64,000 bases of DNA from Desmodesmus armatus (Eukaryota; Chlorophyta; Chlorophyceae; Sphaeropleales; Scenedesmaceae). The notes under the pieces were generated by a model, which worked only from the letters and a program-made list of their open reading frames with translations, searched no databases and was not told the origin of the DNA. The stretch spans positions 434,001-498,000 of the forward strand of contig VIIQ02000625.1 in assembly GCA_007449985.2 (NCBI GenBank), read 5' to 3'. Made by a program: the position numbers and the translations under genes. Below are positions 1 to 64,000 of this stretch, in pieces (position 1 is the first letter of the stretch; the number at the start of each line of letters is the position of its first letter).

Positions 1-114
1 AAACCCACAGATACCACAACCCACCTGGTTGGCACCAGCGAGTAAAATCACCTTGTGCTTTTACTGGACCCCGTGAGAATGACAAAAAGTGAGCAATCAC
101 TCATTCCTTCTCAC

Positions 115-3100
115 CTGTGTGACCACCACTCGCCCCTTGCCCTGGTAGTCCATCACCTTCTGCATCAAGCTGTCCTTCACGATTGCCTCACCAGGGGTGC
201 GCCCGGGTGTGAGCACGTTGGTGGAGTCACTCATCATCAGAGACACAGGCTCCTTGCCTGACAGACGGCAGACAGACAGACAGACAGACAGGCAGGCAGG
301 CAGACAGTGAGCACGTTGGTGGAGTCGCTCTTCATCAGAGACACAGGCTCCTTGCCTGACAGACGGCAGACAGACGGCAACACATAGCATTGTCATGCCA
401 GCCGCAGCAGTCTGTACATTGGCACGGTATATACTGCGATGCACTGCGCTGTACCGTACCGTACTGTGCCGTATCGTACCGTACTGTACAGTACTGTACC
501 GTACTGCACTGAAAATGTACCGTACTGTACCACACCCCGTACCACATTGTACTGCAGTTGCTGCTGCAGCCTGGGCCATTCCTGAGCATTTGGGTTTCCT
601 CAACCGTGAACTCGGGACACTAGCAGCCAAGCAGCGGCTGACTCTGACACACCCACTTCACAGGGGTGTCACAACAACTGCGTGACTTGCTGGGCTCAGC
701 AGGCCTGTTCTGTAACTTTGCTGTCGTGCGCAATTGGCAGTCACTGCCAAGAACATGGATGATTTATTGGCTGGATGCACTCCCTGTGTTGACATACACT
801 ACACAGCAGTAGTGATCACGAGCAGGGCCCATGAGCAGGCTGAACCCCAGACTTGGCACTCACTCAGCAGGTCAAACGTGGTGCGGTCAAACGCCTCGCC
901 GTCCACTGGATTTTCATCAATCTTCCAGTCCCCAGTGTGCACGATCGTACCATGCTCACTGCAGGACAGGGGGACAGGGGAAGAGACATGTACATGCAGG
1001 CACACACAGGTCAGCCCAAGACCAAACACACTGCCTTGCACACGAGGTTAGGTTGTTAGGACACCCCTTTCCATACAAGTACAGTACAGTACATTTCAGG
1101 GCTGCAGGTATTGGGGGACAGAGTCCTATCCTTGGCACCAGCCAGAAAGCCAAGAGCTCAGACACGGCGTTTAGGCGTGAAACTCACACCCCATGCGTGC
1201 ACAGCTACCAGAGCCGATGTGTGCTGGTCGTTTCTTAGCACAAGGGTTGGGTGTAGCAATAGCAATGGGCAAGGATTGCATCTGTAATCAAGCGTTGCAT
1301 CACATGCACACCATCTCCCCCACCCCCTGCAGACTTGGTGTGATCTGCATGAACCAGGCGTAGCATTCCGTCACACTCTTACCCCCGCCCCGCCCCCACG
1401 GCTGTCGCACCCTCAACCCCCGCCTCCCCCCCCCCCACCCGGGCCCTCAACTCCCCCCCCCCCCCCACAAAGCAGCTGTCACTCGTTGGTGTTCCCCTCA
1501 CCTGCGCATGATGAGTCCACAGCAGTCGGGGATGCTGTGTGTGACCCGCAGCGGCGTGACAGTGAAGGGACCCATCTCATAGTCCTTCAACATATCAATC
1601 ACCTTGAACCTGAGCAGCACAACCGAACACACACAACCCACAGGGCAGCACCAACGGAGAGTGACTGAGTGACAGTATGCGCGTGTTACCTGCCTGCCAT
1701 GCGTCAAAACTTTCGTGATACTACTACTACTACTACTACTTTACTGGATCAGGGCCTCGCCTGATCGCCCTTTCAGGAGCCAAACAAGGCTCATAGGGCA
1801 TAAGCACTCCTCAAAGGACTCGCATGAGAGAAAAACAACAGCACCAGAATGCGCCTCAGAGGTCATCCAACAACTCATCCGGAAACATATCCGCTGCACC
1901 AGCTTGAGCTGCTTCAATGATCTCCTCTTCTTCAGAGGCAACGACACCAGCAGGCTCGGCCATATATGATACAGAGCCAGCTATATGTCCGGTGTGCTGC
2001 CCACATTACAGAAAGCAGCACCAAGGTCACTTGAAGTCCCATGACAAGTTGACCATTTTGTTTGAACATTTCTGTTGTTGTGAGTCAGGCAGATAGCATT
2101 GCTCAACACAGCCCACAAGCATGTGACAAATCGCATTTGCGTACAGCTTGCTGTGTTCCAGTGCACTTGAGACAAAGGTGCAGCCATGAACGTGCTGCAC
2201 GTTGCCCATGAACATGAAAGCACATGTCATGTACATGGTCATGGCATTGATGGCACAGTCAGTGCTGACCTGTCAGGGTTGTACAGGTTGTACTCCTGCA
2301 GCCGCCGAGCCACCAGCTGCATGACAAAGCTGCCAGCGTACACAGGGGTTTTGGGGTCCAAAGCAGGAATGACCCAGGGCAGTGCACCTGCAGCACATCA
2401 CAGGCCACAGCACAGCACAGCACGCGTCAACAGACAGCTGAACAGCATGCTTAGTATGGCATGGCTGCCAGCATACACGGGGGTCTTGGGGTCCAAAGCA
2501 GGAATGACCCAGGGCAGTGCACCTGTGAATCCCACACAGCAGCACAGCACACGCCACAGCACAGCACGTGTCACAGACAGTTCTCAACAGCATGGCTTGG
2601 TGTGGCATGGCGGCCAGCGTACACAGGGGTCTTGGGGTCTAGCGCAGGAATGACCCAGGGCAGTGCACCTGCATCTGGCTAGGGGTATGTTGGCCCTCAG
2701 GTGGGGCACGTTCACTGGTCAGCCCTTGGCTAGACTGGGTTAGGGTGCAGCCAGCCCTAGCAGGGGCTGGCTACATGTGGCTGGTGCTTTGCTTGCTGGT
2801 ACTGAGCTTTGCCATCTGCAAGCTCAGGAGCAATGCATGCACACAACCACCAAAGCACATCTTTCACAAGATCGGATGATGCGATGCTGCACTGACCGAT
2901 GTGGTCTTCATGTCCATGAGTGATGACAACAGCTTCAATCTTGTCCCGCCACTGGTTGAGGAAAGTGACATCCGGAAGAATCTTCTGCATGCCCAAGTCA
3001 GCCATGCTGCAACAACAACAACAACAACAACAGCAGCAGCACCAGCAGCAACAGCAGCACCAGGCAGAAAGTAAGTAACTACATGTACAGAGAACCACTG

Positions 3101-4174
3101 GCAAAACTGAGGCTTAGAGGGGCGTGCATGTCTAGCAAGCGCTCTCGAGATAGAATACCACACCTTCCACTCGTCCCTTCTAGCCGGAGGACACAGAGGA
3201 GGAGCAACACCATCAATGCATTCAGCACAGTAGCCCCTCAGAGCACCCACCACGCACCCATCACGCAAGCATGCCCCCACCCTGCATGCAAAGCCTGATC
3301 TTCTGCCACTGCTTTCTGTACACCTTATCTTATCTTCATTGCCCAACTGCAAATGTAAATGCAGCAGCTGCTTGCATTGTCAAGCGCCCAGAGCTGCATT
3401 GCGTGCATGCATGGTACTTGAATTCTATGTATGAGTTGTGATGTGAGGGTGCTGTTGGGCACCCTGCCCCCTCCCCACACAACATGACAGCAGCGCCCTG
3501 CAGGCCCTGATGTACGAACTTACTCTGGGAACAGCAAGCCAGCATCAATCAGAATATATCTGTCCTTCACCCCGACAAGCATACAGTTCATGCCAATCTC
3601 GCCCAGCCCTCCGACGGGCAGCACACGCAGTGGGGGCCCGGTGCTGGGTGGGGGACCTACAACAGGACACAGCACAGCATGACACAGCACAGCATGGCAA
3701 ACCATGAACAACTATATGTGCCAGTTGTAGGACCGGGAGATGTAGGGATGACATGCTATATGCTGCAGTCCTGCAACATGCAGCAGCTAGCTGATAGATG
3801 TAGATGTTCCACAGGTGGCTGCCCTGACCACACTGCCTGCTGCTTGGTTGCCTGGACGCGCTTGCACTAATTATGGGTGCCTGGGCATGCGAAGAGAATG
3901 CTGCCTGCGTTGCTGCTGAACAGTCAACAGGCAGCACCCTGTCTGATGCAGCAGCTGCTGGCTGGGTGTGCTCATTGCCACAGTGCTCCCCTTTCATGTC
4001 TTTGATGGAGACAATAAGTCACATAACAGTGTGTGCGCATTGAATCAAGCTCACCAGGGAAAGGCCTGTTGGCTATGAGGTTGCTGAGGCTTGACCCAAT
4101 GTGGCTGGTGCCATCGCTGGCTGCCCAGCCCTTCCTGATCTTCCATTTGAACGGGTCAGCAGCAGCTTCCTCCT
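115..4174 (-). CDS. RNJ: Ribonuclease J (metallo-beta-lactamase family), partial at the left edge
   Basis: Endo/5'-exoribonuclease of the beta-CASP metallo-beta-lactamase family; in plants and algae it matures chloroplast transcripts, so a plastid location is inferred. Exons on the minus strand: 4174-4055, 3656-3524, 3006-2897, 2387-2270, 1609-1502, 958-864, 257-115. From 3656 to 115 the phases join without a break. Seen: the N-terminal [12 protein letters not shown] signature, the zinc-binding HGHEDHIG motif (exon 3006-2897), [24 protein letters not shown] and MSDSTN with TPGRTPGEA, all in RNase J order. The 4174-4055 exon is less conserved and probably links a transit-peptide region, whose first exon was not found between 4200 and 5985. 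The frame is open past 115 and the C-terminal half lies outside the window. Two exons carry duplicated acceptor edges (see repeats). Identity is firm; exon ends are accurate to a few bases. Confidence 0.9.
209..373 (-). repeat. Duplicated exon edge of RNase J (two copies, about 96 bp apart)
   Basis: Bases 209-275 and 307-373 are near-identical. Each holds the first part of the RNase J exon beginning at 257 ([13 protein letters not shown]) plus its 3' splice site and a CTGT-rich pyrimidine tract; the spacer is an ACAG/GGCA simple repeat. The higher-coordinate copy is a decoy acceptor lying upstream in gene orientation. Confidence 0.85.
420..545. repeat. Degenerate TACTG/TACCG simple repeat in an RNase J intron
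   Basis: About 125 bp of interspersed GTACTGTACC, CGTACCGTAC and related units with several point changes. It lies in the intron between the exons at 257 and 864. Related to the purer TACTG tracts at 10866, 15205 and 45664. No coding signal. Confidence 0.7.
1078..1170 (-). repeat. SINE-like dispersed repeat, family 1 (copy 1)
   Basis: Read on the minus strand, a body with TTGGCT, CTGGCTGGTGCC and GGACTCTGTCCCCCAA motifs is followed by a short TACTG tail. It matches the copies near 15164, 20165 and 45664. It lies in an RNase J intron, antisense relative to the + strand. No target-site duplication was recognised. Confidence 0.55.
1858..1960 (-). other. Acidic open frame inside an RNase J intron
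   Basis: A 34-codon minus-strand frame beginning at an ATG after CATATATGGCC and ending in TGA encodes a strongly acidic peptide ([11 protein letters not shown] and FPDELLDDL). It falls between two RNase J exons (2387-2270 and 1609-1502) that join in phase without it, so it is not needed by that gene. It could be an alternative terminal exon, a relic exon of another gene, or chance. Function unknown. Confidence 0.25.
2331..2671 (-). repeat. Triplicated exon edge of RNase J (acceptor side)
   Basis: Three copies of about 61 bp lie at 2331-2391, 2465-2525 and 2611-2671. Each contains the 3' splice site and the first 56 or so bases of the exon encoding [19 protein letters not shown]. Only the 2331 copy continues into the rest of the exon ([13 protein letters not shown]). 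The other two lie upstream in gene orientation and look like decoy acceptors that would not keep the protein intact. Confidence 0.88.
3070..3179. repeat. Dispersed repeat, family 2 (copy 1)
   Basis: Starts GTAAGTAACTAC and continues through GAGAACCACTGGC, GAGGGGCGTGCATGTCTAGC and ACCACACCTTCC. Matches copies at 4194, 38324, 38592 and 41911. On the minus strand the 3' end is a TTAC-type tail. Lies in an RNase J intron next to an exon acceptor. Confidence 0.6.
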
Positions 4175-4193
4175 CTGCAGGGGCAACGTGAGC

Positions 4194-4310
4194 AGGTAAG
4201 TAGGTTAGTGACTACGCCTATGGAGAACCACTGGCATGAGTTACGGCTCAGAGGGGTGTGCCTGCCTAGCATGCTAGACTACCACACCCCCCGCCTGTAG
4301 GGGCGACAGA
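4194..4310. repeat. Dispersed repeat, family 2 (copy 2)
   Basis: Contains GGTAAGTAGG, GGAGAACCACTGGCATGA, CTCAGAGGGGTGTGCCTG and TAGCATGCTAGACTACCAC, the same order of blocks as at 3070 and 41911. Located just upstream (gene sense) of the first recognised RNase J exon. Confidence 0.65.
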
Positions 4311-4623
4311 TCGCGGCTTGCTTGCAGTCACATGACAATGCTGAAATGCAGCCACGTGGGTTGCGCATACACATGAATTGTCCTGTGGAGATGCATCAGG
4401 TGGTCAACTACACGTAACACTTCATGTGCGGGTGTGTCGGTTGATTGCACTCCGTTTGGGACATTCACCAGCAGCTGCTGGGCAGTAAAAGTGGCAGTGA
4501 CGCTGCAAAAGGCCGTGCACTACAGAAAAGAACCACAAGTGACACTACAAAGGTGCTGTTCTGCTGCTGCTGCCCTGAGGGATAGAGTGGGGCCTGGTTA
4601 CGGTAGAAAAGCAACCCCCACCC

Positions 4624-4678
4624 CCCAGCCAGCCAGCAAAATCGTCACGGATGCAAACGATTTTGCTGGCTGGCTGGG
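4624..4678. repeat. Perfect 21-bp inverted repeat (hairpin, 13-nt loop)
   Basis: Arms 4624-4644 and 4658-4678 are exact reverse complements built on CCAGCCAGCCAGC and AAAATCG, separated by 13 bases. It could form a cruciform or an RNA stem. It lies between two minus-strand genes. Confidence 0.8.
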
Positions 4679-5830
4679 CTGTTCTGCCGCTGCTGCCGCT
4701 GCAACGACTGCTGCTTTTTTGCATTGCATTGAATGCTGGGCCTGGTGTCGATTGCACCAGCATGCGGTTGACCCCAACCCATGCAATGCAGCTGGAGAGG
4801 GGCTGACACAAGCATACGTCAACTTTGCAACAAACAAAAGCTGACAGTAGCTGCGTTGGGGCTGGTCTGGGCACATGTCAGGTGCACGACAGTCTGGACA
4901 ACAGGTTGCTGCTTCAGGATGCACGCCAGCCTGGACAAGCACAGATGCCCTGGCCGCATACATGCACATGCACTCATATTCAATACCTTGCTGTCAAACT
5001 ATACATTCTAAGACGACACTTCTAAAGAACACACTGGCCTGTTTGTGGTTGCACACATCCTGCACTATGTGTGACTGCTCAAAGCAAGGGTGCTACTGCA
5101 AGCCGGGCAAAGGCTGTATCCTGCACACCTGACGAGGCAACATCTGGGTTGGCGTGTCCAGTGCTGCGCGTTTGACATGCTGAACGCCTCCTGTGATGCA
5201 CTTGCCATGGAGCACTGGCCCGCTGCTGCTGGTGCTGCTGTAACGGTGCTGCTTGCCTGCCCAGGCTGCTGTCTAGTAGCAGTGCTGACCGCATGGATGC
5301 TGCTCGACACTCTTTTCGATTGAAACAAGATTATAGAGAGCGCACTGCTGATTGTTGCCGACACTGTCGTCTCAAAGCTGTCGCTTCCACATGAGCAGCT
5401 CGAAGCAGCAGCAACCAGCCGAGGCAAGCCACACCACTGACAAGTTCGTATTTCACTCTGAGAGACGCTGCGACTTCTGGCTGCATTACGAAGGAAGTGG
5501 GGCCCTTCGAAACCAAACCCAGATCATAACAACCTTGACAGCTCAGCTGAGCCAGAGGGGTGGCAGAGGCACTGTATAGGCTGTGGTAGGAGTCAACCAT
5601 GAAACCTGATGGTGTGTTCTTTCAGAGTTCTGGTTTGGAGGCACCCCAGGAAAGCAAGGGGTCCACGTGAGGGCCAGCCTGTCAATCAAGGCTGTTCAAT
5701 GAGGATGTCTCTGCACATGTGTGTTGGTTTATCAGGTAAATCAGCTTACACCTCACGATCACGTGTCTGCAGTCAATCTGCAGACATATCCTAATAGACC
5801 AAGTAGTCTGTGCCAAACTACTGCTTGTAT

Positions 5831-5938
5831 TGCTCGGCAGTGATGTGACTGAGGTGATGGGTGGCATCATGTGACGCGCAATTGTACTGCTCGGCAGTGA
5901 TGTGACTGAGGTGATGGGTGGCATCATGTGACGCGCAG
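5831..5938. repeat. Short tandem duplication (period about 59 bp)
   Basis: The block TGCTCGGCAGTGATGTGACT...GGCATCATGTGACGCGCA occurs twice in a row with almost no change, just 3' of the dephospho-CoA kinase stop codon. Confidence 0.85.
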
Positions 5939-5984
5939 GTGTTACACCTGTACAAGCATCTTTTGAAACCACTAACCCTGCTCT

Positions 5985-7558
5985 CTATCCTGCTTGCTGT
6001 GGCTCATCTGCTGTATGTGCCAGGAGCCGTGCCGCTGCCATGCCCTGCCGTCCTGTCAGCTGCTGCAGTATGCTGACCACCTGCTGCTGCGTCTCCTGTA
6101 GGCTGCAGCCCGTGTCTATTACGTAATCTGCCCGTCTCCTCTTCTCTTCATCAGGGACCTGCAGAGCAGCAGGGCAGGCGTACAATCATGTATGCATGAG
6201 CATAGCAGGGTGACAACACACATGCATCCTTCGAGGTCCACAAGGCTTGTACATCAGGCACTGCCCCTAATGGTGCGGTGTGCTTGCCAGCAAAAACCAC
6301 AAACAGTCCCTGCTGAGCCACTTGGCTGACTCACCAACACTATCAGCGTTCACCAAGTTGGCCATGCAGGGGAGTGCAACTGTCCACACAGCAGTAGCTT
6401 GCTCTACTACTAACAAAGAGGGTCGCTGTTGGTGCTGGGTCTGTGATGAGTGTGGGTCCCTCTGCTAGCGTCTCCCTCTCCATTTTGTGGGAGCAACATA
6501 TAGGTGATGAAGTTATGTATGCGTGTGACTCCACTTGCCTGTCGTGCCAGTATTGCTGCCAGCTTCTCCTGAGTCATGCCTGGCCGTGCCAGTACCCGCT
6601 GCTGCTGCACCTCTGCAGGAGCACTGACCACTAGCACTAGGTCCAGCTGCTGCTCTGCCTTGGTCTCATACAGCAGCGGTATATCAAACACAACCACGGG
6701 AGTGTTGGCTGCTGCATGCTGCAAGCAGAGCACATGGCAGGATCAGCGTGTGAGAGCTTCAGCTGCGTAGAAGCTGTACATGCGGAAGGGTTCTTTTACA
6801 GCAGTTGAAAGGCTTACAGCACCCTGTACACAGCATATGGCAGAGTCGGTGAAGCTCAATCATCACACACATCACACTGGCAAGCAGACACGCACATGCA
6901 GGGGTTGTCAGACTCCTGATCGGCGAGGCTTCGCCTCACGCTCCCAAGTGGTCAGGGCCACCCAGTGAGCTGTTGTGTGTGTGGCCAGCCGGGTCCCACC
7001 CCCCTGGAATAAAGAATGACCAACACGTGCACATACCTGCCGCACAAATTGCAGCCTCTCTGCTTCCACCAAGGGATGCACGATACCTTCCAACTGCTTC
7101 ATTGCTGCTTCGTTGCCTACGACATATTTGCTGAGCTGTGGCCTGTCGATTGCCCCAGCAAGCACTGCATCAGGGAACACTGCTCCAATTGGTGCTACTG
7201 CTGCGCCACCAGCATCGTACAGCTTATGTACCACGGCGTCAGCACATAGCACTGGAACGTTCTGTGCGGTCAGGAAACCGGAGACGGTGCTTTTGCCTTG
7301 TCCTATGCCGCCTGTGAGTCCCACAAGAAGAGGCAAGGATGTTGCTGCTGCTGCAGTGCCTGCGGAGTTTGCCTGAGAGGGTTGCATAGCCGACATCAGC
7401 CGTATGTTGGGGATAAACATCGTGCTGTGGGGCCCAGGGGTCGAGAAAGCTTTGTGGGGTTTGTGGCTGGAGATGTGCCAGCTGTGCTGCATGTCACGGC
7501 ACCAGCAGGCCTGCAGTGGAGAGAGGCGCCAGCCAAAGCGAGTGAGGGGGAGGTTCAC
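5985..7558 (-). CDS. COAE: Dephospho-CoA kinase, three exons, complete
   Basis: Catalyses ATP-dependent phosphorylation of dephospho-CoA, the last step of coenzyme A synthesis. Exons on the minus strand: 7558-7037, 6718-6539, 6158-5985; all junctions are phase 0 and give 291 residues. Seen: P-loop [14 protein letters not shown], then [33 protein letters not shown] and the C-terminal [14 protein letters not shown], the diagnostic order of the family. About 75 residues precede the P-loop, rich in Ser/Ala/His/Arg with a possible alternative start at MSAMQPSQ; this could be an organelle-targeting extension (inference). Exon 2 ends CAG/GCAAGT, a GC-AG intron, and the alternative GT does not preserve the conserved join to [11 protein letters not shown]. 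The gene is divergent from the phosphatase subunit downstream, about 310 bp from start to start. Identity is very secure. Confidence 0.94.
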
Positions 7559-7867
7559 AAGGGTGTTGGGAGGTAGGCTGACAGTGAACCTGACACCAGA
7601 CGTTGATCACACAACATAATAAGAACCTGGAAGGGTTTCCACAAACTAGTATCTGCATTCCTCCACAGTCACCCTTGGACAGATCATTAGTAACCAAGGT
7701 TGACCAAGGACCCTGACAATGCTATGAAGCACCGGGCGATGCGCCGCTGTCTTGAAGAAACCAATGTGCACGTAGTACACGGCCCAAAGGACCGCAAACG
7801 ACCGCATCCAAAGTCCGAAGTCCTGTTCATCAATGACATAGCCCGAGAGCACACCATTAACACTACA
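7559..7867. promoter_or_regulatory. Shared divergent promoter region (CoaE / PPP4R1)
   Basis: About 310 bp separate the start of dephospho-CoA kinase (minus) from the preferred start of the phosphatase subunit (plus, ATG 7868). No TATA box was evident. The plus frame is open back to an ATG at 7700, so part of this interval may be 5'UTR or additional coding sequence. Confidence 0.4.
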
Positions 7868-10800
7868 ATGGGCAGCAGAGGTGGTTCCCTGACGTCTTCG
7901 TCACCGTTTGCTAGCATGGGCGCGGAGCTGCTCGCTGCAGGAGTGTTGCCTGGAGAGGACGAACAGAAACAGTCTCCAGTGCTACCAGAGGAGCCTGTTG
8001 ATGTCCTGGAGGACTTTGGTGAAACAGGAGTTTACGAGGTCAGTATGTTGCTGCTCTCTGCTCCCCTAACGCTCCCCTGGGCCAGCTTGGTCCCAATTGC
8101 TGACAGTTCCGACTGCCCTGCATCTGACCCACCCCAACACCCAATCGATCAGCATCGACCTGATCTGTCGTTCAAAACGCCCTAATCAGCGCAGTCTTCA
8201 AACCTAGGTACCAGCCAGGCAGCTGCTGCGCTGCACAGCATGTAGGGTTACTTGCTGACGCAACACACCGCAGCTTCTGCTGTTCTGCCAACTGCTGTTT
8301 GGGCCAGCAAAGAGGCTGCCTATGTGCTGATACCAGCCCGCGGTTGTCATTTTGGTGCTGCTGTTCGCAGGATGATGCAGACTTGGACCCATTGTCAGCT
8401 ATGGAGAAGTACTGCAGGTCGGAGCTGCCACAGCAGCGCCTGGCATACGCAGCGGTAAGTAACAGTTTCCTGCACAGGTGAACTGCAAGCTGTTCCTGTT
8501 ATATTGCAGCTTACAAAATTCAGCAGGCAGTGCAACACTGTACGAGTCATAGGAGGCTAGCTGGCTTTGGAATTGCAGCTGTCCCTGCCAGCCTGTCAAA
8601 CTGCCAGCCTGGCACAGACCCAGCCCAGAGTTTGCTTGCTCACGCGTTGCTAGCAGTAGTGGTCAACGTCACGGTTTGCACCTCCCCGCTCCTGACTGCT
8701 AGCAGCCTTACCTGGGACAAAATGCAGCAACAGACGCTGTGTTGCAACCACAGCACCCCTACCCAGCTGTAGAACAGGCTAGCAGGGATGCTGGAGCTGG
8801 TTGCATGATGGTTCTGGTGGCTAAGCAGTCTCTTCTGCATCGCAATCGTCAGGAATAAGGTACCTATACGCCCATGCCTTCCTGTGAAGTAAACCTGCTG
8901 CCACAATGTGTACACATGTGCTGATTTTTGTTTTTGTTTCCTCATCTTGTGTTGTGCAGGGTATGGGTGCGGCAGTTGAGCTGTTCCAGCCGCATGAGGT
9001 GTCTGGCACCTTGGTGTCTCTGCTGCGGGAGCTGCTGGGCGATGTGTATGCAGATGTGCGGCTGGCAGCACTGCAGCAAGTCATGCCCATCGGTAAGCGG
9101 GGTGAAAAGCTAGCAGCAGCTGGTGGTGATCAATGGCTTTTGTGTTGACTGTCCAACGGGGGATGCCTCACGAGTGATGTGTTCCTAGGTGTGTGGCTGG
9201 CAGCGCTGCAGCAAGGCATGCCCATAGGTGAGCAGGGTGAACAGCGAGCACTTTGACGCCCAGCAACAGCAGCAGCAGCTGTTTGATCACTGGGTTCGGT
9301 GTAGAATGTCAATTGGGCCTGGGCAATTTTGGTGCCAGCGAGCCTAGCAGCAGCCGCAGCAGCTACCCCGAGGCGGGGTATGTACACTCTCCAGAAGCAG
9401 TGGGATGCGTATGCTCAAGGCACAGCTGTGCTGACGTCTTGTGTTGAGGCATACAGATCTCAAGCTTTCAGAGAGCGTACATGCCTTTGGACCAAACCTG
9501 CACTGACGGTTGCTGTGATAGATAATTTGTACCGGGGTGTAGTCTGCTGTACTGCACTGTAGTGCACTCCTGTCTGCTTTCTACGCGGTGTCAGGGTCAC
9601 CAAGAGATTCAGTACCAAGTTCCCCACACCTTTTCCAAGCTGACATCCTTTCCCCTTGTGTGTGTGCCTGCTGCGCTGCCATGCTGTGCTGCCATGCTGT
9701 GCTGTGCTGTGTGCCGCTGCGTGCTGCTTACGTCATCTTACGGTGGGGTCTAAACCCCAGCCCACCGCCTGCGCAGTGTTGGCTCGTTGTACCAGGGAGA
9801 CATGGAGACGCTGTGGGACTTGGTGCAGAAGCTTCTAGTTGATGCTGATGTTGAGGTGAGGCGTGCTTCAGGGCATTGGGAGGGTATAAGGGCTGGGGTT
9901 TAGGGCGCAGCAGCGTTCACATCAGGCTTGCAGTTTGGTTTGATGCCAATAGAACCAAGGGCGACATGGAGACGCTGTGGGATGTGGTGCAGAAGCTTCT
10001 GGTGGATGCTGATGTGGAGGTGAGGCCTGCATCGGGGCGTGTTGCAGGGTACAAGGGCTGGGGTTTAGGGTGCATGTTTTATTCAATGTTTTATTCAGGG
10101 TTCAATGTCAGGCTTGCATGTTGTTTGGTGGCCACCCATGAGCTGATGCAGAGGCGCTGTAATGTAAGCGCTCACCTGTGATCTGTTCCGGTACGTCCCA
10201 TCCTCCTGGGGTCTCTCGCACCAAATGGCTCTGTAAAAGGGGCTTTAGTTACTGCCTACGGGGTGTTCAGGCTCAGCCTGAACCATGTATTAGTAAATGT
10301 AACCACAATGTGGAGGTGGAGGACCGTCAGCACCATCTGGAGGGAGTACTGTTCGAATTACTGCAGCTGTGGCTTTGACACTGTATAAGATGAGGTGTCA
10401 AGCTGAGAAGTTGGCACCATCCAACAGCTTGACAGCATGGCAGTAAGCCTTTCTTTGTTGAATTGGGTGTCGCAATGACCAGCAAGTGTGAGGAAAGCCG
10501 AGGTGTGTCGGCTCTGTTGCTGCCTGTCATTGCTGGCTGTGCAGAACCAAGAAGCAGCATCATCAGTGCTTGCGGAGCTGTCGCATACTGTGGCCAAAGG
10601 CAATGCAGGTACAGTGCAGGTTACTTGAGATAACTTGGTAACATGATCAGCAGGACGGAAGACGGCTGTAGACGTGGCTAGCATGCCCTTGCAATGTTGA
10701 AGTGAGCCACTGAATGTTGGAGTTGGCCGCTAAATGCCAATGGCAGCAACACTGCTGTGCAGCCATCGCTGCTCTTGCATCACAGTTTCCAAGGAGTTGC

Positions 10801-13800
10801 GTGCATTTCTGGCATGTAGACTGTGCACTGCTACAGAGGCGGTACATGGACTGTCTTGACTGCAGCTGTACTGTACTGTACTGTACTGTACTGTACTGTA
10901 CTGTACTGTACTGTACTGTACTGTACTGTACTGACTGCAGCTGTACTGTACTGCACTGTATTGTTATGTTGCTGTACTGAGTGCAGTTGCGGCCAGCCAG
11001 AGGCTGGTGCTGGCTGTCCAGAAGCTGCAGCGGCTGCCGGCAGACATGCAAGCAGAAGGAGCACTGGCGGCACTACGGCTGATTGCAGAGGTACACCGCT
11101 GCTTGCACTCAAGCTTTCTGCTCACTGCCCAAGCATTGCGCTGTCTTTCAGTAGACAATCCACATCCTGAAGTTTAAACCTTGATGACAGACAAAGGCTT
11201 GACTGGCAGTCTTCAACAGCACTTGATGGTGTGCCCTTGAGTTGCATTGTGGCTTGTGGTTTAATTGTGGTACTTTTCCTGCTTACATGCGTCGCACTAG
11301 GGCACGGTTTTAGAAGCTGTACTAGTTGCTGTGCCGTGCTGCTTGATCAACACACGACTGCCCGCAGGTTGTTGCTCCCCGTGAGGGGTCTCCGCTGACC
11401 TTCTCCATGATAGAGGAGTTCTCTGTTGGCACCTTCAGCTCAATGATCAGCCCGGAGGCCAGCCCAGACGTGCGGCAGGTGTGGTTGCGTTGGGGTTGGG
11501 GCAGGTTTGCGGTTTGCATTGAGTTTATACCATGTGAAGCCTAGTCATCTGAGAGGTATGTGGGCACCTTCAGCTCAATGGTCAGCCCCGAGGCCAGCCC
11601 AGACGTGCGACAGGTGTGTTGCTCTTGGCAGGGGGGTTTAGGTTTGCGTTTGGTGGGGTTCTATCAAGTCAATATCAGTCATCTGAGAGGTATGTGGGCA
11701 CCTTCAGCTCAATGGTCAGCCCCGAGGCCAGCCCAGACGTGCGACAGGTGTGTCGGGGGGGGGGGGGCACCAGGTTTGTGGGTTGCGTCGCATTCATAGC
11801 TTGTGAAGCCTAGTCATCTGAAGGGGGAGGGCAGGTTTGCGGTTTGCGTTGGGGTTTCATGTGAAGCCTCTAGTCATCCAAAGAGGTATGTGGGCACCTG
11901 CAGCTCAATGACAAGCTCAGACGCTAGCCCTGGTGAGAGGGCAGTATGTGTGTGTGAAGGACAGTGGGGCGCTGGCAGCTAAGCCAGCTCGTCAGCAGCT
12001 GGTAGGGTCAGGAGTGTTCCAGGTGTGGCGGCGGTAGGACAGTTTGGATCGCCGCCAGCTGTGTACGAGGTTGCATACCCCAATGCAGTATGCGACCCCG
12101 TACACAGCTGCCGGCGATCCAAACTGTCCTTATTGTCTCGAGCCTCTGCGACGTGCCCAACATTTCTCTGTGATGCACTGTACTGTATCACTTGACTTGA
12201 TGCTAGCTCTGTACTGCACTGTGTTATGCTGTGACTGCAGGCAGTAGCTTTGCTGCTCCCTCGCTTCGCGCGACACATGCCGCCCGCTCTGCGCGCCAGC
12301 GTTATTCCCGGCTGGGTGAAGACCCTAGCAGCAGACACACACTGGAATGTCAGGGCTGAGGTGCCACAGCTGCTGGTAAACCTGCTCACCCCATACCACA
12401 ACCAGCAGCAACAGCAGCAGCAGCAGCAGCCGGCGGCGGCGGCTGGCAGCAGCAGCGGGGGTGGTGGCTGCATGTTGGCAGCGGGGCAGGCTGCAGTGTG
12501 CGGGTGGGGGGGGCAAGGCTCGGGCGGAAGCTAATGCAGCAGCTGCGGGGTCTGTGGCTGACAGTTGGGCACTGGAGGACTTGCGTCTTGTGTGGTGAGT
12601 CTGATTGTTTGAGTTTGAGATCTTTTGGTTTTCGGGGTTTTATCGCTATGGTTTGGTGGGGTGCGTAGGGCGACTTTGGGTGAAGGGCTCACCGCTGACA
12701 TCTTGACTGGGCGTTGCTGCAAGTCCCATGTTGTTGCTGAACCCTAGTTCAACTATGGTAGCCCCCTCAACAGCACCCTGGCACTGGTGCTTTAGTGGTG
12801 CGACGTGTTGAGTCGCCATGTAGCTCCATGTCCCTGACACGCCTGCACTTGCTTCTTCTGCTGCCGCCTGTCGCAGTGACGTATGTGACCGCCTGTGCAA
12901 GGATACCTCCCTTCAAGTCAAGGTAGCAGCCCTAGCCAGCCTCGGCCAGCTCCTACCCCTGCTGCCTTCCTCATTAGTCATCAGCAACAAGCCCCCGCTG
13001 CTTGCACACTTTGCCGGAACAGCAAAGCCGCCGCCACAGCTGGCAACAGTACGAGTACCGCCGGCTTTGTGCACACCGCGCCTTAGTGGTCACTTGGCAG
13101 CGATGCGGCACCGGCAGCGGCAGCAGCGGCGGCAGCAGCAGCGGGCTGCTGAGGTGCGTGAGCAGTCGTACAAGCAGGCAGTACAGGAGTTAGTGCAGGA
13201 AGCGGATGCTATCGTAGCCTCGGAGCTACAGGGAGGACTACAGGGGCAGCAGCCTCCTGGGAGTGGTGCTGCTGCTTCTGATGCTGTTTCTACGGCAGAT
13301 GCTACTGCTGCATCAGTTGTCAGTGAGCAAGGCAGCAGTGACACGGAAGTACAGCAGCAGCAGCAGCAGCCGGGCAGCAGCGGTGAGACAGCAGCAGCAG
13401 CAGTTGGAGGCAGCGGGGCGGCATCGAATTCCACAGAGGGCCTGGGGCCGTGGCTGTTAGGAACTGCCGATGACACACCAGTGGGTGTGGATGACTCATC
13501 GGATGCAGAAGGGAGCATAGGGTCAGCAGTCGGTAGGGCTGATGAAGAGGCAGGGGCTGATAGTGGGCCGGAGGCACCAGGCAGCAGCAGCCAGCAGCAG
13601 CAGCAGCCAATGCAGAAGGCAGCAGCTGCTGCTCCTGGAACTGCAGCAGCTGAATTGCCGTGCGCCTGTGCTATGCATATAGGCAAGGTGAGGGGGCATT
13701 GGCTGGTTTGGAGTAGGAAGGGTGTGAATTAGGGCAGTGATGTGCGTAGGTTGGTCCCTCACACCTCAATTACGGTTGTATAATGAAGCAGAGTATGTTG

Positions 13801-16800
13801 GGTTGCAATAGCCTCAGCACTAGCAGGTGCATTGTAGCAGTCACACCAGGCTGGTGTTTGGATGCTTTCTGCTAAAGTCTGCTGCTACGGTCCAGCCACA
13901 GCCCTCACCCCCCCCCCTCTGTACTGTGTGTGCCACACTGAACGACCACCTAAGACATCAATTGCCACTGTTGCCAACACAGGTGGTGATTCGTGCTGGT
14001 ACAGAGTGTTGGCAGCACTCGTCTCTGAGCCTTTGCTTCGCTGCATCCCGCCCTTCCACCTCCCCCCCATCATACTGTGTATTGTCCTGTTATGATATCG
14101 ACCGACACTGCTGCTGCCACAGGTGGTGCTTCATGCCGGTACAGAGTGTTGGCAGCACCGTCTTTGAGCCTTTGCTTCGCTGCATCCCGCCCTTCCACCC
14201 CCCCCCCCCCCCATCATACTGTGTATTGGCCTCTTATAACATCGACCACCATTGCCCCCAACACAGGTGGTGCTCCATGCCGGTACAGAGTGCTGGCAGC
14301 AGCTGCAGGGAGCCTTTGCTTCGCTGCATGCCCCCCCCCCCCCATCACACTGTGTATGCCTAGATTATTGACCACCTAAGAGATTGACCGCCACTGCTGC
14401 TGCCACAGGTGGTGCTTCATGCTGGCACAGAGTGCTGGCAGCAGCTGCAGGGAGCCTGCATTTCGCTGCATGCCACCCATCACACTGTGTGTGCACGGTG
14501 CCTGCTTTATTGACGATTTGATATGTTGACTGCCATTGCTGCTTAACACAGGTGGTGCTTCATGCTGGTACAGAGTGTTGGCAGCAGCTGCAGGGAGCCT
14601 TCCTTGAGCTCGCAGTATCAGCAGTGAATGGTGATTGCAACGTTGCTGCTGCGCTGCTGCTGGCGTTCCCGGAGCTTTCAGAGGCATTGGGGCATCAGGA
14701 GGCAGCCAACATTCTGGTGCCTGTCGTGCTGGAACTCCTGCACACACACATGGTGAGTCAAGAGTGCACGTTTGTACGGGCCAGCGACTATTTTGGTGCC
14801 TGCTATGCTGGAATTCCTGCACACACAAATAGCAAGTCAAGAGTGCACGTTTTACTGGCCAGTCGCCATCCTTGTCGTGCTGGAACTCCTGCACACACAA
14901 ATGTTTCTGACTGTCATGATGGTTGTATCGCCTGTCATCAAGCTTAGTGTCTTACACACATGGCAGTAACACAGGCACGACAGGCACAGGATGTTGCATG
15001 TCGTGGTAGAACTCCTGCACACTCGCCGGGTGAGCCAAGGGCACATGTTGGTCGCTAGCCGAGGAGCAAGCTTGCTGATATAGCAGTGCATTTACCCACA
15101 AGACTATGTAGTGCTGCCACTAGTGCTGATGCATAGATGCTGCTGGTTTGGGTGATGAGCCCCTAGCTCGCTGGCTAGCAGAGGTTGGGACTCTGTTCCC
15201 AATTACTATACTGTATTGTACGGTGCTGTACTGTACAGTACTGTACTGCAATGTACCAGTGACTGTACTGTACTGCAATGCAGGATGCGCTGACACCGGT
15301 GCTTTCAGTGCTTCTGGTGGACATTGTGTCAGCCCTGGCGCCCGAGCTGCGTATCTGCTTGCTGCAGATGCTGCCAAATGTGGCGCTGCAGATAGGTGGG
15401 TGGTAGCTCAAGCAGTGCCGGCCTTCACAGCTTTGATTGTCTGTGTCATGCGGCCTCTACGCCTAGGCATCAGCTGTCAACGTTAATGTTTCACAGCTTG
15501 CTGCTTACGGTTATCAAACTTCAACGGCAGCAGATTTTGTGGTGCTTATTGACAGTATGTCTGTCACCAGTTGCAACGTAATACCGTTTGTTCACTTGTG
15601 TACACCCCTGGCTGCTGCTGCTGCTGCTGCTCTCGTGCTGATTACTGCTCCTGCAGATGCCGAGTTGGCGGGCGACTGGCGTGCGCGGCTGGCAGTAGCA
15701 CAGCAGCTCGCGGCAGTAGCAGGCCTCGTCACCAGCGCCCAGGTTGCCTACTGCCTGTGGCCCCTGCTGCTGTCCCTCGCAAGGGACCCTGTCTGTTCTG
15801 TCAGGCTAGCAGCAGCACAGCAGGCCGGGCCGCTGCTGCTGCTGCTGCCTGAATACGAGCTCCCTCCAGCTTTGGGTGACCAGCAAAAGGCAGCAGCAGC
15901 GGCGGCTGCTCTCAAGGCCGCTCAACAGGAGCACTGTCAGCATGATGCAAACCCTCCGGCTGGGCAGCTGTCTGGGGAGTCAGGGGCAGCGATGGGTGTT
16001 GTCAAGGGTGGTGGGGATGAGGAAGAGGCAGAGCATGCGATAGCAGCAGTGGTGGCAACTCGGGCGGTCAGTCCTGGAACCAGCAGCATCAGCGGCAGCA
16101 GCAGTAGGGTGACGGCAGGGGCGGACGGCCTGCCGCCACAGCCGCAACAGCAGCAGCAGCAGCAGCAGGCGGAGCCAGCGCTGCAGCCGCCGCAGGAGCT
16201 GGGACAGCAGCAGCAGTACCAGCAGCAGCAGCAGCAGTACCAGCAGGTGGAGCAGCAGTACCAGCAGCAGCAGGTTGGGGGAGGTGCTGGTCAGCGGTTG
16301 CGATGGGTGCGTAGGGGCCTCACAAGCGGCCTCTACCAGCTGCAGCAGCAGGTGGGCTTTTTGGGACAGCGATTCACAAGCACTGTCCTAAGTAGTTTAG
16401 CTTACAGAGTACATGCTCTTGAGCGCAAGGAAATGCTGAGTGCATTGAGAAAGGTACCTTATGAATCGCTCCCTGAAGCTGCTCCTGCTGTGGTGGCAGC
16501 CGGAAAAGGTCATCACCCCCCCCCCCCCCTTGAACCTTCAGCATACTTCCTCATGCCACACGGCTTACCAATTGTTCAATACTTGTGCTGCCTGCTGGCT
16601 AACTTTCCTGCTGCTGCTGCTGCTGTGCTATCAGGTGGACAAGGTAGTGGAGTCCCCAGGCCTGCAAAGGGTTGACTAACAGCTGGCTTGTTGAATGACA
16701 CACACCGCTGACCTGGCTGTTACGCTGCCTGCTCACCAAAGCTGCCTGCTGTTGCTGCTGCTGCTGCTGCTGCTGGCAGGTGGACAAGGTCATGGAGTCC

Positions 16801-18868
16801 CCAGGTCTGCAAAAGGTGGTCAACGGTGTTGACCAGCAGCTAGCCTGGCTACAGCAGCACCCGCAGGGTAAGGCCCTCTGGGACCTAGGCAGTAGGCTGG
16901 TGCGGGGCGGGGCAGATGCAGCAGGCGGCACAACTGCTGATGCTCAGGCGACACTGGAAGAGTTGCGGCGCCAACTGACCTCAATCCAGGTGGGTTGGTG
17001 GTGCTGGGGTGAGGTTTAGGGTTTGTGTGAATGGAACATGGCACGTCGGGTTGTTGGATGCATGCTCAGTGCAGCTACAACCAACAACAATGCAGCTACA
17101 ACCAACAACGAGTTTGCGGCACCTGTGTACACTACTCCAGCAGTAGGTTGGTGCGGGGTAGAACAGATACAGCAGGAGGCACACCTGCTGATGCTCAAGC
17201 GACCCTGGAAGAGCTGAGGCGGCAGCTGACCTCAATCCAGGTGGGCATCCCCTGCTCCTGCAGGAGCTGGGGTTGATAGTGCAGCGGTGAGGTTTATGGC
17301 AAAGTTTACTTGGGTCAAAATTTGTTTGGGACGGGGTAGAACAGATGCGGCAGGAAGCACACCTGCTGATGCTCAGGCGACACTGGAAGAGCTGCGACGG
17401 CAGCTGACCTCAAGTTGGTAGTGCTGGGTGCTGGGTGAGGTTTAGGGGTTTGTGTGATTGAAACAAGGGCAGGAGCTGTGGGTTGATAGTGCAGGGGTGA
17501 ACTTTAGGGTCTGTGTGATTGAAACATGGCACATCGGGTTGTTGGATGCATGCTCAGTGCAGCTACAACCAACAACGAGTTTGCGGCAGCAGTGTATACC
17601 ATTCCGTTGGCAACAACCATTCCTTTACACTACTTGGGCGGTGGATAGCTGGATCGTTGCCTGTCAAACTTTACTGTGAGGGGGATGTGCTCGGTTCTGG
17701 TGTTGCAGGCAGCAGCAAAGTGTGCCGCACACACAGGGGCGGGGGCACACACCAACACATGTCAATGCCTGTGCACCTGCAAGTTTCCATATTCTCAGTG
17801 TTGACAGTACCACCAAGTGAAGAAGTTAAGCACTTGTAAGAACACCCCCCCCCCCCCCCTCCTCCTGCCTCCCAAAAAGAAGTGTGCACATGTCAATGCC
17901 TGTGCAGGTGATGGGATCAGCAGAGCAATTTTGCACACTGTTTCGGCTGCGACAACAGTTTGGCGGTAAATTACCTTGAACAACGCATGTCGATGCCTGT
18001 GCAGGTGATGGAGTCAGCAGAGTTGGATCCCTGCAAGTTCCTCGCAACGCCAGCTTGGCACGTCCTGGCTGGCGAGCTCCTGGCACTCGGCAGCAGCACC
18101 AGCTGCAGCGACCGGTTGGTGTTTGTCGTGTCAGCGGCCAGTATCCTTGCCACGTATGCGCAGCGGCCGCAGCAAGCGGATGAGTCATTGCCGACGCAAC
18201 CGCTGCAGCAAGAGCAGCAGGAGGGCACTAGCGCTGGGGTAGTGTGCGTGCAGCAGATGCTGCAGCAGCTGCTTCGGTTATCAAGGGACCCTACAGCAGG
18301 TGTGAGGGTTGCTGTTGCTGCTGCTGCCAGCAGCTTACTGGCCCAGGGCGCTCCTGTGCAGGACATATTCATGGATACAGCTGCTGCAGGTGCCAGCAAT
18401 ATTGACTCCCTGCATGATGCTGGTGCTGCTAGCAGCGCTACAGCTGCCAGCAGCAGTACAGTTAGCCCCAGCAGAGAGCAGCAGGATGGGACCAGAAGTG
18501 CCTGCCGCAGCAGCAGCAGCACAGGAGGGTTGGTGGCCAAGGCCCCAATAGGTGCTGAGGGTGCTGGCTTCAGCGGAGGGGGTTTTAGCAGTTTATCAAG
18601 CAGCGGGATACTGTCAGCACCTGCGACAGGGTTGGCTGTCCTGCAGGATTGCTTGCAGCGGCTGCAGTGGGATGCTTGTGTGTCTGTTGCAGAAGCTGCA
18701 AAGGCGGGTGGCTGTGGGGGCTTGGGGAGCAGCAGCGGTGGTGGTGGTGGGAGTGGGGGTGAATATGCAGGTGCTGCTGATGCGGCAATTTTGGCGGGAA
18801 CGTCAGGGGGGAGTGCGGAGCGCACCGGCAACAGGCAGGTGGCTGGTGAAGCAGCAGATTTGTTGTAG
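7868..18868 (+). CDS. PPP4R1: Serine/threonine-protein phosphatase 4 regulatory subunit 1-like HEAT-repeat protein
   Basis: Scaffold/regulatory subunit expected to bind a PP4/PP2A-type catalytic subunit. Exons read by consensus and phase: 7868-8038, 8371-8454, 8960-9092, about 9800-9855, 10545-10608, 10987-11090, 11368-11478, 12241-12594, 12877-13687, 14552-14752, 15284-15395, 15657-16351, 16780-16989, 18005-18868; about 1,322 residues. Seen: N-terminal DPLSAMEKYCRSE block, HEAT helices (LLGDVYADVRLAALQQ; LLPRFARHMPPALRASV; LQVKVAALASLGQLLPLL), a long acidic Ser/Gln/Ala linker (exon 13), then C-terminal HEATs including DWRARLAVAQQLAAVAG with DPVCSVRLAAAQQAG, matching the PPP4R1 order. The linker and exon 15657 carry polyglutamine. 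A run of 8 G at 12506-12513 breaks the frame by one base. At least seven exons have tandemly duplicated edges. The start could also be ATG 7700. Exon 4 is the least certain. Confidence 0.85.
9052..9240 (+). repeat. Duplicated donor edge of PPP4R1 exon 3
   Basis: The end of exon 3 with its donor (GCTGGCAGCACTGCAGCAAG...CATCGGTAAGCGGGGTGAA, about 9052-9104) recurs at about 9190-9240 with a GTGAGC donor. The second copy is a decoy 5' splice site downstream of the true one. Confidence 0.75.
9785..10035 (+). repeat. Duplicated small exon of PPP4R1 (possible alternative exons)
   Basis: Two copies (9797-9868 and 9963-10032) of a 57-base segment encode DMETLWDLVQKLLVDADVE and DMETLWDVVQKLLVDADVE, each followed by GTGAGGC. 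Unlike most other duplications here, both copies keep a plausible acceptor and donor and differ by only one residue. They could be mutually exclusive exons or one could be inert. A weaker third trace (GTGGAGGTGGAGG) lies near 10311. Confidence 0.75.
10866..10980 (+). repeat. Pure (TACTG)n tract ending at a 3' splice site
   Basis: About 14 uninterrupted CTGTA units (10868-10937), then a short break and further copies up to TACTGAGTGCAG, which is the acceptor of the exon at 10987. Pyrimidine-purine alternation makes it read as both branch-point-like and slippage-prone. Confidence 0.85.
11418..11930 (+). repeat. Ladder of duplicated donor edges after PPP4R1 exon 7
   Basis: The 3' end of the exon 11368-11478 (GGCACCTTCAGCTCAATG ... 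CCAGACGTGCGGCAG/GTGTGG) is repeated at 11560-11620 and 11692-11755, period about 132 bp, and more degenerately at 11888-11930. Only the first copy joins the upstream part of the exon; the others are decoy 5' splice sites. Confidence 0.88.
12036..12130. ncRNA. Imperfect 43-bp inverted repeat; candidate miRNA-type hairpin in an intron
   Basis: Arms 12036-12078 and 12088-12130 pair over 43 positions with three mismatches (one would be a G-U wobble in RNA) around a 9-base loop. It sits in the PPP4R1 intron between exons 11368-11478 and 12241-12594. Size and pairing fit an algal miRNA or siRNA precursor; a young inverted-repeat transposon remnant is the alternative. Expression is unknown. Confidence 0.5.
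13962..14640 (+). repeat. Ladder of four duplicated acceptor edges before PPP4R1 exon 10
   Basis: Copies at about 13972-14065, 14112-14200, 14262-14330 and 14393-14476 precede the true exon (14552-14752). Each has an ACACAG or CCACAG acceptor followed by GTGGTG(C)TTCATGC(T/C)GGTACAGAGTG(T/C)TGGCAGCA and then diverges into a shared poly-C and TGTGTATTG tail. Period is about 130-150 bp. They would act as decoy 3' splice sites. Confidence 0.9.
14718..15045 (+). repeat. Ladder of duplicated donor edges after PPP4R1 exon 10
   Basis: The end of exon 14552-14752 (TGGTGCCTGTCGTGCTGGAA...CACACACATG/GTGAGTCAAG) recurs at about 14797-14862, 14874-14905 and 15001-15045. Copies two and three have lost the GT donor (ATAGCAAGTC, ATGTTTC); the fourth keeps GGGTGAGCC. 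So this one exon is flanked by duplications on both sides. Confidence 0.85.
15160..15260 (+). repeat. SINE-like dispersed repeat, family 1 (copy 2) with TACTG tail
   Basis: Body CCTAGCTCGCTGGCTAGCAG, GGTTGGGACTCTGTTCCCAA, then TACTGTATTGTACGGTGCTGTACTG repeats leading toward the acceptor at 15283. Plus-strand orientation. Best example in which body, tail and a used 3' splice site are contiguous. Confidence 0.65.
16610..16820 (+). repeat. Duplicated acceptor edge before PPP4R1 exon 13
   Basis: CTGCTGCTG...TATCAG/GTGGACAAGGTAGTGGAGTC (16613-16672) is a diverged copy of the true acceptor and exon start at 16743-16820 (GGCAG/GTGGACAAGGTCATGGAGTC). The upstream copy runs into a stop codon within a few residues. 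Confidence 0.85.
16880..17590 (+). repeat. Duplicated donor edges and intron unit after PPP4R1 exon 13
   Basis: The end of exon 16780-16989 (from AGGCTGGTGCGGGG to CCTCAATCCAG/GTGGG) recurs at about 17145-17250 (with an intact donor) and 17330-17420 (donor lost). The intron segment GGAACATGGCACGTCGGG...ACAACCAACAACGAGTTTG (17030-17115) recurs at 17520-17590, so exon edge and intron were duplicated together in units of roughly 245 bp or more. Confidence 0.88.
17750..18030 (+). repeat. Duplicated acceptor edges before the last PPP4R1 exon
   Basis: CACATGTCAATGCCTGTGCA at 17756-17776 and 17887-17909 precede the true CATGTCGATGCCTGTGCAG at 17986-18004. The 17887 copy continues with a near match to the exon start (GTGATGGGATCAGCAGAG). 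Confidence 0.8.
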
Positions 18869-20003
18869 CATAGCACGCTGGGCTTTTGACTGGAACACAG
18901 ATGGGTTGTGGGTGGTCGAAATACTGTCACATGGGTATGCAGGCAATGAACACGTTGGGTGCATGTGATACAAGATTCAGTCGACTGTGGCTGGACATGT
19001 GTTGCTGACTGGTAGTGTGCTTGGTGTACCATCTCCTGATCAGCCATAATGCTTTGGGGCATGTGTACCGCTCGCACGTGTATTGATCATGTATATATTG
19101 CTCAGAGTGCGTTGTTTGGATGTGACTGCACACAGCATAAATGTGACAGCCACCTTGTTCTGTAACAGTACCGGTGGAAATCAACACAGTATTAGATCGA
19201 AATCTTAAGGTTGAGAGCTTTATACGTTGCAAAGTTCACACCCCCACACATGACAGCAGTTTTGGTCTGTACATCCGTTGGAAAGTGCGACGCACGCAAG
19301 CCTGGTGGAGCGTATGCGAATGAAACGACGCCGCTTAATAGCTGTAGCTGGTTGAGAAACGTGCACGCGGCAGGAGCTGGGAATTCAGATTCCGCTGGTG
19401 ACAATGAGTGCCGCATCGCAGATTCCAGGATTGTCACGACTATGAGTCGTACTTGTCAAAGCATCTGGTAACCTGCCCGTTGTGTGCCAGGGCCTGAGTG
19501 CGATGCCGTCCAGTTCTGGTTGATAACGGTATCCTTGCAATTCACAAAAAAGATCAACGTAGCTGCTGAGCCGTCTGTAAATGAAATACAACATTGAGTT
19601 ACGTGCTTGCATGGCATGGATGCACCCATCGCCGTGAGGACTTCTGAGCGGTTACGAGGCGGCCGCGGACAGGGCGGACAGACAACCGTCGTCCAACGTT
19701 GGACTGCGTATGTCTTACTTCTGCTTATAAGTACCTATCGAGATTTCCGGCGCTGCTATGTGATCGACATTGCTCAAAACTGCCCCGCTGTGTCCATTTC
19801 AGCCTGATAAGGGACAGCAGCTGTACAGGCATAGCAGCACCCCAGCAGCAGCACGCCTGCAAAAGCCGCTGTGCCTTAGCATGATAACTCGCTATGCATC
19901 CCCGGTCTCGCGAGCTCAACTCAATCCGCCGTGTGTTAATTCCAGCCTGACGTGCTCCCATGGTGGGAGCAGCTGGTAGCGCCTGCAGCGGTGCTGGGGT
20001 ACC

Positions 20004-20054
20004 CCAGCAGCAGTATCCCAGCAGCAGTACCCCAGCAGCAGTACCCCAGTAGCA
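20004..20054. repeat. Short tandem repeat, CAGCAGTACCC units
   Basis: Four imperfect copies of a roughly 15-bp unit CAGCAGTACCC(CAG). Confidence 0.85.
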
Positions 20055-20164
20055 GCAAGTATACAGCAGCTGGACAGCAGCAGAACTGCAGTATCGCCTC
20101 CCCTGATCCCCAAAACAAATACCGGAAGGTTTCGATCCAGCACTGACGCCACCCGGGGCGTTAG

Positions 20165-20285
20165 ACGTAGTATAGGTATATGGGGAGATAGTACCAACCT
20201 TGGTACTAGCCAGCGAGCCAAGGAATCATAAGGGTGCCCACAGGGCTTACAACTTGTCGGCTTACAATTTGTTGTACCCCCAGTC
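20165..20285 (-). repeat. SINE-like dispersed repeat, family 1 (copy 3)
   Basis: On the plus strand ACCAACCTTGGTACTAGCCA, GCGAGCCAAGGAATCATAAG, GGTGCCCACAGGGCTTACAA, CTTGTCGG and TACCCCCAGTCTCTCAGG match the copy at 45664 block by block. This copy lacks a clear TACTG tail; the tail side reads GTAGTATAGGTATATGG. Confidence 0.7.
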
Positions 20286-21796
20286 TCTCAGGTCAAAGAA
20301 TTATCCATCTATGAATGCAATTGTTGCTACCTCAGGACCAGTGCCTTCGTCACCTTTCAGCAATACCTGGTGCAAGTGCTTGCACAGGCCAACGGCCGCT
20401 GCTCCCAAGCCCACTGCTCTGCTAGCAGGATCAGCCTCTGACAACATGCAAACATCTTTTGCTGTCAGGGGCTATGGTAGTCTCCCACAAGCTCTTGGAC
20501 AGCACCTACACTTGCAACCAGCTGCGCCATATGGCAATGCATTGACACCCAAATGGGAAGTACTGGGCTTGAACTGTCAGAGGGGCTCTTGATTGAGCGT
20601 TTCCTGGGTGCATATGTTGCTGACTGCACGATTTGTCTGCACCTGCAGCTGCAAGATCTTGGAGAGGGCATGTTCAGACAGGCATTGATGTCCAGCCCTC
20701 CACACCCCATTTTCCCCCAAATGTTTAATAAAATATTGAATTAGCAATTCGTGATTGATAAGGTCCCTTGCGGTCTGTATTTGGTAAACCATGCCGCTCC
20801 CGCCCGATGGTATTCTGTGACAGGCTGTAAAGCTGTTGCCGTCCTGCATCAGCTCAGAGCAAGTGGTGGTGACTGCTTAGTGACACAAGTTGCCTGTATT
20901 ACAAAAGCTGGTGGGGTGCGCTCCGCCCGGCAAGCAACTTGGGTCGCGAAAGGGCTGCTGCGAACGGCAAAGCAGCAGCCTCTGGAGTTGCAGCTCCTTC
21001 TGTCGGTCGGTCGTCAGAGGGTAGGCGGGAATACATGCTCCGGCCTGAAGTTGGCTCCGCATCCCTCACAGGATGAACAGCCAGCCTCCCCGCAAAGAGT
21101 TACTTGCCAGCTCGGTGCTGGTTCAACTCTCAGGGGATTCCCAAGCGCTCCGAGCAGTCACCGACACTTGCTCCGTTGCTTTCATGAGACTGGAATGGGC
21201 GGCCTTCTCGTTGGCAGTCTCGAATCTCTCTGCTGCTGCTGGAGCTGCATTTTGCACCTCCACCAGCAGCAGGGGGAACCAACCTGAGCCCTTTGTTCCT
21301 TTCACTTTGACCACTTTGTCACTCACTACATAGCAGCAGTGTGTATGATAGTACAAGCTTTGAAACATTCCTCCTGTTGATGACAAGCTGCTGGTATCAG
21401 CATTCTGTGACTGCATAAATTGTTTGCACCAAGCCAACCCCACTCGGCAACCCTTCTCACTCCGCCCCAGTTTACGTAGATCGCTGAAACAAGGGGCTGG
21501 AAGTACCTTGAAACCATGCCAATCACACATGAAGGTGTGCACCGCGCACAATGGTTGTGCAACCCCAGAGCTTGGTGCTTTGAGCACCCACAACAGTCAC
21601 CATTTGATTGACAAGAGAGAATCAAAAAGGCAAGGGGTTGTCGTGCGCAATTAGCTGTCACTGCCGAGGACATACACTACACAGTAGTAGTGAGCAGGGC
21701 GGTCGGGAAGGGGAGAAGATGCTACAAGGTGTAGCTTCCCTAAGGAGACAGGGGCCACTCAAAATGAGCAGGGAACCTGCGTTGGGCGATGCACAG

Positions 21797-22137
21797 TGAC
21801 ACGAGCAGCAGCTACACTGACCGATTCCTGCTGAGTGAGCAGTAATCCTCACAGGAAGGTTATGCTGTGTACAAGGCTATACAACACATGCCTTAGCAGA
21901 ATCAGTGTGATAGTTGACTAATCATGTTGAGTCAACAAGGACTCTGGGTGATATCAGATCATGCCAGATACTGCTGCGTGGCAGTGCTATTATTGGTGGT
22001 TAAGTGCTTGGGAGTTGTATGCGATGAGTTTGGTGCTGCGATGCACAGGTGAAGGATCACTGGCGGGTTCAGGGTTTACCGCCTGCAGTGCCGATTCCTT
22101 TGTGCCGCTGTGGTGCTCTGTGCGTTGCACTCGGCTT
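21797..22137 (+). repeat. 5' copy of the terminal direct repeat (LTR core)
   Basis: 341 bp starting TGACACGAGCAGC and ending CACTCGGCTT; matches 29705-30045 except for one T/C difference near the end. Confidence 0.95.
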
Positions 22138-22230
22138 GTGGTTTGCTGCCTAAAGCTTGCAGCAATGATGCTTCGCAGCCAGCTGGCTGCTCTGAGGGTA
22201 GCAGATACTCACTTGTAGTCCTTTGCAAAG
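22138..22230 (+). repeat. 93-bp block present inverted in the 3' LTR region
   Basis: Exact reverse complement of 30205-30297. Its inner end is the palindrome CTTTGCAAAG, shared with the start of the RT coding frame, which points to a microhomology-mediated inversion joined to an internal deletion. Confidence 0.95.
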
Positions 22231-23211
22231 GAGAAGGTGCAGGAGATGCTGGATGCGGGCATCGTAAAAGAAATTCCAACGACCTGTCCGCATGCTTCAG
22301 CTATCACGTTGCCTATGAAGCGAGCACCCGACGGTAGCTGGACCGACAAGCGGTTCTGCATCGACCTGCGCAACGTCAACGGCAACACAGTGGTGGACAG
22401 TTACGGCCTGCCACTACCGGAAGAACTGTTTAGGCGAATTAGGGGGCACAAATTCTTGGTCAAGGCGGACTTTAGAGCGGGCTTTTGGCAGCTCAACCTG
22501 AGCGAAGAGGCGCAGCAGCACGTGGCCTTCCACGCACCCGACAGTGGCAAGCGACTGACCTACACGCGGCTGTGTTTTGGTCACGTGAACGCCACGGCAA
22601 TTTTCCAGCGGGTTATGGAGAAGGAGCTGGCAGCAGCTGGTTTGTCTCACTGTGCGGCGCCGTTCGTCGATGACGTTATCATGTGGTGCGACACCTGGGA
22701 GGACATGGTGACCAACTTCAGAACACTTCTACAGCATCTCAAGACAGTGGGCTTGCGCCTGCACCCTGCCAAGACAATCGTGGGTGCAGACTGCTTGCCT
22801 TACCTGGGTCACCTGGTATCAGCCAAGGAGTGCAAGCCGGAGCCAGCCAAGATTGCAGGCATCAAGGCACTGCAGCCACCCACCAGCCTCAAGCGCCTGC
22901 AGGCCCACCTTGGCCTGTTTAATTACTACAGGTGCTATGTGCCCAACTTTGCCATCATTGCCAGGCCGCTTTACAAGCTTATGGAGAAGGGTGCGCAGTA
23001 CATCTGGAGTGATGACTGTAACCAGGCGTATGAGGGGCTTCGAACGGCGCTGTGCAAGAAGGGTTTGGGGCTCAGGCAGCCTGTGGATGGGCGCAGTTTT
23101 CATCTGTATGTCGACTGGAGCAACACGGGCATTGCAGCTGTGCTGAATCAGGAGGCGGAGGATGGGACGGAGTACATGGTGGCCTGTGCCAGCAGGTCCC
23201 TCAAAGCCTGA
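22209..23211 (+). CDS. Reverse transcriptase and N-terminal half of RNase H (retrotransposon pol, 5' truncated)
   Basis: Ty3/gypsy reverse transcriptase. The usable ATG is at 22237, but homology starts at 22209 (FAKEKVQEMLDAGIVKE) straight after an upstream TAG, so the N-terminus (gag/protease) is lost. Counting from ATG 22237: FCIDLRNVN, first catalytic Asp 78 in KADFRAGFWQ, FGHVNATAIFQRVM, the FVDD box at residues 143-146 (Asp145, Asp146), LGHLVSAKE, LGLFNYYRCYVPNF and the RNase H start HLYVDWSNTG with catalytic Asp 293. The frame stops at TGA (23209-23211) inside RNase H, and the domain continues in the +1 frame of the next ORF. All catalytic residues of the polymerase are present. Activity of this copy is doubtful because the start and the 5' region are missing. 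Confidence 0.95.
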
Positions 23212-26200
23212 GCAGAACTATCCCGCCTGGAAAGGCGAGATGATGGCAGCAGTGTGGGGCGTCAAAATGTACAGGCCGTACTTGCACTCCAGGGAGTTCT
23301 ATCTCCACAGCGACCACCGGGCGCTGTTATGGCTGCTGACACAGAAGACACCAGTGGGGCAGCAGATGCGTTGGATTCTGGCACTTCAGGAGTACCGCTT
23401 CTCACTGGTGCACAGGGCAGGCAAGTCAAACCCAGCTGATGTGCCTAGCAGGGAAGCCAGTAGCTGTGTGGCAGACACCACTGGAGCCAGGTTGGACACG
23501 GAGCTGCATGACTGGGTGCCCACTGTGCTTCTGCCAGACTGCAAAACAACGGACCCGCTGGTCACACATGACAGTCTGGCACTGGAGCTGGGCATTGGCA
23601 GCAAATCAACAGCAGCAGCTGGAGTGGCAGCAATGGCTTATGAGGAAACACCTGGTGACTGCCCAATCCTTCACAGCCCAGCAGCAGCGCTGGCGGCAGA
23701 ACCAGCAGACAGCTACAGTCATGAACAGCTGGAGCACGAGGCGTTGTGTTGTCTACTGTGCAGCAACGAGTCTGCAGTGGACACATTCGCCCCAACCGCC
23801 GACTCATTGCTGGGGGGGGAGACAGCAGGACAACTTTTTGCTGACGATGGCTGCTGCGTGGACACACAACACCCAGCAGTAGCTTGGCGGCAGCATGACC
23901 TACAGCAGGCAGCATCGGCGTGGGTCACATTGGCAGGGCTACAACAGCCCCAACCGGACAGCTTCCAGCCAGGAGTGTACACAGGTGCATTGGACCCCTG
24001 GGGCGTAAGGGAGACACAAGGGCTGTGCACGGCTACTGTGGCAGACACGTTCTTCCCGGCAGCGCTGCAGCAGGGCATCGTGCTTTATGAGCCGTTTGGT
24101 GGCATCTGCGCAGGGCTGGAGATGGTGCTCAGGAGTGGCATCACAGTCAAACAGTACCTGTACAGCGACATCAACCCCATGGCACAGCGGGCGGCGTTAC
24201 ACAGGATCAGGGTGCTGCAAAGCATGTATCCCAAGCAGCTACCGGAGGATGCTTTGGCTGGCAGTTTCAGCATTCTTCCCATGGATGTGAGGCACATCAC
24301 CACACAGCAGCTCAGCAAGGCTGTCAGCGAGGCACCAGTCAAGCAATGGCTGGTAGTAGGAGGCTGGCCCTGTCAAGACTTCTCTGCAGCAGGCAAGTCA
24401 CAGGGGCTTCGGGGTGATCGGGCTCAACTGCTGTTTGACCTGGTCAGGGTAGTGGGAGCGTTGCAACAGCTACTCCCACACCAGCCCCCAGCCTACCTGG
24501 TGGAGAATGTGCTCTTGCAGCAGCACAGGCTGAGCAGCATCAGTCAGCATGACTTCAATAAAATCAAGGCGTGCCTAGGGTTACCTGTGGTGCTGGACGC
24601 AGCACAGTTTGGCAGCCTTGCACATCGGGCGCGCAACTTCTGGTCCAACCTGGTTGGGCCCAGTCAACTGCGAGCAGCTTTGGCATTTGTCAAGAGGCCA
24701 CCCGCACGCAGCGTACAGCTTGCCTTGGGACCTGGCAGGACCGCGCAACCTGTCAACCGACCAGACGCTGCTCCTCTCTACCCCTGCAACGCACCAGGGC
24801 AGCCTCGCGCAGCCTGGCCTACCTTGGTCAGCAGCGCACGCTCCTACGCCTTCAGGCCTGGCCAGCCTGGCAGTGTTTTGGACACAACGGTGCCTGCTGT
24901 AGTCAAGTGGGGCGAGCCAACAGCAGAGGAGAGAGAGGTAGCTCTGGGCTATCTTCCAGGCAGCACAGCAGCAGCAGGCCTCACACAAGCGCAGCGGTGT
25001 GCGTTGCTCGGTGAAAGCATGGATGCCAACACTTTGCAGGTGCTCATGGCCATCGCCAAGGCTTGGTTCCTGCGGGGCCTGCCTACCTCTACTGACTTGG
25101 CGACACGTGCATTCAGCGCACACGAAGGGGAACTGGCGCAGGAGTGGCCTGGCAGAGAGGCAACTGCAACCCCACATGGCTATCAGCAGCAGCTAGCCAT
25201 GACAGCTGGCTACCAGGAGAACACTACGGCTACGAGCCAAGGTGACATCTGGGCCGACGATAAGACCCTGGAGTACATCAGAACAGGGCAACTCCCACAA
25301 GACCTGGCAGCCAGCCAGGCAGCACGTATCAAGCGACGTGCACGCTCATACTACTTCAAGGACCAGCAGCTGATCAGGAGGATGCCAGATGGCACCGACA
25401 GGCTGGTACCTCCACCACAGGCGCGTGCTGGTCTCATACGGCAGCAACACGAGATGTGTGGGCACTTTGGCAGGCGGCGCACCTCAGCCATGCTACTCAG
25501 TAAGCACTGGTGGTATGGGTTACTGGCGGACGTTGCAACAGTGCTGTCACGCTGCGAGCACTGCAGCAGGGTGCATGCCAGCTTCACCGCCAAGCCGGAG
25601 GAGCTGCGCCCCATTCCAATCAGCAGCATGGGTTTCAGGTGGCACGTGGACACAGCTGGGCCACTACCCAAGAGTGCAAAGGGCAACAAGTATGTGCTGG
25701 TGTGTGTTGAGGCATTCAGCAAGTACCTGGTGGTGGTGCCGATGGAAAACGACAAGGCGGAGACCACTGCATACCACTTCTTGCACGGTGTATTGGCACA
25801 CTTTGCAGCACCAGGGCAGGTGGTGACAGACTCAGGGACAGAGTTTGAGGGCGAGTTTGCCAAGCTCCTGGAGGATGCGCTCATCGATCATGCCATCATC
25901 AGTGCAGACCACCCTCAGGCCAATGGTCAGGCAGAGAAGGCTGTGCACATCGTCAAGCGGGCGCTTACCAAAATGGCAGTGGCAAGGCACAGTGTCAAGC
26001 AGTGGGATGAGGACTTGGCATGGCTGGCACTGGGCTACCGCTGCTCTCCACAGGCCAGCACAGGCCACAGCCCGTACGAACTCATGTATGCACGTCCACC
26101 GGTCATTCCACCTGCAGTGAAGGAGCTTGTCAGCACACCCCTGGACATCAGTGCTGAGGCGGCTGTCAAGGACCTACTGCAGCGTAAGGAGCGGCTAAAG

Positions 26201-27505
26201 CAGCAGGTGCCCATTGCGCTGGAGAACCTGGCGATTGCACAGCACAGGGATCAGCGCCGTTACCTGCAGCTGCGTGCGCCTGACTACAAGCCACGCGTTC
26301 ACAGGTTTATGGTGGGTGACTACGTCTACACTCAGCAGCTTAACCGGGCAAGCAAGCTACAGCCCAGGGCCAAACCCCTCATTCTGCGAGTTCTGGAGGT
26401 GCGGGACTCTGGGGTACTGCACCTGCAGGGGCGCTGTGGCCGGACCATTGAGGTGCACATGTCTCACTGTGCACCCTGCCACTTGCCTGATATCGACGGC
26501 GGCATCGACCCACTGCTGGTGGACAACACAGATGATGTGGTCTGTGAGGTATGCAGCACCAGCGACAACGGGGCCGAGCTCATGCTGTGTGACGTGTGCA
26601 ACAGCGGATACCATACCTACTGCTTGCAACCACCACTCAGCAGTGTGCCTGACGGTGTGTGGCTGTGCCCGGAGTGTGTGGACGCTGGCTACACAGAACA
26701 GGATGCTGCTGGCAGGGAGCAGCAGCGGCAGCAGCTACAGGAGCGGGAGGCCAGGCCAAACATATTCCCCGGCGCGCAAATGAAGCGCAGGGACGAAGCA
26801 GCACATGCGCTGCATGGCCGACTGGTGCTGAAGGCGTTCACGGATCCAGCCACCGGGAAAGGCAGGAAGTACTGGGGCAGGATCTACTTCAAGGATGCTG
26901 AGTCACGCCCATACTACTTCCGAGTGGTGTACGAAGATGGGGACTCTCACCACGCCACCATGGCAGGCATCAAGCGCTACCTGCAGCCGGAGGATGCAGT
27001 GCTGCCACCTGGGGTCAGCATTCCTACACCAGAGTCACTGGCAGCAGCAGTGGCGTACGCACGACAGCTGGTCAGCAGGGTTGCTGGCGGTTCAGTAGCT
27101 GTTCCTTCCACAAGGGTCTCACCGGCAGATGTGCAGTTGCTGCAGCTTACAGTGCAGATGTCCCTGGTTCAAGCCCTGGTGGACCCACTAACACTCAACA
27201 CCCAGTGGCAGCAGGTTTTTGCTGGGCGACCGTTCACTGTGGGCTGCGGGCCTGTACAGCACGGCGCTACAGCCATCATCATTACACCTACAGCACCCTT
27301 TGTGCTTCATGCAGTTTTCACAGCACTGCAAATGAGGCCATTGGTGGTGCTCTGTTACGTGCCTTCACTGGCGTTTCCAGCTGACATCCACCCTCTGTTC
27401 AGTGCACTCAAGCAGCAACGGCGAGCAGCAGCATTCAGGGGCAAGAATGGCTGCTGGCTGGTGCTCAGTAGGCAAGGCATAGACATCGACAACTGGCTGC
27501 ATTGA
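23162..27505 (+). CDS. Polyprotein: RNase H end, cytosine-5 DNA methyltransferase, integrase, PHD finger, Tudor-like domain
   Basis: 1,447-codon frame, +1 relative to the RT frame; true protein probably starts by frameshift near 23209, because RNase H resumes with EQNYPAWKGE (Glu26) and LHSDH (Asp51). Residues 100-300: low-similarity linker. Residues 306-640: C5 methyltransferase with FGG motif I, catalytic PCQ (Cys404), ENV (448-450), AHRARNFW (487-494) and LGESMDANTL. Residues about 700-1060: integrase with HHCC zinc finger (His763, His768, Cys798, Cys801) and DDE triad Asp830, Asp890, Glu925. Residues 1127-1172: PHD finger with full C4HC3 ligand set. Residues about 1217-1280: Tudor-like segment (YWGRIYFKD, FRVVYEDGD). 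Residues 1315-1447: conserved-looking domain of unknown role. No premature stop interrupts 4.3 kb. In standard Ty3 elements integrase follows RNase H directly and ends in a chromodomain; here both positions are changed. Confidence 0.93.
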   Translation: MGRSTWWPVPAGPSKPEQNYPAWKGEMMAAVWGVKMYRPYLHSREFYLHSDHRALLWLLTQKTPVGQQMRWILALQEYRFSLVHRAGKSNPADVPSREASSCVADTTGARLDTELHDWVPTVLLPDCKTTDPLVTHDSLALELGIGSKSTAAAGVAAMAYEETPGDCPILHSPAAALAAEPADSYSHEQLEHEALCCLLCSNESAVDTFAPTADSLLGGETAGQLFADDGCCVDTQHPAVAWRQHDLQQAASAWVTLAGLQQPQPDSFQPGVYTGALDPWGVRETQGLCTATVADTFFPAALQQGIVLYEPFGGICAGLEMVLRSGITVKQYLYSDINPMAQRAALHRIRVLQSMYPKQLPEDALAGSFSILPMDVRHITTQQLSKAVSEAPVKQWLVVGGWPCQDFSAAGKSQGLRGDRAQLLFDLVRVVGALQQLLPHQPPAYLVENVLLQQHRLSSISQHDFNKIKACLGLPVVLDAAQFGSLAHRARNFWSNLVGPSQLRAALAFVKRPPARSVQLALGPGRTAQPVNRPDAAPLYPCNAPGQPRAAWPTLVSSARSYAFRPGQPGSVLDTTVPAVVKWGEPTAEEREVALGYLPGSTAAAGLTQAQRCALLGESMDANTLQVLMAIAKAWFLRGLPTSTDLATRAFSAHEGELAQEWPGREATATPHGYQQQLAMTAGYQENTTATSQGDIWADDKTLEYIRTGQLPQDLAASQAARIKRRARSYYFKDQQLIRRMPDGTDRLVPPPQARAGLIRQQHEMCGHFGRRRTSAMLLSKHWWYGLLADVATVLSRCEHCSRVHASFTAKPEELRPIPISSMGFRWHVDTAGPLPKSAKGNKYVLVCVEAFSKYLVVVPMENDKAETTAYHFLHGVLAHFAAPGQVVTDSGTEFEGEFAKLLEDALIDHAIISADHPQANGQAEKAVHIVKRALTKMAVARHSVKQWDEDLAWLALGYRCSPQASTGHSPYELMYARPPVIPPAVKELVSTPLDISAEAAVKDLLQRKERLKQQVPIALENLAIAQHRDQRRYLQLRAPDYKPRVHRFMVGDYVYTQQLNRASKLQPRAKPLILRVLEVRDSGVLHLQGRCGRTIEVHMSHCAPCHLPDIDGGIDPLLVDNTDDVVCEVCSTSDNGAELMLCDVCNSGYHTYCLQPPLSSVPDGVWLCPECVDAGYTEQDAAGREQQRQQLQEREARPNIFPGAQMKRRDEAAHALHGRLVLKAFTDPATGKGRKYWGRIYFKDAESRPYYFRVVYEDGDSHHATMAGIKRYLQPEDAVLPPGVSIPTPESLAAAVAYARQLVSRVAGGSVAVPSTRVSPADVQLLQLTVQMSLVQALVDPLTLNTQWQQVFAGRPFTVGCGPVQHGATAIIITPTAPFVLHAVFTALQMRPLVVLCYVPSLAFPADIHPLFSALKQQRRAAAFRGKNGCWLVLSRQGIDIDNWLH
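24077..25080 (+). other. Cytosine-5 DNA methyltransferase domain inside the retrotransposon polyprotein
   Basis: About 335 residues (306-640). Seen: motif I FGGICAGLE for AdoMet binding, YSDINPMAQRA (motif II-like acidic loop), MDVRHI (motif III-like), VVGGWPCQDFSAAG with catalytic Cys404 (motif IV), LVENVLLQ with Glu448 (motif VI), AHRARNFWSNL (motif VIII), and a motif IX-X region ending LLGESMDANTLQVL. The AHRAR-FW block and the short spacing resemble the DNMT3 class, whereas PCQ resembles DNMT1/bacterial enzymes (DNMT3 has PCN). All catalytic motifs are intact and in order, so this is a complete enzyme domain, not debris. Its substrate sequence cannot be read from the motifs. Confidence 0.93.
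26540..27000 (+). other. PHD finger followed by a Tudor-like domain at the end of integrase
   Basis: PHD: Cys1128, Cys1131, Cys1143, Cys1146, His1151, Cys1154, Cys1169, Cys1172, with the typical W two residues before the last CxxC. PHD fingers of this form read histone H3 tails. The next module (residues 1217-1280) has the G-K-x-WGRI, YF-RV-YEDGD, and I-RYL spacing of Tudor-like (PTM/DIR17-type) domains that in plants often follow PHD fingers. The pair occupies the position of the targeting chromodomain in chromoviruses, so a role in choosing integration sites is inferred. Confidence 0.8.
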
Positions 27506-27680
27506 GCACTGGATGCTCGGTTCATTATCTCGGTCCGGTTTCGCTAAGACGGCGCAGTAGTAGCTTAGCACCAAGGGGCTTCAAGGAAGGGGGGGCATGA
27601 TAGTGCATACTGCAGGCTGACTAAGCAGGTGATTAGCTGACACGCTCAACCTTCTGTCCTGCACTGCTAACCTCTCCACT

Positions 27681-28916
27681 GTGCAGGGCGTGTTCTCATT
27701 TATGCCCGACACAGCACCTGGTGCCAGCAGTGTAATAGAGGAGCAGCTGGACTACGGGGAGGACTCCTGGGAGGAGTTGCAGGAGCAGCCAGTCAGTGAG
27801 GAAGTGGCACTGCTAGGATCTGGAGAGGAGGAGTTGCCTCAGCAGCCAGACAGTGAGGGTGCAGAGCAGCCGGACTTTGGGGGCGAGGGCTTGCCTGAGG
27901 AGCCCATGCAGCAGGACATAGCAGCTCACATGGACCTGCCTGCAGCAGTAGCGGAGGACCCAGCCGGCCAACTGGTCACGAGGGTACGCGCAATCTACCA
28001 TGGGCTTCGGCGGGACAGGGATGAGCTGAGGGGTATTGACAGGAGCTTGTGGCAGCTTACACTAGAGCAGCAGCGATGGGTGGAGCGCGAAGCAGCAATG
28101 GACGTGCTTGGCATCACCCGTGTTGCATGTCACCTTGGCGGCTATGCCAACGGGATGTCAGAGGACCTCACAGTTGCGGCAAGGCGGGCAAAGGAGGCAG
28201 ACCAGCACATGCTGCAGAATGCAGATACAGACTTGGAGGCAGAAGCAGCACGGGCAGCTGCAGCAAGGGAGGCTGCAGCAAGGGAGGCTGCAGCAAGGGA
28301 GGCTGCAGCAGCTGAAGCACTTGCAAAGGAGGCAGCAGCGAAGGCAAGGGCTGCAAAAGGGAACCGCGCAGTAGAGCCGGCAGCAAACCAGGAGGCACCT
28401 GCAGCAGTAGGCTTTGATTGGAGTCGCGTGAAACTACCCTTAGAGTTTGTGCCTCCGCAGCGCGGAAGCAGCAGCAGCGGCAAGGGTAATGATGGGGAGC
28501 ATACGCAGGAGCGCAGCGGGAGCCGCGGCCGCAGCCCCAATGCCGACAACAGGGAGCGCAAGCCCAAACGCAGCAGGAGCCGCAGCAAGGGCCGCGGCAA
28601 GGACGACAACCAGGACCGTGGTGGTCGCAGCAGCAGCAAGTACGACATGGACGGGCCTCCCAAACCCGCAGACGTACCTGAGTACGAGCTCCCTCCTTTG
28701 GGCTTTACCCGCAACAACTGCAGGGTGGGCAAGGACGGTTATGGATTAGCAGGAGTTATGGATTACCAGGGCACGTGGTTCCCAGTGGCAGCACACGACC
28801 CAGCGCACAACCCGGAGAAGAACCCAAAACTTAACGACACATGCCCAATCTGCTTCCTGCGAACAGCATACAAGCAGGATCGCCTGGCATACCGTTCCAA
28901 CACCCGGCGCAGGTAA
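27681..28916 (+). CDS. SR-rich ORF of the retrotransposon, downstream of pol
   Basis: 411 codons, single frame, ATG 27681 (176 bp after the pol stop). Order of regions: acidic N-terminus (residues 14-100), helical region with RVRAIYHGLRRDRDELRG, an Ala/Glu/Arg coiled segment of repeated AAREA units (about 190-225), a Ser/Arg/Lys/Gly-rich tract (about 265-330, RSRSRSKGRGK), and a C-terminal domain with YELPPLGFTRNNC and a CPIC pair. It is not recognisable as env. It could be a displaced nucleocapsid/Gag-like protein (basic tract plus CxxC) or an accessory RNA-binding protein. A 12-base AGGGAGGCTGCAGCA-type triplication marks the coiled part. Inside the element and therefore most likely element-encoded. 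Confidence 0.7.
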   Translation: MQGVFSFMPDTAPGASSVIEEQLDYGEDSWEELQEQPVSEEVALLGSGEEELPQQPDSEGAEQPDFGGEGLPEEPMQQDIAAHMDLPAAVAEDPAGQLVTRVRAIYHGLRRDRDELRGIDRSLWQLTLEQQRWVEREAAMDVLGITRVACHLGGYANGMSEDLTVAARRAKEADQHMLQNADTDLEAEAARAAAAREAAAREAAAREAAAAEALAKEAAAKARAAKGNRAVEPAANQEAPAAVGFDWSRVKLPLEFVPPQRGSSSSGKGNDGEHTQERSGSRGRSPNADNRERKPKRSRSRSKGRGKDDNQDRGGRSSSKYDMDGPPKPADVPEYELPPLGFTRNNCRVGKDGYGLAGVMDYQGTWFPVAAHDPAHNPEKNPKLNDTCPICFLRTAYKQDRLAYRSNTRRR

Positions 28917-29652
28917 TGATATGGCAGAGACAGCAGGTGCTGCCGCAGCAATTAGCAGCAGCAGCAGCAATTGCTGGGCCGTCTGGATTGGCCTTTGGTA
29001 GCGACAGCAGCTTTTGGCAGCAGTGGTTTAAGGCCGTCTGGAGTGGCCTCTGCTGGAGCGATGGTTTGTGCCAGCTGGGGGTGCCCAGACTGGCAAGCAG
29101 CTTTGCAGGAGGTTGGGAGCAGCAGTTGATTTATTGGACATTGTGGATAGTAGCTTTGCCTTTCACATGCGAACGATGTGGGGGCATCTGTCCTGCTTGC
29201 ATGTTGGTTGGGATTTAGCAGCAGTGAGCGCAAAGGGCCACTGTTTGTGCTTGTCAAGCTCAGTGAAATATGCTTCCTGAGTAGTTAAGTGAGTGCTGCA
29301 TGACTCACTTGTGTGCAGCAGATCCAGCAGTGGCTGGGTTTGTTTGTCAATTATGTGTGTGTGTTTTATTGACTGTGCAATGCACAAACATCACATGCGT
29401 TGTAGTGTGTGTGCCCAGCGTCTGGATGTGCCTAGATGCCGTGGTGAGAAAAGACAAAAAACAAAAATGTCTGTTGACTTGTGTTGTGTGGTCACAGCAG
29501 CATTCTCTGCAAGCAATGTGCAGTTTTCCCCGTGCGTTGCGCATCAGCTGTGTGCTATCAGCTGTTGCATGTTGCTTTTGGATTGGGTTGTTTGTAGCTG
29601 CTCAATGTGAGTACTGCTGCTGTGTAGTGTTACCCCAGCAGCAGTGGGGGGG
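28917..29652 (+). other. 3' untranslated region of the retrotransposon
   Basis: No coding signal. CAG-rich start, then T/G-rich sequence, ending in a G-rich tract (GTGGGGGGGAG) just before TGTACACCCC; this tract is a good polypurine-tract candidate for plus-strand priming. Confidence 0.55.
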
Positions 29653-29702
29653 AGTGTACACCCCTAGCAGCAATCTGAGCAGGTCAGTGTTCTACTGCGT
29701 CA
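29653..29702 (+). repeat. 50-bp direct repeat, first copy (start of full 3' LTR)
   Basis: AGTGTACACCCCTAGCAGCA...TACTGCGTCA; identical to 30298-30347. It brackets a 595-bp block (29703-30297) made of the LTR core, a 159-bp spacer and the 93-bp inverted block. Begins TG after the purine tract and ends CA. Confidence 0.93.
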
Positions 29703-29704
29703 GC

Positions 29705-30045
29705 TGACACGAGCAGCAGCTACACTGACCGATTCCTGCTGAGTGAGCAGTAATCCTCACAGGAAGGTTATGCTGTGTACAAGGCTATACAACACATGCC
29801 TTAGCAGAATCAGTGTGATAGTTGACTAATCATGTTGAGTCAACAAGGACTCTGGGTGATATCAGATCATGCCAGATACTGCTGCGTGGCAGTGCTATTA
29901 TTGGTGGTTAAGTGCTTGGGAGTTGTATGCGATGAGTTTGGTGCTGCGATGCACAGGTGAAGGATCACTGGCGGGTTCAGGGTTTACCGCCTGCAGTGCC
30001 GATTCCTTTGTGCCGCTGTGGTGCTCTGTGCGTCGCACTCGGCTT
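29705..30045 (+). repeat. 3' copy of the terminal direct repeat (LTR core)
   Basis: 341 bp, one base different from 21797-22137. Confidence 0.95.
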
Positions 30046-30204
30046 TGACAGTGCTTGGTGTAAACTTCTGGCAGTGTTTCCCGAGTACTCGCTCATTTGA
30101 ATCCCCAATTCAGAGCGCACAGGTGCAGCAACCAGCCCCAGCAGCGACCTGTGGTCGAACCGGGTGCCTGAACATCACTCATACATTCATACAGCGCATC
30201 AACA

Positions 30205-30297
30205 CTTTGCAAAGGACTACAAGTGAGTATCTGCTACCCTCAGAGCAGCCAGCTGGCTGCGAAGCATCATTGCTGCAAGCTTTAGGCAGCAAACCAC
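30205..30297 (-). repeat. 93-bp block, inverted relative to the 5' end
   Basis: Exact reverse complement of 22138-22230, starting at the palindrome CTTTGCAAAG. Confidence 0.95.
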
Positions 30298-30347
30298 AGT
30301 GTACACCCCTAGCAGCAATCTGAGCAGGTCAGTGTTCTACTGCGTCA
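30298..30347 (+). repeat. 50-bp direct repeat, second copy (end of 3' LTR region)
   Basis: Identical to 29653-29702; followed by CAGGGTATG and a GT microsatellite in the presumed host flank. Confidence 0.93.
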
Positions 30348-31600
30348 CAGGGTATGTGTGTGTGTGTAGCAGAACAAGAGAGAGAGTAAGAACAAGACTG
30401 GACAATTGCCACTGACAACTGCTGATATGTGCAAGCAAACAGCAATCCACTTGCTGTGTCCAATTGCTCCACACAACTGGGACCACTTGCTTGTGACCAC
30501 GTTATCTGTGACCGACTGGGACCAGATGAAATCGCAAGGCGCTGAGTGATGCTGACGCCTGCGCAACTGCTTTAATTGCAGCTGATAATGCTACTGCCAC
30601 AAGCAAACTGACACTGCGCACGAGATGTGCGGATGGGACCAGATTGAAGATGGGCTCGGTAGTCTGAACTGCTGCGGCCTCAGGGCAAGCTGTCTGCTGG
30701 GCAAATGCGTTTGTGTGAGTGTGTAAACTGTGTAAGAAGCACAGTTGAGCTGTTAGAACACAGCTGGGAGAAACCGACCTGACCTGACAGACTCTGACCT
30801 GAGTGGGCCCGCGATAATGCGTAGCTCCAGTAGAAGAAGACACTGACCAGACACTGACCAAGAAGACACTGACCAAAGATTGCACTTGAGAGAACACGGG
30901 ATTACAACGACGCACAGACAGACTCTACCACACAGCGACTGCTGCTCTGAGGCTCCAGCTGCAGAACAACTGGACTTGACAACCGCTGAGTGCGATAGCA
31001 AGCTGCTGACAGCATCCAAACACCGGCCAACGCGTTACCGCGTTGGCAAACCTTTTGAAGCAAGAACAGCACGCTGAACCCAGTGTCACTCGCGGTTTTG
31101 TTTGACTGAAGCAGCACAACTCGACAGGCAACCATGCTGCAAGCTGCTACAACACTGAATCAATGCATGAAGCAACCAACAACACTTATTCCTGCTGCTT
31201 CCTCACCACAGTTGGACACTGGCTTCACAACTGCTGCTACTGCACAGCTGAACTGCTGAGCTGACAGTACTGCTATTTCGGCAACACACATGTATACGGC
31301 ATGACAGGGTGACTCATGGTTCATGGTTCATGGCATGAACCGCATCAAAGGTCAAACAGACAAAAGGCGCCTCCATTGGCGTCCTGAACACAGGTCACAC
31401 GGGGCCCGTGTAACACAATGAAATGCCACACTGTTGCTGCCACAACAAAACTGCTGCTGTCGCAAAGCCTGCCAGCTTAACCCTGTGGCTGCTGCTGCAG
31501 ATGATCCACTCAGCTGGGTGCTGCTAGCTGGGGGGTGCTCACCTCAGGCTGACTTTTGCTGGGCGTGGTGCCGCATGATAGTGACACACCAGAGCACCCA
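30348..31600. other. Unassigned AC-rich stretch after the retrotransposon
   Basis: Contains short GACACTGACCA repeats (30838-30880), a GT microsatellite (30354-30368) and many stop codons in every frame. No gene recognised. It may be the leader of another retroelement or plain host flank. Confidence 0.4.
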
Positions 31601-31604
31601 CAGT

Positions 31605-34265
31605 CTGTATATGTTGACACCTGGCTCGTTACCGCTGACAGCAACATTGAGGTCCACTCTGTTGACGCGCTTGTGCTTTGTGACTGTCCAAGCCACCTTC
31701 TCCTCCTTTGGGCCAATGATCTCCTGTCGCTCCTGCCCCTTGGGGCCAACAGCAATGAGGGTGTCGACCCTTGCAGCAGACATTCGAAATCGCGCAGTAG
31801 CTTGCTGGGTTGCATGACGACAGAGCTGCATGCAGCCGGCAACTTCAAGTTCCTGCAGGCAGCCCTACGCCCTTTGAAAAGCAATTCAAGTTTTCTCATC
31901 ATGATAGTGTTGGGCAGCACTGCCCTGTGCTGCTCTGTGCTGACAATTATGTGCATGAAATATGGTAAACGCTCGCTAAACCCCCACCAGTTGTCAGCCT
32001 TGACACACTCTCTGCGCTGCAGACTGACAACCTAGGCATGTCCTTGGCTAATGCCCACAACAGGCGTTGCATTGGCTGTGAAGTTCATACTTCATACAGA
32101 AAGGGAATACAAAAAGCTGCGCTGGCAGCGAAGCAGCATTGCAAGCTCACCAGCAAACTCAAAGGTGTGGACGTTCAGCTCGCCGCCCGCAAACGGCACC
32201 TCCCTGCCCTTCACCAGGCCCAGACCGTCGGTGGTGCTGATCAGGAGCTTGCGCTCCGCAGTCCTGTCCTTGGGCATACTGACATTGAGTGCACTGAACT
32301 GACTGCAGAGGGTGCTTGTTGAGGCCCGTCGGCTGCTCTTCTCTGCTGCAGTGTCAGCCTTCTGCACCTGCGACTGCCAAGCCCCTGTGGAGCGCCGCCT
32401 CTGCTGCTGCTTCTGGTTCTTGGCGCCGCTTTGTGAGATGCTGCTGCCTCCCGTGTACACTGCTGTTGCAGTCCCTGCCGCCGCTGCTGCCATCCCAGAC
32501 CCTGCGTGTGCCGCTGCTGCTTGTGCCTGTGCTGCTGTTTTCAACAGGGCCTCTACCTCGGCGTTGTGTTCCATGATAAACTCTTGCACATAAGATGGCA
32601 GCTTGTGGTAAGCCTGCACAAACATGCAGTCAGCGCGCAGCAGTGTCCAGACGGACGGAGGGGCGGTGGAGAATTGGCGCATCTGCCAGTCATGGGGTTG
32701 ATAACGACTTGCGTCATTGAGTCCCATGCAAACAACAACTCCGATGGTACGATACCCCCATCAAGGCTGCTGTTTGGTCCTGCATGCAGTCTAACAACTG
32801 GTGCCGCACTCAGTGCCGTCGGACGGTCATGATTCATGCCAAGACATCAGCGCCCTGACTCAGGCGCGCTGCTGGCAAAGGCAGCTATTGTGTAGCATCT
32901 GACTGCACCTCACGCAGGTAAGTGACCTACTGTGTGGCTGATGTAGTTGATGGGGGATGCCGGCAGAGATGTCTTGCCTCCAGCAATGCCCATGGGACTG
33001 CTGTTCTCCAGCAGCCAGGACGCGACACTCTCAACTGTCAGCCTGGACCAGCCTGCACAGCAGGGAGGGAGTGTGAACACAGCAAGAGCAATGCATCCAC
33101 AACCAACTTGGTGTTGAACACAGTGTGGCTTTACCAAACAAGTCGTACCATCATGATGATAAAGCGCGCTGCAGGACAGTACAGCGTGTCCTGCGCCAGC
33201 CCAGCACAAGCAAATGGTTTGCTTGCTGTCACAGCAAAAGCTTTGTGCGTGTCCCAGAAAAAGCATGCCATGCCCAGGCAGCCTCAAAGGCCGCTGATGC
33301 TTGCGGCTATGCATGGTGATGGTGGGGTGCCGTCTTACCTGCTGGCTCTCGCAGGCGCAGTGTCTTGTCATCACCAGGTGCACCGTCCGCCACCAGCACG
33401 CGTGCCGGACTCTGAGTAGCCATGCCAGCGACCATGCCACCCTGTGCAGCAGCTGCTGCCGGTGCTGCCTTGTCCTGCTTGCCAGGGGGCTTCTCCACGC
33501 GCACTGCAGCAGCAGAAAGACGCAGCATGAATGCCAGCTTGATTAGTACTTCACTTCAGCACAGCACCCAAAGCTCAGCGCTGAGGCACTGTGCTGTCCA
33601 GCACAGCAAGGTGCGCAGTCAGGCATGGGCAGCTGCCTGCAGGACTGCGGTGTAAGCATGTGCTGATGTTTGGGCACAACCATGCTGCTGCAGGACACAA
33701 GGCCCAGGTGTTGAAATGACTGCGCAGTCATGCATGATGTCCCATGCTGCTGGCATGCCGTGCTGCGCAGCAATGAACATGCTTCAAGCATTCAGAGCTT
33801 AAACGGTTCAAGCTGCTGCTGCACTGCATGCTTGTCCTTGCCAAATGTGCAGCCCTGTCACAAAGCCTCTGGCCTGGATGCACATGGCTGAGGCAATCTT
33901 CATGGACCCCAGCAAGGATACCATGCATGCAACTGTGCTGGCATGCACTGAGGTCAGCCCACACAGCGTAGACAGAAGACTCGGCAGGCCGCCAGAACAG
34001 CCATGCATGGTGCCCGTGCTGAGGTCCACAAAGGCTGGCTTCAGCCATGTGGATACAGTCTGACTGGTCTGACTCATCGCTGCACAGTTAGGCATGTAGT
34101 CTGCATGCAGAAGCCCATGCCTGCAGCTCACCCTTCAAGTTGAACTTGCCGGGCAGCAGCAGCACATCTGCAGGTGCTTGCTGTTCTGCCTCAACGCTCT
34201 TGGCAACCTTGGCTGCTGCAGTGTCCTCGATATCATCCTCATGAAGTGTCTTGTGCTTGATGGCC
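31605..34265 (-). CDS. Unidentified multi-exon gene
   Basis: Not recognised. Candidate exons on the minus strand: about 34265-34132 (AIKHKTLHEDD ... LLLPGKFNLK), 33503-33339 (VRVEKPPGKQD ... GAPGDDKTLRLREPA), 33052 to about 32925 (WSRLTVESVASWLLENSS), 32613-32151 (AYHKLPSYVQEFIMEHNAEV, a Gln/Arg-rich middle, then STTDGLGLVKGREVPFAGG), about 31815-31605 (VDTLIAVGPKGQERQE ... WTVTKHKRVNRVDLNVAV). The first three junctions keep phase; the last does not with the sites seen, so an exon is missing or misread there. Composition and clean consensus donors (GTGAGC, GTAAGA) argue for a real gene. No motif identifies a function. Start and end are not determined. Confidence 0.5.
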
Positions 34266-34299
34266 TCTGGTCAGCAGTGGATCCGGGGGGCTGGCGGTT

Positions 34300-36400
34300 A
34301 CTGCTGCTGTGCTGACCCTCTGCTGTCAGCAGCTCAGCACACACCCAACCAACACTGTGGGGCACAATAAGCCAGTGTAAAGGTCAAGTAATGTGAGTAA
34401 AAGCTTTTGGCATCTCATATAGCGCTAAGTGTGCTTTGAAGTCCGTGCAGCATTCTGGCAACACACTGGCAGATGCGGAACAGCAGGAAGGCTGAACATC
34501 AACAGCAGACTGCACAGGGACAGCAGGCTGGAGCTCCTCAAGCTCCGGGAAACAACTCAAGTGCATTTGAGGGCGTAAATATGTCTTTGTTTCTTACGGA
34601 ATTGGGTGATAGTGCCTGCTGACTCTGGTGACAGCAGCAGGTTGGCCTTGGGGAGGTTGCCTCCACACCAGGACTTGCCTTACCCCACCACCTCAGAAAG
34701 CATATACTTGAGCAAGTTGGTTACTGCTGAGCAGTCTATAAGCAATCAATTTGTCTGTTCGAGCAAGCCAGGAAAGTTGCTGTCTCTCAGAAGCAGGTCT
34801 AGACGCCAAGAAATGAACTGAGCTGCGCATAAATGCCAGACAATAACTTGAGAGGGAAAGCTGCATCAAACGGCCGTCCTTTAGCCTGCCTGTCAGCTTG
34901 TCAAAAAATAACCTGACGCCGCTGACCGCGACACAACGGTGGCATTTGGATCTGTCATCTGACATGTAGCTATGCTGACATTGAAGCGTTCTGCAGCGTA
35001 TCTAGCAGCTGCAGCTTCCAATCAGACATATCGCTGCAAGTGGGATCGCAGATGGCTGTACAAGGCCGTGCTGCATTGATGCACCTCTATTGCAGCTTTG
35101 CTGCGATGAAGAATCGAAGGCAGCTTACGAGCTCAGTACATTCCGCGTCCGCATGTCTTGACTTACTTAAAAAGAGGCTGTAGCCGGTGCACACCACACC
35201 ACCACTACACCATGTACCACCGGTGCTACAACTCTTGTGTCAGCGCTGACACATGAGCTGCATTCGGACGATCTGACTCGAAGATATACTCAAAGATGTA
35301 TGGTGGGAATATTTCGCGTACCTTGTTGAACAAAAGGGTGTGGGTGGGTCGGTTGGGGGGTGACACTGGTCCGTTGGGCCTGGCAGCAGGGGAGTGATAC
35401 ATGTGCGTCCAGCCTTCATGTTGGGCAAGTCACAAGTATACTAGTAATCATATGTCAGACACTTATGTGGTCATGTCCACCCTACATCGACCATCATATA
35501 ATTGACACACAGGTGACGTCAGTGCTGCATTGGACCCCTTCCCACTTGTTACAGCAGAATTGGAGCCAGGGAAGCAGCCCCTACTGTAGCAGGGCTGCTG
35601 TCGCCCCCTACTGTAGCAATGCTGCTGCTGGCGTGTAAACGCCTGGCTGCTGCTATTTTGCTGCTGATGGCTTGTGTAAAATTGGTTGAGTGCCTGTGTG
35701 GCAGGCCGACCAAGTGCCGCTGCATTGGCTGCCGACTGCTGTACTACATTTTGGTTGCATTGCAAACATTCAAATGCACACGGTACATTCGGTCCAACCC
35801 CTAGTCTCCCTGTAAGCATGGCTGCGTCACAGTTACAACAAGGTAACAAACAGCAGCAGCAGCAGCGCAGCGGGTGAACTGTTCACACCCATGAAGTGTC
35901 TGCTGCACCCTGCACGCGGCATACACGCAAACCCTCTGCGTCCACCAACACTGCACCGTGCAGTGACTGCGTGATGTCCATCATTTCACTCCAGTCAACA
36001 CGCAGGGCCCCTGCGTCCACCAACACTGCACCGTGCAGTGACTGCACAGGCCACAATGACCAGCTGGTATAGCTGGTACCTGCAGGCAGCAGGTATAGCA
36101 CTGTGCTGCTGGTCGGCAGCTTCATAGACATGCGGCCCCTGCGGTCGACGTAACCGTTCTGAATATGTGTCGAGATACATCAAGCCCGCTGTGCATGCTG
36201 GTGAGCTGCGCGTGCACATTGCGGTTGCACCACTACCACCAAAGCCCCCAAGACTGCCGCAGCAGAGGCTTCCACCACAATGATCCAACTGCAGGGAATG
36301 CATGGCGTCAACAACGCTCAGAGTGCGTCTGGTCTCCTCAGATTCAACCACATCAAAGCTGGCGACGCTCTCAAAGAGGCCACCTGAAAGTTGTGTAGAT
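34300..36400. other. Unassigned stretch
   Basis: No gene recognised. A duplicated phrase CTGCGTCCACCAACACTGCACCGTGCAGTGACTGC-like (35937-35970 and 36011-36045, about 74 bp apart) lies at the right. The 35570-35610 stretch has a short CCCTACTGTAGCA duplication. A minus-strand frame at 34384-34566 (HLSCFPELEELQPAVPVQS) looks protein-like but is isolated; it might be a 5' exon of the gene at 31605-34265. Confidence 0.35.
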
Positions 36401-37965
36401 GTCTGCCACAATGGCCAAAACTTTTTTCCCTTCCTCCCCCCCTCCACCCCGGGCGCCACAACTTCATGCCCCTCCCCACGCCCACCAACACCACCACCCT
36501 CACGTGCTCCCCCCCTTCCCTGAGATCCTGAAAACCCACACAGGCAGCACCCGTACCACTGTTGTGTTGCAGCCAACTTTACGCCAGCCTCATGCACTCA
36601 TACAAAGGACGGCATGCATTCCAAGCCTCACATATGGACAATACTATGTATGTACGTAGTACGCGTTGGGACCCCAAGAGAGCTCGGCTCTCTCTGGCAG
36701 GACCAGACACAACTGACACTCACAGAGCACAGCTCAGGCCCCAAACCCTGCTGGGGGATAACCTGCACATGCACCACTTTTGCATGTGCTCTGCACCGAC
36801 GTTCTGTGCACACGCCGTCAAACGTGGTGACACTTTTGGTGGCTTCATCTGGGGCCCCCCTGTCCAGACTACACACCAACAAACACAACCTCCACGTAAA
36901 GATGAGACCCAATCAAAGGTCATGACAGTCGCAATCACAGGCAAGAACAAATACGCAAGCAGATGCAGGCATTGAAACCAGCGCCTGCATCCCGCGATTA
37001 CCAGGAAAACATTGACACAAGCACCACAAGGAAGGACAGCTGGACCATGCTGCACCAGTTGAGAACGCCACACACATGTAAACACCATGGAGCGCAGTAA
37101 GTTGTCCCGCTCAGCACTATTAGCAGCACGTCTGCCTGCCACATACTATGGTAGTACGCAAACTCAGCCAGCCTAACGCTTCCAAGCAATGCAAAGTGAG
37201 CTCAAAAGCAGCACGAAATGATTCACAAACATTCAAAGTGGTGTGCCGCACTTTGGAGGTGAGAAAGTTGTCCCAGCACCGCATACTTGGCCCAGAAGAA
37301 CCCCAGTGGATGCCAGCCTGTAGCACATGTGGCGCGTTCAAAGCACCAGGTGCAGTGGAACCTTGGATCGCTGCCATATGATATATGTTGCCCTGCTCAG
37401 GGGGCAGCTGTCGGCTGGTATACGGTAGCCACTTTGCTCAGCTCTGCAACCACAGACTGTACGCAGCATGATCAGGGGGCATGCGAAACAGGCAGGCAGA
37501 CATATGACTGTTTCAAGACCCAAGGGTGGTGGAGGCAAAAAGGGGCCCAAAGCAGTGATCGAATCAGCTCAGCCCTGCAAAATAAAGCACAGCCTTGCCA
37601 GGCCATACGGGTGTGGCCTGGCCGTGGCTTAGCAACAATGCAAGTGCACATGCTCCAAGTCAAAATCAATCAAAAGGTGTTCACTTGCACACAAACACCG
37701 GAGCTGGGAACTGGCCGCACTGCAAGATCAGGCAGCCGCGCAAAACCCATATCCACAGGATGTCACAACATTCCACCACCTGGACAACGGCTGGGAATTG
37801 GCTGAGCAAAGCGCACTCGGCAGCACCAGATGCACTTGCTGAAACGGCTTCCCCTATGCCAACTTCTTCCCTCCAAGTCCTACTTTGCTAACAAACATCC
37901 CTAGTCGCTGGAGCTCAACTGCCCACACCCGCCGGCGCAGCATAACCTGCGCACCGTCTCCATGC

Positions 37966-38275
37966 AAGCAACCCTCCCCAGGTTTGGTGCGCAACGGCGA
38001 TGGCGCGCATTCAGGGCTGGTGTGCCCACACTCTCAGCAAGCAACAAGAGGCACGCCTTGCAAAGCCGCCAACACAATTGGGCCACACAAAGCAAGCAAT
38101 CCTTCCCTGGTTTGGTGCGCAACGGCAATGGCGCGCATTCGGGGCTCGTCTGCCCACACACCCAACAAGCAATAAGAGGCACGCCTCACAACATTGCCAA
38201 CACCATGCTTCGTCTCCCAGGCCCACACAGCAAGCAACCCTTCCCAGGTTTGATGCGCAGCGGCAATGGCACACA
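37966..38275. repeat. Minisatellite, unit about 128-138 bp (first array, three copies)
   Basis: Unit core GGTTTGGTGCGCAACGGC, GATGGCGCGCATTCAGGGCT, GCCCACACACCCAGCAAGCA; cores at about 37981, 38109 and 38247 (last copy truncated into the CTCATCATGATGGTCATGG block). Confidence 0.85.
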
Positions 38276-38323
38276 AAGGCCTCATCATGATGGTCATGGT
38301 TGATGATCAACCATCCCACGCTA

Positions 38324-38416
38324 GGTAAGTTGGTACCGAAACATGCAGAGCGCCACTCGCGCAAGGAGACGGGTGTGCATGTCAAGCATGCTAGATCCTT
38401 ACACACCCATCTGTCC
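38324..38416. repeat. Dispersed repeat, family 2 (copy 3, variant)
   Basis: GGTAAGTTGGTACCGAAACA, GCGCCACTCGCGCAAGGAG, GTGTGCATGTCAAGCATGCT; shares block order with 4194 and 41911 but has a different middle. Confidence 0.55.
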
Positions 38417-38591
38417 GACGTCAGCCTCAACGGGCCGCAACCAGCCGCATTAAGGGCTCAACTGCCTACACACCCAGCAAGCAAAGATGTGAGGCCCGCC
38501 TTGCAACGCCACCAACACGATGCTTTGCCGCCTCAGGCACACAAAGGCCTCATCATGATGGTCATGGTTGATCATCAACCATCCCTCGCTA

Positions 38592-38685
38592 GGTAAGTTG
38601 GTAACCGAAACATGCAGAGCGCCACTGGCGCAAGGAGGCAGGTGTGCATGCCAAGCATGCTAGACTTCCACACCCCTGCCTGCCC
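38592..38685. repeat. Dispersed repeat, family 2 (copy 4, variant)
   Basis: Almost identical to 38324-38416, with the same upstream CTCATCATGATGGTCATGG block, so this pair was duplicated together with its flank (268 bp apart). Confidence 0.65.
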
Positions 38686-41139
38686 ACACCCCCACCTGTC
38701 CCACTGTACGGTACATGGCACGTCAGCCTGAATGAGCAGCATTCAGCCGCTGCAGTTCTTTGCAACCGATGTGGGGTCTGTCGCAGAGGACAGATGGCGC
38801 AACAGGCCCTGATTTCAAACCGAACCGACAACCCGCTAGGCAATGCACTGATCAACAGGATGTACCCATGTATGACACAACAGCAAGTACCGTAGTACGA
38901 CATGTATGCAACAGCAAGTACCGTAGTACGACATGTATGGCGCCACAGGAACCACAGGAGCTGGCATGGTCTCTTCACCACAAATCATACCCTTTCCAAG
39001 TGGTTGCAGGCTTTGCAATGAGCCGTCATGAGCAGGGTATGGTACACACACTACGTCAAACCCCACAAATACCAACGCGCACGCAAGATAGGGCCCTACT
39101 CCACACCTCAGATACTAAAGCAAGATAGGGCACTATGTAAGTCCCACCAAACCCAATGCAAGGTGCCGTGGTTGAGGCTGTTGGTCACCTTCAAGCACGT
39201 CACACCCTGTATCCATGCTTTGTTTCCTCATCATGAGGTTGCAACACGCGATATAGCTAAAAGCTTGTCAGCTTACAACACACCCCAGGACAAGACAAGT
39301 ACCGGTAGGTTAGCCACAAGTGCGGATCATCACAACAGCTCTGCCATGCTTAGGAGAGATTACAGTTCCCATACTGTAGAGGGCACTGCAACTTGCCAAA
39401 CCCCCAGAATACACACCGGCATGACTGCCAAACCGTGGTGCAAATGTGGCAGTGGAAGTCCCACTGCAATCCGGTGTGGGGAGCATGCTGGTGATCAGTC
39501 GAGGACAGAGCAGTAGAGCTTTCCCAGTGAAAAGCACAGACGAGCGTGAAAGCACAGGTGAAAACACAAGCCTTTCGACTCAGCTACACCACGTGCTGGC
39601 AGAAACATGCCTCTACACGTCAAAGCACACTGTGACAGTGTAGCAGCCCCCACTCCCCTAATCACAGTGTGATCTGCCAAGCCAGCAACCCAATCGGTCA
39701 GCACGGAATCGGTCCTGACACTCTCTTTGGCACACTCCAAGCACTGATTGCCAAGACAAGGGTTGGCAGTGTACAGGCCTCATGGGCCCCCCTCCCCCCG
39801 GGCGCCACAATCGCATGCCGCTCCCCCGCCCGCCAACACCACCACCCTCACCCCCCCCCCCCCCGGGCCGCCCCCCCTGAGATCCTGAAAGCGCACACAG
39901 GCAGCACCCATACCCCTGGTGTGGCGTAGCCACCTTTACGTCAGACACATGCCTGCATACAAAGAACTGCTTATAGGGGTCCTGCATCTGGGGCCCCCTG
40001 TCCAGATGGCACACCAACAAACACAACTCCTCTTTACAGTTGAGACCCAATCAAGGGTCATAACGGCCGCAATCACAGGCAAGGACCAGATACGCGAGCA
40101 GATGCAGGCATTGAAACCAGCGCCTGCATCCCGCGATTACCAGGAAAACATTGACACAAGCACCACAAGGAAGGACAGCTGGACCATGCTGCACCAGTTG
40201 AGAACGCCACACACATGTAAACACCATGGAGTGCAGTAAGTTGTCCCGCTCAGCACTATGAGCAGCACTTCTGCACGCCACATACTATGGTAGTACGCAA
40301 ACTCAGCCAGCCTAACGCTTCCAAGCAATGCAAAGTGAGCTCAAAAGCAGCACGAAAATGATTCACAAACATTCAAAGTGGTGTGCCGCACTTTGGAGGT
40401 GAGACAGTTGTCCCAGCACTGCATACTTGGCCCAGACGGACCCCAGTTGACGCCAGCCTGTAGCACATGTGGCGCGTTCAAAGCACCAGGTGGAACAAGG
40501 GACCTTGGATAGCTGCCGTATGATATATTGCCCTGCTCAGGGGCAGCTGTCGGCTGGTATATGGTGGCCACTGTGCTCAGCTCTGCAACCACAGACTGCA
40601 CGCAGCATGATCAGGGGCATGCAAAACAGGCAGGCAGACATATGCGTGTTTTCAAGACCCAAGGGTGGTGGAGGCAAAAGGGGCCCAAAGCAGTGACCGA
40701 ATCAGCTCAGCCCTGCAAAATAAAGCACAGCCTTGCCAGGCCATACGGGTGTGGCCCGGCCCTGCTGTAGCAACAGTGCACCCGCACATGCTCCAAGCTG
40801 CTTCCGCTTCAACTACATCAAAGGTGTCCAGATGCACACCAACTATGAAATGCACCGGTGGTGTGAGCTGGCAGCACGGCAAGAGCATGCAACCCATACG
40901 TGCCTGATCCCATGTAGAAAGGGGGCGAACAACACCCACCATCTGGGCACCCGCTGGAAAGTGGTTGTGCAAGTTGCACTCAGCAGTACCAAATACACCT
41001 GCTGCAGCAGCTTCCCCCTTACAGAAATGGCGATCTTCCCCTTCAAGCCCTCCCTTGCCAACAAACACCCATTGTTGTGGGAGCTCAGCTACCCCTCACC
41101 AGTGTACCAAATGGCCCAGCATGACCTGCACACAGTCCC

Positions 41140-41865
41140 ACAGCAAGCAATCCTTCCCAGGTTTAGGGCGCAACGGCGATGACGCGCAACCAGGGCTCGT
41201 CTATCCACACACCCAGCAAGTAATGAGAGCCACGCCTTGCAACGCCGCCAACACAGCTGGAGTGTCGACTCGGGCGTACAAAGCAAGCAAATCAGCAAAC
41301 ATCCCAAAGTTTGGTGCACAAAGTTGCGCAAGTTAACGGCGATGGCGCGCATTCAGGGCTCGTCTGCCCACACACTCAGCAAGCAGTAAGAGGCACGCTT
41401 TGCAACCCCGCCAACACCGTGCTTCGCCTCCAGGCACACCCAGCAAGCAACCCTTCCCAGGTTTGGTGCGCAACAGCGATGGCGCGCATTCAGGGCTGGT
41501 TTGCCCACACACCCAGCAAGCAATAAGAGACACGCCTTGCAAAGCCACAAACACAATGCTTTGTCGTCTCAGGCGCACAAAGCAAACAAATCTCCCCTGG
41601 TTTGGTGCGCAACAGCGATGGCGCGCATTCAGGGCTGGTTTGCCCACACACCCAGCTAGCAATAAGAGACGCGCCTTGCAAAGCCACAAACATAATGCTT
41701 TGTCGTCTCAGGCGCACACAGCAAGCAAACCTCCCCTGGTTTGGTGCGCAACGGCGGTGGCGCGCATTCAGGGCTCGTTTGCCCACACACCCAGCAAGCA
41801 ATAAGAGGCACGCCTCGCAACGCCGCTAACACATTTCTAATGCTTTGGCACGTCAGGCACACAAC
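41140..41865. repeat. Minisatellite, unit about 140-150 bp (second array, five copies)
   Basis: Cores at about 41160, 41309, 41460, 41599 and 41739, each followed by GATGGCGCGCATTCAGGGCT or a variant and CACACCCAGCAAGCAATAAG. Same unit as at 37966 but expanded. Confidence 0.88.
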
Positions 41866-41910
41866 GGCCTCATCATAACGGTCATGGTTGATGACCAGCC
41901 ACCCCACGCC

Positions 41911-42018
41911 AGGTAAGTAAGTAACTGCGCCTGTGGGGAACCACCGGCACAATACAGGGCTGAGAGGGGTGTGCATGTCTTGCGTGCTAGACTACCACAC
42001 ACCCCACCTGTCCCATGC
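41911..42018. repeat. Dispersed repeat, family 2 (copy 5)
   Basis: GGTAAGTAAGTAACTGCGCC, TGTGGGGAACCACCGGCACA, TGAGAGGGGTGTGCATGTCT, GTGCTAGACTACCACACACC. Confidence 0.65.
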
Positions 42019-42923
42019 CAGTCTGATTGAGCTGCAAACAGCTCCAGCAACCGGCTGATCGGGGTTCTGTCACACAGTACATTCGGTTGTACAGACCCCA
42101 GTATTACGCCGCAGCGAAACGCCCGCTAGGCATTGCACTGATCAACAGGATGTACCCATGCATGACACACCAGCAGCAAGTACTGTATTGTGAATCGGTG
42201 CCAGAAAGACCACATAAACATGGTCCTTCACTACAAACAACACCCTTGCCATGTGGTTGCAGGCGTTGCATTGAGCCGTCATGAGCAGGGTATGGTATAC
42301 GCACTACGTGAAACCCAACAGTAACCAACATAAGGTGCCATGGTGGAGCTCTGGGCCACCTACAAGCACGGCACAACCTGTCTCTACACTTAGTCACCTC
42401 ATCATGAGGTCCGTGTGTAATGCTAGTCTTGCGCAGCTTGCAAATGTGCAATGCTAGCCTCGCAAAGCTTGCAACAGACTACAGAGCGACAATAGAACTG
42501 TGTGGATACGCGCAAGTACAAAGTGCCACAACAGCTGTGCAATGATCAGGAGACATGGACATCCCCATACTGTAGAGGGCAATACACCAATTGCAAAACC
42601 CCAGGACACACACCGGCATGACTGCCAAACCGTGTTGCAGCACGTGGCGGTGAAAGGCACACTGCAGTCCTGTGTGAAGGGTATACTGGTGATCAGTCGA
42701 GGACAAAGCAATAGAGCTTTCCCAGTGAAAAGCACATAACAGCGTAGAAGCCCAGCGCAAAACAGCACATGAGCCTGTCGGCTCAGGTACACCTCGCGCT
42801 GATAAGAAGCACACACCCTCCTTTCCTCAAAGCACAATGTAGCAGCCCCCGTACGCCAACTTGGGTTGAACCCAGCATCCCAAAAGAAGCAGTACCACAA
42901 CGAAGCAACACCAGGGAGGCAAC

Positions 42924-42943
42924 CCCCTTCACGCGTGAAGGGG
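42924..42943. repeat. Perfect 20-bp palindrome
   Basis: CCCCTTCACGCGTGAAGGGG, a perfect self-complementary sequence inside the repeat-rich region; protein-binding or hairpin role unknown. Confidence 0.8.
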
Positions 42944-43986
42944 TTAACCTCTTATTCCGTCATGAGAAGCCCTCCACATGCCCAGGGTGCAGGTAGGTAG
43001 GTGCTGCACAGCTGGGCTCGTTGTTGAGCCACAGCAGTGTGCCCGATGCTCCCATACTGAGAGACAGAGATGACGCTTAAGTGCCAGACACTCCTGATGG
43101 CCGCCACATCCCCACCTTCACATTGTCCCCAGGTGCCTATGCACCCTGTGAATCAAGCCAAACTATACAAATACGTGATTAAGCGTCAGCCATAAAATGA
43201 AGACTTGCGCGCAACACCAGCGCGTGTCATCATCAGTGCGTAGTAGGAGTGAAGGACGACCTCAACGTGGAAGCAGCACGCGCAACTGCGTGAGAAGCTC
43301 CACAGGCCTGCCATGCAACAGTACATAACACATCCTAGTACAAATGTCCCACGTCACTACCGCCCAACTACTTGATCCTGAACCACAGAAACCTACCAAG
43401 CCGGGGTCTCCAGAGCAGACTTAGCTTGAAAGCATTGGATCCACCGAGAAGTTCTCAGTCCTGTGTTGCCCTCAGCTGCAGCTTGCAGCATTCAACTGGT
43501 GAGTTGACTGCACCAGGTAAAAGGAGGCACCGTGGATCGCTGCCATATGATATATGTTGCCCTGCTCAGGGAGCAGCTGTTGGCGTGTAGCCATCTTGCT
43601 CAGCGACGCAACCGCAGACTGTACGCAGCATGAGCAGGAGCATCATGCCAAAGTGGCAGGCAGACAAGTAAGACATACAACAGGCACAGCAGTGAGCGCA
43701 GCATTACAAAAAATCTGGGTGTCGGAAGTTCGGGTGGCAGTGTCCACAGCAGTGCACTGCTGCGCATTGTGCTGTCAGGGGTTAGGAAAGTGTCGGGGTT
43801 TAGGGTTACGGAGCCTTGTTGGATCAGGGCGCAGTTCAGCAAACAGGACGACAGGGCACAACAGGACGCTAACAGACCTCTAGAGTTGAAGACTGTGACT
43901 GCAACAGCACCATGTGACAGCAACATCAACCAAGGGGGCAGCATTAAAAAGTAGCCCACCCTTTGCAGCAGAGCGGCAGGACTTAC

Positions 43987-46900
43987 ATGCAGGAGGATCG
44001 ACCATATAGGGGTAGGCAGCCAGCACCACCTCTGCCCTCTGTGCAGTTGTAAGCAGGTTGACAAACTGCACCCGCAATAGGAGCAGCAGATGCAAGGGCA
44101 ATAGGAGCAAGGACAGCAACAGCACCAAGGCATTGAGCATGTCGGCACAAGGTTATTCGACCGTTCAGGTGCCAAGAGCCAGCCTGTGGTTGTAAGCAGT
44201 GGGTTTGTCAGTCTGCTTCAAGCAATATGTGCTGGACTTCTACAAACATGCCCAGATAGCTGCCCGGCAACACAGCATGAACTTGATGTATGGAAAGTAT
44301 GCACCCAACACTGATGGATTTCAGACGGATTTGCACATGCAACAACTGGGCATGCATTTCAGGTCGCTACACACTCCAGCACAAAGCAGGACACGCGCTA
44401 CTTACACAGATGATGAGGACGTGCATCTGCACCCTCGCCAGCCCAGAGATGCGCGACAGCTGCTCCATAATTTTCTCAGCCTTCTCAGCTTCCTGCAGGG
44501 CCAGCACCCCTGGCGGTGCCAGCCAGCTGCTGCTGCTGCTGCTGCCGCCGGGGCCAGCTGTTGCACCGCTAGCTGCCTGATCCTTACAGTCCTGCAGGTA
44601 ATCTGTCAGCATGGCAAACTCCTCAGCTGACAGTGGCTGCATGGCATCGAGGATGGGTGTCCAAGCAGCGTCATCTGGGCCTGCGGGTGCTGCTGGTGCT
44701 GGATCGCCGGCTGTGGGTGTGTCGGCGTCTGCTGCTGCTGTGCCGGGCACAGCACCCCCTGTGGCAAGGGACATGAAGTGCTGAGGGCATGCCGGACGGA
44801 CGTTACCGCGGACTGCTGCAGATGCCGCTGAAGTGTCCCTGTGCTGTCCAGACCCCACCGCCCCATACATGATGGTCTGCAGCTGCCGCATGAAGCCGTG
44901 CTGCTGCTCCATGATCTGCGCTGTCCCCTTGCGGTAGGTCTGGTAAGCTTCAGCGAGGGTCTTGCGCTGGTCGGGGCTCAACTGTGCTGCTGCAACAACG
45001 CTGGGCCACAGCGTCTTGGGCCAGGGCTCAACCTGCAGCGTGTCCATGTTGATGCTGGAGCAAGCAACAGCACAGCACAGCACAGCACCAGTCAGCGACG
45101 CCAGCAGGGACACAATCCTTTGAAGCGTGGGAAGCTTTGTAATGAAAGGGACAGCTTGGCCACTCGAGGCTTGTAGAATATGCTGAGTGTGCCCAGGCGG
45201 CCCGGCAAGTCCTGTTTATAACGTGTAGACAAGCGCTGGGCAGTCCTGCTCATGTGTCGGGCTCTCAATCGGCTCAGTGCGTCGTGTGTCGGGCTCTCAC
45301 TTGGCAGCCCTCAGCGTCACTGTACCTGGCAAAAAGTAAGCATACGCACTTTCTGTACTACACGTGCACCCATGGACCCAACCAGTCGCGGACAAAATCA
45401 AGCTATGTGTATCTGCTGGCTTACTTGTAGGCCTTTGCCATGACCGCCTCATTTGCCATGGTCTGCAGGCAACACATCTTGCCTATCTCATCCAGCAGGC
45501 TGTACACATTCGCCTCACTGCTGTTGCCGTTGGAGCCGTAAATGCCGCCGGTGGTGCCGGCAGCCCAGTGCGCAATGCCCAATCGGCCGATGATGCTCCT
45601 CAAGCGCACTGCAGCACCACACACACCAAATGAATCCCATGATCAGTTCAGAGCTACGCGTGTAACAGTACAGTACAGTACAGTATTTTGGGGACAGGGT
45701 CCCAACCTCAGCACTAGCCAGCGAGCCAAGGGCTCATGAGGGTGCCCCGAAGGGCCTTCAACTTGTCGTACCCCAGTTTCTCAGGTCAGGTGTGGGGGCG
45801 ATCGAGATCACCCGCAAGCCAGCCGTCAATTCCAGTAGCATTTTTGTTTTCAGTGGTGTGCCTAGCACCACCTAGTAACAATGTCAAAGTTGGTTATTGA
45901 TTGCTTACTCCCCACAGAGATAGTATCGTGTTGTCTGATCGTTGACCCGCACGCGTGTGGTCGTCAGCACCCTGTCAAGCAAGCTGAGTGCTGGAGCAGC
46001 TAGTGGCTGTTGCAGGTGCCCATGCGTGCAAGGTTGATAGCTGAAGCTGTGCAGGGCAGAGGCGCCTCCGCCACTCTGCTGCGGTCACAGCGTGATAGAC
46101 CATTCAAGCTTTTCAACATGTGCCTCAGTTCAGCCTCATTTTCCTATCCCAGCACGGGAATTGCTACAGCGTGATGTGCCACAAACCTGCCAGCTCCTCT
46201 GACGTCATGTTTCGGAAGTAGTTGAGGTCTTCAGGTGTCGCTGATGCAAACCACCTCGCCATCTTCTCCTGCTCATCAATTTTACCTGCACCAGGCGCAG
46301 CCGTGTCATGGCTGCCTGCGCTGCTGGGGACCCCAGACGCATCCCTGGCAGTGCTGCCGGCGTCGGCGTGTGTGCCTGTGCTGTTGCCAGTGGTACCAGC
46401 GGCTGAGGGCTGGGCGTCTGGAGCATGCGGTCTCAGGATCTGCTTCAGCTTCTGCACGCGCCTCTGTAGGCGGGCTGCGGCAGGCAGCTGACTGCTGTCA
46501 ATGCTGTCTTCGCGGGCACCGGCAGCTGCTGCTGCGTCTGCATCACTGCTACAGGTCTTCACCCATGCCTCGTACATGTCCAGGCATCTCAGCTGCTCTG
46601 CTTCCTTCTCACGCAGGGCTTGGTTCTGCTTGAGCAGCTCCCTGAGCAGCGGTCAACGGACGGCAATGAATGGGGCGGGAGTTGTTTCTGGAAGCAGACC
46701 AGAACGGTGGTGTGCTGGCCAGAGCGGGCCGAGGTCTAGTGCTGGTGCTGGCACAGACAGCAGAAGCCATACCTGCTATGGAATAACGAACAGGCAGGAG
46801 GGCAGATCAAAGGTGATGAGAGTGCCACATGCGTTCAGGCCTGTCACCAGCACCAACAGAAAGGCAGCTGCAGAGACCCCATCAGTGGCCCTGATGACCC

Positions 46901-47030
46901 GTGCTCACTTATACTGCCGTTGCGACTCTTCAAGCCGCTCCTCTAAGACCTTAGACGTTAGAATCTTCCGCCCATCGACCCGTGTTGTGTATCCTTCGCC
47001 TTTCGCTGGCCACTGCCTGCTTCTGCCCAT
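43987..47030 (-). CDS. Coiled-coil protein resembling volvocine bZIP-type transcriptional regulators
   Basis: Exons on the minus strand: 47030-46909 (ATG, MGRSRQWPAKGEGYTTRVDG), 46641-46187, 45608-45425, 45054-44433, 44065-43987; the first join is in phase, later ones were matched to GT/AG only. Seen: heptad-like ELLKQNQALREKEAEQLRCL, acidic low-complexity linkers, LSPDQRKTLAEAYQTYRKG, AEEFAMLTDYLQDCKDQ and the C-terminal FVNLLTTAQRAEVVLAAYPY. From memory, an L-x-x-x-QR-A...YP element occurs at the C-terminus of many Chlamydomonas bZIP proteins; a canonical basic region was not seen, so DNA binding is uncertain. The last exon seems to continue past a GTAAGT donor at 43986, and its final exon was not found. 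No membrane segment. Confidence 0.5.
45663..45785 (-). repeat. SINE-like dispersed repeat, family 1 (copy 4) with TACTG tail
   Basis: On the plus strand: GTACAGTACAGTACAGTA, TTTTGGGGACAGGGTCCCAA, CACTAGCCAGCGAGCCAAGG, GCTCATGAGGGTGCCC, TTCAACTTGTCGTACCCCAG. Reverse complement gives body then (TACTG)n tail. It lies in an intron of the coiled-coil gene. Confidence 0.75.
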
Positions 47031-47039
47031 ATTCTCGGG

Positions 47040-48747
47040 GTAGTTTGCTGCTGCTGGTGCAACGGGGAGGATCAGAATGAATAGTCATCTACAATGCAGT
47101 GAGTCAGGACTCTTCATCAGGTACTCTTGAGTTCCGTATCACACCTTGTTTCGAAGTTCAGAGTGGTTTTGGAAGGGGGGCGCCGCGCCAGCCATGCAAA
47201 AGAACTTTTAGCAAAGTTTCTGACCAATTATTAATCACAGTATCACCGTGCAAGTCCGTCACCGCGGTCGGAACTGGTGATCGTTGACTGAAGTCACAAG
47301 GAGCAACTAGCAACTAGCAACACACAGTGTACACCCCCAAAACATTTCACTACATTGTAAACTTGGCTGGAGCGGCGAGCTGTGTGGTCTGTGTGGCTGC
47401 ACCTTGTAGGGCATATCACATGTTCCGATACAGATGCCACATGGCCAGGTACACATGAGGGGTTGCTGTTGGATGTAAGCGGAGTTGTCCAGAACGCAGT
47501 TGGGCCTGGCAACAGTGGAACGTGGCCTGTACATGGCCTGCCACAAGGCGTTCACCCAGGTCAACCTCAGTCAGTCACGTCAGTCAGGACTGACGGACGC
47601 CCTGGAGGGTCCATGTGACCGCTCTGTCCATTGCATCCCTAGGGCCCTTCACAAGATGCTGCTCCAAGTAAACATCACCGAGACTGAAAGTTTGAGGCTG
47701 CCACCAGTGAGACTGTCTGGAATCAGCAAGGTCCCCTGAAGGTTGAGTTGACCCTGAAAGTTGAGTTGACTCATCGGATTGGTTGACTGCCGCAAGATAT
47801 AGCGCCCTCAGGGCCTGACAACTAGCGCCAACCGCAAGGACTCTGCATCCGATGCATGATGCAGAGTAGCTACTTACAGTCATGCATGCAATCTACTTCT
47901 ATCGAGGCTGCCATGTACACTAGTAAAGCTGGCATGAAGACTGGCCTAGGCCCTAAGGGAAACCCACGTTCCGCTTCCGCCTTGCGGACTGCCTCCCTTG
48001 CGGACTTCGGTTCCTGCAGGGCACCACCTCGGAACCCGCACCATTTAGTTGCTGCGGCTGTCAGCCAACTACAAGTCAGGCGCATGCAGGCGTGCACATG
48101 AAAATGCTGGAATTGTTGATGCCCCCCCCCCCCCCCACACACACACACTGCGACAGACACATCTCCTCTGCAGACATCATGTCCTCATGTGCAAAACCTG
48201 TATCATCTTGTCCTCATGTGCAGAATCTGAATCATGTCCTCATCTGCAGCCATGAGGATGATCCTCATGGACTACCTCCAGGTTCTGGAGGTGTGGGCCT
48301 GTAGGTATCCTGATCTGGTGATTGGCTCAATTGCTAGCCACCATGCTTTATTGTGTTTGCTATCGGTCGAACCTCAAAATGCAATAAGAATTTGAATGCC
48401 TCATGCCGTTGGTGTTACTTTTACGTTTCTGATCAGTCATGACCAGTTGACCTCCCCTCAAAGGGTACTCAAAGGCTTGTCACGGCGGCAGTGGAGTAGC
48501 TGGTTCTTGTTCCTGTGGCGTTGCAAGATTTTTTCGGTGCGCTACGACTCCTTGGTACAGGCTGTACATCCGTTCGGCAGTGAGGGCACCTTGAACGTTT
48601 CCATACCTAGATAGGCCAGGAACGGTCGCTATCACACAAAATATTTAGGCAGGCCTACTGTATCGAGGCGTCAGCAAACCTGTGCATCCTTTCCGCAAGA
48701 GCCAACCCTGTTTTTGGAGCTGTTTCTTGCCAACACACCTCCGCAAG
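47040..48747. other. Unassigned stretch
   Basis: A minus-strand segment at 48060-47870 (EPKSAREAVRKAEAERGF, then GPRPVFMPALLVYMAAS) is protein-like but no neighbours were recognised. Short repeats of GTCCTCATGTGCA (48180-48245) and a poly-C/AC tract (48121-48148) are present. The right end probably holds the promoter of the next gene. Confidence 0.35.
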
Positions 48748-51268
48748 ATGGCAGCTGCAGCTGAGCCCCTATGTAGTCCAGCAAGAATGCGCTACATTTG
48801 GCAGTGGTCCCTGCTGTTGTGCTGTGTCTTGCCACTGCTGCTGTTGGTGGTGATCCTGTCATTGCCCTTGTCGTTGCTGTTTTGGCTGACTGGGGTGGAC
48901 ATCATCGGCAGGAAGATGGCAGCCAAGCGTGATCCCATACTTTCGAGGGTCATGCAGGTCGAGGCAAAGGCACACCAGCATCCTCTGCTGTTCCGCCTGG
49001 CTGCTTTGCGCCTTGTCTACATCACTTTCGTGGTGGTTGGCCTGCACCATGTGCTGCGTGTGTTCGTTCTCCTGGGCCGACCCAAGGTCGTTTTCGCGGT
49101 CTACCTGGCTAACTACCACCAGAAGAGAAAGTACTGCTGTGTGGGCATCAGCGAACTGTTTGCCCGTGCTGGCCTGCTCACAGGATACATGTAAGTGTTG
49201 TGCATTCACCAGCAACACTGCTTTGCTGGGGTGCTGCAGCTGCAACCCTGCAGATGACAGTCTCAAAACAGCAGCAACCGGGGATTCACATGCCATGCCC
49301 TCAATTGTTCAGTCAACAATCAATGCTACACCTTCAGCAATGCAGCTGTTACACTTTCTGTTTGCCAAAGAAGCAGGATCCTGCACCTTGTACTGCCCTG
49401 TGTTTACTGCCCTGTAGCCTGCCAGAGACCCCCTGGACTTTCCGACTGGGGCTGATTCATGTGGACACAGAGGTGGGCTTTGGGGTGTGGAGCACCGTGT
49501 TCCCCTGTATGAGCCACATGACCAACAGACACCTGCAGGAGCTGCCTGCAGCATTGGCAGAGGACTACCCACATGCAAAGGCCATTGCCTTGGCTGGACG
49601 CTTGCCTGGACTGATGAAAGCTGCAGGTAAGCCCCCCTATCAGCCTCTGGCTCCCTCGGTTGCTCAGCTCTCAGATGAGCCAATTTCTACGACGGAAAAT
49701 GTGGTGGGAGGTGTGAGGTGTGCTGTTGGCCCTTAGTCGCGTACTGAAAGAAGCAATCGCTCAAGCTCCACATCTGCCTGCAAGTTGCAGCTGCTGCACA
49801 CCCTCAAGGCCCCGTACGCATGTGGACAATCAGTCGCCGCATACACACCCCTGCGACCATATGCCCCCTTGACCTGTTGTGTGATGTGTTGCTGCTGTCC
49901 CTGCCCACAGGCGTGCCCCTCACAGCCCCTCTCATGGACGGTGTGGCAGGCACCGTCTTTGCCATGGAGGCTTCTATCAGGGCACTTGCACAGCAGTTGC
50001 CTCCTGAGCGCAAGGCGACTCCCACTGTGGCCATCCTAGGCGGTGGCGGCTACATTGGAGCCCGCTTGGTGGCCGTGCTGGCCTCTGAGCTTGCAGCAGC
50101 AGGCACAGACACAAGGCTGCGTTCCACCGCGCTGCGCCACGACCAGGACGTCGACATCCATTCCGTGCGTGACCCGGACTGTGCGAAGAGCAGGATGTCA
50201 GATGTGACGGCGCCAAAGCCCGCTTACCGGCAGATCATTGCTCTGGACACCCGGTTTGTTGGCAACCGCCACAGCAAGGGTGCTGTGCTGTACAGTGCTG
50301 AGGCAGTTGACCTGCAGGATGCTGATGTGGTGCTGGTGATAACCCGCAATGGTGATGACGTGGCGGCGTACATCCAGCATGCAACTCCTGGCCAGGTGTG
50401 TGCTGCGTGATCCAATCTTGAGTCATGATCCCTCTTTGTTTGGCGTGCTTTGTTTGACATCTGTACAGCCTGGCTATCTAGCAGCAACAGCTTGCAATGC
50501 TGAGCTGGTTGTGACAGAACATCAGTCAGCAACTGACATCGACAGATTAGCTGGAGTGGTTGACTAGATCATGTCCCTACTGAGACTACTCTATCTGCTG
50601 CCGTTCTGCTGCTGTTGGCATTGCACCTAGCAGGTGTGGGGAGACGACACACACCCAGAGATGTCTCACAGCGTGCTGCAGCAGCTGCGCGCCCGAGGTG
50701 TCAGCGTGCACAAGGCAATGGCTACCCGCAACCCTCCCTCAGCCATCCTGCCCCCGCTTGATGGTTGGCCCCTGGCTAGCACCCCCGGCTGCCTGCTGAT
50801 GGCCCTGGTCAGTGCTCTGACTGGAAGGGACTGGAACGGTGCAGCAGGTGTGGGGTGGAGTGGGATTGAGGGCAGCATGGGAGGTGAAGTGCACACACCC
50901 GGTACTTTGTTTGACTGAGCATGCATGCCAGCTGCATGTATGTGATCACATGAGATGACCATCTTTGACCGGATAAGGGGTTGAACCTGTCAAATACAGC
51001 TCAATAGTTGCTGCTGGTAGCAGTAGCACAAGCAAAAGTAACTTCACTAGAATGTAATGCTTGCACTGTGCAGGCATTTAACGCGGGAATGATGCCTGCA
51101 CTGTGCAGGCATCAAAACAGTACTTATATGTATTTGGTCCTGCTGCATGCTCTGTGTGTGTGCAGGATCAAGCCTCACTGCAGGCAAGCTGGCTAAGGAT
51201 GACCCATACCACGAGTTCTCTACGGCAACACGGGCCTTGGGCTTCCACGGCCTGCTGTCCAACCACAG
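48748..51268 (+). CDS. Membrane-anchored protein with a Rossmann-type nucleotide-binding motif (function unknown)
   Basis: Exons 48748-49190, 49418-49626, 49911-50395, 50634-50847, 51166-51268; every junction keeps phase (2,1,0,1). A possible earlier in-frame ATG is at 48682. N-terminus: a long hydrophobic segment (YIWQWSLLLCC followed by LPLLLLVVILSLPLSLLFWL), then RPKVVFAVYLANYHQKRK, TFRLGLIHVDTEVGFG, a central AILGGGGYIGARLVAVLASE with the glycine spacing of a dinucleotide-binding fold, YRQIIALDTRFVG, DADVVLVITRNGDDVAAY, and WGDDTHPEM. This looks like an NAD(P)-dependent enzyme of a membrane, by fold only; no family was recognised. After 51268 the frame continues into a short exon (51445 or 51652) that soon meets a stop, so the C-terminus lies near 51660-51690. 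Confidence 0.6.
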
Positions 51269-51699
51269 GTAGGGGCCAGGCGTGGGAAACCTTCCCACAG
51301 GGCTGCCGGGCAGCCCTTCTTTTGCACCAAGCATCAGGGGAAAGCGGAAGTGATGGATGGGTTGACTCTAGAGATTGACACAAGGTATTGTGTTCTGGCA
51401 CGACTGCGTCTGCACACTTACATCTAACTGGTGCACTGGCAGGCATGGCTGTGCATCTGATCAGGTGCTGCAGTGCAGTGGTGTGCTGACCTCCTGTCAT
51501 GAACCTTGTGGTTGGAACTCTCCTAATCCAGGACTGTCACCCCCCCCCCCAGGTGTGTGTGCATGCACGTGGTGAATGTATGTAGATCGACTTGCTGACC
51601 AATGCTGTCAAAGCCCGTCACCTGCCGCTGCTGTCATCACGCTGCTGCAGGCGCTCTAGGCTGGACCGAGATGCCACTAAAGGCCTTTGACCGCGATCC

Positions 51700-53674
51700 A
51701 CTGCAGCCTGCACTTAGCTGCCAGCTGGTGCTACAGGGCCACCGTGTTACCTGGTGCAGGGCTTGTGGTCTGGTGCCTCCGGGGAGTGAGGTGTATGCCC
51801 CTGGGGAGTGAGGTGTGGCCGCGAGTGCCGTCACCCCAGCCCAGCGTGCATGTGATGAGCCGTCCTAAAGGATGCGAGGCCATTGGGAGGATTGAATCCC
51901 GTGGCGTTACGATACAGAGGGGTATTAGGATCTCTTTTTCTTTCTTTCTTTCTTCTGGGCCACAATTTTATCTGGTGCAGAGCCCGCAGCCCTCGCTGCC
52001 ATATGCATGCTAGCATCCTTGCTGAGACGCACCTCACGCACCTCACTGGAAGGCCATGCCAGGTGTACTTTTAATTTGATTTCTATTTTATACAGAGCAG
52101 GCCTAGCACCCTCCGTGCTGCAGGTCCCACTGTTGAGGTTGAACCTGATTGCTGGCCCCTGCCAGGGTACGGTACTGCATTGATGCACAGTGGGGCGCGT
52201 GATGCTGACCTTGTGCAGTTAGACCTTCACCCTTGCAGCTGATTCCTCTCTTTTCCTTTTGATTCCTAGGAGCCTGAGCTCTTGATTGTGCTGTGTGCGG
52301 ACTCTCGGTTTGTGAACTCAAGATAGAGTACTACTACCTATTTAGGTTGATTTCTGCTTTGCTACTTTGTTGTGGAGTTTGAGACACTCCATACTTGTGC
52401 ATGGTGCTGATCCATGCAAGAATGCTGCCTTGACTCGGTCTTCAGGCCCCTGCCAGGCCTCTGTCACTCCTTCATTGGCATGATCACATCTGGTTGCTGG
52501 CAGCGTGATGCATGCAAGCAATTTGATTTCTGAGCAACTTGGAGCCATTGCCGACTGAATTGCGTGTGATCTCTGTTGCTGGTTGTCTGTTGTTGAACCC
52601 TCTTTGCATGATCCAATGCACACTGCAGCAGGGCTCTGGTGCGAACACCTTTCAGCGCAATGTTGTGGTCGAAGTAAAACATACATTAGGTCCCAGGCAG
52701 CTGGTTGGTTTGTTGAGTCGTCCTATTTTGGTACTGGTCGCTGCAGTCATACATTTGTCAGCACCCTACGCGCAGATGTCTCTTGGAATTGGCCATTGCC
52801 CTTGTTGGCTGCCCCATGGGGGCTTGTGTGCCTGAGCCATTGTGCTGCAGGCGCAGACGGATGTGTCTCAAGCCTTGTAGTACGTCACAAAAGCACCTGG
52901 GCGAGAGATCAACCCAGGCACACGTCTGCACTGGGCCAAGGCTTTTTTTCTCTGCAGGCAGGCCACATTACGTTTGTGTGTGGTGGCATGCCATGGCATG
53001 TCATTACTTTTGGTGCTTCTGCGATACGAACGTCTGTGTGTTGCAACCTGAGATGCGTGCCTTCACAGATCATTGAATCACTTACAGTACACAGCATGCA
53101 GTCGTGGGATCGTCATGCTGTGCCTTGTCTGCAGCATGTTCGACAATCGCTGCACGGTGCAGCTGCATTCAAGGCTGGGACATGTACATGCAAGCAAAAG
53201 TAATAAGCACTGTCGTTTGAGTAAGTCTAGCCAAGCACCAATTGCATGGTGGCAACAGAAACCAAACGGATATTGTCAGCCCCCTTTGCACCAGCTGAGG
53301 CTCCCTACAGGCTCACTAGGCTCACTATAGCTATAGTGATGCCCTTTCCACCAGCTGGTACGGAAGTCATCCTTGCTGGTCAACCTGCGGCGCCGCTTGC
53401 TGTAAATTTGTTCATATCACCGTTCAACATGAAGCTTGACAACGGATCTTGAACAGCTTTCAACAGGACACGGCTGTGACCACGACTTGCCGGCATGGCC
53501 GGCGTGCCCCCAGGCAACCTGTGAGGACTGTATCATCAGCAGGGTGATAAGCCATCCTATTACGTATACGATATACACTTCTTACAATACCAAGTAGCAC
53601 ATGCTCCCTAGGGTCGCTGGTTCTGCGGTGCCCACTTCGCAACGCCTACAGCAATCAGCTGCTAAGCCCACACA
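51700..53674. other. Unassigned stretch
   Basis: No exon recognised. Contains a TTTC microsatellite (51932-51954), a GGGGAGTGAGGTGT duplication (51780-51815) and an open plus frame of 206 codons (52583-53203) rich in Cys, His and Trp with no family resemblance, judged non-coding. Confidence 0.35.
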
Positions 53675-55637
53675 ATGGTTTACTATAGTCCGTTAACGCG
53701 CTTTGCAGTGGTATGTGCCCTATCAGGAGCTTTGCTGGCATCGGGTAAGAGTTTCCCTCCCAACCACCGGTCCGCGATGCAGCCCCGGTGACACCTGCAT
53801 AAACGAATATGACTTCTTGGACGCAGGATTGTTTGTGATGGCTGATGCCACGAAAGCAGCATCGCATCGGGGACCACATGTAAAGCCAGCACACCATGAC
53901 CACAGGGGTGGTGCTGGGCCTGCAGCTGTTCAGCGCAGGGCAGCACGCAATCAGAAGCGCCAAGCCGTAGCTGAGGTGGCACAGGAGCTGGTAGCAGAGC
54001 AGCTGCGACTCCAGAACCTTCCCTCGGGGCTCAGCAGCCCTGATCCGTCCTCCAGTACCCACAGTGCAGATCGCAGCAAGCGCAGCAAACAACAACACCA
54101 CAAAAGCTCATCACATGGTCACAAAAAGGCAGGCCATGATGCTGACCGCGAAGCAGCAGCAGCAGCAGCAGCAGCTTCGACAACTGCTGAGCACCACAGC
54201 AGCAGTCTGCTCGAATGGGTGACAGATAGCAGCATTGCCGGCAGCAAGGGGGGCCCAAAGGCTCGCCGAGCAGCAAAGGCCACCAAGCGGGCCAGCAAAG
54301 CAGAAGCCCGCCTGGAGAGCACCGCACAAGAACTCTTCGACATGCTGCCTACACAAACCACCAGCATCTCCCAAAGAACAACAGGTCGTGCTGCTGTTTC
54401 TGCCCCCACCACCAGCAGCAGCAGTACAACACTGGATGATCAGTACCACCCACCTCAAATCAGTGCAGTGGTGGAAGCAGGTGAAGCCCTCCTGCAATGG
54501 GCACAGGAGCACCAGGCTCGATACATCGACAGCTACTCTGCCGCCGATGGCACTTTCGGCATGCACGTGAAGAAGCCTCGGCCATGCAGCCAGGGGCAGG
54601 TGTCACAGATAAAGTGCTACCTGGACGCCGATGGGTACATCACTGGGTTGGCATTTGAGGATGAGCAGGGCATTACAGCTCCTGCAGTGTGTGACAAGGG
54701 CGTTCAGGAGGATGGGGGTGTACTGAAGCAGGGCGAGTCCATTGTGGAGATCATTTCCTGCAGGTCAGTGTGTTAGAGCACCACAGAAATAAGAAGAGCA
54801 ACAGTGATGACAGTTACCACAGTCGGGTGCATGTGATGGCCAGCTTCGTACTCCATAGGCCACCCCTGCCCACATTCTACGCGAAGATACCAATGCTTGA
54901 TGTCAGGAGCTGCCTACCATGACTGAACAGTCTTGCAGGTCCCACACAGCATGCATGCATGACCAGGTTCATAGCCGGCATGTGCTGCTCCCCTGAAGGT
55001 GACCGGATGCGCTGCCATGTTTCCCCACACAGAGACTTGACATCTGGTGGAGTGGCTTACATGGAGTTTCACACCAACAAGCGCCGTGCCTTTCCCATCA
55101 CGTGCGGGTTGGCTGGCGCCATGTCGCAGTCGGCCTCAGCACAGCACGGCACAGCAATGCCAACTGTGGGGTGCGCCAGCCTGACACACCCAGAGTCGCG
55201 GACAGTTGCTGCAAGCGTAGCTGTTGCGGCAATGTAAGTCTGGCAAGAGCTCTCCCAGCTTCATAGCTACAGGCGTCACACTCATGGCCATTTCAACACA
55301 TGCGTCTGATTTGAGCTTGCTTAGCTGGCTGCAGCTAGAAGCGTTCTGCCGCAACAACAACTATTGCTACGTGTGACATCGAACGTCCAAACAACTTGCA
55401 CAACAGCTGATATACATGCTGCCCCATGCCCTAGTATCTCAAGACATTGCTCTGTGTGTGTGTGACCGCAGTGACGCCGCTGCAATCAAGAGGCACCCAG
55501 AGACTGCTGCAAACAGTGCTGGGTCCAAGGACGCATACCCGATCCGAGGGCTGCACGCTACCTGCAATGCAAAGCAGCAGCTAGCCAGCTTCAGCAACCG
55601 GTGCTGGTCAGCAGACGCCCAACCAGCGGCAGCTTGA
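53675..55637 (+). CDS. Secreted protein with jacalin-like domain, paralogue 1
   Basis: Exons 53675-53744, 53827-54763, 55033-55233, 55472-55637; phases 1, 2, 2; 457 residues. Exon 1 encodes a signal peptide (LTRFAVVCALSGALLA). Then a basic Ala/Lys/Ser/His-rich linker (to about residue 300), then a domain with VSQIKCYLDADGYITGLAFE, GESIVEIISC, and across the next junction GGVAYMEFHTNKRRAFPITCG: spacing and motifs of a jacalin-type beta-prism lectin (two G-x-I/V-x-G-L-x-F strands and a terminal GPxG-like turn). The last exon has AYPIRGLHATC and NRCW and ends early. Exon plan and phases equal the gene at 57924, so these are tandem duplicates; this copy lacks the C-terminal two exons of that gene. 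The sugar-binding role is inferred from fold resemblance only. The Cys pairs suggest an extracellular or secretory-pathway location. Confidence 0.65.
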
Positions 55638-55825
55638 CACCCACCCCATTGATGCTCCAGCAGCATTACTGCCACCCACGCTGACTGCAGAAGTGGCGCA
55701 GTTGACTGTCAAACGGGCCGGGCCCAGGTGCTGCTCATACTTGACGCAACATGTGTGTCTTCCTGCGCAGCACTGGCAGCAACATACTGTGCTGGTCAGC
55801 AGACGCCCAACCAGGAGCAGCTCGA
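55590..55825 (+). repeat. Duplicated edge of the last exon of paralogue 1
   Basis: GTGCTGGTCAGCAGACGCCC, CAACCAGCGGCAGCT at 55599-55632 recurs at 55788-55821 (CAACCAGGAGCAGCT), about 189 bp downstream. It falls exactly at the end of the coding region. Confidence 0.8.
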
Positions 55826-57923
55826 GGCCCAACCCAATATTACACCAGCAGCACGGCCGCCTGCATTGGCTGCAGACGCGGCACGATTGACGCCCAGGAG
55901 CTGCTCTCGTTTTTGACGCTGCAGGGGCGGCTCCCTGCAGCATTGGTAGCATCATACTGTCAAGCAGCCACCAGCCACCGACCCCTTGACAGCAGTAGTA
56001 GTGGCCACCCACCCCACAAACTACAGCCAACAAGCTGGGACGGATGTTGGCCTGAGCCCTGGTGACAGTCCACATCATCAAACTTCTGCCCTGGCAGCAG
56101 GGTGACAAACAGCCTGTGCTGGCAATCAGCAGGCAGCTTTGTGATCACCTGCACAGGTCCCCTGTCTTGGATGCAGCCAGGTGATCCACTCATCTTGAGG
56201 CTCCTAAGGCGGTTTGGGGGTGTGACAAACCTCCTCCCTTGCCCCCAACCCGCACCGGACCAGCTGCCGCTGGCCTTGGGGTTTCAGTGTGGGCACTAGC
56301 CAACACCAAGCAGCCTCATAGATTGGTGCTTTTTGAATAGTCCTGTTGGCAAGATGAAAAGATGCCTACTCAGTGGTGCGGCTTGTTCATGCTGCACGCA
56401 CAAGCTGCGCAGCACTCCAGCAGTGGCGTGCATGCTGGCTCTCGCTGCTTTTTACTATTTTCCAGTAGGCTGACAGCCGCAGTGAGTGCTGCTGTTCTTT
56501 GCTATTGTGGATACATCCCAGACTGGGTTGGCATTCCCTCAGGCATGACAGCCATGATGTGTGTGCCTTATGTTGAGATTGATGCCACCAATGAACATAG
56601 GGTATGTCAAGGCCAACCTCTCATTGTTGTGTACTACGCGGTCGCTTGTTTAGGACCCATGCACTTGGCTGCCCCAGCAACATGTGACCTCCCTTGACAG
56701 AGGTGAGATGTCTTGCAAATGTGTGATATGCCGTGCTGGTCTCATGCCGCCAGGCTGGTCTCATGCTCCAGCCGTGACTGGGCCCTGACTGCCCTGCTTT
56801 ACACGCACGACTGATTGTCCCAAGCTTTGATTCTCTTTCAATGGTTTTGATACTCTCCTACTGTTTTGCTTCATCCAAAAGCCAAATATGCTGCACCCAG
56901 CAACCTTGCCTCAGAGGTGGCATGTGCTGTGTTCACTTGCCCTTTGGTGCATTGACTCTGGCAAGCGCCCAGGGCCTGAAAAAGCGCTTCCATCTGCGGC
57001 GCGGTTGTAAGGCGCTTGGTGGTCAACCCCTATACTGTTTGATGGCCTGATCTTGCCTGATGCATGTTGCATGCAGCCCTCGAGGCCATTGTCTGTGAGG
57101 GATCCCTACAGCTGTGTGTTGTTGTAGTGCATGCGTGCATGTTTGGTTGGATGGATGGATGGATGGATGTGTGCATCATGCACATGCACATGCACATGCT
57201 TCGGATGCATGTTTGCATGGATGTATGCCACTGCTTTGAGCCTGCAGGCAGGCAAGCAGGTGATATCGATCTGCCCCGTCACTGCAGACATGCCTTGTCG
57301 TGTATTGATCCTATACAGCTGCATCATGGAACAACACTGCATGCAATGCATTCTGCACAGGTGTGTGGCAGGACAGGGGCTGCATCCTGATGCTAACAAT
57401 CCTCCATTGTGTGACAAGCACCACAAACTGCATAACATGCACATGGCATCAAGGGTATTTTGCTAAATCGCAGCTCCCTGTCATGCATTGCTGTGCCCGC
57501 ATCTACATTCTTGAGTCAGCTGTTGGCTGGCTTGTTTGATTGCACCTGTGCTAACAAATACGTTCAAGTGGGCGTAGAAAGTTGACATTGATGGCATGCG
57601 CTGGTGATGGGGGTGAGACCTCTGCACTGTGCACCACAACCCTTACTCAATCCCGCAGCACTGGTGCGTGATGCACTTCGTGATAGCATTTGGTTGGGGC
57701 CATCCTATGAAGCAAGCTGTGTGCTTGCTAGACTATTGGGGTGATGTTCCACTTCGGCGTGTACGTCCACATGAGTAACATGCTGACACCTTTTGGAATC
57801 GCACTGTAGATCAATATTTGTAACGTCCTGAATAATGTGCGTTGCTTTGGCATCCTGAAGCCCTTGCGTTGTGTCCTTCACTTTTGCGCGGGCGAAGTAC
57901 TAAGGGCCGACATACGCAATGCC
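55826..57923. other. Unassigned stretch between the two paralogues
   Basis: No conserved exon found. Holds a GGAT microsatellite (57147-57170), ATGCACATGCACATGCAC (57178-57196) and T-rich sequence. The right end should contain the promoter of paralogue 2. Confidence 0.4.
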
Positions 57924-60900
57924 ATGTCCTTGAGAGCATTTAACGTGTTTTTTGTCTTTATATTGGTTGTCTCTGGTGAGTTCATGTAGGCCTTCGCTGA
58001 ATGCGGACAGTAGGACAGTACTGCTGCTCAGGGCTGGGGTGATACTCATGGCAGCAAAGGATCAGGGTGGTGGAAGCTTCAGAATCCTTATCAAACCCCA
58101 TGTGTGCTTGTGCTGGTCCAATCAGTTTCCGCTTGGTGGGTAGTGCCTTCACAGCCTTGCATGACCATTCTGTGCTGTGTGCTGAACATGCAGGAATACT
58201 TGTGACTGTCAACAGCCAGGCTGTGCCAGCAAGGCACAAACATGATCCAGAAAGCAAGCTGATCGACAAGGTGCTGAAATCGCTGCTCAAGTCTACCAGC
58301 CACCACAGCCATCACAAAGGGCGCACAAGCCATACCAGCAGCAGAGCAGCTTTGAAGGGGTCCGGCCGGCGGCCGACAGTCTCCGCTGCTGCTGGTCCAG
58401 TGATTGGCGTTGCAGACAAAGGCAGGGCACCCAAGCCGGCGCCTCCACCAGCAGAGTGTGGGCATGGCAGCGTAGCGTACATCAAGTGCTGGCTGGATGA
58501 TGCAGGCTTTGTCACTGGCCTGGCGTTTGAAAGCAGGGGAGGCACGCGGGGCAAGGAGCTGTGCAACACAGCAGGCACGCACACAGAGGGCGGGTTCCTG
58601 TATGATGGAGAGAAGATCCTGGAGATCATAAGCTGCAGGTATGCGAAAGCATGACCATTGTGAGATTGGAAAGGCAGTACCTGTGGTAACAGGTCAAGGC
58701 CTTGGCCGACTACTGGCCCTAACCATGCGGAACCCGTAGGTCAGCACTTGAAGTGCCACAGATGCAGCCACAGGCGTCCTCAGGGGTCAGCTGTCACCCC
58801 TTCATACTCTTGTACTGTCTTGCACTGTACTGCACAGGGCCCTAGAGGGGGGCTTCACTTAGGGTTCAGCTGTCACCCCTACATTGTATTGTCACGTACT
58901 GTACTGCACAGGGGCCCTGGAGGGGTGCTTCACTTAGGGGTCAGCTGTCACCCCTACATTGTATTGTCACGTACTGTACTGCACAGGGGCCCTGGAGGGG
59001 TGCTTCACTTAGGGGTCAGCTGTCACCCCTACATACTCTTGTACTGTCATGTACTGTACTGCACAGGGGCCCTGGAGGGGGCATCACTCACTTGGAGTTC
59101 CACACAGATGGGGCACGGTTGGAGCCACTCACTTGCGGCCATGGCAGCAAGACCTTCAGCAGCATGTTCAAGGCAGCACTTGCTGCAAAGGGAGTTGGTG
59201 CTGCGGAGGATGAGGAGCACCCAGATGTGGAAGCAGTGGAGTGGTGTGAGAGCCTGACGCAGGGGCACGCGCCCCAGGGCTCTTATGAGATCACTGCAAA
59301 GGGCCCCAGGTGGGTGTGTTTGTTCTTAGGGCTTGATGCAGCAGCAGAATCAAGGGTTGGTGGTGTGGAGCTGAGAATTGAACTGAACTGAACTGCACTG
59401 AGGCCTTGGAGCCGCCTTTTTACAACAGCAGGCGGCAGCAGGGGCACCTACGTCAGGTTCCTGGTGCAGTATTGGCGCATGTAACTGTAGGACCGGGGGC
59501 AGGCCCACAGCTGCATGCACCAACCCTTGACCCCTCTGTTGCCATCAACCCAAGGCAAACCTGCTTGGGCCTGCCTTGGATTGATGGCAACAGGGAGATT
59601 GAAGATTGGTCATTGCAGCTGTGGACCTGGCCCGGCTCCCCAGGGCTCCAATGAGATCACTGCAAAGGGCCCAAGGTGTGTACGTACCAAACATATACCT
59701 GTAGGACCGGGAGCTGCAGGAAGGTCCCCAGCTGCATGCACCAAGCCTTGACCCCTCTTTTGCCATCAATCCAAGGCAAACCTGCTTGGGTCTGCCTTGG
59801 ATTGATGGCAGCAGAGAGATTGAAGATTGGTGATTGCAGCTGTGTACCTGGCCCCGCTCTCCAGGGCTCCTATGAGATCACTGCAAAGGGCCCAAGGTGT
59901 GTTGAACGTACCATACATACACATGTAGGACCGGGGGCTGCAGGAAGGTCCCCAGGTGCAAGCACCAACCCTTGACCCCTCTGTTGCCATCAAGCTGAGG
60001 CAGACCTGCTTGGGCCTGCCTAAGTTTGATGGCAACAGAGGTATTAGCAATTGGTGTTTGCAGCTGTGGACCTGGCCCCGCTCCCCAGGGCTCCTATGAG
60101 ATCACTGCAAAGGGCTCAAGGTGTGTTGGACGTACCATACATACACCTGTAGGACCGGGGGTAGGTCCCCAGCTGCATGCACCAGCCCTTGACCCCTCTG
60201 TTGCCATCAACCCAAGGCAAACCTGCTTGGGCCTGCCTAAGTTTGATGGCAACAGAGGGGTTAAGGGTTGGTATTTGCAGCTGTGGGACCTGGCCGCGGT
60301 CCTTGACAGCAGCAGATGGCAGCAAGGGCAAACAAGTCAGGTTGCAGTTGCAGTACAGTGCTGTACAGCTGGCTGGCTGATGCTTGACAAACTGATACAC
60401 CAGCGCAATACTTGCATGGGCTGACGGTTACTCCACTGATCAGACAATATGCTTGCATCAGCTGTTATCCAAGGCTCCTGTCCCTGCTCTGGCCTGCTGT
60501 GTCCTGTATTGACCCACAGGCAGAGTAACAAGGTGAATTACGAACTCAAGGAGATGTACCCCATTGGTGGGCTGACAGCACGTTGCAGCCCTACACAGGG
60601 CGTGACAGAGCTGACAAACACCTGCTGGAAGTCTCAAGACAGTCCAGCTGATGTTCAGGGCCCTGTGCTGGTAGAGGCTTGGGTGCAGCTTAACGACGGC
60701 CCAGCAGAGGCTGTGAAGGACCCAGTGCAGCAGGAGCAGTGTGACCCTAACATGTGTGCTGACAAGGACACCAACAGGCAGCTGTCAGCGTGGGTGGCTA
60801 CTGCGCTGCCGCATATTCTGGAGGAGGTTGGCACACGGGATGTGTGGGTGAAGCACAGCGTCTTGAGCTGCAAGGTGCGAGGAATGCAGCAGTTTGGCCA

Positions 60901-61568
60901 AGCGCAAGGCTATCATAGCCACTGATTCGTGGCTATGCAGCCATGAGACTCATGCATGAGAGGCTGGACCAGCAGATGTGCTGCCATCTCATCCTAGTTG
61001 TGTAGCCGGGCGGGCGGGTGGTGCAAGGGCACTTGGCACAGCGTGCACACCTGCAGCAGCACCCCAGAGCTTGTCGCACCCCACCTCAACTTTGTACTAT
61101 ACTGATGCCTGCTACTTGCTAGCCCTGATCTGTCGCCGCCCTTGTGTCCCCTCCTTCCACGGCCTTGTGCTGTTTGTTGCTGCATGCACTAAGTTTCTAC
61201 GACTCAACGCCTGGGGTTTGAGAGCCCACTCCTTGCCAGCCCTGACCTGTTGCCACCCTCGTGTTCCCTCCTTCCCCGGCCCTGCTGCTGTTTGTTGCTG
61301 CACGCAGCCGTGCAGCGAGAAGTCTGGCACGCAGTTTCAGGTTGCGCTGGCGCTGTACACACAGAAGGGAGGGCTCAAGTCTGTGGAGTACACCCTAAAG
61401 GCCATGATGGCGTGGCCTGAAAAGAACCTGTGCCGGTCGAAAGACATCCAGATTGGTTGTACCCAGGAGGGTGCGGGCCTGCTGAAGCTTGCCAATGTAT
61501 GGGTCAAAACCGGCGGGAGTGCCAAGGCTCAGCGTATTGCAGCAGCGGCTGATGCTGAGATGGATTGA
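57924..61568 (+). CDS. Secreted protein with jacalin-like domain, paralogue 2 (full length)
   Basis: Exons 57924-57975, 58194-58638, 59067-59309, 60520-60874, 61308-61568; phases 1, 2, 2, 0 and a total of 451 residues. Exon 1 is a signal peptide (MSLRAFNVFFVFILVVS). Exon 2: His/Ser/Lys linker then VAYIKCWLDDAGFVTGLAFE and EKILEIISC. Exon 3: GGITHLEFHTDGARLEPLTCG completing the jacalin-like fold, then an acidic stretch and SYEITAKGPR. Exons 4-5 form a C-terminal Cys-rich region (MYPIGGLTARC, NTCWKSQD, QEQCDPNMC, PWPEKNLC-like, IQIGCTQEG) with no recognised family. Paralogue 1 shares the first exons, the phase pattern and the IGGL-x-A-x-C segment. Function is unknown; cell-wall or surface lectin is a reasonable guess. 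Exons 3 and 5 have duplicated acceptor edges, and exon 3 also has duplicated donor edges. Confidence 0.7.
58780..59095 (+). repeat. Four-fold ladder of acceptor edges before paralogue 2 exon 3
   Basis: Copies at about 58785-58860, 58861-58935, 58936-59010 and the true site 59011-59095, period about 75 bp. Each reads TCAGCTGTCACCCCTACAT, a GTACTGTACTGCACAG acceptor, then GGGCCCTGGAGGGG. Only the last continues into the real exon (GGCATCACTCACTTGG). Confidence 0.92.
59270..60300 (+). repeat. Tandem array (about 222-bp units) of donor edges plus hairpins after paralogue 2 exon 3
   Basis: The end of exon 3 (GGGCTC(C/T)(T/A)ATGAGATCACTGCAAAGGGC, then CCCAG or CCAAG and GTG) at 59278-59309 recurs at 59643, 59866 and 60089. 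Between copies runs a shared intron unit (GTAGGACCGGGGGC, CCCCAGCTGCATGCACCA, CTTGACCCCTCTGTTGCCAT). Each unit carries an inverted repeat; at about 59761-59810 the 18-bp arms TGCCATCAATCCAAGGCA and TGCCTTGGATTGATGGCA are perfect. The other three hairpins (59537, 59984, 60203) are slightly mismatched. Confidence 0.9.
61115..61310 (+). repeat. Duplicated acceptor region before the last exon of paralogue 2
   Basis: GCTAGCCCTGATCTGTCGCC, TCCCCTCCTTCCACGGCC, TGCTGTTTGTTGCTGCATGC (61121-61188) is a diverged copy of 61237-61307, which ends in the used GCACGCAG acceptor. Period about 116 bp. Confidence 0.82.
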
Positions 61569-62204
61569 AGGGTTCAGGGTTTAGGGTATCGGTTGTGGTG
61601 AGGTCATGACGTTACTCTTAGGCACATAGCCAGGCAATGCAGGGTGGGGCAGGGAGTGCTCACACATTGAAATGCATGTATATACCTTAGGAGGCCGCCT
61701 GGGAGGCAGCCAGAGATAGCAAAAACCCGTACATACGTATGTTATGTACTCATAGGCCTGTTGAAACGGGAGTGCAAGTCTGAGGATTGTCCTGCGCTAG
61801 GTGCAGGGGATTGGGAACATATGTCCAGGTATTACTGGATCTGTTGATGGCAACTGCCATCACTGCTTATTGGGTTGGCAATTTGTTTTGGGTACCCAGC
61901 AGACAGGTCTGCTGAGCAAGCAGTCACTGAGTCATGACAAGGGGTAGGCAGTAAAACAGCCTGCCAGGCAGCTGATTAGGTGCAGCAACCTGGACTAAAG
62001 TTCTTTTGTGCGCATTGCTTTTCCGTGGACTGCCAGGGCCAGCTGAGCTCAACAAGTTGTTGTGACTGTGGTTGCAGACAAGCCTGCAAGCTGTGCTGGG
62101 GCGTTAGAATGGGCAGAGGTGGGAGTTGAAACTGGATCCCGCCAACGAGGATGATACTGATAGTCAGCATTGTCGTTGACAAACAGTCAATTTCACAGTG
62201 AGAC
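61569..62204. other. Unassigned stretch
   Basis: Nothing recognised. It should hold the 3' flank of paralogue 2 and, on the minus strand, the first intron of the next gene. Confidence 0.35.
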
Positions 62205-62482
62205 TTGCTGGCCTCCTCAAATGCAAACATCTCGTTGCGCCGCCCCTTGTGTGCCATGATGTCCGCATCAGCGTCCACATAATCCTCCATATACCCCAGA
62301 GTATCAGACTCCTCCAACGCGCCAGTGCCAAAAGCAACCCCACGCTGCTTGCTGCCGGCACCAGCACCCCCGCCCCTGCCGCTGCCGCCAAACCCTGCGT
62401 CGCCGGCGCGGCCTAAACCGCCCGTCGCCGCCCTAGCAGCTTTGAGCTTCTGCCGCTTCCTGCTTCTGAGGGCTGGGTTCAT
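62205..62482 (-). CDS. First exon of a possible G-patch/TGH-like nuclear protein
   Basis: Minus-strand frame from ATG 62482 (MNPALRSRKRQKLKAARAAT, a basic nuclear-localisation-like start), then a Gly-rich segment with GGSGRGGGAGAGSKQRG and FGTGALEESDTLGYMEDYVD. The FG-x-GALEE-x-D element followed by an acidic/tyrosine stretch recalls GPATCH1/TOUGH proteins involved in splicing, but no G-patch is present in this exon, and the donor (near AGCAA/GTCTCA) is weak. The rest of the gene was not found at lower coordinates. Treat the name as a hint. Confidence 0.35.
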
Positions 62483-62956
62483 TCTCCAACCATCTATGAT
62501 GGTTCAGGGATTGGGATGTTGGTGATGTTCAGGGGTTGGGAGGTTAGCTGGCGGTGATGGGACCAGGGGTGAACAAGATCTGCAGTTGCCTTGTCTGGGC
62601 TGCAGTAGTCCTGTTGTATAGAGCTTTGGTGCAGTACAGGAGTCAGTCAAGAGACCCTGTCTATGTTGTTGGCTTGGTGTTGGTCTCATCCTTGGTTGAT
62701 TGAAATTAAAGAGGCTGGAGTCAAATGTGGGGAGGGTGGGGGACGACTGTTGAGGGCAATTGCAGTCAAAAGTCCAAGGTATGACACCAGCCTGTACACC
62801 ACTGGGGCTTCTACTGCTGCTCATCACATGATCGCAGAAAGCATGCACATGTGATGTACCCTCTGAACACCATTGTTGACATACGTCGGGACACACTCAT
62901 CGACATCCACTGTCAAGCTCCTGATGCAGCATGCACTTGCTGACTTATTTCCGCAG

Positions 62957-64000
62957 AAAGTCTGAAAGTAAAGATGGTTCAGATGAAGCAGCAGGAGGCG
63001 TTGAGCTCAGCGTGCGCCAGGCCAGGCCAGGACAGGAACTCAGAGCTCTCCCACAGTCAGCAAGCAAGACCAGGAAAACAGCATGGCTTCCAGATGATCG
63101 TCAGGACAGCAAGAGGAGTACTAGCGGCCTCTATGATCCTCTGCAAGCCCAGGGCAGTTCAGCACTGCCAGTCACTGCAGCAAGCAGCTTGGCACCAGAT
63201 GCACTGCTGTCACGCGTCAACAGCAAGCAGTGGCTGCGCCAGTCCTGCAGCAGCACCAGGCTTGTGCTGAGCACTCTCTTGGAGATGGCCGCTGTCAACA
63301 GCCCGCAGCAGCAGCACCTCCAGCAACAGCTGCAGTGTGTGATCGACTCTGTTAGCTGGGAAGCTGCCTGCAAGCACTGCATGGATGCCATCACGATCAG
63401 GTGTGCTGAGCTTGCGCAGCTGCTCAAGCCTGTCTCATCGTCAATTCTCAATGCCAGAAACCTGTGCTGACACAGCTGCCCCGATGCTGAGTGCTTTCAA
63501 CACCATGTCATCGTCTCGTGTCATGTTGGGTGTGTGTGTAGGGCGCTATTGGGCCACTACTGTCCAGGAGTCCAGCTAGCTCCTGGTGATGATTGGGAGC
63601 AGCTCCAGCACAGCTGTCCCATGCAGGAGCACCCTGCTGCATGCTTGCCAGCACACCTGGTCAGCACTCTCGCCGCAGCAGCACACAGCTGTGAAGGCAG
63701 TGGCAGGGACAGCAGCGGGGCGCAGGGTATCCTGCACCTAGTCACACATGCTATAGTGGTTGGTGAGTTGCTGCAGTTGCAGCAGCAGCAGGACACCTGG
63801 GGCCGGCTGCTGCAGCTGAGCGGCCAACCCCAAGCAACACAGCAGCCGCAGCAACTGCAACAGCCGCAGGATGCAGAACAGCAGCAGCAAGATGCCTTGC
63901 CGGACTTGCAGCAGATGCTGCAGGCCTGGGTAGCTGCTGTCATCAGTGCTGCAGCGGGCAGTGCCCAGCAGCACAGTGTGCAGCAGCACCCCCCTCAGTG
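62957..64000 (+). CDS. Unidentified Gln-rich protein, partial at the right edge
   Basis: Two exons seen: 62957-63400 (after TTATTTCCGCAG; KSESKDGSDEAAGGVE ... LVLSTLLEMAAVNSPQQQ, SWEAACKHCMDAITIR, donor AG/GTGTGC) and 63542-64000 (after GTGTGTGTAG; ALLGHYCPGVQLAPGDDWEQ, then LVTHAIVVGELLQLQQQQD and LPDLQQMLQAWVAAVISAAA), joined in phase 2 and open to the end of the window. Amphipathic helices and Gln runs suggest an alpha-helical repeat scaffold, but no family was recognised. Upstream exons may exist; ATG 62931 is the nearest in-frame start. Confidence 0.55.

Follow-up and report, generated by a model that had tools for sequence, protein, structure and literature searches.

The window, a stretch of 64,000 nucleotides from the green alga Desmodesmus armatus (contig VIIQ02000625.1), contains a retrotransposon copy that carries an intact cytosine-5 DNA methyltransferase (DNMT) between RNase H and integrase. 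The features of this copy are listed below in coordinates of the window, with residue numbers referring to the Pol frame.

21794..21796: possible 3-bp target duplication CAG, left (junction sequence)
21797..22137 (+): incomplete A1 repeat, covering nt 1-341 of A, one mismatch to A2
22137..22230 (-): last 94 nt of A, inverted, meeting the reverse transcriptase (RT) at the palindrome CTTTGCAAAG
22237..23211 (+): RT with the beginning of RNase H, separate frame of 324 codons (Pfam; nearest solved chain Ty3 RT)
23162..27505 (+): Pol frame, a single open frame of 1447 codons with RNase H end, DNMT, integrase, PHD, Tudor-like match and C-terminal alpha/beta region
23201..23395 (+): RNase H, C-terminal part (Pfam, residues 14-78)
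24068..25066 (+): predicted DNMT3-type cytosine-5 methyltransferase (residues 303-635, Cys404, Glu448; Pfam, conservation, model, Foldseek)
25409..25576 (+): integrase H2C2 zinc-binding domain (Pfam Integrase_H2C2, residues 750-805)
25637..25906 (+): integrase core (Pfam rve, residues 826-915; D830 and D890, with E925 just past the end of the match)
26543..26677 (+): PHD finger (Pfam, residues 1128-1172, 7.1e-12; PDB sequence matches are PHD chains)
26816..26950 (+): PTM/DIR17-like Tudor match (Pfam, residues 1219-1263, weak and under the cut-off; region also found in relatives)
27681..28916 (+): ORF3, 411 codons, acidic and then Arg/Ser-rich
29653..29702 (+): B1 repeat, 50 nt (repeat comparison)
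29703..29704 (+): GC spacer between B1 and A2 (junction sequence)
29705..30298 (+): A2 repeat, 594 nt, sharing its boundary base with B2
30298..30347 (+): B2 repeat, terminating in ...GTCA
30348..30350: possible 3-bp target duplication CAG, right (junction sequence)

The copy is defective. At the 5' end, sequence has been deleted and in part inverted, the Gag/protease part and the very start of RT are missing, RT is frameshifted with respect to Pol, and RNase H is divided over the two frames. The inverted 94 nt joined to RT at the palindrome are the scar of the 5' deletion and were rejected as a functional part, being absent from all eight other copies searched. The sole mismatch between A1 and A2 is a C/T difference at a CpG. 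A first-pass annotation had placed the element at 22209..27505; the 1,447-codon frame that it described, with an RNase H end, a methyltransferase and a DDE integrase, is real and borne out by Pfam but begins at 23162, and the earlier start takes in the RT of the other frame. The core of the element was thus recognized, whereas the PHD and Tudor-like domains, the split repeats and the defective state of the copy had been missed.

By its predicted fold, which matches DNMT3A and DNMT3B, the methyltransferase is of the DNMT3 type. The Pfam DNA_methylase match (residues 397-493) exceeds the cut-off, and all motifs named initially are found in the frame (FGG at 312, Cys404 in GWPCQDFS, ENV at 448, AHRARNFW at 487 and LLGES at 615). 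Motifs I-X, including the catalytic Cys and Glu, follow in linear order as expected of a DNMT3, while DRM methyltransferases have a permuted order. The domain was modelled with a pLDDT of 93.4, and all 50 rows listed in a Foldseek search with this model are DNMT3 chains, at 21-24% identity. VIA scores of the multi-domain model, which barely test the parts beyond residue 351, are 27.7 for DNMT3A, 24.9 for the CpG methylase 4dkj and 24.1 for HhaI. The element enzyme shares fold and motif order with DNMT3A/3B and differs in its low identity and in being part of a polyprotein; unlike in DNMT3A/3B, no ADD or PWWP match was found by Pfam in the Pol frame. The supposed mixture of AHRAR-FW and PCQ is simply the DNMT3 pattern, and the proposed origin apart from DNMT1/CMT enzymes fits the structural matches, with these enzymes being set aside by structure rankings alone since the DNMT tree was built from element, bacterial and viral sequences. 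Bacterial-type methylases were rejected as nearest relation, as Foldseek and PDB searches both put DNMT3 first. In the tree the bacterial or viral rows fall on a long separate branch; of the 17 bacterial or viral loci matched, five were long enough and three of these five are identical. The catalytic Cys, the Glu and Arg491 of motif VIII are invariant in 108 of 108 aligned sequences, and dN/dS of the DNMT between families is 0.10-0.13, showing strong purifying selection. In a domain-by-domain comparison of three pairs, the values relied on are those of the DNMT and linker of L054/L050.

The assembly of 116 Mb contains at least 36 complete DNMT copies with 99-100% identity within their family, 16 of them in an open Pol frame of 1937 amino acids. 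The methyltransferase segment is therefore no peculiarity of the window copy. A complete copy spans about 13.9 kb in the order A1 - ORF1 - Pol - ORF3 - B1 - GC - A2 - B2. Since Pol differs by only 0-2 bases among eight copies compared, the family must have spread very recently. The four copies of this family whose outer ends were both read and intact are all flanked by 4-bp target duplications, compared to only 3 bp at the window copy, and the same length was found in the one copy examined of a second family. The end structure is variable among eight fetched copies, with C77 lacking B2 and C718 lacking A2-B2. ORF3, for which neither Pfam nor a comparison among relatives gave a match, is present in seven of the eight with an identity of 99.8-99.9%, C162 and L026 showing gaps. 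No convincing match to ORF1 was found in Pfam or the PDB; by eye, it probably encodes Gag-protease, as suggested by a DSGA motif and by Gag-like and Cys-rich stretches. Further DNMT-carrying families in the genome show 46-61% identity. Gypsy-type RT relatives of about 28-34% identity have no DNMT match at their loci, so many elements in this genome manage without the enzyme. Two fetched places with exon-like PF00145 matches (C11 and C146) gave no match to the profile of the element DNMT, and no such element was found in the viral contigs searched.

With respect to classification, split direct repeats as found in DIRS-like elements occur here together with a Ty3/PFV-like integrase and target duplications of 4 bp. 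RT, RNase H and integrase follow each other in Pol in the order of Ty3/Gypsy elements, and Ty3 RT ranks first in a PDB search with the RT sequence (2.7e-30), a ranking among solved chains. The DDE integrase and the target duplications of complete copies agree with this class, for which a size of 4-6 bp is typical. Identical LTRs at both outer ends are not found; instead of a simple LTR-internal-LTR organization, the repeats are arranged as A1 ... B1-A2-B2, which is the A-coding-B-A-B pattern of DIRS-like elements. A tyrosine recombinase, as would be expected of the latter together with a lack of target duplications, is missing: Pfam reported no PF00589 in Pol, ORF1 or ORF3. Chromoviruses and this element both have a chromatin-reading domain downstream of the integrase, here a PHD and a Tudor-like domain in place of the chromodomain, and the DNMT is an addition with respect to all Ty3/Gypsy elements including chromoviruses. 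The combination of Ty3-like integration with DIRS-like ends is informative on the origin of split repeats.

Among 120 database proteins listed as relatives, 119 link the DNMT to RT and/or integrase, two of them under transcript-style names. The order RT, DNMT, integrase is the same in all 75 in which the three domains were found, and the DDE triad is intact in 108 of 109. In the relatives L004, L006 and L007, RNase H and integrase are not separated by a DNMT, and the enzyme is thus not indispensable. In L008, a homologous DNMT (40% identity) accompanies an RT-RNase H-integrase-PHD arrangement but is encoded in the Gag frame, after the protease and ahead of RT.

The layout, at first regarded as a novelty, is not new in kind. 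KnitGypsy-Dnmt3 of Klebsormidium nitens, as described in the main text of de Mendoza et al. (2018, PMC5890265), is an intronless element with a DNMT3 in a Gypsy Pol, repeats like those of a DIRS retrotransposon and a DNMT under purifying selection (Ka/Ks <0.2). The Desmodesmus elements share these defining properties and thus appear as a new and diverse member group. In comparison to the published description, they differ in their host, whose intron-bearing RbcS gene points to a green alga, in their PHD and Tudor-like domains, of which the main text makes no mention, in the 4-bp duplications and GC junction shown here and in the presence of several families and very recent copies in one genome. 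The SymbioDIRS-Dnmt3 elements of dinoflagellates, as described in the same source, likewise combine a DNMT3-type domain in Pol with A-coding-B-A-B repeats but use a tyrosine recombinase instead of a DDE integrase with 4-bp target duplications. In a yeast assay reported there, neither the KnitGypsy-Dnmt3 domain nor human DNMT3B methylated DNA, which its authors considered inconclusive. The phenomenon was known from one streptophyte alga and from unrelated elements of dinoflagellates; the present genome contains several DNMT families, with very recent copies and strong conservation of the enzyme.

DNA methylation ordinarily silences retrotransposons, and an element that keeps a conserved DNMT under strong selection is thus a paradox. 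The window holds a recent, 5'-broken copy of an LTR-type element, with a Pol of the order RT - RNase H - DNMT3-type - integrase - PHD - Tudor-like, and we see an even chance that its DNMT methylates the element's own cDNA or the insertion site. RT would make the cDNA, copying both outer ends from the internal B1-GC-A2 junction, and the integrase would remove two extra nucleotides and insert with a 4-bp stagger. The DNMT, held in the same polyprotein, would introduce de novo CG methylation in freshly made cDNA or at the site of insertion, such that a copy would arrive already with the mark of the host, to be preserved by the host's maintenance enzyme. The PHD and Tudor-like domains would guide insertion into selected chromatin, the function that chromodomains have in chromoviruses, and the benefit would be a quiet, self-looking copy that is less harmful to its host. 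Catalysis by the element enzyme and its purpose are what we infer; the many near-identical, recently spread copies make this purpose testable in a living system. Against this reading stand the negative, if inconclusive, yeast result for KnitGypsy-Dnmt3, the relatives and Gypsy-type elements without DNMT and the variable ends. The CpG value of the Pol frame (0.46) is no poorer than that of its flanks (0.45 and 0.47), and CpG is depleted with TpG/CpA in excess throughout the window, which fits methylation without a sign of special treatment of the element compared to its flanks.

This window-wide depletion would also be compatible with an action on host DNA or chromatin instead of element cDNA, by which the DNMT would compete with or overload host methylation or prepare target sites preferred by the PHD/Tudor integrase. 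Overload and competition were suggested as speculation for Symbiodinium (de Mendoza et al., PMC5890265, as far as described there). Although both reader matches on the same polyprotein and the large number of near-identical copies speak in its favour, our analysis gave no sign of action in trans and CpG depletion is slight (0.82) in the DNMT-bearing L008, which makes this scenario unlikely. We regard it as improbable that the host attacks foreign DNA lacking methylation, by a restriction-like system or a deaminase, and that the enzyme shields the cDNA from this attack, the second idea of the first-pass annotation. The position of the DNMT in Pol adjoining RT and integrase and the strong purifying selection would suit such protection, but no such nuclease is shown for the host, and the Gypsy-type relatives without DNMT match survive in the same genome. 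A related antiviral role was reportedly raised by Morozov et al. The protection of cDNA is among the ideas put forward by de Mendoza et al. (PMC5890265). Nor do we consider it any likelier that the pre-integration complex needs the domain as a structural or DNA-binding component, with methylation being incidental: its absence from L004, L006 and L007 and its different place in L008 speak for this, but a pure binding role would not need the invariant Cys, Glu and Arg491. Finally, despite the 5' deletion and frameshift of the window copy, the chance of an assembly join between a host DNMT and a retrotransposon or of a decaying passenger is practically nil, and both were rejected in view of the same fusion at no fewer than 36 places, a DNMT linked to RT and/or integrase in 119 of the 120 relatives listed and a dN/dS of about 0.1.

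A tree of 34 rows with midpoint root shows DNMT-less rows among the carriers, and a loss of the enzyme in these rows is likely from their nested position. A more far-reaching history, to which we give somewhat less than an even chance, is that a Gypsy lineage whose split ends are DIRS-like acquired its DNMT3 by a single capture early in green algae, and that the enzyme then stayed linked to the integrase by descent while the lineage diverged widely, changing place in L008 and being lost in L004, L006 and L007, in which case the Klebsormidium element would not be independent. The polyprotein would then act as a writer-reader machine, methylating new cDNA and choosing insertion chromatin via its PHD/Tudor-like domains, in many lineages tolerated by their hosts. 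The contig of L008 is filed under a cyanobacterial MAG from desert crust and is probably misbinned; in a PDB search with its RT, 7q5b and 4ol8 come first (6.6e-100 and 9e-77).

The frame of 1,447 codons, described in the first-pass annotation as running uninterrupted from the end of RNase H through a complete C5-methyltransferase to a DDE integrase, is real. In it, Pfam identifies the RNase H end, DNA_methylase, Integrase_H2C2, rve and PHD, whereas a match to the PTM/DIR17 Tudor domain stays below the cut-off. The closest solved chain to the reverse transcriptase (RT) located upstream is that of Ty3 in a search of PDB sequences (2.7e-30). The overall observation is confirmed and extended. The parts, listed below, include the split direct repeats A and B and ORF3, a frame downstream of Pol.

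21797-22137: partial A repeat, left side of the copy
22237-23211: RT and first part of RNase H (Pfam), in another frame upstream of the Pol frame
23162-27505, plus strand: Pol frame, 1447 codons, open
27681-28916: ORF3, 411 codons, acidic, then Arg/Ser-rich
29653-30347: B-GC-A-B, right side of the copy

Residues 1290-1447 of the Pol frame (about 27029-27505) are predicted with fair confidence to form a C-terminal alpha/beta region, and a profile of its end matched 20 rows, the window included. ORF3 is assignable to no known family and is found in seven of eight fetched copies with identities of 99.8-99.9%. Elsewhere in the window, a match to dephospho-CoA kinase (CoaE; 6908-7558, minus strand) is probably a host gene.

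The anatomy of the element was read from the stretches of these eight copies, located on the contigs C654, C39, C589, C13, C162, C27, C77 and C718. Four of them (C654, C39, C589 and C13) start with A1 on the left, finish with B2 on the right and share the order A1 - ORF1 - Pol - ORF3 - B1 - GC - A2 - B2 over about 13.9 kb, with an A1 of 588-594 nt, an ORF1 of 1580 codons, an ORF3 of 411 codons and a B1 of 50 nt. Their Pol frame encompasses 1937 aa (1680 in C39, where the A2/B2 joint is also shortened), their termini read TGAC...GTCA and all four are bordered by 4-bp target duplications (CCAA, GGCG, TCCT and CTGT). The GC spacer between B1 and A2 is present in all six fetched copies with that junction and in the window copy. 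ORF1 shows no Pfam match above the cut-off, and by eye its sequence resembles a putative Gag-protease. In the locus L031, it overlaps with Pol in a different frame (+1, 6552-6697), and Pol may thus need frameshifting or a start of its own. Among the remaining copies, C162, C27 and C77 (loci L043 and L044) each extend past a contig edge on one side, the latter without B2, and C718 (L045 and L046) is 5'-deleted, with A1 fused straight to RT, flanking sequence directly after B1 in place of A2-B2 and G-runs at both outer ends. An A-body-B form may be capable of insertion. In a second family (C78), B-A-B is again found on the 3' side, here with a B of 194 nt, and A1 is located about 12 kb upstream of A2. 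This family shares the GC spacer and has a 4-bp duplication of its own (TTGT). These elements thus have ends organised as in DIRS, served by a DDE integrase of the Ty3/PFV kind.

In the window copy, the left A repeat is cut after 341 nt; behind it stand the final 94 nt of A, inverted, which join RT at the palindrome CTTTGCAAAG. This copy lacks Gag, protease and the start of RT, and its RNase H is split by a short indel relative to other copies. A1 and A2 differ at a single one of 341 positions (C/T at a CpG). The copy is thus young but defective.

The copies of this family are the product of a very recent burst. Pol differs by 0-2 bases over 4302 bases among the eight copies, no difference separates A1 from A2 over 588 nt in C654, 588 nt in C13 and 548 nt in C39, and in C589 the two share 99.5% identity. 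In the assembly (115.8 Mb, 831 contigs), where the window corresponds to C595:434001-498000, the query P0001 matched at least 34 rows (32 of 385 first-look candidates scored), at least 16 of which contain an open 1937-aa frame including RT. At least 31 rows were obtained for ORF1 (30 of 333 candidates scored; 23 complete) and at least 41 for the A repeat (40 of 80 scored). The methyltransferase (DNMT) domain alone gave 95 matches, fragments included (96 of 96 candidates scored), 36 of them complete over 352 residues at 99-100% identity. The loci L061, L062 and L063 show no substitution relative to L064 in aligned parts and differ by single- or few-base gaps, which are probably consensus errors, so that the number of stops at these loci may be misleading.

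Other DNMT sites of this genome share 56-61% identity with that of the window (the L047/L058, L048/L050, L051-L055 and C180/C589/C211/C147/C102 families) or 46-50% (C431, C786, C131 and C190). RT relatives at about 28-34% identity show no DNMT match at their places (123 of 211 RT candidates scored). A protein search with residues 290-650, scoring the 7990 candidates sharing most words, returned at least 123 proteins; as the DNMT served as query, its carriers were found by construction and the linkage to RT and integrase is the informative part. In 119 of the 120 listed relatives, one protein combines the DNMT with RT and/or integrase, and the order RT, DNMT, integrase holds in all 75 where the three were found. 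Two matches bear transcript-style accession names. Other arrangements occur in L008, where Gag-PR-DNMT share a frame that precedes the one of RT-RH-INT-PHD, and in L004, L006 and L007, which have RT-RH-INT-PHD-Tudor without DNMT in between. The sequence of L005 extends over the integrase side only. The contigs of L004-L008 and of the protein P0090 are retroelements of eukaryotic kind under bacterial and archaeal MAG names and are likely misbinned. A G-patch domain (PF01585), which occurs in some retroviral proteases, is present in the polyproteins of three relatives (P0084, P0087 and P0099).

The retrotransposon-borne methyltransferase reported by the first-pass annotation is present. This kind of element is already known. 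From Klebsormidium, de Mendoza et al. 2018 (PMC5890265) describe a DNMT3 in a Gypsy Pol whose element has DIRS-like repeats and a Ka/Ks of less than 0.2; they discuss cDNA methylation, and their main text makes no mention of PHD or Tudor. An antiviral role was proposed by Morozov et al. 2019, where the accessible portion lists adenine- or cytosine-methylase retrotransposons in green algae and charophytes among others, leaving the green-algal type unstated (PMC6338049). For retrotransposons with a DNMT3, a 2025 survey refers to streptophytes and dinoflagellates (PMC12344493). In the open-licence papers that the literature searches listed, no title or opening of an abstract reports a chlorophyte Gypsy element with a DNMT3. 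A diverse, recently active group combining chromatin readers with split ends is new within the literature searched.

In the most likely mechanism, an RNA spanning A1 to the right repeats would be packed and copied, and the B1-GC-A2 junction, as a record of both unprocessed ends, could restore them. The integrase would then remove the dinucleotide and insert with a 4-bp stagger, potentially steered by the PHD and Tudor-like domains behind it. Chromodomains hold a comparable position in chromoviruses. The position of the DNMT would allow it to methylate newly made cDNA or the site of insertion. CpG depletion (0.45 and 0.47 in the flanks, 0.46 in the Pol frame) is accompanied by an excess of TpG/CpA and suggests long-term CG methylation, although part of the signal comes from CAG-rich sequence. 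As for the host, the small subunit of RuBisCO gives three exon-like matches on contig C612, and a nuclear RbcS with introns is characteristic of the green lineage.
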